From Actinomycetota bacterium (GTDB taxonomy: Bacteria > Actinomycetota > Thermoleophilia > Solirubrobacterales > 70-9), in contig JAUPTY010000004.1 in the NCBI GenBank assembly GCA_030917845.1, forward strand, positions 1-38,987: a stretch of 38,987 nt of DNA, in the 5' to 3' direction. Shown in pieces: positions 1 through 38,987 of the stretch. The position numbers and the translations under genes were made by a program. Numbering within the stretch: position 1 is the stretch's first letter; the number at the start of each line of letters is the position of its first letter. The notes under the pieces are model-generated. The model saw only the letters and a list, made by a program, of their open reading frames with translations. It searched no databases and was not told the DNA's origin.

Positions 1-14
1 CCCCTGTTCTGGAA

Positions 15-20
15 TAGATT
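15..20 (+). promoter_or_regulatory. Candidate -10 element of the sucC-like operon
   Basis: TAGATT fits the actinobacterial TANNNT -10 pattern and lies 9 nt before the ATG at 30, so the mRNA would have almost no 5' leader. No convincing Shine-Dalgarno sequence is present between it and the ATG, which agrees with leaderless initiation. The upstream side is cut by the window edge, so a -35 cannot be assessed. Confidence 0.35.
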
Positions 21-29
21 TTCGACGCA

Positions 30-1244
30 ATGATCTTCTACGAATACGAGGCAAGAAAGATCGTCGAGCTGGCCGGTATCCCGGTCACCAAGTACGGCTT
101 CTGCCAAACCCCTGAAGAAGCACGGAAGATCGCCGAAGAAATCGGCGGTCCGACCGTGATCAAGTCCCAGGTTCTGACCGGAGGCCGGATGAAGGCCGGC
201 GGCGTCAAGTTCGCCGACACCCCGGAAGAAGCTGCCCAGCATGCCGAGGAGATCCTGAAACTGGAGATCAACGGTCACATGCCGGTCGGCGTCCTGGTTG
301 ACCCCAAGGCCGAGGTGAAGCAGGAGTACTACGCCTCGGTTGTCTGGGATGGCACCGCCAAGAAGCCGCTGATGCTTTTCAGCGACATGGGCGGCATCGA
401 CATCGAGCAGGTCGCCGAGGAGCACCCCGACCACGTCGGTCGCGGTCACATCTCGAACCTGCTGCCAGTCGGTGACTACGAGGCCAAGCAGGTCATCGCC
501 GCAACCGGCGTGACCGGCAGTCAGCTCAACCGGGCCACGCCGATCCTCGCCAAGCTTGCCCGTCTGTTCCGCGAGAACGACATGATCCTGGCCGAGATCA
601 ACCCGCTGGCCGAACTCACCGACGGCACCTTCGTTGCGCTTGACGCACACATGGAGATGGAATCCGAAGCCGAAGGCCGCCAGAAGAAGCTGCTGCGGAA
701 GGAACTCGGAATCGCCGAGGACGACACCCGAGACAGCTACGTCCCCTCCGAGTTCGAAAAGAACGTCAAGGAAATCGACGCGGCGGATCACCGTGGCGTC
801 ATCCAGGGCAAGGACCATGGCTTTGACGGAAACCTCGGACTGGTCATCGGTGCCGGTGGCGGGTCACTGACCCTGACCGACGCGGTCCGCAACCAGGGCG
901 GCAAGCCGGCCAACTACTCGGAGATCGGCGGCAACCCGTCGGTAGCCAAGGCCTGTGGCCTGGCCAAGGAAGTCCTGAAGAAGGACGGAGTCGAGAAGAT
1001 CGCCGTGATGATGTCGATCGTCTCCAACACCCGGGTTGACATCGTCGCCCGCGGCGTGATCAAGGCCTGCCTGGAACTCGGCAAGGATCCGGCCGAGACC
1101 ATCGCAATCTTCCGAATCCCGGGAGCCTGGGAAGACGAAGGGAACAAGATTCTCGATGCTTACGGCGTCGAATACTGCGACCGTTCGGTCTCCCTCTGGG
1201 ATGCCGCCGGACGAGCCGTCGCCAAGATTCAGGAGGCCTCATGA
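30..1244 (+). CDS. sucC: Succinyl-CoA synthetase beta-like subunit (ATP-grasp, NDP-forming acyl-CoA ligase)
   Basis: A 404-aa protein whose start (MIFYEYEARKIVELAGIPV) is the usual opening of SucC: an ATP-grasp domain in roughly the first 240 residues, then a CoA-ligase flavodoxin-like domain containing a glycine-rich GAGGG segment near residue 275. With the alpha subunit it would couple NTP hydrolysis to thioester formation between CoA and a dicarboxylate in the cytoplasm. The downstream gene overlaps by 4 nt (ATGA), so the pair is translationally coupled. SucC proteins are usually about 385-400 aa, so this one is full length. Some conserved segments differ from TCA-cycle SucC (see SucD), so malate-CoA ligase or another acid-CoA ligase are real alternatives. 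Family membership is secure; the substrate is inference. Confidence 0.88.
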   Translation: MIFYEYEARKIVELAGIPVTKYGFCQTPEEARKIAEEIGGPTVIKSQVLTGGRMKAGGVKFADTPEEAAQHAEEILKLEINGHMPVGVLVDPKAEVKQEYYASVVWDGTAKKPLMLFSDMGGIDIEQVAEEHPDHVGRGHISNLLPVGDYEAKQVIAATGVTGSQLNRATPILAKLARLFRENDMILAEINPLAELTDGTFVALDAHMEMESEAEGRQKKLLRKELGIAEDDTRDSYVPSEFEKNVKEIDAADHRGVIQGKDHGFDGNLGLVIGAGGGSLTLTDAVRNQGGKPANYSEIGGNPSVAKACGLAKEVLKKDGVEKIAVMMSIVSNTRVDIVARGVIKACLELGKDPAETIAIFRIPGAWEDEGNKILDAYGVEYCDRSVSLWDAAGRAVAKIQEAS

Positions 1245-2152
1245 GCATCCTTCTAGACAAGGACACGACTTTCATCGTCCAGGGAATCACCGGGCGTGAA
1301 GCGGTCAACCTGACCAAGGAGTGCCTCGACTACGGCTCGAAGATCGTCGGCGGGGTAACCCCTGGGCGCAAGGGCCGTGAGGTCCACGGCGTGCCGGTGT
1401 TCGACACGGTCGCCCAGTCGATCGAAAACCACGGCAGCCAGATCGATGGCTCGATCGTCACCGTCCCCCCCGGCTTCACCAAGGACGCTGTGATCGAGGC
1501 AATCGACAACGGCATCAGGCTGATCGTCATCGTCACCGAGCGGATCCCCCGCGGCGACGTCGCCGAGATGGTCGAGTTTGCCAACATGCATGACGCCAGG
1601 ATCATCGGCCCGAATTGTCTCGGCCTGATCGTTCCCGAGGTCTGCAAGATGGGTGGAATCGGCGGTCCGGCCAAGGACGCCGCCAAGTCGTACAAGCCGG
1701 GAGTCGTCGGTGTGATGTCGCGTTCCGGCGGCATGACCACCGAGATCTCGTCGTCGCTGACGGCAGCCGGTCTCGGTGTCTCGACCGCCGTCTCAATCGG
1801 CGGTGACGCGATCATCGGGTCGACCTACGCCGAGCTGATGCCGTACTTCGAAGCCGACGAGGAGACCAAGGCGATCGTGATCTACACGGAGCCGGGCGGC
1901 CGCATGGAAGCCCAGCTCGCCGAGTGGAAGATCGAGAACAACTCCCGCCTGCCGATCATCGCCTTCATGGCCGGCAAGTTCATGGACGACGAAGAGATGC
2001 AGGGCATGAGCTTCGGCCACGCCGGCACCATCGTCGAAGGCAAGGAAGATTCGGCCACCGAGAAGATCAAGCGGCTCGAAGCCGCCGGTATTACCGTGGT
2101 CGAACGGATCGACGAGATCCCCGATGCAGTCAAGGAAAGGATCGGATCATGA
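1241..2152 (+). CDS. sucD: Succinyl-CoA synthetase alpha-like subunit (CoA-binding, phosphohistidine)
   Basis: A 303-aa SucD family protein. The N-terminal Rossmann CoA-binding domain is seen (FIVQGITGREA near residue 11; GVTPGRKG near 38). The second domain holds the phospho-accepting histidine in FGHAGTI at His260, equivalent to the catalytic His of E. coli SucD. Its start overlaps the upstream sucC-like stop, and its own stop overlaps the next start. Two deviations are visible: the usual GPNCPG is GPNCLG (residues 123-128), and the usual GEIGG loop is TEPGG (216-220). These changes lie near the substrate side and argue for caution in calling it the TCA-cycle enzyme. The family is secure; substrate specificity is open. 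Confidence 0.87.
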   Translation: MSILLDKDTTFIVQGITGREAVNLTKECLDYGSKIVGGVTPGRKGREVHGVPVFDTVAQSIENHGSQIDGSIVTVPPGFTKDAVIEAIDNGIRLIVIVTERIPRGDVAEMVEFANMHDARIIGPNCLGLIVPEVCKMGGIGGPAKDAAKSYKPGVVGVMSRSGGMTTEISSSLTAAGLGVSTAVSIGGDAIIGSTYAELMPYFEADEETKAIVIYTEPGGRMEAQLAEWKIENNSRLPIIAFMAGKFMDDEEMQGMSFGHAGTIVEGKEDSATEKIKRLEAAGITVVERIDEIPDAVKERIGS

Positions 2153-2385
2153 GCTCCGAAACGATGGACAGCGTCTTCATCGACATCGAGCTCGACGAGC
2201 CCGCCGCCTCGGACCCCGAGCTGGCGAAGAAACTGGAAGAGGTCTGCACCGTGGGCATCTTCAAGGCGAGCGACTCGGGAACCGAGATCGTGCGTGGCCA
2301 GCTCGACGAGTGCGTCCTCTGTTACCTCTGCACCGAGGCCGCCCCCGAAGGCAGCCTCCGCATCATCAAGAAGTACGAGAACTAG
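2149..2385 (+). CDS. Small Cys-rich protein (CxxCxxC), third gene of the sucCD-like operon
   Basis: A 78-aa acidic protein starting at an ATG that overlaps the sucD-like stop as ATGA, so it is almost certainly translated with the operon. The centre carries CVLCYLC followed by TEAAPEG, a C-x2-C-x2-C arrangement like half of a ferredoxin cluster motif, but the fourth cysteine and the C-P ending of a true 4Fe-4S motif are missing. I do not recognise the family. It could bind a metal or a cluster shared with a partner, or act as a small accessory subunit of the CoA ligase. A strong rho-independent terminator follows 28 nt after its stop. Confidence 0.7.
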   Translation: MSSETMDSVFIDIELDEPAASDPELAKKLEEVCTVGIFKASDSGTEIVRGQLDECVLCYLCTEAAPEGSLRIIKKYEN

Positions 2386-2397
2386 TCCTTCGGGACA

Positions 2398-2682
2398 TCA
2401 GGATTCAACGGTGGGCTCGCGTCGGTAGACGCGGGCCCATTTCTTTTCTCCGCACTGGCTGCAGTTGACCCGGATCCTCTTCTCTCCGGAGGCACCAGCC
2501 CGTATGCCTCCGATCGAGGCGTAGGAAGCTTCTCTCCCGCAGTCTTCGCAGCGGATCATCCACTCCCCTGACTCCCTAGCGGCCCGCTCCCGCATGCCGG
2601 AAGGCATCAGCCGGTAGATCAGCCGGACCAGTCGGCCCTGGCGCTGTTCGCTGACCCGGTCGTCGAAAGATGGCTCGTTCAT
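2398..2682 (-). CDS. Small zinc-ribbon protein, function unknown
   Basis: A 94-aa protein with two CxxC knuckles (CEDC in the middle, CSQC about 30 residues later) that would form a zinc ribbon. The N-terminal half is basic and charged, with no membrane segment. The ATG at 2682 is preceded by TATAAC ending 6 nt upstream and by no Shine-Dalgarno sequence, suggesting a leaderless transcript. It is convergent with the sucCD-like operon and divergent from the acyl-CoA synthetase gene. I do not recognise a named family. The paired knuckles and an intact frame despite a terminator hairpin inside the gene support that it is real. Confidence 0.6.
   Translation of the reverse strand: MNEPSFDDRVSEQRQGRLVRLIYRLMPSGMRERAARESGEWMIRCEDCGREASYASIGGIRAGASGEKRIRVNCSQCGEKKWARVYRREPTVES
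2413..2448 (+). terminator. Rho-independent terminator of the sucCD-like operon, inside a convergent CDS
   Basis: An 11-bp stem with one G-U pair (GGGCTCGCGTC 2413-2423 / GACGCGGGCCC 2428-2438, loop GGTA) is followed by ATTTCTTTTC. It ends the rightward operon but lies inside the last codons of the leftward zinc-ribbon gene. Confidence 0.7.
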
Positions 2683-2731
2683 ACGGGCGTTATAGCCGAG
2701 GGGAGCGGCGGAGTCCTAGACTCGGGCTGTC

Positions 2732-4183
2732 TTGAATTTCATCGATGACGTAATCCAGAAGTTCCCCTTCTCGCAGGAGGCGGTGATCGCCATCGACGGA
2801 GAGGGCAACCGGGAGGTCCACTGCTTCTCCCACCTCTTCGCCCGCAGCCTCGGGCTTTCCGGGGCGATGCTCGACCGGGGCGTCCGCCGCGGAGACGTGG
2901 TGATGATCCTGGTCGGCAGCAGGGTCGAATGGGTGGTCGCGATGCTGGCCTGTTTCCGCATGGGGGCGATCGCATTGCCCCTGAACCCCCAGTTGAGTGC
3001 CAGTGACCTCGCCTTCCGGGTTGCCGCCACCAATCCTTCGCTGGCGATCGGCGAGGCCGAGTATCTGGCTGAGCTTCCGACCGGGATCCCGGACTTTGAC
3101 ATGGACGATCTCGACCGGATCTTCGATGAGGACCTGAGTCAGGCGACCCCCGCGAAGGTGGCCGACCTCGGGCCCGATGATCCGGCCCTGATCGTCTTTA
3201 CCTCCGGGACCACCGCCGAGCCCAAAGGTGTCGTCCATTCCCAGCGGTATCTGTTCGGTCAGGCGACCCAGTCCCAGCACTGGTTCGGGGCCGAACCCGG
3301 CGACCTCTGCTGGTGTACTGCCGCCCCGGGCTGGTCCAAGTCCAGCCGCAACTCCTTCATCGCGCCCTGGCTCAGAGGAGCAAAGGCGCTGCTGGTCGAG
3401 GGTCGCTTCGATCCGGAAACCCGGCTTGACATCGTTCGCCAGCAGGAGGTGAACGTGCTCTGCCAGGCACCAACCGAATACCGGATGCTCGCCCGGCGCA
3501 CAGAACTTTCCCCCGCACCGTCGCTCACCCGGATGGTTTCCGCCGGAGAGGCGCTGAACCCGGAGGTGATCGGCGCCTTCCGCGAAGCGACCGGGCTGGA
3601 GATTGCCGACGGGTACGGTCAGACCGAGACCGGTGCGGTCACGGGAATGCGCCCCGGAGAATCCGTAGCCGGCCGCGAAGGCTCGATGGGCCGTCCGCTG
3701 CCGGGAATCGAGACACGGATAGTCGAGGGCGAGCTCCAGGTCCGTGCTTCCACCTCCCCCACCTTCTTCCACAGCTACGTGGACGGCAGCCGTTTCGAGG
3801 GCGAATGGTGGGCGACCGGCGATCTGGTCACCGAGGACGAAGCCGGCTATCTGTTCCACGAAGGCAGAAACGACGATGTGATCAGTTCCGCTGGCTACCG
3901 GATCGGGCCGGTTGAGGTCGAATCGGCGCTGCTCAGCCACCCGGCTGTCGCCGAAGCGGCCGCAATCGCCTCCCCCGACCCGGAGCGCGGCTCGGTCGTC
4001 AAAGCGGTGATCGTCCTGCGCCAAGGCCAGGGTGACGAGACCCTGGTTGCGGAACTCCAGAAGCATTGCCGGGAGAGGACCGCGCCCTACAAGTACCCGC
4101 GCCTGATCGAGTTCACTGATGAACTTCCCAAGACGGCCTCCGGCAAGATCCGACGGGCCGAGCTTCGCTCACGCGAGAACTAG
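2732..4183 (+). CDS. AMP-forming acyl-CoA synthetase (medium-chain acyl-CoA ligase-like)
   Basis: A 483-aa member of the adenylate-forming (ANL) superfamily: it adenylates a carboxylic acid with ATP and passes it to CoA. The phosphate-binding loop TSGTTAEPKG is at residues 157-166, the A5 motif DGYGQTETG follows, then ATGDL, the hinge region and the C-terminal catalytic lysine in KTASGK (467-472). The segment WCTAAPGWSKSS resembles the ACSM/medium-chain group. The protein is shorter than the usual 530-560 aa, the loss being at the N-terminus. The start is TTG at 2732; an ATG at 2745 is out of frame. TAGACT at 2717-2722 could be the -10 of a nearly leaderless mRNA. The substrate acid cannot be told from sequence. 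Confidence 0.87.
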   Translation: MNFIDDVIQKFPFSQEAVIAIDGEGNREVHCFSHLFARSLGLSGAMLDRGVRRGDVVMILVGSRVEWVVAMLACFRMGAIALPLNPQLSASDLAFRVAATNPSLAIGEAEYLAELPTGIPDFDMDDLDRIFDEDLSQATPAKVADLGPDDPALIVFTSGTTAEPKGVVHSQRYLFGQATQSQHWFGAEPGDLCWCTAAPGWSKSSRNSFIAPWLRGAKALLVEGRFDPETRLDIVRQQEVNVLCQAPTEYRMLARRTELSPAPSLTRMVSAGEALNPEVIGAFREATGLEIADGYGQTETGAVTGMRPGESVAGREGSMGRPLPGIETRIVEGELQVRASTSPTFFHSYVDGSRFEGEWWATGDLVTEDEAGYLFHEGRNDDVISSAGYRIGPVEVESALLSHPAVAEAAAIASPDPERGSVVKAVIVLRQGQGDETLVAELQKHCRERTAPYKYPRLIEFTDELPKTASGKIRRAELRSREN

Positions 4184-4242
4184 TCAAAATGTCAAGCGTC
4201 GCCTCGGCTCTCTGACGTTTCAGTCAGGATCGGGCAGGAGCG

Positions 4243-4250
4243 TATATATA
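4243..4250 (+). promoter_or_regulatory. Candidate -10 region for the aminotransferase gene
   Basis: TATATATA stands out in a GC-rich intergenic region 34 nt before the ATG at 4284. A short inverted repeat CTGAC/GTCAG (4212-4227) lies upstream and could be an operator. No good -35 is visible at standard spacing. Confidence 0.35.
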
Positions 4251-4283
4251 GGCTGATCTCAACCCCCACGACCGAGGAGAGCA

Positions 4284-5651
4284 ATGTCTGACAGTGGACT
4301 GGACCCCCAGCGAATCGCCGCGCTGACCGAAGCGCAGCAGGAGATCTACCGTAATCGCACCGGCCAGTCGGCCAAGGAGTACGAGCGGGCGGTCAAGGTC
4401 ATGCCGGGCGGCGTCCCCTCCTCGTTCCAGATGATGGACCCATGGCCGGTCTACCTCACCGAAGGTCGGGGTTCGCAGGTCTGGGACGTCGACGGCAACC
4501 AGTACACGGACTTCCACGCCGGCTTCGGCGTGATGGTCATCGGTCACGCCAACCCCACGATCGGCGAGGCCGTCAAGGCCAGGATCGACCAGAGCACCCA
4601 CTTCGCCGCGCCGACCAATGATTCGATCGAGGTCGCCGAGGAACTGAAGCGGCGTTTCAAGCTTCCCCACTGGCGCTTCATCAACTCCGGCACCGAGGCG
4701 ACCATGGACGCGGTCCATCTCGCCCGTGGCGCCACCGGCCGCGACATGATCCTCAAGGTCGAGGGCTCCTACCACGGCCACCACGACGCGGTGATGGTCT
4801 CCGTTGCTCCGCCGCTCGACCAGATCGGCACCCGCGAGAACCCGATCGCCGTCCCCTACGGAGAGGGCACCCCGAAGGCCCTGACCGACCTCACTCACAC
4901 CGTGCCCTTCAACAACGTGGATGCCCTGAAGGCCGTTCTCGAGAACATCGGCGACCAGGTCGCCGGCATGATCATCGAGCCGGCGATGATGAACATCAAC
5001 ATCATCCCGCCGAAGGAGGGCTACCTCGAGGCGGTTCGGGAGCTGACCGAGCAGTACGGGATCAAGCTGATCTTCGACGAGGTCAAGACCGGCGCGACCA
5101 TGTCCCACGGAGGCGCCACCGGCTACTACGGAGTCACCCCGGACATGATCACGCTCGCCAAGGCGACCTGCGGCGGCTACCCGGGCGGTTCGATCGGCAT
5201 GTCCGACGAGATCGCCCAGCTGGTCGAGGATGACCGGGTCAAGCAGTACGGCACCTTCAACGGCAACCCGCTGGTCATGGCTGCCGCCAAGGCTGCCCTG
5301 ACCGAGGTCCTGACCGAAGAGGCCTACGTCGGCCTGAACGAGAAGAACGAGTACCTCAAGGGTCGTTGTCAGGAGATCATCGACAAGTACGGCCTCCCGG
5401 CCTACACCGAGGGCATCGGTGCCAAGGGCTGCGTGATCTTCTCGCCCGAACGAATCCACGAGTACCGCGACTACGCGGAATATGTCAACGAGGAGCTCTC
5501 GACCCTGGGCTGGCTCTACCACATGAACCACGGCATCTTCATGACCCCGGGCGTCGAGGAAGAGTGGACCCTTTCGGTCTTCCACACCGAGCAGGACCTC
5601 GACAACTACGCCGCCGCGTTCGAAGCGTTTGCACAGGACGTGACCGCCTGA
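4284..5651 (+). CDS. Class III PLP-dependent aminotransferase, glutamate-1-semialdehyde aminomutase-like
   Basis: A 455-aa fold-type I PLP enzyme. The opening MPGGVPSSF, then NSGTEATMDAVHLAR, GSYHGHHD, the cofactor-binding Asp265 in FDEVKTG and the Schiff-base Lys293 in LAKATCGGYPGG are all class III landmarks, and the order and spacing match the GSA-aminomutase branch. In true HemL the lysine is followed by a GGGLPVGAYGG-type loop; here it is ATCGGYPGGSIG, so tetrapyrrole synthesis is doubtful and a transaminase acting on an amino acid or amine is as likely. A good ribosome site (GAGGAG) is 6 nt before the ATG. The next gene overlaps the stop by one base, suggesting a coupled partner. Confidence 0.85.
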   Translation: MSDSGLDPQRIAALTEAQQEIYRNRTGQSAKEYERAVKVMPGGVPSSFQMMDPWPVYLTEGRGSQVWDVDGNQYTDFHAGFGVMVIGHANPTIGEAVKARIDQSTHFAAPTNDSIEVAEELKRRFKLPHWRFINSGTEATMDAVHLARGATGRDMILKVEGSYHGHHDAVMVSVAPPLDQIGTRENPIAVPYGEGTPKALTDLTHTVPFNNVDALKAVLENIGDQVAGMIIEPAMMNINIIPPKEGYLEAVRELTEQYGIKLIFDEVKTGATMSHGGATGYYGVTPDMITLAKATCGGYPGGSIGMSDEIAQLVEDDRVKQYGTFNGNPLVMAAAKAALTEVLTEEAYVGLNEKNEYLKGRCQEIIDKYGLPAYTEGIGAKGCVIFSPERIHEYRDYAEYVNEELSTLGWLYHMNHGIFMTPGVEEEWTLSVFHTEQDLDNYAAAFEAFAQDVTA

Positions 5652-5899
5652 TGAACGAAGCCGAGGAGCTCCGCGCCCGGGTCGAAGAACTCGAGCGCAA
5701 GGTGGAGATCCTCTTCTCCCACACCGGAGCCGTCGACCGCGAGAAGTTAGCGGTCGACGCTCCGCCGGCGTCATCCGAGGTGGAGCAGTTGCTGCTGCAG
5801 GGCAAGACCACCAAAGCGGCGAAGCTCTACCAGAAGCAAACCGGAGCCGGAATGGCAGAAACCATGGCTGCCTTCGAGGAGATCACCGGACGAGGTTGA
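5651..5899 (+). CDS. Small protein with coiled coil and L7/L12 C-terminal-like helix pair
   Basis: An 82-aa protein whose ATG overlaps the aminotransferase stop (TGATG). Residues 1-25 form a strongly charged coiled-coil (AEELRARVEELERKVEIL). The C-terminal part (about 46-78), with LLLQGKTTKAAKLYQKQTG followed by MAETMAAFEEI, resembles the C-terminal domain of ribosomal protein L7/L12 as found in many small stand-alone actinobacterial proteins. Its job is unknown. The coupling suggests it binds or regulates the aminotransferase, but that is inference. Confidence 0.7.
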   Translation: MNEAEELRARVEELERKVEILFSHTGAVDREKLAVDAPPASSEVEQLLLQGKTTKAAKLYQKQTGAGMAETMAAFEEITGRG

Positions 5900-5996
5900 A
5901 TCGGACGCTCTGGTCCGTCCGCACCTTTAGGATTCGTGCGGAACATTCAAAAGGGGGAATCGTGGCATCACCGTCGTTGTCTGGGAGAGTAGTTCG

Positions 5997-8393
5997 ATGA
6001 AGTACGCAGCTGCGATGCTGCTCGCCCTTTCCGCGTCCACCCTTATGGCGGCTCCAGCGGTTGCCGCGAATGTCTCGACCGGTGATTCGGTCATCGATGA
6101 CTCGATAGTCGTCAACTTCAGTGCGCAGAACGGGGAGACCAACACTCTCACGGTGAACCGGACCAGCCGTGGCAACGTCAGGCTCACCGACCAGACCGCT
6201 CCGCTTGATCCGATCGCTCCCTGCGTCACGGTCAACGCCAGCACGGTGGATTGCCCGATTGACGGCGACAATCCCTGGGTCGTATCGGCTCTGCTCGGTG
6301 ATGGAAACGACAGCGTCACGATCGAGGCCGCTGACGGCCTGATCGGCGCCGGAGAAGGTTCGAGTGACTACTCGATGCTTTACGGCGAGGACGGCGACGA
6401 CACCCTGCCGGGAACGGCGGGACTTGACGTCCTCGACGGTGGCCCCGGCGGGGACCTGATCACCGGCGGTCGCGGCCGGGACCAGATCCGTGGCGGCACG
6501 GGATCCGACTACGTGATCGCCAATGACAGCCAGATCGACGCCGAGATCGACTGCGGCGAAGCGGTCAACGACATCCTCCTGCGCGACAACGTCGACCCGG
6601 CCGGAACCGGCTGCGAAGCGATCGTCACCTCCCCGGCTTCCTTTTCCACCACCTTCGAGCAGCGACTCCCCGACGTGACGAAGGGCATCTACCGTGGCAT
6701 GTCAGCGGCAGAGATCGCGGATACGGTCGGTTACCTGCTGCCGACCCGACTCGACGAGAATCCCGTCAACTATTCGGCAGCCAGGAAGCTGGCAGGCCGG
6801 GAGATCGAACCCTTCGAAGTTGTCGGCCAGGTGCCAGCGGCCGGGGTCGGCGCGAATGCCTCCCTCTCCAGCCCGCTCAAGCTGAAACTCACCTACTGGG
6901 ATCCGGAACTCGACGCGCAACCAGCGAAGTGCTCGCCCTCGACCCGGGTCCGCTCGAAGTTCCAGAAGAGCAAGGGACTGACCCTCACCCAGGCCCTGAT
7001 CGGTCTCGAATACCGCGAAGGCGTGAAGGGCAATGAAGGAGACGCCCAGGAACTGCTGAGGCGATACGGCTGCTCTTACGACCCCCAGATCGTCTACAGC
7101 GTGAGTCGTGAGGACGGGGGACGGGTTGAATCGGCGCAGTTCAAGACCGTGGTCAAGAAGGTGAAGAACCCGAAGACCGGCAAGGTCCGGAAGACGAAGT
7201 CCTATGTGGTCAGGCTGAAGGCCAAGTTCGCCCGGGGCGGCAACGACTACATCATGCTCTTCAGCGACGATCCGGATGCCGCTGGCAACGTCCTCCCGAT
7301 GAGCCGGCAGTCGAGGATCGCCAAGAAGGTCCGTTCTTCCTTCCGCCTTCAGCTTCGGGAGGCCGCGACCGGACGGGTCGTCCGTGGGGCCAGGGTCGAA
7401 CTCAAGGACGGCGACCCCAAGGCGGAAGTGATCGCTTCGGGCAAGACCGACGCCGAAGGCCAGGTCGACCTCCAGTTTGTCGCCAAGGGACCCAATGACC
7501 TGCAGCTGAACGCCTTCAAGGACGCCAGGGACCCGGGCAGTGGCGAGCCGGTGTCGCAGGAGGCGGAAGTGACGATCACTACCACCACGCCAGACAAGAC
7601 CTGGACCTCGCTCGGCGGCCGCGTGTTCACCGGGCGCAAGGACGGCTACAAACGGACCGGTGGCGCCGGCAGCGCGTTTTCAGCTCCTTCTGGCGGTGCC
7701 GGCATTTCGTCGACCGATCCGATGCGCCTGCTCTTCGAGTTCGGCCAGGTCTGGAGCGCAATCGGCCTGGCCGAACTTCAGGCCGTATCGCTCGGACTGA
7801 GCGAGAACCAGAAGAACGAGCTGGCATTGGTCTACACGGACATGCTCGGTGTCACCCAGGAAAGCCAGGCCCGTCAGGTTCTGGTCAAGCGGAAGCTTGA
7901 GCCGGCGCTGGCGGTCGGGACTTCAGGCAAGGTCTGCGCCAGTCGTGGCGAGCCGCAGATCAATTCGCAGCTCGCTCCCGGGTTCTCGGACGGAGAAGTC
8001 GTTGCCGGCGGAGCGACCTTCGCCCTGATCGACTGCGGGCGGGAAATGATCACCTCGTCAAGCGGACTGGGGCTGGTCCCCGGTGGATGGGTCAGCGGGT
8101 CAGCCGAACTGATCGCCAACGACGGCGCTTCGCTGATCGCCAACGACGGCGCGTCATTGATCGCCAACGATGGCGCCTCCTTCAATAAGAACAGCGGCGA
8201 TTCACTGTTGTCGGAGGATGCGTTCAACCTGATCGCCAATGACGGCGCTTCCTATCTGCCGGTGAGTCCGTTGATGAGCCAGCATGGCGCCGGGATCGTC
8301 TCCAACAATTCCGGGGCGATCATCAGCCAGCACGGTGGCGGCTTCAATCCGCTGGGTTCAGGGACGTCGCTGATGTCCCTGGGTTCTCGCTAG
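5997..8393 (+). CDS. Large secreted protein with RTX-like repeats and a C-terminal LIANDGAS repeat region
   Basis: A 798-aa protein with a clear signal peptide (MKYAAAMLLALSAST, cleavage near AVA-AN at about residue 24). Residues 129-177 carry glycine/aspartate-rich nonapeptides (LDGGPGGDL, ITGGRGRDQ, IRGGTGSDY) like the calcium-binding RTX/hemolysin-type beta-roll. The middle contains an Ala/Gly-rich region and a segment near 455-500 (RVVRGARVELKDG followed by GKTDAEGQVDL) that looks like an Ig-like or carboxypeptidase-regulatory-like beta sandwich. The C-terminus has several copies of LIANDGAS and then SQHGAG/SQHGGG motifs. No LPxTG sorting signal is present. A ribosome site GGGAG precedes the ATG by 9 nt. 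An extracellular structural or adhesive role is plausible but not shown. Its TAG stop shares CTAG with the stop of the convergent gene. Confidence 0.78.
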   Translation: MKYAAAMLLALSASTLMAAPAVAANVSTGDSVIDDSIVVNFSAQNGETNTLTVNRTSRGNVRLTDQTAPLDPIAPCVTVNASTVDCPIDGDNPWVVSALLGDGNDSVTIEAADGLIGAGEGSSDYSMLYGEDGDDTLPGTAGLDVLDGGPGGDLITGGRGRDQIRGGTGSDYVIANDSQIDAEIDCGEAVNDILLRDNVDPAGTGCEAIVTSPASFSTTFEQRLPDVTKGIYRGMSAAEIADTVGYLLPTRLDENPVNYSAARKLAGREIEPFEVVGQVPAAGVGANASLSSPLKLKLTYWDPELDAQPAKCSPSTRVRSKFQKSKGLTLTQALIGLEYREGVKGNEGDAQELLRRYGCSYDPQIVYSVSREDGGRVESAQFKTVVKKVKNPKTGKVRKTKSYVVRLKAKFARGGNDYIMLFSDDPDAAGNVLPMSRQSRIAKKVRSSFRLQLREAATGRVVRGARVELKDGDPKAEVIASGKTDAEGQVDLQFVAKGPNDLQLNAFKDARDPGSGEPVSQEAEVTITTTTPDKTWTSLGGRVFTGRKDGYKRTGGAGSAFSAPSGGAGISSTDPMRLLFEFGQVWSAIGLAELQAVSLGLSENQKNELALVYTDMLGVTQESQARQVLVKRKLEPALAVGTSGKVCASRGEPQINSQLAPGFSDGEVVAGGATFALIDCGREMITSSSGLGLVPGGWVSGSAELIANDGASLIANDGASLIANDGASFNKNSGDSLLSEDAFNLIANDGASYLPVSPLMSQHGAGIVSNNSGAIISQHGGGFNPLGSGTSLMSLGSR
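8109..8252 (+). repeat. 24-bp tandem repeats coding LIANDGAS
   Basis: Three contiguous 24-bp units (8109-8132, 8133-8156, 8157-8180) each code LIANDGAS and differ mainly at third positions. A fourth copy lies at 8229-8252 after a degenerate spacer. Synonymous divergence with a conserved peptide suggests selection on the protein repeat. Confidence 0.85.
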
Positions 8394-9235
8394 TCCCGGT
8401 CTTCGGACCTGGGCGGTTCGGGCGGCGCCTGATCGGAGGGCGCCAGGTCGGGCGGATCCTCCTTTGATGGAGGATCGTCGGGCATCATGATTCCGCCACC
8501 GACCAGGTCCCTGAATTTCTCCTTGAAGCGCTGGGTTCGCCGGTCCGGCCGGAACCGCTTCTCCGCCCGGGCCTGCTTCGATGGGTTCTTTTCCCCGTAG
8601 CGGCGCTTGGCCCAGGCCGACCCGGGCTTGCCAAGACGGCAAGCGCCGTAGATCGCTATCGGATACATGAAGAACCCGAGAAAGCCGTGGAGCACCCGCT
8701 CCTTCAGGAAGCAGATACCTACCGTGATCAGGATCATCAACGCCAGGCCAAGGCTGAAGAGCAGCACGCCAAGCGAGTCGGTTCCGATCTCGAAGGGCCG
8801 GGCCCCGATCATGATCAGAGCGAGAACGAGCGCGGTGAGGACGGTTGCGTCAATCGACCTGCGGCCTTCCTCCGACCAGTAGACATCCTCGAGGTGCAGC
8901 CAGAGGGCGAACTCGTCGATGGTCAGTCCGATACCAACCCCAAATGCGAGGCCGCAGATGTTGAAGACCCAGCTGTCGCCGTCAACCGCAAATCCGAGCG
9001 CACCGGCAGCCATCATCAGGACGATGCCGAAGACGTGATGGTGAACGTGGAGGCCGCCTTCGCTGACGATGCTGCCAGGCCACCACGGGACCTTCGGGCT
9101 TCGCATCAGACGGGTACTGAGGCGGATGAAGGCAAACGACAGCAGGAAGCCGATCAGAACCAGGAAAATCGCTTCCTGATCATTGCTCTGGATCTGGTCG
9201 ACCCAGAAGTCGCTGAGGATCGAAGACTCAACCAT
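8390..9235 (-). CDS. Polytopic membrane protein with His/Asp/Glu cluster, function unknown
   Basis: A 281-aa protein with about five to six hydrophobic segments in the first 200 residues (for example [55 protein letters not shown]) and a basic then Pro-rich acidic tail. GLHVHHH (His63, 65-67) follows the first helix and [15 protein letters not shown] (107-120) follows the third, so acidic residues and histidines are concentrated at the membrane face and could bind metal. I chose ATG 9235 because an upstream in-frame start at 9310 would overlap the divergent gene and its ribosome site. I do not recognise a named family. Confidence 0.7.
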
Positions 9236-9273
9236 GGCCCCAATCCTGCCATGCCGGGCCGCCGGAGGGCCGC

Positions 9274-11295
9274 ATGCCCGATCATGTGCGAATGAGCAAC
9301 CGCCTGGCAACCGAGACCAGCCCCTATCTCCTCCAACACAAGGACAACCCGGTCGACTGGCATCCCTGGGGTCCCGAGGCCCTGGCCGAAGCCGCCGAAC
9401 GCCAGGTACCGATCCTGCTGTCGGTCGGCTACGCGGCCTGCCACTGGTGCCACGTGATGGAACGCGAATCCTTCGAGGACGAGACGACCGCCGCCTACAT
9501 GAACGAGCATTTCGTTCCGGTCAAGGTGGACCGGGAGGAGCGTCCGGACATCGATTCGATCTACATGGAGGCGGTCCAGGCGATCACCGGGCAGGGCGGC
9601 TGGCCCCTGACCGCATTCCTCGACCCTGCCGGGGTCCCCTTTCACGGCGGCACCTACTTCCCGCCGGACAACACTCGCGGAATGCCCAGTTTCATGATGG
9701 TGATGGAGGCCGTGATCAAGGCCTGGGACGAGAAGCGTGACGAGATCCTCGCCCAGTCCGGTGACGTCCGGACCCGGCTTGGTGCGGTCGCGCTAATCGG
9801 CGCCCCGGAGGGTGATCTGGACCCGGACCTCCCCGCCACCCGGGCCGGCAACCTCTCGGAACAGACGGACATGGAGAGGGGCGGGTTCGGCCCGGCACCG
9901 AAGTTCCCGCCGGCCTCCGCCCTCGACTTCATGCTCGGCCAGGGCGAGACCGCCGCCGCCGAAGTGACTCTCGACCGGATGGCCGCCGGAGGCATCTTCG
10001 ACCAGCTGGCCGGCGGCTTCGCCCGGTACGCGGTTGACGAAGAGTGGCTGGTCCCGCACTTCGAAAAGATGCTCTACGACAACGCCCTGCTCGCCCGCAC
10101 ATATCTGCGCGCCTGGCAGGTGCTCGGGCACGAGCGCTACCGGCTGGTCGCTCAGAAGACCCTCGACTGGGCCATGTCGGAGATGCTCGACCCTTCGGGT
10201 GGCTTCTATGCCTCGCTCGACGCGGATTCAGAAGGTGTCGAAGGCCTTTTCTACACCTGGACCCCGGAAGAGGTCACGGCCGCCCTCGGTGATCGTGCGC
10301 CGCGGCTGATCGAAGCCTTTGGAGTCACGGCGGAAGGCCATCTGGACGGGCGAAGCGTGCTTCACCTTCCCGGCGGGGTGCCACCCGACGAGTTCGACCC
10401 CGAACTGCTGGAGCTCGCGGATGAACTTCTCGCCACCCGGGCCGAGCGGATCACGCCGGCCCTCGACGACAAGGTCCTCAGTTCCTGGAACTCGCTGATG
10501 ATCTCCGCCCTGGCCGAGGCGGGAGCCGTACTCGACCGGCCGGACTATCTGGACGCAGCCCGTCGCTGCGCGGACTTCATCTGGAACGGAATGCGAAGCC
10601 CTCAGGGCAACCTGCTCCGCACGTGGCGACACGGCGAGGCCAGGCTGAACGCCTATCTGGAAGATCACGCCTTCCTTCTGGAGGCGTTGCTCGACCTCTA
10701 CCAGGCAACTTTCGAACCGGCCATCTTCGACCGGGCGAGAGCCGTTGCGGAAACGATGATTGACAGGTTCGCCGACCCGGGCCGGGGCGGCTTCTTCACG
10801 ACATCCCATGATCACGAGGACCTGATTGCCCGACGCAAGGACGTGGGCGACCATCCGATCCCGGCCGGCAGTTCCTCGGCCGCTCTCGGGCTGCTGCGGC
10901 TTTCCGGCCTGACCGGCGAAGCCACCTACCGGCGCAAGGCCGAGGAAGTTCTGAAGCTGCTGGCCCCGGCGACGGCCCGCCAGCCGGGCGCCTTCGGGCA
11001 CCTCCTCCAGGCGCTCGCGCTGTACCACTCGCCGGCGCCTGAACTGGCAATCGTCTGGCCCGAGGATTCCGACCGCGAAGCCGCCAGGCCCCTGACCGGT
11101 GAAGCGCGGCGGCGTTACCGGCCAAATCTCGTGATCGCCGGTGGACCTGCCGGGATAAGTACCCCTCCCCTGCTCCGGGACCGGGTTCCGGTCGATGGCC
11201 TGCCGGCCGCATATGTTTGTGAGAGCTTCACCTGCAAGGCGCCGGTGACCGACCCGGCCGAACTCGGAAAGGAACTCGATGCCCTCGAGCAATGA
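9274..11295 (+). CDS. Thioredoxin-domain protein of the DUF255/YyaL (SSP411) family
   Basis: A 673-aa protein of the YyaL/spermatogenesis-associated protein 20 family. The diagnostic N-terminus reads [21 protein letters not shown], then [17 protein letters not shown] with a CxxC redox pair (Cys56, Cys59), that is a thioredoxin-like domain. The remaining 500 residues resemble an (alpha/alpha)6 barrel of the glycoside hydrolase/epimerase type ([21 protein letters not shown] and the [17 protein letters not shown] segment are typical). Cellular function is poorly defined in the family. Start ATG 9274 has GGAGG 5 nt upstream; ATG 9292 is an alternative. The next gene starts 17 nt before its stop. 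Confidence 0.88.
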
Positions 11296-11776
11296 GGTCG
11301 CCACGAACTACTTCGCCTGCGTAACCCGGCAGGACATCGAAGGGATGATCGACTGCTGGGCTCCGGGCAGCAGTGCCCGCTTCATCGGCATGGACGAGCT
11401 CCAGGTCGAACGCGACTATCCGGTCTGGTTCGGAAATCTCTTCTCCTGCTTTCCCGACTTCAGGTTCGAAGTGGAAAACATCATCGCCGGAGAAGACGAG
11501 GCCGCCGTCCGCTGGCGGGCCACCGGCACCTTTGACGGCGAGGGCATCTTCGAAGGCTTCCGCCCGAACGGAGCCACGATCGACATCGAGGGAATCGACC
11601 TCCTGACCATCGAGGACGGGAAGATCACCGGCATCATCGCCCTACTGAACGGCCTGGACATGGCCCGTCAGCTGGGGGCCGTTCCACCCCGGGGCTCCTT
11701 CGCCGATCGTGCCATGGCCGGCGCTTTCAACGCCAGGACCGCAGTTACTTCAAAGATTCGCGAACTCCGCAGCTGA
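11279..11776 (+). CDS. SnoaL-like / NTF2-fold protein
   Basis: A 165-aa protein with the signature of the SnoaL-like polyketide cyclase group in the NTF2 superfamily: an N-terminal helix pair ([21 protein letters not shown]), [21 protein letters not shown], then [13 protein letters not shown] and [20 protein letters not shown]. Such proteins form cone-shaped pockets and range from isomerases to ligand binders, so no reaction is assigned. The start lies inside the end of the DUF255 gene (17-nt overlap), which implies co-translation. The C-terminal 30 residues extend beyond the NTF2 fold. Confidence 0.8.
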
Positions 11777-11808
11777 CCGGAACGTTCAGCTTTGGGGCCT
11801 GACCTGCC

Positions 11809-13161
11809 TCAGAGGACCGGCAGGAAGCTGTCCACTTCGAAGGGGGTCACCTGGACGCGATAGGCGTCCCATTCCTGGCGTTTCAGTTCGATGAAACGCC
11901 GGAATGTGTGTTCACCCAGGGTGCGGAGCACCAGTTCGGAATCGGCGGCCAGCTCGATTGATTCCCCGAGGGTGGCCGGCAGCTGCTCGATGCCACGTCG
12001 GGAAAGTTCGTCGGGACCGAGGTGGTAGAGGTTCTCCTCCATCGGCTCGGGCAGTTCGTAGCCCTTCTCGATTCCCTCGAGTCCGGCCTGAAGCATGCCG
12101 GCCAGGCAGAGGTACGGGTTGCATGCCGGGTCCGGGCAGCGGATCTCGACCTTGGCTCCGTCCGGGTCGGTGCCGTTCTGCTGGGGCACCCTGATCAGCG
12201 AGGAGCGATTGCGCCTCGACCATGAGAGGTAGACCGGGGCTTCGAAACCGGGGACCAGCCGCTTGTAGGAGTTGACCCACTGGGCGTAGAGCGGTGCGAT
12301 TTCGCGGGCGTGGCGAAGCTGGCCGGCGATGAAGGCCTTGGCGGTCTGCGAGATCGCCCCCGGTTTGCCGCCGTCGAAGAAGACGTTCTCCCCGTCCTTG
12401 ATCAGTGACTGGTGAAGGTGCATGCCCGAGCCGTTGGCTCCGCCGAGCGGCTTCGGCATGAAGGTCGCATGCCAACCCTGCTGGACTGCGTACTCCTTGA
12501 CCACGATCTTCGAGGTCATGACGTCATCGGCGGTCAGCAACGCCCCGGCAGGCTTGAGATCGAGTTCGTGCTGGCTCGGCCCGGCCTCGTGGTGGGTCGA
12601 GGCAACGTGAACGCCCATCTGTTCGAGGGCGAGAACCGTTTCCCGCCGCACGTCGGATCCGGCATCAAGGGTGGTCAGGTCGAAGTAGCCGCCTTCGTCG
12701 AGGACCTCGGGTATTCCGCCCTCCGGCCTGGCCGACCGGAAGTAGAAGAACTCGAGTTCGGGCGCCACTACATAATCCTCGAAGCCGAGGTCTGCGGCGC
12801 GCTTGAGGGCCCGCTTCAGGACCCAGCGCGGGTCGCCCTCGTAGGGAAGCCCTCCCGGCACCTCGATGTCACAAAACATGCGGGCGACCGCATCGGTTCC
12901 GCCGGGCCGCCAGGGAATCAGGCTGAAAGTGGAGGCATCGGGACGGGCGACCATGTCCGATTCCTCGACCGGGTTGAAGCCGGTCAGGGAGGCCCCGTCG
13001 AAGCCGATCCCCTGCTCGAAGGCCCGCTCGAGTTCACTCGAATTGATCGAGAAGCTCTTGAGATGACCGAGGACATCGGTGAACCAGAGCCGGACGAACC
13101 GGACGTCGTTTTCCTTGACTGCGGCGAAGACGTCTTCCGGGGTATTGGTCTGAACTGCCAT
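11809..13161 (-). CDS. glnA: Glutamine synthetase type I, GlnA2/alpha-like
   Basis: A 450-aa GSI enzyme making glutamine from glutamate, ammonia and ATP, or a gamma-glutamyl-ligase relative. The N-terminal beta-grasp opens with RFVRLWFTDVLGHLKSF (residues 21-37), close to mycobacterial GlnA2. Catalytic-domain landmarks are FDGASLTGF (54-62), the metal-binding PELEFFYF (134-141), HHEAGPSQHELDL (190-202), MHLHQS (247-252) and NSYKRLVPG (297-305). A tyrosine is present at ENLYHL (Tyr379), the site adenylylated in GSI-beta, although the protein has alpha-type length. I chose ATG 13161 because AAGGAG precedes it at good spacing; the longer open frame would invade the divergent gene. Biosynthetic GlnA and polyamine-catabolic GlnA3/GlnA4-like roles are both possible. 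Confidence 0.88.
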   Translation of the reverse strand: MAVQTNTPEDVFAAVKENDVRFVRLWFTDVLGHLKSFSINSSELERAFEQGIGFDGASLTGFNPVEESDMVARPDASTFSLIPWRPGGTDAVARMFCDIEVPGGLPYEGDPRWVLKRALKRAADLGFEDYVVAPELEFFYFRSARPEGGIPEVLDEGGYFDLTTLDAGSDVRRETVLALEQMGVHVASTHHEAGPSQHELDLKPAGALLTADDVMTSKIVVKEYAVQQGWHATFMPKPLGGANGSGMHLHQSLIKDGENVFFDGGKPGAISQTAKAFIAGQLRHAREIAPLYAQWVNSYKRLVPGFEAPVYLSWSRRNRSSLIRVPQQNGTDPDGAKVEIRCPDPACNPYLCLAGMLQAGLEGIEKGYELPEPMEENLYHLGPDELSRRGIEQLPATLGESIELAADSELVLRTLGEHTFRRFIELKRQEWDAYRVQVTPFEVDSFLPVL

Positions 13162-13263
13162 CGGACTCCTTGGAGGGGCGAAAGAAATGGCTTGGTAGCC
13201 GGGATCGAGGTGCTTCTGGCGGAAACGATACGCGAACCGGCTTGCAAGACGCCGCCGAAGGGG

Positions 13264-13306
13264 GTATAACTTACTTGCGGTAAGTAACCAGCTAAAAGTA
13301 AAGTAA
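13264..13306. promoter_or_regulatory. AAGTAA repeats at the glnA / AhpD-like divergent promoter
   Basis: An inverted repeat TTACTT (13271-13276) / AAGTAA (13282-13287) with a 5-nt spacer is followed by two more direct AAGTAA copies at 13296-13301 and 13301-13306. It abuts TATAAC (13265-13270), usable as a -10 rightward and, read as TTATAC, leftward for glnA. It looks like an operator cluster; the binding protein is unknown. Confidence 0.45.
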
Positions 13307-13378
13307 TGGCTCGCTAAACGGTAACTAAAGGCGTGGATCGAGTCGTCACTCCGAGAAATAAGTGGGAAGCGTGACATC

Positions 13379-13945
13379 GTGACCGTAAAGACTGAAGTCA
13401 GCCGATTCCATATCCACGACGAACTGACAGCGCCCGATGAGAGCGCGCCGATCCTCAAGAGCATTCAGGTGGGCGGCCGTCAGGTAAACAAGCTGGTCGG
13501 AGTTCTGGCCGGTTCCCCGGCAGTGCTCAGGGCCTATACGCGAATGCGGGCCGAACTCCAGCAGGGTGAGCTCCCCCAGGCCACCCGGCAGCGGATCGCC
13601 CTCGCCGTAGCCGAGCATCGCGGTGACGCATACAGCGTCGTCCAGTACGCAAAGTCAGCCCGCCAGGCCGGTCTCGGTCTTGACGAGGTGACTCGCGCCC
13701 GGAGCTTCGCTTCCGCCGATCCGCGGGAACAGGCTCTGCTCACCTACCTCAAGGCCGCGCTCGAGGCAGAAGGCGACCCGCCGATCTACCTCCACGAGGA
13801 AGCCCGTGAGGCTGGCTGGGATGACGAGCAGATTCTCGAAGCCCTGGCCCACGTGGCGATGGGTGAATTTCAAAGCGTGATGGCCGCAGCTGCGGCTCTC
13901 CCGAAAGATCAGGCAACACCTCGGGTTCTCCCCGACGCCGCCTGA
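13379..13945 (+). CDS. Carboxymuconolactone decarboxylase/AhpD-like protein lacking the redox cysteines
   Basis: A 188-aa all-alpha protein. The segment from LPQATRQRIALAVAEH to SARQAGLGLDEV matches the AhpD/CMD core helices, and the C-terminal half (EQALLTYLKAAL, WDDEQILEALAHVAMGEFQSVMA) matches the second half of YciW/AhpD-like peroxidase relatives. In active AhpD the core reads Glu-x-x-x-Cys-x-x-Cys-x-x-x-His; here both cysteines are replaced (Asp83, Ser86) and the His is Tyr90, so thiol peroxidase chemistry is unlikely. The start is GTG 13379. It is divergent from glnA across an operator-like region. Confidence 0.72.
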   Translation: MTVKTEVSRFHIHDELTAPDESAPILKSIQVGGRQVNKLVGVLAGSPAVLRAYTRMRAELQQGELPQATRQRIALAVAEHRGDAYSVVQYAKSARQAGLGLDEVTRARSFASADPREQALLTYLKAALEAEGDPPIYLHEEAREAGWDDEQILEALAHVAMGEFQSVMAAAAALPKDQATPRVLPDAA

Positions 13946-14025
13946 TCACTCCCAAAACGGGTCCTCTCTCCCATCCGGACCCAGGACGAGGCCACTCTCC
14001 CTCCCTTAACTGGCCTCGACCAACG

Positions 14026-14058
14026 AAAAAGGACCGCCCTTCAGGGCGGTCCTTTTTT
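14026..14058. terminator. Bidirectional rho-independent terminator
   Basis: A perfect 9-bp GC stem GGACCGCCC/GGGCGGTCC (14031-14039/14044-14052, loop TTCA) is flanked by A5 on the left and T6 on the right. It ends the AhpD-like gene rightward and the secreted-protein gene leftward. Confidence 0.9.
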
Positions 14059-14084
14059 GCTTCGTACCTCTCGAAGTGTCTTCG

Positions 14085-14867
14085 CTAGCGGCTCTCCACC
14101 CGGACCCCGTAGGTCAGGGCGCCGTTGAAGCGGCAGTCGTAGGGGGAAAGACTGTCCACCTTGATCTGGGCCATCGAGTTGCGCATGTTCGGAGTGCGGT
14201 TACAGACACTCTTCTCGCGGCTGGCAACCCAGCTGTTGTTGGTATTGAACTGGTCGCAGACTGCAGCGTTTCGCATCCGCTCGTTGCCGTTCACCTTGAT
14301 GATCTCGCAGGCCGGAGGAACCGAAAGCGCCGGAGCCCAGGTCGGAACGATCAGGGCGACGTAGTCACCCTTGTTGACCTTGATCCCCGGAACGTTGAAG
14401 GTGGCGGTCCGGCCCATGAAGTTGCTCAGGTTCTGAACCTGACTACGACGCCGGAGCTTGTAGACGATCTTGCCGCCCTGATTCTTCTTGGCGAGAACTC
14501 CGATCGCAGCTTGCGGCTGTGCACCGAAATTCGACTTGAAGAATCTGGTGTCGCTCACGCTCGGCTTGCCGAGTTTCAGGCGCCAACGTGTGATCTTGCC
14601 GATAAACGGCACCTTGTAGGCATTGGCAATTCCTCCGGCCTTGGCCTGGAACCCGCTGACGATCACGATCGACTGGCATCGCTCTGGACAGAGCGGCACT
14701 CTCTTGGCGTTCGACTGACCGAGGTACACGGCCTTGCCGGGGGCGGCATCTGCCTGGTTGCCGGGTCCACTGAAGATCGCGATACCCGCGATCAGGGCGA
14801 CCAGCGCAGCGAATGCGGCGAGTGCCTGGGTGCTGCGACTGACGGTCATTAAGTTCCTTGCTGACAT
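14085..14867 (-). CDS. Secreted protein, function unknown
   Basis: A 260-aa exported protein. After a short basic N-terminus a hydrophobic stretch (ALAAFAALVALIAGIAIFSG) is followed by small residues (ADA-AP), consistent with a signal peptide or N-terminal anchor. The mature part is basic, beta-rich and contains six to seven cysteines (for example VPLCPERCQSIVIVSG and CEIIKVNGNERMRNAAVCDQF), likely disulfide bonded outside the cell. I do not recognise the family; the layout resembles secreted proteins common in Solirubrobacterales. Start ATG 14867 has AAGGAG about 11 nt upstream; ATG 14849, with AAGGAA 4 nt upstream, is equally possible. The 210 bases between it and the RlpA-like gene hold no gene I can see. 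Confidence 0.65.
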   Translation of the reverse strand: MSARNLMTVSRSTQALAAFAALVALIAGIAIFSGPGNQADAAPGKAVYLGQSNAKRVPLCPERCQSIVIVSGFQAKAGGIANAYKVPFIGKITRWRLKLGKPSVSDTRFFKSNFGAQPQAAIGVLAKKNQGGKIVYKLRRRSQVQNLSNFMGRTATFNVPGIKVNKGDYVALIVPTWAPALSVPPACEIIKVNGNERMRNAAVCDQFNTNNSWVASREKSVCNRTPNMRNSMAQIKVDSLSPYDCRFNGALTYGVRVESR

Positions 14868-15077
14868 AAGTTCAATTGCTCCTTGTGTGGAAATCACCCA
14901 CGCGAGAGTTCCGTTTCACGCGGCGGGTCACGGTACAAACAGGCGAAAACCCGCGATGGATCGGTTTTCCCCTGCAAAGAAACGGTCGGTGACCGCTTCT
15001 GCCAGTTGCGGACGACGACGAACCAACCGCGGATGGCTTCCCGCGCCGGAACAGCTTCGGCTAAAACAGCTTCGCGG

Positions 15078-15776
15078 CTACCGGCCGCGGCTGATGATCG
15101 CGTGGCGCACGTTGCCGACGCCGGCGGAGGTGAGACCGACTGCCTTGGCGGCAGCTGCGGTCAGATCCCAGGTGCGGCCCGCGATGTAAGGGCCGCGGTC
15201 GATCACCGGGGCGATGATGTACTTGCCGCGGAAGCCGATCAGGACCCGGGTGCCACAGGGAAGGGTCTTGTGGGCGAGGCCAACCGTGGACGGCCGCAGG
15301 GTGACCTTGCCGCAGGCGGTGCCGTTGCCGTAGAGGCCCGGTCCGTACCAGGAAGCATGGCCGGTCCCGAGCGAACGGACCATCGCCTTGGCGGTGTTCG
15401 GATTGACAACGCCACTGCTGGCGATGCCGGCCGAAGCCTGGAAGCGGCGTACGGACCTCGTGGTCGGACGGTCGAAGCTGCCAGCCAGCGATCCGGAGAG
15501 CAGCCGCTTGGAGCGGACGATGCTCTTGAGGACGGTGACGTCAGCTCCGGTCATGCCCTGACGAAGGACGCGGTTGCCGAAGCGGGTTCCGCGGACGGCG
15601 GCGGGACCGGTTGAGGGGCCAGTGGAAGAGGATTTCGGAGTCGCCACCCCGATACCGCCTGAAGCGGCACCTGCGTTGTCGGTCTTGCCACCGATAGCAG
15701 CGATCGCGAGAAGCGCAACGGATGCGACGAGAATTGCGGCGATATTCAGTTTGCCCAGCCTGAAGCTGCGAACCAT
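15078..15776 (-). CDS. Secreted RlpA-like protein with peptidoglycan-binding domain
   Basis: A 232-aa exported cell-wall protein. Residues 10-28 are a hydrophobic signal/anchor. Residues about 72-135 form a PG_binding_1 domain (LRQGMTGADVTVLKSIV, PTTRSVRRFQASAGI). Residues 139-232 are an RlpA-type double-psi beta-barrel: GHASWYGPGLYGNGTACG, LAHKTLPCGTRVLI, the conserved acid in VIDRGPYIAGRTWDLT and the tail KAVGLTSAGVGNVRHAII. The family acts on or binds glycan strands; some members are lytic transglycosylases. The 5' leader carries a c-di-AMP riboswitch, tying expression to wall/osmotic signalling. Ribosome site AAGGA sits directly before the ATG. Confidence 0.86.
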   Translation of the reverse strand: MVRSFRLGKLNIAAILVASVALLAIAAIGGKTDNAGAASGGIGVATPKSSSTGPSTGPAAVRGTRFGNRVLRQGMTGADVTVLKSIVRSKRLLSGSLAGSFDRPTTRSVRRFQASAGIASSGVVNPNTAKAMVRSLGTGHASWYGPGLYGNGTACGKVTLRPSTVGLAHKTLPCGTRVLIGFRGKYIIAPVIDRGPYIAGRTWDLTAAAAKAVGLTSAGVGNVRHAIISRGR

Positions 15777-15794
15777 TCCTTCGTCTCTCTTTCG

Positions 15795-15930
15795 GAAGCT
15801 TGCGGGGTTAGCTGTCGGGCTCGCGCTGAAAGAGCAGCGCTACTTGGCAGATGCCAATGATTCGCCCCTGGACCGGTGTCCTTTGGGTCCCCCGTTCTCC
15901 GCGGTCTTGAGGCGGAGATTCAGCAGAAGG
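15795..15930 (-). ncRNA. Cyclic di-AMP riboswitch (ydaO/yuaA leader) of the RlpA-like gene
   Basis: Reading the minus strand, the leader shows the conserved blocks of the ydaO/yuaA element in order: CTGAATCTCCGCC (15923-15911), AACGGGGGACCCA, GGGGCGAATC, a variable hairpin with GCGCTG/CAGCGC, and CCGACAGCTAACCCCG before the gene. This class binds c-di-AMP and in actinobacteria is typically found before RlpA-, NlpC/P60- and resuscitation-factor-type wall genes, usually turning them off when ligand is high. Block identity is recognised from memory of the consensus, not from a covariance search. Confidence 0.85.
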
Positions 15931-15998
15931 TGAGGAAACATTAGCAAACGCTCACGGACGGAGGTGATTTCGCTCTGTGACTTTTGTCCGTTTCTCCA

Positions 15999-16013
15999 TG
16001 AACTGACAGTTCA
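15999..16013. promoter_or_regulatory. 15-bp perfect palindrome upstream of rnpB
   Basis: TGAACTGACAGTTCA is a 7-bp perfect inverted repeat around a single A. It lies between the divergent riboswitch transcript and the RNase P RNA promoter. It resembles an SOS box (GAAC...GTTC) but with a 5-nt spacer instead of 4, so a different regulator is likely. Confidence 0.4.
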
Positions 16014-16056
16014 CATACTTCCGCTCACATTTCGACCCGAACCCCCTCCCCTCTCG

Positions 16057-16062
16057 TACAAT
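16057..16062 (+). promoter_or_regulatory. -10 element of rnpB
   Basis: TACAAT lies 7 nt before the first base of the RNase P RNA helix P1 (16070), exactly where a -10 for that transcript should be. Confidence 0.6.
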
Positions 16063-16069
16063 GTCCGTT

Positions 16070-16432
16070 GTGGGTCGGACGGCTGCGGGGAGAGAGAAAA
16101 CTCCTCGAGGAAAGTCCGGACACTGAAGGGCAAGGACGGTGGGTAACGCCCACCCGGGGAAACCCGCGGGAAAGTGCCACAGAAATACACGGCCGATGGC
16201 GCGACCACACGTGAGTCGCGATCAGGCAAAGGTGAAAAGGTGCGGTAAGAGCGCACCGGCGTCGTGGTGACACGGCGGCCAGGTAAACCCCGTCCGGTGC
16301 AAGACCAAACAGGATCGCTGACCCGGCCCGGCGAGATCCAGGTAGGTCGCAGGCCATGAAAGTGGCCCTCCGGTCAGATCAACCGGTGAGATAGATGGTC
16401 GTTCAAGACAGGATCCGGCTTACAGACCCACT
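16070..16432 (+). ncRNA. rnpB: RNase P RNA, bacterial class A
   Basis: A 363-nt structured RNA, the catalytic subunit of RNase P that trims tRNA 5' leaders. Hallmarks visible: terminal helix P1 (GTGGGTC 16070-16076 pairing with GACCCAC 16425-16431), GAGGAAAGTCCGGAC near the 5' end, the GGTAACGCCCACCCGGGGAAACC region, and the 3' core with AACAGGATCGCTG...AGACAGGATCCGGCTTA. This arrangement is the class A fold. A terminator follows within 5 nt. Confidence 0.97.
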
Positions 16433-16435
16433 AAC

Positions 16436-16459
16436 GGAAAGGCCCCTCGGGGCCTTTCC
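16436..16459 (+). terminator. rnpB terminator
   Basis: A perfect stem GGAAAGGCCC/GGGCCTTTCC around CTCG follows the 3' end of RNase P RNA, with only a weak T-run after it. Confidence 0.8.
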
Positions 16460-16460
16460 T

Positions 16461-17045
16461 ATTGCATGTGGCCTCCGGGCGCCGCCCACCGGCCCTCGGA
16501 TGACGCGCTGGACTTCGTCGACACTCGACGGCTTGTGAACGCTATTCCATAGCGCCCCCTGCACCGCCTCGCTTACTCCTCGCCAGCCCGCCCCCGAGAA
16601 CCGCTGTGCAGCACCCTCTGCACGGGATGTAACCCTCACTTGACCTTGTTCACCACTGACTGTCGTGCTCAAGGACGGTGCCGCAGGTTTGCCACCATCA
16701 CGGTGGTAAACCTGCGGTACCCCAACCCCACCCACCACGGTGAACCGACAAAGGGGCTCTATACGCCCCAAACTCGGATCACCCCTAAGCCTCAGTCCAG
16801 GAACGCAGTGACTGGCCGGGCGAGACTCTGCCGCAAGCGCAGGCTTAGGCGCGGGCTCCCGAGGTTCTGCTGTTCAAGCGATCCAAGGGCGCAGTGCTGG
16901 GGCCTCCAGCGGCGTGCTGCCGAGGAAGTGAAGGAGGAGGTGCCGCGGGCGTACCCAGGTACGTTCGCAAACCTTCGACTGAACGACGAAGGTCAGCGCG
17001 TCGCTGGTGGTTCCAGGACGCGCCCGCCGCCCCATCTGCAACAAG
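16461..17045. other. Gene-free, hairpin-rich intergenic region between rnpB and lexA
   Basis: About 585 bases with no believable protein-coding frame but many inverted repeats: CGTCGA/TCGACG (16516-16530), CGCTAT/ATAGCG (16540-16554), a 16-bp hairpin (16681-16717), CCTAAGCCT/AGGCTTAGG (16783-16791 with 16841-16849), ACCTTCG/CGAAGGT (16971-16993) and GCGCGTCGCTGG/CCAGGACGCGC (16996-17023). It lacks the T-arm and CCA end of tmRNA and the GGAAG signature of SRP RNA. It could hold an undescribed structured RNA, most likely within 16780-17045, or be decayed mobile DNA. Confidence 0.4.
16681..16717. repeat. 37-bp near-perfect inverted repeat
   Basis: CCGCAGGTTTGCCACC (16681-16696), loop ATCAC, then GGTGGTAAACCTGCGG (16702-16717): 16 bp with one G-T. 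No T-run follows, so it is not an ordinary terminator. It resembles a transposon end, a REP-type palindrome or an RNA hairpin. Confidence 0.8.
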
Positions 17046-17073
17046 AAAGGACGGCCCGTGAGGGCCGCCCTTT
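17046..17073 (-). terminator. lexA terminator
   Basis: A 12-bp stem with a 4-nt loop. In leftward RNA it is fully paired (one G-U) and followed by UUUCUUGUU. In rightward RNA the same position is an A-C mismatch, so it serves lexA better. Confidence 0.75.
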
Positions 17074-17104
17074 CGACGTAACGGTCGCCGAGAGTCGGCG
17101 AGAC

Positions 17105-17770
17105 TCAGACCTTGCGGAAGACTCCTATTACTTTGCCCATTACCTGGGCGTCAGTGGTGATGATCGGGTCCATCGTTTCGTTTTCGGGTTCGAGGCGGAA
17201 GTGGTCGGTTTCCTTGTAGAAGCGCTTGACGGTTGCGTCTTCTTCGCCGAGCAGGGCGACGACGATCTCGCCGTTGCGGGCTTCGGGTGACGGGTGGACG
17301 ATCACGTAGTCGCCGTCCATGATGCCGGCGTTCTTCATGCTTTCGCCGCGGACTTCGAGGACGTAGTCGCCTTCTCCGCCGCCGATCATTTCGGGAACGT
17401 CGACGTAATCCTCGATGTTCTCTTCGGCGAGAATTCCCGGTCCGGCAGAAACCCGTCCGAGGAGTGGCAGTCCGGAAGGACCGGAAGCTGCGTTCGCCAC
17501 GGAGTCGACCACGTCGCGGGCGCTGTCCCGGACGCTTTCACCGGCACTCTTTGCCTTGCCGACCAGGACTTCGAGAGCGCGGGGCTTGCTCGGGTCGCGG
17601 CGCAGGACGCCGGCCTTCTCGAGATTTGCCAGGTGAACATGCACCGTGGAGGAAGAGGTGAGCCCGACCGCCTGGCCGATTTCACGGACCGTGGGCGGGT
17701 AGCCCATCTTGTCGGTGTACTTGCCTATGTAGTCGAAGATCTCGCGCTGTCTCTTGGTTAGGTCAACCAC
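17105..17770 (-). CDS. lexA: LexA repressor
   Basis: A 221-aa SOS master repressor. The N-terminal winged helix (LTKRQREIFDYIGKYTDKMGY, then PPTVREIGQAVGLTSSSTVH) binds operators. The C-terminal S24 peptidase-like domain has the self-cleavage bond Ala109-Gly110 (in VSAGPG), the nucleophile Ser144 (RGESM) and the general base Lys182 (ATVKRF). The linker (residues about 70-100) is long and charged compared with E. coli LexA, as common in actinobacteria. The start is GTG 17770 with AAGGAG 5 nt before it. Two SOS boxes upstream indicate autoregulation. Confidence 0.96.
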   Translation of the reverse strand: MVDLTKRQREIFDYIGKYTDKMGYPPTVREIGQAVGLTSSSTVHVHLANLEKAGVLRRDPSKPRALEVLVGKAKSAGESVRDSARDVVDSVANAASGPSGLPLLGRVSAGPGILAEENIEDYVDVPEMIGGGEGDYVLEVRGESMKNAGIMDGDYVIVHPSPEARNGEIVVALLGEEDATVKRFYKETDHFRLEPENETMDPIITTDAQVMGKVIGVFRKV

Positions 17771-17824
17771 GTCGCTCCTTTTCGGCCCAAGGCCTTGTTC
17801 CGGAAAGCGGTCCGACCGGGGTGG

Positions 17825-17838
17825 CGAACCTGTGTTCG
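17825..17838. promoter_or_regulatory. LexA operator (SOS box) 1
   Basis: CGAACCTGTGTTCG is a perfect CGAAC-N4-GTTCG palindrome, the actinobacterial/Bacillus-type SOS box, 55 bp upstream of the lexA start. Confidence 0.88.
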
Positions 17839-17855
17839 TAATCTAGCTCGCCGTG

Positions 17856-17869
17856 CGGACGTATGTTCG
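17856..17869. promoter_or_regulatory. LexA operator (SOS box) 2, imperfect
   Basis: CGGACGTATGTTCG differs from the palindrome at one half-site base. Its centre is 31 bp (about three helical turns) from box 1, so two LexA dimers could bind the same DNA face. Confidence 0.6.
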
Positions 17870-17972
17870 TGCGGCGTGGATTTCCGCAATATCCGGACCA
17901 GAATCGTTCTCCCCCGGGGCTCCGTCACTCCGCACCGGCCGGGCGGCTTCCCCTAGAATCCGCGGACCTCGG

Positions 17973-18059
17973 GCGGCTGTGGCGGAATTGGTAGACGCGC
18001 AAGCTTGAGGGGCTTGTGTCCGCAAGGACGTGGAGGTTCGACTCCTCTCAGCCGCACCA
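17973..18059 (+). tRNA. tRNA-Leu (anticodon GAG)
   Basis: An 87-nt class II tRNA. Acceptor stem GCGGCTG pairs with CAGCCGC; the D-arm contains AATTGGTAGACGC; the anticodon arm GCAAGC-TTGAGGG-GCTTGT places GAG at the anticodon, reading CUC/CUU leucine codons; a long variable arm (GTCCGCAAGGAC) and GGTTCGACTCC T-arm follow. The CCA end is encoded. The last 8 nt belong to the 17-bp attachment repeat of the downstream island. Confidence 0.97.
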
Positions 18060-18068
18060 TACGTTTGA
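18052..18068. repeat. Island left attachment site (attL)
   Basis: CCGCACCATACGTTTGA spans the last 8 nt of tRNA-Leu and 9 nt beyond. An identical copy is at 26804-26820. Neighbouring bases differ on both sides, so the identity block is exactly 17 bp. Confidence 0.88.
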
Positions 18069-18836
18069 CGTTAGAACCTCCACGCCTAGAAATGGGCGCG
18101 GAGGTTCTTTGTTTTCCACCCCAGTTTTCAGCAGCAGAACAGGCTGGCTCCTCAGACCATTCCTGTTGGCGTAGCCATTTGAGATCGTCGTCTGCTTGGT
18201 TGGGCTTGGCGTGGGCGTGTGGCCGGGCCTCGGGCTTGCCGTGCGGGATCTCGAGATCATGCTCGACTAGGTCGCTGAACGGATAGGTGAGTTTGACACC
18301 CGTGATTTCCTCTGCATCGACTTCGATTCGTTCGTAGATGGCTTGGTTAGGAGACGTCCGTCTTTGTCGGCCATCAAGTGGGCAGCCTGAATGTCTCCGG
18401 TGAGGTTGAGTGCGACCTGGATCGTTTCGTCGAGCTTGTCCGTTCTGACCCGGAGCTGGTCGAGCAGTCGTTCGGCTGCGGCTCGTTCTTGGTTGATTCG
18501 CTTTTGCTCTTCGATGGATGCCTCATCGCTGAGCGCATCCCTGTAATGGGGGGCCAGGAGCTACTTTTCTTCCCGGCGCAAGCGGTCAACCGTGGCACTG
18601 GCGCGACCCCGTTCCTTGCCTACGACGTCTTCAATCACGCAACATTGTTGGCGAACGTCCTCCTGGAGAGCCTCGCGCACTTTCTGCGTGAGCGTGACAC
18701 GGGCGTATTCTCGCTCCACAGCGTCCTAGATTGCCTCGGCGCGGTGATATTTCTGAGAACAGGTTCTGTCCTTGCGTCTGAGGAGATCGCACACCAATTC
18801 CACGATTCGATTGCCAGCATCATTTCCGGGGTGATC
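18060..18836 (-). pseudogene. Decayed large serine recombinase (C-terminal part only)
   Basis: Leftward translation gives a recognisable recombinase C-terminal coiled coil: KVREALQEDVRQQ, then HYRDALSDEASIEEQKRI, then TDKLDETIQVALNLTGDIQ, then (after a frameshift) IYERIEVDAEEITGVKL. This KLDETIQVAL...IYERIEVD pattern is typical of large serine recombinases. At least three lesions are visible: TAG at 18726-18728 and TAG at 18561-18563, each restorable by one base change, and a one-base deletion near 18341. The N-terminal catalytic domain is absent, cut off before the neighbouring gene. The last frame reads through the attachment repeat into the antisense of the tRNA, so the original stop has been lost or lies in the other junction. 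An apparent rightward ORF over this stretch is only its shadow. Confidence 0.82.
18073..18115 (+). terminator. Island-borne replacement terminator for tRNA-Leu
   Basis: AGAACCTCC (18073-18081) pairs with GGAGGTTCT (18100-18108), with an inner CGCC/GGCG stem, followed by TTGTTTT. It restores termination for the tRNA whose own terminator was moved to the far side of the island. Confidence 0.75.
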
Positions 18837-18907
18837 TCAGGACTGATTGTTCGAAGCATTGGAGACTAGGGCTGACATCGGCAATCACCCCCAACCGGCT
18901 CATCCGC

Positions 18908-19846
18908 TCATTTGGCTAACTCAAACATTGTCCGGACTCGCAACGGAAGCAAGTCCGGTTCCGCCGTGACGAACGCCAACAGGTCCTCTCCCTTGATTAC
19001 CTCAGTAACCAAGTCGTGACTGCCAGAGTAGTGTCCGCACGTCGCGAAGGCAAACGTGTCGGTTAGCTCATCAACTCGCGCATCGGAAAGCGCCTGCAAG
19101 TCGACCTCATCGTTGCCCGTCTTGATCTGAACGATGCCCTTGCGCCGACTATCTCGGTGGATCATGGTCCATTCGTAAGCCGGTGTATCGCGTTGGCGGG
19201 CGCGAGGGAGAGCTACATAGTCCCTCGCTAGTTGGAGCCAGACATACACGAGATCCTCGACGTCGTACGGGTCGAGATGGCTGGTGAGAACGTCGTCCTT
19301 CGTCATGTCAAGCTCGGGCAGCGGTTCGCCGTTGAGTTTTGCCCAAAGATATGGGGTGAGCATCTGAGCTGGGACGTCATGAATGCGACTGAAGCTCTGC
19401 CCAACGCCAATAAAGCGCCGGATCACACCTCCGGGGACTTCCAGGTCATTCAATGGCCGGGGCGCCCATTTGACGTCGCGTACCTGATGAACATCAACCT
19501 TCTTCGCGGCCTCTGAAATGTCGTACCGATATCCGCCCGTGATTCGGCCAAGCAGATACCGCCCGGCGGTGTCACGCGTCCACACAAAATCTCCAGCCTG
19601 AGCATCGGAACCAAAGCGCCTAACGATCTGCGCAGGAGTACGACCCCAGTCATCGTGGTTCTCGATCCAGGCGCACACGTCTTCAAGGGAGGCGCCATCA
19701 AGTAGCTCATCGATCCGCCAGCCAATCCCCACGAGCTGGTTGTCGAGGCAATGCTGAACTTGCTCCGCATGACTCACGCCATCGAGCGTTGAACGCAGCT
19801 TCGTCCGCCAAAGGGTCGGTAAGTGCTCCGCCGACGGTGGGAGCAC
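18908..19846 (-). CDS. PUA/EVE-like plus Mrr-like nuclease domain protein
   Basis: A 312-aa protein. The N-terminal half resembles the PUA/EVE-like modified-base reading fold: EQVQHCLDNQLVGIGWRID (28-46), AGDFVWTRDTAGRYLLGRITGGYRYD (84-109), VHQVRDVKWAP (119-129). The C-terminal half looks like an Mrr-type PD-(D/E)xK core: YDVEDLVYVWLQLARDYVALP (194-214), DTPAYEW with Glu225, then the strand IVQIKTG with Gln240 and Lys242. It would recognise DNA and cut it, or direct a partner. It lies 10 nt downstream of the McrB-like gene in the same orientation and so is likely co-transcribed. Domain calls are by eye; the nuclease assignment is moderately secure, the EVE assignment tentative. Confidence 0.7.
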   Translation of the reverse strand: MLPPSAEHLPTLWRTKLRSTLDGVSHAEQVQHCLDNQLVGIGWRIDELLDGASLEDVCAWIENHDDWGRTPAQIVRRFGSDAQAGDFVWTRDTAGRYLLGRITGGYRYDISEAAKKVDVHQVRDVKWAPRPLNDLEVPGGVIRRFIGVGQSFSRIHDVPAQMLTPYLWAKLNGEPLPELDMTKDDVLTSHLDPYDVEDLVYVWLQLARDYVALPRARQRDTPAYEWTMIHRDSRRKGIVQIKTGNDEVDLQALSDARVDELTDTFAFATCGHYSGSHDLVTEVIKGEDLLAFVTAEPDLLPLRVRTMFELAK

Positions 19847-19856
19847 TCAGCAGAAC

Positions 19857-21563
19857 CTAGAGAAGCGGAGCCACACTGCCATCTTGAAGGTCCATTCGAT
19901 CCACCGAGCGGGCGATTTCCTCTGAGTTCGGCAGCGACACGCACCTCTCAGCAATCCCCCGAGCCACGCCAATGTCGGTGACCTGCTCCATGAGCTTCCC
20001 GGTCACCTGCCAACCCAGTGCCTCGGGCACGTCGCCGTCCGCATAGATCAAATCTCGCAAGATGTCGACGAGCAGCCCGACTGTGAGGAAGTTTCGGCCG
20101 TCTTCGCTCTCGAACAAGTAGTCAACCAAATCAAGCAAAGTATCGCGAGCATCAGAGTCAAGGGCTTCCAAGTCCGGGACCTCGTTGATCCGAGACGCAC
20201 GAAGCGCATCCAATGCTGGCGACTCTCCCTCTCGACGTTCCAACCGTTCCCGTTCGTATTCAAGGTACTGGTCGGCCTGCTCTATGACCCCATCACGCCC
20301 ATCCTCCCGCCAAGCGTCGAAAAGGATGTTGGGCATCTCGATAATCGTGGTCCGCCGCTTTGTGGGTCGACTGATCGGTAGCCGTGTTTCGGGTTCGTCA
20401 CGAACGCTATTGCATGTGGCCAGCAAAAGAGCATCGAGGGGTAGGCGGGGTTCCGATTTATCCGCGAGTTGAACCGCACCGTCGCCCTCGACTGCGTGAA
20501 GCAACTGGCCAAGATAGCCCTCAACCTGGGCGGTGTTCCATTCTTCGAGAATGATGACCCGCGGCAAGAGCGGTTGGCTGGTGCGCAAGACGCGGGAAGT
20601 GAATTCGCTCGGCTGAAATTTACCCCCTAGATCGAGGTAGCCAAGCAGGCGTGCCGAGTCGTATTCCGGATCAACCAAGACCTGGACGGTCTCTCTTTGC
20701 TGGGGGATCTGCGCTTCGCAGGCGCTCGCAAACTCACGCGCGAAAGTCGATTTTCCGGTTCCAGGTGCGCCGACTAGAACCGCAATATCGCGGTTGAGCC
20801 AAGCCCGCACCACTCTCGCCACAAGGCCATCCGCCAGAGCAACACCAGCGTTGTTCATAGAGATCTCTATCCGCTCAACTAGTTCGCTGATTGACCCAAG
20901 GGAAGTTGGCGCTGGAGGTGGAGGCGGAGCCCCAAGAACCTGAACCAGTGCTTCCGGAGAAATAGCCGCGTCCTCCAGTCCTCCAGCCGTTTCGATCTCA
21001 TCGACTGCTTGTGAGTAGACATGCTTGAGCAAGTCATCACGATCGAGCTTCAGGTCCGAGACCGTTCGCGTAACTAGTTCCTCGACTGTCTGAACTTCCT
21101 CATTCCGGTACATCCACGCCCCAAGTGCCACCAGCGGAATCGGACCTTGAGGGAGCAGGGCAGCATCGTTGGCAATCGTTTCGGCTAGACCCACTCTTAT
21201 GGCGTAGCCGCGAGAACCTATGCCGCCCGCTTCGAAGAAAATCTGCTGCGACGTAGGTTTGGCCCGGTCCTTGCGTTGACGCTGCAGGCTGGTCTCGGCG
21301 TATCGAGCTGCCACAAAAACACCGGCACCGGGGCTGTAGTAGGGCTTTCCCTCAGGGGCTCCCGCTACCTTGTAAAAGTCCTCAAGCAGAGCCTTCTCCT
21401 GGGCCCCGCCAAAGCGAACAGCCTTTTGATTGGCGTCTTCTTGAGTCGACGCTGTCGGCACTTCTAACCGTGTCATCGCGGGTAGAGAGAACAGCAGGAG
21501 CGGGTGCTGCGATGCCAGCGCTTCCAGCGCACGTCCAAGCAGAGCTTTCGAAACGTAGGGCAT
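19857..21563 (-). CDS. McrB-like AAA+ NTPase with N-terminal recognition domain
   Basis: A 568-aa protein. Residues 260-410 are an AAA+ module of the McrB type: Walker A GAPGTGKS (265-272), Walker B VIILEEWN followed by TAQVEGYLGQLLHAVEG (336-360), which closely mirrors the McrB pattern of acidic-x-Asn then a helix, and a sensor-1 segment LLATCNS (380-386) with arginines after it. Residues 1-160 form a separate domain (GKPYYSPGAGVFVAARYAETSLQRQRK, then PLVALGAWMYRNEE) that probably reads DNA. A Pro-rich linker (211-219) joins them. In McrBC and LlaJI systems this subunit translocates DNA and activates a DUF2357/McrC nuclease. Start ATG 21563. GTP versus ATP use cannot be told. Confidence 0.82.
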   Translation of the reverse strand: MPYVSKALLGRALEALASQHPLLLFSLPAMTRLEVPTASTQEDANQKAVRFGGAQEKALLEDFYKVAGAPEGKPYYSPGAGVFVAARYAETSLQRQRKDRAKPTSQQIFFEAGGIGSRGYAIRVGLAETIANDAALLPQGPIPLVALGAWMYRNEEVQTVEELVTRTVSDLKLDRDDLLKHVYSQAVDEIETAGGLEDAAISPEALVQVLGAPPPPPAPTSLGSISELVERIEISMNNAGVALADGLVARVVRAWLNRDIAVLVGAPGTGKSTFAREFASACEAQIPQQRETVQVLVDPEYDSARLLGYLDLGGKFQPSEFTSRVLRTSQPLLPRVIILEEWNTAQVEGYLGQLLHAVEGDGAVQLADKSEPRLPLDALLLATCNSVRDEPETRLPISRPTKRRTTIIEMPNILFDAWREDGRDGVIEQADQYLEYERERLERREGESPALDALRASRINEVPDLEALDSDARDTLLDLVDYLFESEDGRNFLTVGLLVDILRDLIYADGDVPEALGWQVTGKLMEQVTDIGVARGIAERCVSLPNSEEIARSVDRMDLQDGSVAPLL

Positions 21564-21595
21564 TTACTCATCACTCCGCATACGGGAAGAGCAGA

Positions 21596-21838
21596 CTATA
21601 CCCGGGAGGTCGGAGGTCGCCCTCGAGTCAGCGGCAGTGTTTCCTCGGCCCAAATTGCGACGTCTTCTCTCTTCCAGACGGGCGTTGCGGCGAGGCGTTG
21701 GAGTGGCGGAGGGAAGTCATCTCGCGTGCTGTATGTCGTCGCCGTGCGCTTCGTAACTTCGAGCATTGCGGCGACCTCCGCGAGACCTACCAGGGCATCG
21801 GATTGCTCAGAAGTTTGGGGTTCGGCACGCCTTGACAA
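21596..21838 (-). CDS. AlpA/MerR-like HTH DNA-binding protein
   Basis: An 80-aa protein from TTG 21838 (GGAAGA just before it); it lies 32 nt upstream of the McrB-like gene. LVGLAEVAAMLEVTKRTATTYSTRDDFP, then PVWKREDVAIWAEE, is the standard MerR/AlpA/excisionase-type winged helix: HTH, a wing over FPPPLQRLA, and a Trp-containing last helix, then a basic GRPP tail. Such proteins are common before restriction or abortive-infection genes and in integrative elements, acting as regulators or excisionases. No ATG is available in frame without extending into the divergent methyltransferase, hence the TTG choice. The longer frame to 22414 is antisense noise. Confidence 0.68.
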   Translation of the reverse strand: MSRRAEPQTSEQSDALVGLAEVAAMLEVTKRTATTYSTRDDFPPPLQRLAATPVWKREDVAIWAEETLPLTRGRPPTSRV

Positions 21839-21948
21839 AATCTTCCATGCTGTGGAAAAGTTCCGTCCGACCCGTCCGCGAGACTGATCGTCGACCGCAA
21901 GGATCACATATCCCGCGGTCGGAAACATCGAACGGTCAGAAAGGTGCC
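21839..21948. promoter_or_regulatory. Divergent promoter region of the restriction-like locus
   Basis: 110 bp separate the leftward HTH/McrB-like set from the rightward methyltransferase/nuclease set, so both are probably started here and could be regulated together by the HTH protein. I see no clear paired -35/-10 element. An A/T-richer stretch around 21835-21865 is the best candidate. Confidence 0.4.
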
Positions 21949-22851
21949 GTGACCGAACCGAAGCAACCCACGCCTTACGCCGAAAGCTCATCGGGCGACT
22001 CCCCAGGATGGCGAGTTTATTGCGATGACTCTCGCGACATCTTGACGCAGCTGGAGCCGGAGTCCGTCGATTGCGTTGTGACGAGCCCGCCGTACTACTG
22101 GCAGCGCGACTACGACGTCGAGGGACAAATCGGCATGGAGCCCAGCATTCAAGGATTCGTAGACAACATTGTCTCGGTCTTTGAAGGCGTCCACCAGGTT
22201 CTGAAGCCGACCGGCGTCGTCTTTCTGAATCTCGGCGATACGTTCTATAACGCCAAAGGACGACCACATGGTCGAGACGATAAGCACCGAGCGCGAACAC
22301 TTGCTCGGACGCAACTGCGTGCCGTCGACGGGCCCGGCTTGGGCGTGCCTCGCAAGAGCTTGATTGGGATCCCTTGGCGCGTCGCACTCGCACTGGCAGG
22401 TTGGGGTTGGACACTGCGCTCAGAGATAATCTGGGTTCGCAGAACCTCTATGCCCGAGCCCACCGCTCACGACCGCCCGTGGAGACAGCATGAGCACCTT
22501 TTTCTCTTCTCTAAGGGCGTGAAATATCACTTCGATCGGTCCGGGCTTCCAGGTCAGGAAGATGTTTGGGAGATTGAACCGGAGAGACGAAGCGCTACCC
22601 GAGGCGAGCACTTCGCCCCTTATCCGGAAGCTCTCGTGAAACGTTGTCTGGAGGCTGGGTGCCCCGAGGGCGGAACCGTGCTGGATCCGTTTGCCGGCGG
22701 CGGAACTACGCTTGCTGTCGCTCGCCGCCTAGGCATGCCCTCGATCGGTGTGGACTTGAACGAGAGCTTCTGCGATGTCATCGTCCGTCGAATGGGCGAG
22801 ACCACGCCAGACATCGAACTCGACGATCAGAGTGTCGCCGCCATCGGCTGA
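21949..22851 (+). CDS. DNA methyltransferase, beta class (N4-cytosine or N6-adenine)
   Basis: A 300-aa SAM-dependent amino-methyltransferase. Motif order is beta-class: catalytic motif IV TSPPY at residues 45-49, then the target region, then the SAM-binding motif I DPFAGGGTT at 246-254 followed by GVDLNESF. QHEHLFLFSKG (180-190) is the usual strand before motif X. TSPPY is most often seen in N4-cytosine enzymes but also in N6-adenine ones. Start GTG 21949 has AAAGG 4 nt upstream; the frame is open further upstream but that part is antisense to the HTH gene. It overlaps the following nuclease gene. It probably protects host DNA from the neighbouring nuclease complex. Confidence 0.87.
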   Translation: MTEPKQPTPYAESSSGDSPGWRVYCDDSRDILTQLEPESVDCVVTSPPYYWQRDYDVEGQIGMEPSIQGFVDNIVSVFEGVHQVLKPTGVVFLNLGDTFYNAKGRPHGRDDKHRARTLARTQLRAVDGPGLGVPRKSLIGIPWRVALALAGWGWTLRSEIIWVRRTSMPEPTAHDRPWRQHEHLFLFSKGVKYHFDRSGLPGQEDVWEIEPERRSATRGEHFAPYPEALVKRCLEAGCPEGGTVLDPFAGGGTTLAVARRLGMPSIGVDLNESFCDVIVRRMGETTPDIELDDQSVAAIG

Positions 22852-24940
22852 CGCTTTCGTAGTTTCGGGGAGCACCCGTACGCCCCTGGCTAGAGATACG
22901 CCGGTGCTCGTACCCGCGGGTCCAGTCGTCCTAGATATCCGCGGAGTCCCTCACGCAAGAGCAGTTCGGCTCGACGGTCAAGCGCTTTCCGTTGCGCACG
23001 ATTCGTCTGGCCATTCGGCGACAGTAGCGCTTAGTCTCGAACGAGCCACGGGCTATCACCAGCTTGTAGTTGGCGCCGAAAGACGGTACCTCTTCGGAAC
23101 CGAAGACGCGAAACTCCGCATTGACGGGGTCGTCGAGATGCTGGCTTTCTTGCGGGAACATGCTGAGAGCCTGGGATTGGCGTGGAGCGGCACAATTCAA
23201 TTTTCTGGCAGTGACCAGGTACTCCGCGACTCGCGACTCGATGTGGCCTGGCTAGAAGCGCATGCCGCTGAGATCGAGGCCATCGCTACGTCGATAGCTA
23301 AGCGACCATTTGTGGTGAGCCGAAAGCGAGATGAACGAGCCACGAAGGGTGTCCCGGACGTTGCTGCCTCCGGGAGGCTCATCCGACGAATGCCAGAACT
23401 TATGGAGCCGCACCCACGAGGACCGGTGACGGTGGACGGTGTCTCATGGGCTCCACGCGAATTCATTCGTCAGCGCCGATTCTCGACTGCCGACACTCAG
23501 GGGAATCGAGCAGTTACGCGGCTCGTGCTCGCGACGATGGAGTTGGCACGCGCCAGCCAGGCGAACGCCCCAGCAGATACTCAAGACGACCTTTACGCGC
23601 ACGTCGATGCGATGGCTCGCTCGATTCGACTCCAGCCGTTCGCCGCTATTCGGCGAAACCGGGGCCACCTTCGCATCGGCACACGAGCCTCGCTAGAGGA
23701 ACGAACCGATAGTCGATATAGACGAGCCCGAGAACTGCTAGTTGAGCTACTACGAGAGCGCCACTGGGATCCACGCAATCAGGTGAGCGAAGAATGGGCG
23801 TTCGCCGCTTTGGCCGATCAGGTGTATCAGGCTTTTTCGGCGATCGCCATTGCACAAGCCTTTAAGCTCCACCCGGTAGCGCAACTAGGCACTACTGGGC
23901 CGCACTTTTCCAGCGATGAGTTCCAAATGTGGGTTGACGCAACGCCGCCCTCCGACGTGCTCCGGAACTGGCGGGACGACTCGTCGACCCCTACGTCATT
24001 GAGGCCCGACATCACGATCTTGCGCAAGTCGGACGGTCAGATCGCGATTGCGGATGCCAAATACCGGGCAGCTGGCGACCGGGCTTCCCGTGACTCCCTC
24101 TCTGAGGTTCAGCTCTATCTTCAGTCGTACGGGTGCCTCGAGGTAACCGTGGTCTTTCCGCCGACAGCAACGCCCTGGCAAACTCACCGGGTTACGAACG
24201 ACCATTTCGGAATTACGGAGCTTCCCCTCCGACCCTCTGCTGAGCTAGCTGGGTACCTACGAGACACGGTTCGGCCCGCGATCGAGCAATCGTTTCACAA
24301 CCCGCTGCCTATCTCGAAGGTGGCGATTGCCGAACAGCGCGACGAGGTCCGAGCCACTGCCGTCCAAGCTGCCGCCGTCAGGACACTTGTTGCTGACGGG
24401 GAAGTTGTCCGATTGACGCAACCAATGGCGATGAATGCCGCGGAAAACGGTCTTCGTCGTCAGCTAGACGCCGTGTGGGAAACGCTTGACGAGGACGTTC
24501 AAAAGATGTTGATCACGGCAGAGTACTTCGGCGATCAAGTTCCGGAAGGTTTCGACCACTCAGGACCGGTTCTCGGACTTTTTGCGGCCTGCGAACGGCT
24601 GGTTCGGGACCGCCTATTCGGACCAGCCTCCAGCCTGATGGGCGGAGAGTTCGATCGCGTCACGTTTGGTGAAGCGGGTCGAACTCTCAAGCGCTTGCCA
24701 ATCTGGAGAAGCGGATCCGAGAAACGACTGCGGGAGTGGGCCGACCAACAGCAAGGCACCGATGTTTCCGGACTCGGCCGCTGTGGAAAAGCAATGCTCA
24801 AAGTAAACAAGTGGCGAATCGCTGCGGCTCATTCCGTACTGGTAGATAAAGCTACTTGGGACAACACGCACACCATCGTGCTCGACAAAGAGCACGGCCT
24901 CCTAGTTACGCTCTGCGCAGCATTACCGAATCCCTCCTGA
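22775..24940 (+). CDS. DUF2357/McrC-like PD-(D/E)xK nuclease
   Basis: A 721-aa protein. The N-terminal 300 residues are beta-rich then helical (LRIDGVVEMLAFLREHA, RPFVVSRKRDERATKG), as in DUF2357 proteins. The nuclease core is clear: LRPDITILRKSDGQIAIADAKYRA at 409-432 gives Asp412, Asp427 and Lys429, followed by SEVQLYLQSYG (443-453), the helix typical of McrC-type enzymes. A further C-terminal helical domain (about 530-720) has no family I can name. With the McrB-like ATPase across the divergent promoter it would form the cleaving complex. The first possible start (ATG 22775) overlaps the methyltransferase by 77 nt; GTG 22832 (20-nt overlap) is a good alternative. Confidence 0.8.
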   Translation: MSSSVEWARPRQTSNSTIRVSPPSADAFVVSGSTRTPLARDTPVLVPAGPVVLDIRGVPHARAVRLDGQALSVAHDSSGHSATVALSLERATGYHQLVVGAERRYLFGTEDAKLRIDGVVEMLAFLREHAESLGLAWSGTIQFSGSDQVLRDSRLDVAWLEAHAAEIEAIATSIAKRPFVVSRKRDERATKGVPDVAASGRLIRRMPELMEPHPRGPVTVDGVSWAPREFIRQRRFSTADTQGNRAVTRLVLATMELARASQANAPADTQDDLYAHVDAMARSIRLQPFAAIRRNRGHLRIGTRASLEERTDSRYRRARELLVELLRERHWDPRNQVSEEWAFAALADQVYQAFSAIAIAQAFKLHPVAQLGTTGPHFSSDEFQMWVDATPPSDVLRNWRDDSSTPTSLRPDITILRKSDGQIAIADAKYRAAGDRASRDSLSEVQLYLQSYGCLEVTVVFPPTATPWQTHRVTNDHFGITELPLRPSAELAGYLRDTVRPAIEQSFHNPLPISKVAIAEQRDEVRATAVQAAAVRTLVADGEVVRLTQPMAMNAAENGLRRQLDAVWETLDEDVQKMLITAEYFGDQVPEGFDHSGPVLGLFAACERLVRDRLFGPASSLMGGEFDRVTFGEAGRTLKRLPIWRSGSEKRLREWADQQQGTDVSGLGRCGKAMLKVNKWRIAAAHSVLVDKATWDNTHTIVLDKEHGLLVTLCAALPNPS

Positions 24941-24962
24941 TGCCCTCGGTATCTGGACGTCT

Positions 24963-25403
24963 CTAAACAGACACGAACCAAGGGGGAAGCACCATCGGCT
25001 CTGCCTCGAGATCTTCGCTCAGGATGACGGATTTCCAGTGAACTCCGGCCGCTTCTAATGGAGCGTAGACCAGCGGGACAGGAGAACAGGGGTCATACTG
25101 ACGGCGGGTTAGGTCCAGGAGAATCGTCTCTCGGAGCAAGACCACCATGTGCTCCGCTTCGTCCCTTATCCCAGCCCCAGGTCGCTCTATCGCGACTGGA
25201 CTACGATGGCCTACTAGCCAAACGAGCCTGGCATCATCAAGTGTTGGAGTTCCGGTTTCCGGGCGAACGAGATCTTGACTGACGATTCGGCACTGATTTG
25301 CGACGCGTTCCGGATGCGACAGGACGCCTTCAAATCGATGTAGCGCGTCGTTGACCACCAAGACTTCATCCGCCGTAAGTGATTTCTCCCATTTGGGGCT
25401 CAT
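24963..25403 (-). CDS. Unknown protein with possible Cys-His-Asp (papain/transglutaminase-like) triad
   Basis: A 146-aa protein from ATG 25403. I do not recognise it with certainty. Cys38 (NQCRIVS), His85 in DEAEHMVVLLRE and Asp97 in LLDLTRRQYDP are spaced as in transglutaminase/papain-like folds, where a His-strand-Asp pair (typically H...V.L...DLT..QFDP) is a recognisable pattern. The following CSPVPLVY supports that reading. It is convergent with the DUF2357 gene (22-nt gap) and lies 30 nt downstream of another small leftward gene, likely its operon partner. Toxin, peptidase or amidase roles are all conceivable; catalytic activity is inference. Confidence 0.55.
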   Translation of the reverse strand: MSPKWEKSLTADEVLVVNDALHRFEGVLSHPERVANQCRIVSQDLVRPETGTPTLDDARLVWLVGHRSPVAIERPGAGIRDEAEHMVVLLRETILLDLTRRQYDPCSPVPLVYAPLEAAGVHWKSVILSEDLEAEPMVLPPWFVSV

Positions 25404-25433
25404 CAAGCCCTGCGGATCAGAGAGCGATTGATT

Positions 25434-25637
25434 TCACTCATCTAACAGGTCGATTTGGTTCTGGGTTACTTCGATCACCCTGCCTGCGTCAAGCTGCAGT
25501 TCGATGATGCCCGGCTGCACTTGAGACCCACGGACTTTGCGACCTTCAACGATTCGCTTGACAGTGCCAGCTCCCAAGTCCCCGTCTTCCGCTCGGACGC
25601 GAACGCGAGCCCCCTCCCTAATCTCGTTCGAACTCAT
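25434..25637 (-). CDS. Small beta-rich protein, function unknown
   Basis: A 67-aa protein from ATG 25637. The sequence IREGARVRVRAEDGDLGAGTVKRI followed by GIIELQLDAGRVIEVTQNQIDLL reads as an SH3/KOW-like small barrel: alternating hydrophobics, glycine turns and a closing strand. It has an acidic tail. It precedes the possible Cys-His-Asp protein by 30 nt in the same direction, so the two could be an antitoxin/toxin or partner pair. A longer frame upstream (to 25838) would overlap the divergent HEPN gene and its -10, so it is rejected. Confidence 0.55.
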   Translation of the reverse strand: MSSNEIREGARVRVRAEDGDLGAGTVKRIVEGRKVRGSQVQPGIIELQLDAGRVIEVTQNQIDLLDE

Positions 25638-25755
25638 AAACCGCACGATACTCGCGGGAGCTTCTGCGATCACGCTAAGCACCGAAAGATCGACTTTCAG
25701 GGCGCTGAAGCTCAATGTCCGTTTTCCGTCGAGAGTCGAAGCTAGGCTAGCTCTC

Positions 25756-26406
25756 ATGGCAACCGCCCAGATTGCTCCACTGGAGAACCGATTCGTTGAC
25801 ACCCTAACCCGATCGGAAGCGTTGGTCACTGATATCAAAGGTCTGGTGAAGCCTCCCCCCGCGGGTCCGGGACACCCTGGCCTCCCGCAGCTGCAACTGA
25901 ATCTTGTTTACGAATTGGCCTTTATTCGTTGCATCCTCGCGTGGGTGGATTTCCTGTTCACGAGCATGTGCGCTTACCTGACCGGAGCCAAGGGAACGAG
26001 TGGCAGAGCAGTTAAATCTAAGGCCAGAGTCCAAACCCTTGAGGCGGCCGAGGCCGTTCTAGTGGGGGGACAACGCTTCCTTTCCTGGACCGATTCGGGA
26101 GTAGTTCGCAAACGCGCACAGATATGGTTCGACGGAGGGGGCCCCTACGTCGCTGCACTGAGCGCATTTGCGTCGTACGGCGAGTTAAGGACGGTACGAA
26201 ACAGAATTGTTCACAAATCGAGGAGCGCCGAAAAGTCGTTCTCAACCCTCCGCGGCAGCAAGTATGGAACCTCAAAAGCTGCGAAGAAGCAGCAGCATGG
26301 AATGGGACCAGGCGCCTTTCTTGCGGCGAAGGACGGAGCGGGCACACGGTTCAACGCATACGTTCAAGACATGAAGTCCGCAGCAAGGACGATTGCGGAG
26401 GCCTAG
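25756..26406 (+). CDS. HEPN-motif protein
   Basis: A 216-aa helical protein with a HEPN-type RNase signature RNRIVH (Arg148-His153), matching R-N-x-x-x-H, preceded by a helix ending SYGELRTV and by a first helix VYELAFIRCILAWVDFLF (51-68), as in the HEPN four-helix bundle. The C-terminus is basic (KAAKKQQH). HEPN proteins of defence islands cut RNA or carry AMP as part of HEPN-MNT pairs; no nucleotidyltransferase gene is seen next to it. TAGGCT at 25743-25748 lies 7 nt before the ATG and no Shine-Dalgarno is visible, so the mRNA is probably leaderless. It is divergent from the small leftward pair. Confidence 0.65.
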   Translation: MATAQIAPLENRFVDTLTRSEALVTDIKGLVKPPPAGPGHPGLPQLQLNLVYELAFIRCILAWVDFLFTSMCAYLTGAKGTSGRAVKSKARVQTLEAAEAVLVGGQRFLSWTDSGVVRKRAQIWFDGGGPYVAALSAFASYGELRTVRNRIVHKSRSAEKSFSTLRGSKYGTSKAAKKQQHGMGPGAFLAAKDGAGTRFNAYVQDMKSAARTIAEA

Positions 26407-26454
26407 AACCTCGCATCCACAGAACTCTTGATTTGACCCAGGCGGTCAATTCGT

Positions 26455-26691
26455 CTATCGGTCCGTGACGCCCATTAGAGCTAGTCGGAAAAGGTCAGAC
26501 TCAACGCGTTCGAAAATAAGCCTCTGACCGCGGCACCCCGTTGACAAGCAGTTCTCAACCGTGTTACGGGACGACGGCATTCCCAGGCGGTTCGACCCAA
26601 GCTCGACGATTTGCTTTGCCCGAAGTGATTGATCGGAATCCCGCAGGACCGCGATCACCGTTTTCTTGACCTCTCCGCTACGTGGTTGCAT
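26455..26691 (-). CDS. Small winged-helix-like protein
   Basis: A 78-aa basic protein. SGEVKKTVIAVLRDSDQSLRAKQIVELG, then SRNTVENCLS, then a wing ending FERVESDLFRLA, resembles the small winged-helix proteins that accompany restriction or methyltransferase genes (reading of the type: helix, recognition helix beginning S..TV...LS, then a beta-hairpin ending in FERV..G.YRL). It is the last gene before the right attachment site and points inward. Its function may be transcriptional control of the island or specificity; this is inference. Confidence 0.6.
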   Translation of the reverse strand: MQPRSGEVKKTVIAVLRDSDQSLRAKQIVELGSNRLGMPSSRNTVENCLSTGCRGQRLIFERVESDLFRLALMGVTDR

Positions 26692-26803
26692 AAAGGAGGG
26701 AGTAGTGGGGGGAACGCTTGGCCTCAGTCAGTAGCCTGCGCTGCAATCGAACTAGGCGCACCAGATCTTTCTGGATCTCGGGTTTCGAGAGTGCTCCTAT
26801 TAC

Positions 26804-26820
26804 CCGCACCATACGTTTGA
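26804..26820. repeat. Island right attachment site (attR)
   Basis: CCGCACCATACGTTTGA is identical to the copy at the tRNA-Leu 3' end. After excision it would rebuild the tRNA end and join it to the native terminator starting 6 nt downstream. Confidence 0.88.
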
Positions 26821-26825
26821 TCCGG

Positions 26826-26859
26826 AACCCCTGTGCCCGACGGCGCGGGGGTTTCTTTT
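26826..26859 (+). terminator. Native tRNA-Leu terminator displaced by the island
   Basis: A 12-bp stem with two G-U pairs (26826-26837/26842-26853, loop CGAC) followed by TTCTTTTT. There is no gene immediately upstream on this side, which is explained if it originally ended tRNA-Leu. Confidence 0.78.
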
Positions 26860-26998
26860 TGCCGGAGATGCCCCGGGATGGCCGACCTTTCGTTCGGTCG
26901 GCCCCCTCCCCCGGCCCGGGCCACAAGGTCGCGACAAGATCACCGCAAGGGTGGCCCGGCAGATTCCCTTTCGTCAGCCAACCGAAACGGGAGTCACC

Positions 26999-28258
26999 AT
27001 GTTCAAACGCAAGCTTCTCTATCCGCTTCTCGCCCTCATCGGGGCCGCATTTCTTCTCGCTGCCGGCAGTGCCGCTGCCAGCACGGGCTCGATCGTCTAC
27101 GTCAAGGACCACAACGTCTGGCTCGCCAACTCCGATGGTTCCGGCCAGTACCAGGTGACCAGGAACGGCACCGCCGACAGCCCCTGGCGCACTCCGTCCC
27201 AGGCCGATGACGGCACGATCGCCGCCAGTCACCACGATCAGATCGTCCGCATGAAGCAGAACGGCACCGTGCTGAACGCAATCAACCCGCCCCCGCTGAA
27301 GAATTCGGTCAGCCACATGGTTGACGGGGTACCGGTGGAAGTCGCGATCTCGCCGAACGGCAAACTGATCAGCTGGGCTTTCGTCACTTATGAATGCCCG
27401 GTCGGGGCGAGCTGTGGAGCGCGCACGGTCACCGGTTACACGGCCGCCGACCGTCTCACCGATCCTTCAGTCCACGGTTCGACCTACTTCACCGATCCTT
27501 CGTGGATCGGCAACAGCCGGACTCTCCAGAGTGGCGGTTACGGCTCCCAGGTCAACATCCATGACCTCGGCGAAGGCGAACCCGTTCACTGGTTCGACGA
27601 CAGCGACTACGCCGAGAACGACACCGACCTCAGCGATGCCGAGCTCTCCCCTGACGGCACCCGTCTGGCGGCGGTGCGTGGTTACGGCAGCAGCACCCAC
27701 ATCATCTGGTACTCGGTCACCGGCAACGCGATGTCCGGTCCGCCGCCGGCCGTGCCTTCCCCCGATTGCCTGACCGGCGAACTCGAGGGTCTCTCCGGGC
27801 CGTCCTGGTCACCCGACAGCAAAGCTCTCGTCTGGGAAGAGCCGGATGGTCTTTGGCTGAAGCCGAACGTCGGGGTCTGCGACACACCGCAGCCTTCGCT
27901 CCTGATTCCCGGCGGATCCGAGCCCGACTGGGGCCCCGCCGGGGTCAATCCCGGCCCGCGGACCGACGGCCCGATCATGGTGAGGCAGCTCAGCCTGAAA
28001 CTGAAGCCCGCACTCAAGACCGGCGTTTCCTTCCAGGTCAAGGCGCTGAAGGCCGGCAAGGTGAGGTTCCAGGCAATCCAGGGCAAGAAGGTCGTCGCCA
28101 CCGGACAGGCGACTGCGCGCAAGGCCGGATGGGTGAAGGTCACCGCCAGGTTCACCCGGGCAGCCCGCCTCAAGCTGGGCAAGGTCAAGTCGGCTTCCCT
28201 GACCGGACGCTTCTTTGCGGACGGGCGGAGTGGCGACCTGGCTTTTCGCCTGAAGTAG
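26999..28258 (+). CDS. Secreted TolB-like beta-propeller protein
   Basis: A 419-aa exported protein: signal peptide MFKRKLLYPLLALIGAAFLL with AAA-STG near the cleavage site, then WD40/PD40-like blades (GSIVYVKDHNVWLANSDGSG, AISPNGKLISWAF, ELSPDGTRLAAVRG, SWSPDSKALVWEE), the pattern of TolB-type propellers. The last 100 residues are a basic beta domain (SLKLKPALKTGVSFQVK, then KVRFQAIQGKKVVATGQA) like Ig-like stalk domains of secreted Solirubrobacterales proteins. It is probably a surface or extracellular binding protein. GGGAG precedes ATG 26999 by about 6 nt; the frame extends upstream to 26951 without a start signal. Confidence 0.8.
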   Translation: MFKRKLLYPLLALIGAAFLLAAGSAAASTGSIVYVKDHNVWLANSDGSGQYQVTRNGTADSPWRTPSQADDGTIAASHHDQIVRMKQNGTVLNAINPPPLKNSVSHMVDGVPVEVAISPNGKLISWAFVTYECPVGASCGARTVTGYTAADRLTDPSVHGSTYFTDPSWIGNSRTLQSGGYGSQVNIHDLGEGEPVHWFDDSDYAENDTDLSDAELSPDGTRLAAVRGYGSSTHIIWYSVTGNAMSGPPPAVPSPDCLTGELEGLSGPSWSPDSKALVWEEPDGLWLKPNVGVCDTPQPSLLIPGGSEPDWGPAGVNPGPRTDGPIMVRQLSLKLKPALKTGVSFQVKALKAGKVRFQAIQGKKVVATGQATARKAGWVKVTARFTRAARLKLGKVKSASLTGRFFADGRSGDLAFRLK

Positions 28259-28310
28259 CAGTACCCCGACTCCCGGAGCCCGTTCAGGGCTTCGGGAACG
28301 GCTGACCAGA

Positions 28311-28346
28311 GGGGCCCGTAGCCGACCACGGCTGCGGGCCCCTTGC
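28311..28346 (+). terminator. Rho-independent terminator after the beta-propeller gene
   Basis: GGGGCCCGTAGCC (28311-28323) pairs with GGCTGCGGGCCCC (28330-28342), one G-U, followed by TTGCTATT. Confidence 0.8.
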
Positions 28347-28361
28347 TATTGATTGGAGGCG

Positions 28362-28985
28362 ATGCGCCGACTGATCCCCCTCATATTTCTCGGCCTGCTC
28401 ATGCTCTGGGCCCCCGCCCCGTCGCAGGCGGTGACCATGCAGACGACCAGGTTCGTGGCCGAATTCGAAGGTTTCGTTCCCTGCCCGTACGCCGATCCGG
28501 CCGGGCATGCCACGATCGGGTACGGCCACCTGCTTCATTACGGTCCGCCGACCCGCGCCGACCGCCGAAGGTGGGGATGCCTGACCAAGGCAGAGGCGCT
28601 GCGTCTGCTGAAGGCCGACCTTCGGGAGTTCGAGGCAGAGGTATTGGCGAGGGTCCGTGGCGAGAAGGTAAACGGCCTGATGATCCAGGCGCTCACTTCC
28701 TTTGCCTTCAACCTCGGCGCCGGCTACCTGGATTTCCAGCCCCGTCGCGGCTCCCGGCCGGCCACCAACATCAGCCGGGCGATCCGGGTCGGCCGCCCCT
28801 GGCGGGCTGCCCGTCAGATGCTCTACTTCGACGGTGTGATCGTCGGTGGCAAGCGCTACGAACTAGAAGGACTCCAGATCAGGCGGCGCAAGGAGTACCG
28901 CGTGATGGCTAAGGGAATCAGACAGCTGAAGGCCTGTAACGGCCCCTGCAAGGACGACCTCGGCGGCGGCATCGGCGTCAGGTAG
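28362..28985 (+). CDS. Secreted T4-type lysozyme (GH24)
   Basis: A 207-aa exported muramidase. Residues 1-23 are a signal peptide (LIPLIFLGLLMLWA, then SQA). The GH24 catalytic block is intact with T4-lysozyme spacing: Glu36 (EGF), Asp45 (YADPAG) and Thr51 (TIGYGH), that is +9 and +15 from the Glu. Later, QALTSFAFNLGAG is the conserved helix of this family. The C-terminus (RRRKEYRVMAKG) is also typical. It hydrolyses peptidoglycan outside the membrane. There is no holin or phage gene nearby, so it is a host wall enzyme or a domesticated endolysin. GGAGG is only 2 nt before the ATG; TTG 28353 is an in-frame alternative start. Confidence 0.88.
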   Translation: MRRLIPLIFLGLLMLWAPAPSQAVTMQTTRFVAEFEGFVPCPYADPAGHATIGYGHLLHYGPPTRADRRRWGCLTKAEALRLLKADLREFEAEVLARVRGEKVNGLMIQALTSFAFNLGAGYLDFQPRRGSRPATNISRAIRVGRPWRAARQMLYFDGVIVGGKRYELEGLQIRRRKEYRVMAKGIRQLKACNGPCKDDLGGGIGVR

Positions 28986-29082
28986 GAGCCAGGTCGGAGT
29001 AACCACGCCTGGTCACGAAGTACCTGATCGCTGAACGGCCGGTGACCACCCGCCCGGGTGGCCACCTGACCGTCGCGGTGAA

Positions 29083-29520
29083 TCAGCCGCCAGAGTTGAT
29101 CCGGGCCGACAGCTGGTCGATCCGGGCATTCACCTTTGCGGTGTTGCTCTTCTGTTTGCCTTCGACGTCACCGATCTCGGCTTCGAGCTGGTTGAGCTTG
29201 TCCTGAAGGCTCGAAATCGCAGCAGCGTTGGCCGTTGCCTGTGAAGAATCCTTCTGCTCGGCCTCCTTCAGGGAAGCCTCGTCCTGCTTCTCTGCACCAG
29301 CTGCCTTGTTGGTGATCTTCTTCTCGACCTGCTTCGCCGCAGCGGCAGCTGCCGCGACCTTCGCCGCAGAGCTCTTGTCGTTTTCCTTGATCTGCTTCTC
29401 GAGCGCCGCCTGGGTGTCCTTGTTGGCGTCCTTGGCGTCCTTGGCCATGACGATTCCGACGACACCGACGACCACGCCGATGATGGCGACAGCGAGAGCT
29501 GCCCCGACTTTGCGATCCAT
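29083..29520 (-). CDS. Single-TM coiled-coil protein
   Basis: A 145-aa protein: a transmembrane helix at residues 7-25 (AALAVAIIGVVVGVVGIVMA) and then a long alanine/lysine/glutamate-rich region with heptad character (DTQAALEKQIKEND, then SSLQDKLNQLEAEIGDVEGKQ). It is anchored with the coiled coil on one side of the membrane. GGGAGG lies 8 nt before the ATG. A protein of the same plan is encoded at 35907-36401, so the two may be distant paralogues. No function is recognised. Confidence 0.7.
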   Translation of the reverse strand: MDRKVGAALAVAIIGVVVGVVGIVMAKDAKDANKDTQAALEKQIKENDKSSAAKVAAAAAAAKQVEKKITNKAAGAEKQDEASLKEAEQKDSSQATANAAAISSLQDKLNQLEAEIGDVEGKQKSNTAKVNARIDQLSARINSGG

Positions 29521-29612
29521 TTCGTTACCTCCCCCGGAACGGAGTGACCGGCCGGGCTACAAGTTGTGGACTGGACGCCGAAGACTGTGGCAGCCCGGCC
29601 GGATGGCCGGAC

Positions 29613-29618
29613 TAGACT
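29613..29618 (+). promoter_or_regulatory. -10 element of the photolyase transcript
   Basis: TAGACT lies 6 nt before the ATG at 29625, which would put the transcription start on or next to that ATG (leaderless). Confidence 0.45.
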
Positions 29619-29624
29619 GGCCCG

Positions 29625-29666
29625 ATGGGCAAGGGGACTTGCATACGAATGATCGAGGCTGGCTGA
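29625..29666 (+). CDS. Putative 13-codon leader peptide before the photolyase gene
   Basis: ATG at 29625 opens a 13-aa frame (MGKGTCIRMIEAG) ending with TGA at 29664-29666, 4 nt before the photolyase GTG. With TAGACT 6 nt upstream it would be translated from a leaderless mRNA, and ribosomes could then pass to the GTG. No protein evidence exists; it may be chance. Confidence 0.35.
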   Translation: MGKGTCIRMIEAG

Positions 29667-29670
29667 GACC

Positions 29671-31113
29671 GTGCCCGGTGATGTCTCTGTCGCCCTCATG
29701 TGGTTCCGGAGAGACCTGCGAACCCGTGATCTGCCTGCCCTCGCCGAAGCCGCCCGGGCCGATGCCATTCTCCCCTGCTTCGTCTTCGACGATCGGCTGC
29801 TGACCGGTGGCCGGTTCCCTTCGGCCCGGCGGACTGCCTTCATGCTCGGCTGCCTCGAGTCCCTGCGGAGCGAACTGAGGGATCTGGGGGCCGACCTGAT
29901 CCTCCGCCGCGGCCGCCCGGAGAAACTGATTCCGGAACTGGCCGAAGAAGCCGGAGCTGCTTCGGTGCACTGGACCGGGGACCTCTCCCCCTTCGCCGTG
30001 GCCAGGGATCGCCGGGTGGGCAGCGCGCTCGCGGCAGCGGGGATCACTGCGGTCCCTCACCCGGGTGCCTACATCGCCGATCAGCCACAGGAACTGCGGA
30101 CCGGCCAGGGCCGTCCGTACACGGTTTTCAGTCCCTTCAACAGGAACTGGGCGGAAGTGCCGAGACGCCCGGACGAGGACCGCCCTGCCGCCCTTTCGCT
30201 GGCCGGCGCGCCGGAACCGGGCGAGATGCCCTCACTCGCCGACCTCGGTCTCGAGGCCGATCAGTCGGCCTGGACCGATGCGTTCGAACCAGGCGAAGAG
30301 GCGGCCCGCAAGGCGACCCACAGCTTCCTGAACGACGGCCTTGCCGACTATGACGAGACCCGGAACCGGCCCTCGGGCGGCTCGTCGCGACTTTCCCCCT
30401 GGATCCGCTGGGGCTGCCTCTCGCCTCTGGAGCTGGAAACGAAGCTGGGTCGCCGGCGCGGAAACGGACCAAAGCGCTTCCGCGACGAGCTGGCCTGGCG
30501 GGAGTTCTACGCCAGCGTCCTCGCCAATTTCCCCGAGGTAACGAAGCTGGAGTTCCAGGAGCGTTACCGGGGCACCCTCGACTGGCAGGCGGACGACGAA
30601 CTACTCACCGCCTGGAAGGAAGGGATGACCGGCCACCCGCTGGTTGACGCCGGGATGCGCCAGCTCAAGGCGGAGGGCTGGATGCACAACCGTCTGCGGA
30701 TGGTGGTCGCGTCATTTCTGACCAAGGATCTCCACCTCGACTGGCGCGAAGGCGAGCACCACTTCATGGAAGAACTGCTCGACGGGGACATCGCCTCGAA
30801 CAACGGTGGCTGGCAGTGGGTCGCTTCGACGGGCACGGACCCGGCTCCTTACTTCCAGCGGATGTTCAATCCGATGACCCAGCAGGAGAAGTTCGACCCG
30901 GATGGCGAATATGTGCGCCGGTGGGTTCCGGAACTCGAGGCGGTGCCGGACGAACGCCTGGTCCGACCCTGGGAAATGACTCCTGAAGAGCAGGAGGCTG
31001 CGGGTTGCGTGATCGGACGGGATTACCCGCAACCGGTGGTCGATCATGCCGAGGAAAGAAGATTCGCGATCGAGCGATACCGGGCCGCGGCCGACGCCGG
31101 GTCACCGGAATAG
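29671..31113 (+). CDS. phr: Deoxyribodipyrimidine photolyase (class I cryptochrome/photolyase family)
   Basis: A 480-aa FAD flavoprotein that repairs UV pyrimidine dimers using blue light. The N-terminal alpha/beta domain opens with VALMWFRRDLRTRDLPAL. The C-terminal FAD domain has the diagnostic NNGGWQWVASTGTDPAPYF block, then FNPMTQQEKFDPDGEYVRRWVPEL and LAWREFYASVLANFPEV, very close to E. coli PhrB. Start GTG 29671 is the earliest possible because a stop in the same frame lies at 29650. The next gene starts 9 nt after its TAG. Confidence 0.93.
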   Translation: MPGDVSVALMWFRRDLRTRDLPALAEAARADAILPCFVFDDRLLTGGRFPSARRTAFMLGCLESLRSELRDLGADLILRRGRPEKLIPELAEEAGAASVHWTGDLSPFAVARDRRVGSALAAAGITAVPHPGAYIADQPQELRTGQGRPYTVFSPFNRNWAEVPRRPDEDRPAALSLAGAPEPGEMPSLADLGLEADQSAWTDAFEPGEEAARKATHSFLNDGLADYDETRNRPSGGSSRLSPWIRWGCLSPLELETKLGRRRGNGPKRFRDELAWREFYASVLANFPEVTKLEFQERYRGTLDWQADDELLTAWKEGMTGHPLVDAGMRQLKAEGWMHNRLRMVVASFLTKDLHLDWREGEHHFMEELLDGDIASNNGGWQWVASTGTDPAPYFQRMFNPMTQQEKFDPDGEYVRRWVPELEAVPDERLVRPWEMTPEEQEAAGCVIGRDYPQPVVDHAEERRFAIERYRAAADAGSPE

Positions 31114-31116
31114 GCT
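31111..31116 (+). promoter_or_regulatory. -10 element overlapping the photolyase stop codon
   Basis: TAGGCT begins with the photolyase TAG stop and lies 6 nt before the ATG at 31123, giving the LOG-family gene its own probable leaderless transcript. Confidence 0.4.
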
Positions 31117-31122
31117 GCCCCG

Positions 31123-31836
31123 ATGAACTCGATCCCGATACTTCCGAGCACCTTTGACCAGGAGATCATCCGTTGCGACGAACCGGAGATCCAGGCCGAG
31201 CTTTCCGACCCGGAACGTCTCGAGAAGATCCATCGGGAGTTTGACGAGGGGTTCCGGATCATGGAACCGGTCGGCCCGGCGGTCTGCGTCTTCGGCTCGG
31301 CCCGGACCCGGCCCGGAGATGCCGAATACGAGCAGGCCCGCAGGGTCGGAGCGGGGATCGCCAACCAGGGCTACGGGGTGATCACCGGAGGTGGTCCCGG
31401 CTCCATGGAGGCCGCGAACCGGGGAGCGAAGGACGGCGAAGGGCTTTCGGTCGGGCTCAACATCGAACTTCCGCATGAGCAGTCGGCCAACCCCTTCCTG
31501 GATGTCAGCAAGGAGTTCCACTACTTCTTCGTCCGCAAGCTGATGTTCGTCCGCTATTCGTGGTCGTTCGTGATCTTTCCCGGCGGTTTCGGCACTCTCG
31601 ACGAGATGTTCGAGGTGCTGACCCTGATCCAGACAAACAAGGCGCGGCCCCATCCGGTCGTCCTCGCCGGCACCGATTTCTGGCAGGAACTGATCGAGTG
31701 GATCGCCAAGCGGCTGGCCGGAGAGGGCAGGATCTCGCTCAGCGACATGGAGCTCTTCACGATCTGCGATGAAGATGACGAGATCGTCGAGCAGGCGGTC
31801 AAGGGCCTCCCGCACCTCCCCTACGGCCTGGCATAG
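31123..31836 (+). CDS. LOG family protein (cytokinin riboside 5'-monophosphate phosphoribohydrolase-like)
   Basis: A 237-aa Rossmann-fold protein of the LOG/lysine-decarboxylase-like family, which splits nucleotide 5'-monophosphates into base and ribose phosphate. The two signature motifs are present: GGGPGSMEAANRGA (nucleotide loop) and PGGFGTLDEMFEVLTLIQT (PGGxGTxxE catalytic motif) with the arginine upstream (VRKLMF). The N-terminal 45 residues are a helical extension. The true substrate in bacteria is often unclear. Its start has no Shine-Dalgarno sequence. Confidence 0.9.
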   Translation: MNSIPILPSTFDQEIIRCDEPEIQAELSDPERLEKIHREFDEGFRIMEPVGPAVCVFGSARTRPGDAEYEQARRVGAGIANQGYGVITGGGPGSMEAANRGAKDGEGLSVGLNIELPHEQSANPFLDVSKEFHYFFVRKLMFVRYSWSFVIFPGGFGTLDEMFEVLTLIQTNKARPHPVVLAGTDFWQELIEWIAKRLAGEGRISLSDMELFTICDEDDEIVEQAVKGLPHLPYGLA

Positions 31837-31850
31837 GGCCACCGAACTAC

Positions 31851-31882
31851 ACAACTCACCCGGCACGTAGTGGTCGAGTTGT
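31851..31882. promoter_or_regulatory. Operator-like inverted repeat and -10 at the arsR promoter
   Basis: ACAACTC (31851-31857) and GAGTTGT (31876-31882) are perfect inverted 7-mers with an 18-bp spacer. The right half-site runs into TATGCT (31882-31887), a -10 exactly 6 nt before the arsR ATG. AGTTGTA occurs again before the next operon gene. Autoregulation is likely. Confidence 0.55.
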
Positions 31883-31893
31883 ATGCTGGACCC

Positions 31894-32229
31894 ATGGCCC
31901 TTCCCACTCCCCTTCCTCCGGAACTGGTTGAACTGATCACGGCCCGGTTCAAGTTGCTTTCCGAGCCGATGCGGATCCGCATCCTCGATCAGCTCCGCGA
32001 GGGCGAGCAGAGTGTGGGCGGCCTGGCCGAGCTGCTCGATACGAGTCAGCAGAACGTTTCCAAGCACCTCCAGGCTCTGTATGCCGGCGGCGCAGTCGGC
32101 CGGCGCAAGGACGGGAACACCGTCTACTACGGGATCGCCGACGAGAGCCTGCTCGCGATGTGCGAAGCGGTCTGCGAAGGCGTCGAGCAGCGCATCTCCG
32201 AGCTCAGCCAGATCGTCTCCGGAGTCTGA
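31894..32229 (+). CDS. ArsR-family winged-helix repressor
   Basis: A 111-aa regulator. The winged helix is complete: FKLLSEPMRIRILDQLREGEQSV (20-41), GGLAELLDTSQQNVSKHLQALYAGG (42-66) with the recognition helix, and the wing RRKDGNTVYYGIAD. The metal motif ELCVCDL of ArsR/SmtB alpha-3 is absent, but Cys90 and Cys94 in the last helix (MCEAVC) could sense thiol or metal. It is followed after 87 nt by a DUF2892 protein and an MMPL exporter that share an operator-like 7-mer. I chose ATG 31894 because the -10 TATGCT fits a leaderless start there. Confidence 0.87.
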   Translation: MALPTPLPPELVELITARFKLLSEPMRIRILDQLREGEQSVGGLAELLDTSQQNVSKHLQALYAGGAVGRRKDGNTVYYGIADESLLAMCEAVCEGVEQRISELSQIVSGV

Positions 32230-32285
32230 ACTCCGTGGGCCTGGTTGCGCGGTTGACCTTCTGCTGCTAATCTATTCCACTACTT

Positions 32286-32292
32286 AGTTGTA
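32286..32292 (+). promoter_or_regulatory. Second AGTTGTA operator half-site
   Basis: AGTTGTA, also present at 31877-31883, lies 25 nt before the DUF2892 start inside AGTTGTAAACT. A TTGACC hexamer at 32253-32258 could be the -35 of an internal promoter. Confidence 0.4.
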
Positions 32293-32316
32293 AACTTGTG
32301 TAGAAAGGTGAATCAG

Positions 32317-32565
32317 ATGGCTTCAGGCAATGAGCAGTGCGAGTCCAAGCGGACCTGGCCCCTCGAGAGGGTCCTCTTCGCGATGGCCGGAACCGTCGCC
32401 CTGGTCGGCGGCCTGCTGGCGCTGCTGGTCTCCCCCTGGTTCGCCTTGCTGCCGGTCCTCGCCGGGGTCAATCAGTGGCTCTACGTGATCTTCGGAGCCT
32501 GCCCGGCATCACTGGTCCTGACCCGCGTCACCTCCCTGAAGCCCGCGGCCGGGGCAAACCGATGA
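32317..32565 (+). CDS. DUF2892 (YgaP-like) small membrane protein
   Basis: An 82-aa protein with two membrane segments: FAMAGTVALVGGLLALLVSPW and FALLPVLAGVNQWLYVIFG, ending in CPASLVL. This is the YgaP transmembrane-domain signature (charged N-terminus, then the conserved Cys-Pro-Ala near the second helix end). Family members often accompany rhodanese or ArsR/sulfide-responsive genes. Cys8 and Cys62 are the only cysteines. AAAGG lies about 9 nt before ATG 32317, and its stop overlaps the MMPL start (ATGA), so they are translated together. Confidence 0.8.
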   Translation: MASGNEQCESKRTWPLERVLFAMAGTVALVGGLLALLVSPWFALLPVLAGVNQWLYVIFGACPASLVLTRVTSLKPAAGANR

Positions 32566-34664
32566 AGACCGTCGGGCCGATCGGCCGGCTGGGACGCTGG
32601 ACCACCGAGAACTTTCGCCTGGTCGCGATCGCCTGGCTGGTAGTCGCCATCGGTCTCGGCTTCTTCGCACCGCGAGCCGAGCATGCACTTTCGGGCGCTG
32701 GCTGGGAAGCAACCGGTTCCGAGTCGGTCGATGTGCGCGAACTCGTCGACGAGCAGTTCGGGGGCATGTCTTCCTCCGCTCTGATGGTCGTCGTCCACAG
32801 TGACGACTCGACCTTCGGCAGCCCCGCCTTCGACCGGAAGGTGGACCAGGCAGCAGTCGTGCTCCGCGAATCCGAAGACGTGAAGGCCGTCGTCCTCCCC
32901 TCCAGGAAGAGCTGGGTCTCGGCCGACGGACACACCGCCGTGATCCAGGCCGGAGCGGCCTCCGATTCAAACCAGATGGTCCGCGCCGCCGATGACCTGA
33001 AGGTCGAACTCAATGCCCTTCAGTCAGACGGGACCACCGTCTCCCTGACCGGCGCCTCGGGCATGTGGTCCGACTTCAATCAGGCCAACAAGGAAGCCAT
33101 GATGAAGTCCGAGCTGATCTCCTGGCCGGTCACCCTGCTGATCCTGGTCCTGGCCTTCGGCTCTCTAGTCGCCGCCGGCCTTCCCCTGATGCTGACCATC
33201 CTCGGCCTCGTGGCCGCGGCCGGATCCCTGTACCTCGGAGCGCAGATCTTCGATATCTCGATCTGGGCGATGAACTTCGCAATGATGTTCGCCCTCGCCC
33301 TGGGGATCGACTACGCGCTTTTCATCGTCTACCGGTTCCGGGGATCGCTGGCCTCGAACGAAACGACCGGTGATGCGATTGCGGAAACGATGGACACCGC
33401 TGGCAAGGCGGTCCTCTTTTCCGGCGTCACGGTTCTGATTTCCCTCAGCGCAGTGCTTCTGGTGCCGAGCCCGGCTTTCAGGTCGATGGCGATCGGCGTG
33501 ATGCTGGCCGTGGCCTTCGTGCTCGCCGCTTCCCTGACCCTCCTGCCCGGCGTGCTCGGCAAGCTCGGGCACCGGGTCAACAAGCTGAGCCTGCCCTGGG
33601 TGCACACCGGAGAGCATCGTTCCCCGCGCTTCGCGGCCTGGGGCGAGAGGATCTGGCGCCGCCCCCTGCTCTTCGGCCTGCCCGCGCTGGCGATCCTGGT
33701 CGCCCTGATCGTGCCCGTGTTCTCGCTCGACACCGGCATGCCCTCGATCAAGGTCGTTCCCGAAGGTGATGGCGCCAGGGTCGGCTACGAACAGATTTCC
33801 GAATCGTTCGGCCCGGGCGCGCCGGGAACCCTGCAGGTTGTTGCCCCCAATGGCGAAGCAACCCAAACCGTCCAGGGACTCGGCTCTGACCAGGGCATCG
33901 CCGGAGTCATGGTTGCCGGGCAGAGCCCGCAGGGAGTGACGCTGATCGCCGCAACCCCCACCGTCGACCCCTCCGACCCCGCGTTGGGAACGACAATCGA
34001 CCGGCTGCGAAACGACCTTCCTGCCGGAACGCTGGTCGGCGGAGCGGCGGCCGAGAACCACGATCTCGAGACTGCTCTGGGTGACACCACCGCCCCGGCC
34101 ATCGCGATAATCATGGCCCTGGGATTCCTGTTGCTGCTGGTCGCCCTGCGGGCACCTCTCCTCGCCGCAATCGCGGTGCTGACGAACCTGCTGGCCGTCG
34201 GGGCAGCCTTCGGTGTCGCCAAGCTGATCTTCCAGGACGGCAACCTGACCAGTCTGCTCGGCTTCGAATCACAGGGATTCCTCGACGCCTGGGCACCCGT
34301 CTTCTTCTTCGCCATGGTCTTCGCGATATCGATGGACTACTCGGTATTCCTGCTGAGCTCGGCCCGCGAGCACTGGGAGAAATCCGGTGATGCGAAGGAA
34401 GCGCTGGTCGGCGGTCTCGCCCACTCCGGCCGGGTCGTATTCGCGGCCGCCGGCGTGATGATCGCGGTCTTCTTCACCTTCGCCCTCTCCGGCCCCCTGC
34501 CGCCCAGGGAGATGGGGATCATCCTCGGTGTCGCGGTACTGCTCGACGCAGCGCTGGTCCGATTGCTGCTGCTGCCGGTCTTGATGAGACTGGCCGGAAC
34601 CCGGCTCTGGTGGATCCCGAAGTGGCTGGACCGCCACCTGCCCAAGGTCTCATTCGGGCACTGA
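32562..34664 (+). CDS. MMPL/RND-type efflux transporter
   Basis: A 700-aa transporter with two repeats of one helix, a large extracytoplasmic domain and five helices. The first helix is FRLVAIAWLVVAIGLGFF. GLPLMLTILGLVAAAGSLYLG and FAMMFALALGIDYALFIVYRFR contain the MMPL GxDYALF proton-relay motif, repeated in the second half as AISMDYSVFLLSSAREH. ANKEAMMKSELISWPVTLLILVL and the ending LPVLMRLAG are also typical. It uses the proton gradient to export lipids or toxic compounds. The ATGA overlap with DUF2892 and the upstream ArsR repressor suggest an inducible detoxification operon. The frame is open upstream of the ATG but out of phase with the real preceding gene. Confidence 0.92.
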   Translation: MKTVGPIGRLGRWTTENFRLVAIAWLVVAIGLGFFAPRAEHALSGAGWEATGSESVDVRELVDEQFGGMSSSALMVVVHSDDSTFGSPAFDRKVDQAAVVLRESEDVKAVVLPSRKSWVSADGHTAVIQAGAASDSNQMVRAADDLKVELNALQSDGTTVSLTGASGMWSDFNQANKEAMMKSELISWPVTLLILVLAFGSLVAAGLPLMLTILGLVAAAGSLYLGAQIFDISIWAMNFAMMFALALGIDYALFIVYRFRGSLASNETTGDAIAETMDTAGKAVLFSGVTVLISLSAVLLVPSPAFRSMAIGVMLAVAFVLAASLTLLPGVLGKLGHRVNKLSLPWVHTGEHRSPRFAAWGERIWRRPLLFGLPALAILVALIVPVFSLDTGMPSIKVVPEGDGARVGYEQISESFGPGAPGTLQVVAPNGEATQTVQGLGSDQGIAGVMVAGQSPQGVTLIAATPTVDPSDPALGTTIDRLRNDLPAGTLVGGAAAENHDLETALGDTTAPAIAIIMALGFLLLLVALRAPLLAAIAVLTNLLAVGAAFGVAKLIFQDGNLTSLLGFESQGFLDAWAPVFFFAMVFAISMDYSVFLLSSAREHWEKSGDAKEALVGGLAHSGRVVFAAAGVMIAVFFTFALSGPLPPREMGIILGVAVLLDAALVRLLLLPVLMRLAGTRLWWIPKWLDRHLPKVSFGH

Positions 34665-34669
34665 CCGGT

Positions 34670-35449
34670 TCAGGAACCGTGTTCGACCCGGGCGATCGCT
34701 TCGTGGGTGTTGGTCGCCAGGTCGGGAGAACCCAGTTCCAGTCCGGGTGGCAGTTCGACATGAAGGTCGTCCGCATGCTGGACCCTGACGGTTCCCGAAT
34801 CGATGGTCAGGTCGAGAACATGACCACCGCGCCGAAGGGCGTGGTCGGCGAAATGGAAGTGGTACCCCCCGATCTCCACCCCTTCGGCCCAGGCGGGGAA
34901 GCGGAATCCGATCAGGGTTCCGTCGGCCGGACCCAGTTCAAAGACGTTCTGGTCAGCCACGACTTCCGGCAGTGACCGGTACGGTGCCCGCTGCTTTGGT
35001 ACCGAGCGCGCCTTGACCGCAGAGAACCGTCCTTCGATCCGGAAGGCGGCGACCGGTGCGACCGAACGGTCCCTGTCCAGCAGCGACTGAAGTTCCTCCA
35101 GACCGAGCGGCTCCTCGACCTCGAAACTGGTCTCCGACTCGAACCGCGTGACCAGCGCGAAGGGAGTCCGCTCCTCCGGACCGATCTCGTTCAGGTCACC
35201 ATTCACGTCGGCCCGGAAGAACCGTCCGTCGAAAGCGATCATCTCGCCGTCGAGCCCGTTCAGGGTCCCGAGACCGGTGTCACCCTCACGGGCGAGCTCG
35301 GCGAAGGTGAGGTCACCGTCGTAGGCACCATCGAGCAGGGCCGAAACGGTCGAGGCCTGAAACAGGGCATGGTCATCGTGTCCGGCGTGAAGATCCTCGT
35401 GGCGCAGTGCTTCCACGTGGAGCGACCGGATGGTCGTTTCCTCGATCAA
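34670..35449 (-). CDS. alsD: Alpha-acetolactate decarboxylase
   Basis: A 259-aa zinc enzyme that converts acetolactate to acetoin. The metal site is clear: GGYHFHFADHALRRGGHVLDL gives His197, His199 and His210 in the H-x-H-x10-H family pattern. The N-terminal half has FQASTVSALLDGAYDGDLTFAEL and GLGTLNGLDGEMIAFDG, both standard family blocks. TTG 35449 is the start: GGAG lies 8 nt before it, and the TTGA overlap with the phosphatase stop couples them. No acetolactate synthase gene is in the window, so it may serve carbon overflow, pH control or branched-chain amino acid balance. Confidence 0.92.
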   Translation of the reverse strand: MIEETTIRSLHVEALRHEDLHAGHDDHALFQASTVSALLDGAYDGDLTFAELAREGDTGLGTLNGLDGEMIAFDGRFFRADVNGDLNEIGPEERTPFALVTRFESETSFEVEEPLGLEELQSLLDRDRSVAPVAAFRIEGRFSAVKARSVPKQRAPYRSLPEVVADQNVFELGPADGTLIGFRFPAWAEGVEIGGYHFHFADHALRRGGHVLDLTIDSGTVRVQHADDLHVELPPGLELGSPDLATNTHEAIARVEHGS

Positions 35450-35895
35450 GTCCGGATCTCCGCCAGCACCACGGCGCAGCCCCGCTCGAGGATGTCGAGG
35501 ACCTCGTCGAAGCCGTCGTCGCCACCGTAATAGGGGTCCGGCACATCGAGTTCTCCTTCGCCGGCCAGCTCCCGGAAGAGCCTGACCTTCGAAGGATCCG
35601 CGCCGTCCATCATCAAAAGATCGGCATGGTTGGAGCGGTCCATGGCGAGAATCAGATCGAACTCCTCGAAGTCCTCAGCCCGGACCTGGCGGGCCGCACC
35701 CCCGATCGAGACTCCGCGTTCGGTGGCCGCCGCGATCGCCCTGGGATCGGCGGGATTGCCGACGTGCCAGTCGCCGGTACCGGCGGAATCGATCTCGAAG
35801 CCTTCAAGGCCTTCCGCTTCGATCTGTCCACGCATCACCGCTTCCGCAGATGGAGACCGGCAGATGTTGCCGAGGCAAACGAAGAGTATCCGCAA
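35446..35895 (-). CDS. Low-molecular-weight protein-tyrosine-phosphatase
   Basis: A 149-aa cytoplasmic phosphatase. The P-loop CLGNICRS at residues 7-14 (Cys7 nucleophile, Arg13) opens the protein, and the general-acid segment DVPDPYYGG is near residue 118. It could act on wall-polymer kinases or as an arsenate reductase-like enzyme; the DPYYGG loop favours tyrosine phosphatase. The start appears to be TTG 35895, 11 nt after the preceding coiled-coil gene, so they form an operon with alsD downstream. Confidence 0.93.
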   Translation of the reverse strand: MRILFVCLGNICRSPSAEAVMRGQIEAEGLEGFEIDSAGTGDWHVGNPADPRAIAAATERGVSIGGAARQVRAEDFEEFDLILAMDRSNHADLLMMDGADPSKVRLFRELAGEGELDVPDPYYGGDDGFDEVLDILERGCAVVLAEIRT

Positions 35896-35906
35896 CGCCG
35901 GCCCGT

Positions 35907-36401
35907 TTACTCGATGAATCCGCGCAGGTTTGCGACCTGGCGCTGAAGCTGCTGGACCTGGTTGTTGGTCTTGTTGATCCGCTGATTGAGCTGCTGGAAC
36001 TCGCTAGCCTGCTCGTTCTCGACCTGGTTGAGCTCGCTGCTCAGCTCGTTGTCGCGGTTCTTGAGCGTGTTCACCTGGTTGCGCAGCCTGCGGTTCTGTC
36101 GCCTCAGCTTCTTGATCGACTTGTGGTTGCCGTTGATCTTCTGCAGCAGGTTCTTCTCGCCCCTGGTCAACTGGGCAACGAACTTCTCCGCGTCAGACTT
36201 CTGGCTGGCCTCGATCGAGTCCTGCCTGGTCTGGGCTTCCTGGAACTTCTCTTCGACCAGGGCCTGAACCTGGCTGGTCGTCTCCGTGTCCGAATCGACC
36301 GCGTCCTTGGCGTTATATGCGGTGATGGTGCCGAGGATGCCGAGAAGGATCCCGACGACGCCGAAGACGATTGCGAGGGTTGCTTTGGTGTTGCCGCTCA
36401 T
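35907..36401 (-). CDS. Single-TM coiled-coil protein
   Basis: A 164-aa protein with a membrane helix at residues 9-29 (AIVFGVVGILLGILGTITAY) and a long continuous coiled coil to the end (ETTSQVQALVEEKFQEAQTR, then IKKLRRQNRRLRNQVNTLKN, then FQQLNQRINKTNNQVQQLQR). No catalytic residues are evident. TAGGGT (36409-36414 on the minus strand) lies 7 nt before the ATG, with no Shine-Dalgarno, so it is likely leaderless. The same plan, TM then coiled coil, is seen at 29083-29520. Confidence 0.75.
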   Translation of the reverse strand: MSGNTKATLAIVFGVVGILLGILGTITAYNAKDAVDSDTETTSQVQALVEEKFQEAQTRQDSIEASQKSDAEKFVAQLTRGEKNLLQKINGNHKSIKKLRRQNRRLRNQVNTLKNRDNELSSELNQVENEQASEFQQLNQRINKTNNQVQQLQRQVANLRGFIE

Positions 36402-36505
36402 GGCGCTGACCCTAGAGCAACAGGAGCCAGTCCGCCTCTATTTGCGGATAGTGAAGTCGACTGACCCGGACTGCGAGCCAGCGGCCAAGCCCTGCGCCGT
36501 GGCTG

Positions 36506-36730
36506 CTAGAGCTTCAGAAGGAGAATCGTGTTCAGCGCGAACAGGATCGCCGTGGCGACCGTTGCGCGGTCGAGGTTCTGCTCGACCATGGAACCGCCGC
36601 CGACCGAAGAGCCGCCGCCACCGATGCCGAAAGCACCGGAGAGTCCCGCATCCTTGCCCGAGTGCAGGAGCACCAGGAAAATCAGGAGCACGGAAAGGAA
36701 AACCTGTATGACAGCCATGATCGTGAACAT
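36506..36730 (-). CDS. secG: Preprotein translocase subunit SecG
   Basis: A 74-aa two-helix membrane protein, the third subunit of SecYEG. First helix FTIMAVIQVFLSVLLIFLVLLH, then the glycine-rich loop GLSGAFGIGGGGSSVGGGS, then ATVATAILFALNTILLLK: the usual SecG layout, including HSGKDAGLSGAF. Start ATG 36730 lies 9 nt after TAGAAT, a -10 that overlaps the stop of the preceding gene; ATG 36718 is possible. There is no Shine-Dalgarno sequence. Confidence 0.9.
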   Translation of the reverse strand: MFTIMAVIQVFLSVLLIFLVLLHSGKDAGLSGAFGIGGGGSSVGGGSMVEQNLDRATVATAILFALNTILLLKL

Positions 36731-36742
36731 CGGCCCGCGATT

Positions 36743-37017
36743 CTAGCTTTCTTTGCCTCTGAGTGCCTCGAGGCGGTCGAGAATGGCAACCGCCTCCCTT
36801 CTCAGTTCGGCATCGAGCTCAGTGAAGTCCTCTTCGGAAAGCTTGCCTGACTCACGGTCGATTCCGGCGTCGCGGATCTCCCGGTACTTGGCTTCCCGCG
36901 CCGCTTCCAATGCGGCGATCTCGGGATCCTCGGTCTCCGAAGCCGACTTCCCTCGCCAGAACGGCATGGTCACGAAGGCTCCCACCAGCAAGAGCAGGAC
37001 GATGAACCAGACCGCGA

Positions 37018-37021
<4 letters not shown>
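36743..37021 (-). CDS. CcmI-like small membrane protein
   Basis: A 92-aa protein: an N-terminal membrane helix (VWFIVLLLLVGAFVTMPFW), then a charged coiled coil IAALEAAREAKYREIRDAGIDRESGKLSEEDFTELDAEL (a split of the pattern E-A-R-E-A-K-x-R-E-I-R-D plus GKLSEEDF) as in the N-terminal part of the cytochrome c biogenesis protein CcmI/CycH. The TPR part of full-length CcmI is missing. It overlaps ccmF by 4 nt (ATGA), which supports a role in cytochrome c haem ligation, perhaps presenting the apocytochrome. Confidence 0.75.

Positions 37022-38987
<1,966 letters not shown>

Follow-up and report, generated by a model that had tools for sequence, protein, structure and literature searches.

The window, meaning the whole 38,987-nucleotide stretch of Actinomycetota DNA that was analysed, carries a real and mobile restriction-modification system that resembles LlaJI and PcaRCI and belongs to a scarcely described branch. 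This conclusion, which bears out the LlaJI-like system proposed in the initial annotation, is well supported by the parts of the system, by a gene set that recurs elsewhere, and by the precedents of LlaJI (PMC1459862) and PcaRCI (PMC8989522). The most valuable lead is an N-terminal domain common to McrBC-like and Septu effectors. The picture of five genes given initially stood, but the object is larger, and the surrounding island (18042–26820), a HEPN-like tail on one nuclease and the N-terminal domain shared with Septu had been missed.

The island and its genes

The five genes lie within a mobile 8.75-kb island at a tRNA-Leu(GAG) gene (17973–18059, forward strand; ARAGORN), the integration target. 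An attL-like repeat at the 3′ end of the tRNA gene (18042–18068, forward strand) is directly repeated at 26794–26820 (forward strand), where the attR-like copy and the comparison with empty sites place the right end of the island; the two copies share 17 identical bp (CCGCACCATACGTTTGA), with a G+C content of ~0.58 between them compared to ~0.63 outside. Empty sites were found in two genomes of the same genus, in which the LexA gene, the same tRNA-Leu, and the right-flank gene occur without the island (505 and 553 bp from LexA to the right-flank gene). A reverse-strand stretch (18090–18880) with stops and a frame change is, in a three-frame reading, a broken integrase, probably the degraded C-terminus of a serine recombinase; since the remnant had no match when used as a query against plasmids, the serine-recombinase identity is a motif-based reading. 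The island also encodes an uncharacterised 215-aa protein (25759–26406, forward strand), which has an RNRIVH motif reminiscent of HEPN and no match in Pfam, NCBIfam, or PADLOC, and three further small reverse-strand ORFs (24963–25406, 25434–25838, and 26455–26691) with no confident family match in the same three collections.

At or very close to the positions first assigned to them, all five ORFs are open and intact and retain their catalytic residues. The order is P0001, P0002, and a helix-turn-helix (HTH) gene, all read leftward, followed by a methyltransferase and P0005, both read rightward. Gaps of 10 bp (P0001/P0002) and 32 bp (P0002/HTH) separate the leftward genes, a divergent region of 110 bp lies between the HTH gene and the methyltransferase, and the methyltransferase and P0005 overlap by 20 bp or 77 bp, depending on whether P0005 starts at GTG 22832 or ATG 22775. 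The divergent region had no consensus promoter-like site, a weak test for this organism, and promoter and terminator scans fell below the shuffle expectation and carried no information. This gene order was not found among the related loci; in actinobacterial relatives the HTH gene is divergent from a methyltransferase and McrB gene read in one direction, followed by the nuclease in either orientation, while in several proteobacterial relatives the methyltransferase and nuclease are read in one direction and are followed by McrB in the opposite one.

The small HTH regulator P0003 (21596–21838, reverse strand), divergent from the methyltransferase, has a weak HTH match by itself (0.093), and the initial call is upheld by 10 homologues at the same position with 13 invariant residues common to them. 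In most of the proteobacterial loci examined that pair an N-domain-McrB with a nuclease (L033, L055–L066, L127), the methyltransferase itself carries a fused HTH-like stretch at its N-terminus, which hints that the HTH protein and the methyltransferase work together, perhaps as an autoregulator.

P0004 (21949–22851, forward strand) was correctly recognised as a beta-class methyltransferase (PF01555, E = 3.5e-38), with SPPY placed ahead of DPFAGGGTT in the beta-class motif order, and is an amino-methyltransferase (N4-cytosine or N6-adenine). It is ~64–65% identical to a plasmid protein of Mycobacterium paragordonae, the locus of which has the order HTH, methyltransferase, AAA, and nuclease, and falls in the methyltransferase tree within a clade of actinobacterial loci of the same N-domain-McrB type (support 100/99). 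A sister in the tree, ~76–78% identical to P0004, occurs on an 87-kb viral contig (L125, 7980–8900) with no motor or nuclease in the stretch examined; this orphan viral methyltransferase is perhaps a phage counter-defence. Conserved methyltransferases of the same clade, possibly orphans as well, were also observed at five Nannocystis loci (L054, L061, L063, L064, and L069) with no module partner recognised nearby.

P0002 (19857–21563, reverse strand) is a McrB-type AAA+ motor with its own N-terminal domain, as had been proposed. It matches AAA_5 (1.1e-7) and contains the Walker A and B motifs, the latter with E341, and its family profile matches McrB of E. coli (6hz4, 5.8e-23) and of T. gammatolerans (7.5e-20); full-length relatives exist. 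The motif N385-S-V-R-D has the NxxxD form, shared by close kin (some with E in place of D), whereas tested McrB GTPases carry NxxD; on these residues, GTP dependence of P0002 cannot be assumed. A small methyltransferase-associated NxxxD clade of McrB was reported without characterisation by Bell et al. 2024 (PMC11090510), who deferred methyltransferase-linked McrB branches to later work. By its parts, the module appears to belong to this little-studied branch, and the earlier description of the system as undescribed was too strong. Three McrB-like AAA genes within ~6 kb were noted in one genome of the phylum (L014, L026, L027).

P0005 (forward strand, to 24940) likely starts, judging from its homologues, at GTG 22832 rather than at ATG 22775, from which the ORF was listed. 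Its assignment as a DUF2357/McrC-type PD-DxK nuclease, made initially, holds at the family level: P0005 alone gives only a weak match (McrBC PF10117, 0.014), and among the 19 family members McrBC was matched by seven and DUF2357 by six (best, 4e-5), with RPD...DAK conserved and D427 and K429 as nuclease residues. The protein extends ~200 residues beyond the nuclease, and this C-terminal tail (24407–24937, forward strand) contains an RxxxxH motif, RIAAAH, in which R137 and H142 (alignment numbering) are invariant in six proteins. As RxxxxH is described as typical of HEPN RNases in Bell et al. 2024 (PMC11090510), a HEPN-like role of the tail is plausible given the motif and its conservation; against PDB sequences, the tail profile returned only annexin-type noise. 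Tails of the P0005 type are conserved in nucleases of M. paragordonae, Modestobacter, Nonomuraea lactucae, and Arthrobacter-group plasmids. These tailed relatives are all of a PD...DPKLR subclass, whereas other nucleases of the DAK subclass end past the nuclease without a tail, so that P0005 looks like a chimera of a DAK-class nuclease and a tail otherwise seen only in the DPKLR subclass. In the Arthrobacter-group plasmids (L038, L039), an HTH gene is accompanied by two large methyltransferases, a short AAA protein, a DPKLR nuclease bearing the HEPN-like tail, and a further, separate protein of 264 aa. The last of these may act as the specificity subunit, an arrangement known from three-part BsuMI-like cassettes.

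Recurrence of the core and its N-terminal domain

As single queries, P0002 and P0005 recovered nothing from the genome or viral collections and P0005 nothing from phage records, and no full-length relatives of either were found in 396 genomes of the phylum. The effective probe was an alignment of the methyltransferase, which yielded 80 loci from genomes together with 62 viral contigs. The 98 loci analysed, 97 with a clear methyltransferase, included 22 in which an N-domain-McrB occurs with a nuclease (type i; nuclease in 22/22), 32 in which the N-domain is fused to an ABC-type ATPase (type ii), 21 with a McrB in which an N-domain match was undetected (type iii; a classic McrC in the one locus scanned, L035), and 22 in which no partner was recognised (type iv). 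Methyltransferase, McrB, and nuclease are thus found together in 22 loci besides the window, 11 of which also have the P0003-type HTH gene, and, judged by gene content, the HTH protein, amino-methyltransferase, McrB-type AAA+ protein, and DUF2357/McrC-type nuclease are a recurrent four-gene module. A search of gene neighbourhoods had been suggested at the outset as a check on the five-gene set; the four-gene core recurred, but the set of five was not found among the 98 related loci. The absence of co-occurrence elsewhere, which had been named at the outset as grounds for refutation, thus applies to the five-gene set and not to the core of four.

The N-terminal domain of P0002 (residues 1–225; 20889–21563, reverse strand), a predicted target-recognition domain, was modelled by AlphaFold with high confidence (pLDDT 93.5, pTM 0.87), and the model had no fold match at E ≤ 0.001 in the PDB or among viral proteins. 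The PADLOC PtuA1 model PDLC00270 covers the domain. In the 32 type-ii loci (L071–L124, e.g., L097, 7827–11323), the N-domain is fused to the ABC-type Septu PtuA ATPase beside a methyltransferase of the same clade, and a PtuB-like gene is present in 29 of them, usually overlapping the PtuA gene. Three type-ii proteins match PDLC00270 over almost the whole length (2e-195 to 2.6e-236), and PtuB1 follows in each case. From this arrangement, the Septu of type-ii loci looks like a restriction-modification system. Distances among N-domains were correlated to those among methyltransferases (0.77 over all 54; r = 0.89 within type i, permutation maximum 0.20), but, because motor-domain distances correlate too (0.80), this correlation cannot separate co-recognition from co-inheritance.

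In the model and in its distribution, the N-domain looks like a portable target-recognition module, a role with good precedent in that the McrB-like subunit of LlaJI alone sets specificity. Tentatively, and with somewhat less than even confidence, the domain may be an undescribed fold that reads, as a portable unit, the site which methyltransferases of this clade write, and that has been mounted on two unrelated machines, McrB/DUF2357 ring nucleases and Septu PtuA/PtuB. If true, a whole set of Septu systems would be restriction-modification systems with DNA methylation as the rule for self and non-self. To our knowledge, the trigger of Septu is not settled; a shared N-domain beside a shared methyltransferase bears on that trigger and on how methyltransferase-linked relatives of McrBC discriminate self from foreign DNA. 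A literature search for methyltransferase-linked Septu, incomplete in coverage and hence no proof of novelty, found nothing pertinent.

Relation to known systems and proposed mechanism

The window has the features of the LlaJI/PcaRCI type: an adjacent methyltransferase, a McrB-type AAA+ protein with its own N-terminal domain, and a DUF2357/McrC-type PD-(D/E)xK partner. The cytosine-C5 methyltransferase of LlaJI and PcaRCI is absent and a beta-class SPPY amino-methyltransferase is present instead, a difference that sets the window apart from the prototypes and is not a requirement of the class. PcaRCI of Pectobacterium, which comprises a methyltransferase, an AAA protein, and a DUF2357 protein and restricts unmethylated DNA (PMC8989522), is like the window in its mobility, its single methyltransferase, and a bipartite nuclease made up of an AAA+ McrB-like protein and a terminally extended DUF2357 protein; it differs in that its methyltransferase is Dcm-like and cytosine-C5-specific, whereas the window has the amino-methyltransferase, the HTH gene, the HEPN-like tail, and P0001. 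In LlaJI of Lactococcus, the McrB-like R1 is the sole specificity subunit (PMC1459862), and LlaJI and the window have in common a McrB-like subunit with a unique N-terminal half, a PD-(D/E)xK partner, and a linked methyltransferase. In LlaJI, however, the four genes all point the same way and there are two 5mC methyltransferases, compared to one amino-methyltransferase and a divergent order here. The likeness to the NxxxD clade of Bell et al. 2024 (PMC11090510) is one of motif and methyltransferase association; in the passages naming it, that clade appears without the N-domain, HTH, nuclease tails, or a link to Septu.

Membership in several other systems was considered and rejected. Septu (PtuA1 PDLC00270/PtuB1 PDLC00348) shares with the window the N-domain and the methyltransferase clade but uses an ABC-type ATPase motor and an HNH nuclease in place of the AAA_5 motor and PD-DxK nuclease; ABC-type PtuA and HNH PtuB are absent from the window, where the PtuA1 match is limited to the N-domain. 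P0002 carries NxxxD in place of the NxxD GTPase signature of McrBC (Type IV), and a methyltransferase is adjacent; CoCoNuT, which is marked by NxD and by McrB/McrC fusions with long coiled coils, was rejected on the same motif (NxxxD, not NxD). MADS was considered on account of matches to mad1 (7.9e-5), mad8 (6.7e-5), and mad2 (4.6e-12), all of which are to single domains, with no multi-gene mad set.

A mobile LlaJI/PcaRCI-like restriction-modification system, with P0001 separately acquired, is judged the probable explanation from sequence and by analogy with these precedents. The amino-methyltransferase P0004 would mark one sequence motif in host DNA, and the N-domain of P0002 would recognise the same motif when unmarked, as suggested by LlaJI and by the linkage to the methyltransferase clade. 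By homology to McrBC, the AAA+ part of P0002 would form a ring that hydrolyses ATP or GTP and translocates along DNA, and the DUF2357 nuclease of P0005 would dock on this ring and cut. The position of the HTH gene is consistent with control of expression from the 110-bp divergent region, such that marking would precede cutting. The HEPN-like tail of P0005 may add an RNase or assembly function, and P0001, acquired separately, would be a probably modification-dependent nuclease that shares the transcription unit. The window adds an island-borne example in which the DUF2357 nuclease bears a HEPN-like tail and a PDC-S02 nuclease belongs to the same apparent transcription unit. It offers a natural context for the question of cooperation between DNA restriction, cleavage of RNA, and cutting that depends on modification.

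The fifth gene and alternative explanations

P0001 (18908–19846, reverse strand) matches the PADLOC candidate PDC-S02 (PDLC04816, 6.3e-57) over residues 12–311, nearly its full length, and other members of this family are found solitary. The initial annotation combined a PUA/EVE-like half with an Mrr-like core. The core stood: conserved E197, E224, Q239/240, and K241/242 in the C-terminal half form an E...QxK pattern that fits an Mrr-like PD-(D/E)xK core, with profile comparison to Mrr giving P = 0.0029 at full length (in an alignment including some wrong-frame sequences) and a non-significant P = 0.13 for the isolated C-terminal half. The PUA/EVE half is supported only indirectly; because the score against EVE itself is weak (P = 0.027, hhalign) and the match to the N-terminal domain of an Mrr_cat protein is better (P = 8e-6, hhalign), that label stays putative for what may be a beta-barrel reader. 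The AlphaFold model of P0001, with three sequences as input, was too poor for a fold search (pLDDT 46.7).

The initial annotation had further proposed two nucleases with possibly opposite rules. In such an integrated system, P0001 would cut modified and P0005 unmodified DNA, and a phage escaping one rule would meet the other. The two nucleases do share one island, P0001 lies on the same strand 10 bp past the McrB gene, and, with its Mrr-like core, P0001 counts as a candidate defence protein (PDC-S02). No homologue of P0001 was found in any of the 98 related loci, however (its profile strongly recovers P0001 and L003, both of which were in the profile), its relatives are solitary and occur in unrelated neighbourhoods without the module, and a modification-dependent P0001 would have to ignore the mark of the neighbouring methyltransferase. 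As a system, the proposal found no support and is unlikely: given the 98 loci and the neighbourhoods of its relatives, P0001 is most readily understood as an addition to the core, found attached only here, and a five-gene, two-nuclease system is not conserved. Given its tight spacing, P0001 may still be co-expressed with the core and divide the work with it.

Still less probable is a modification-dependent (Type IV) McrBC with an incidental methyltransferase, which would fit the McrB-like motor and McrC-like nuclease; the methyltransferase clade adjoins McrB in 22 loci with the N-domain and in 21 others, and both of the tested methyltransferase-linked systems, PcaRCI and LlaJI, cut unmethylated DNA. 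Just as little weight is given to a decayed or silent island in which the system is a relic, since the five intact reading frames with their catalytic residues stand against the broken integrase and the lack of a consensus promoter-like sequence between the divergent genes, the latter a weak test for this organism. Within the favoured explanation, a restriction-modification core with P0001 separately acquired, the chances are about even that P0001 lacks any functional connection to the module and travels as a passenger on an island that stacks defence genes; this variant concerns P0001 only. Its tight, operon-like spacing argues otherwise, but PDC-S02 is a single-gene family that occurs alone, and a further S02 N-half is present elsewhere in the same genome. 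This second match (L011, contig 131) contains an in-frame TGA and is possibly a broken relative of P0001.
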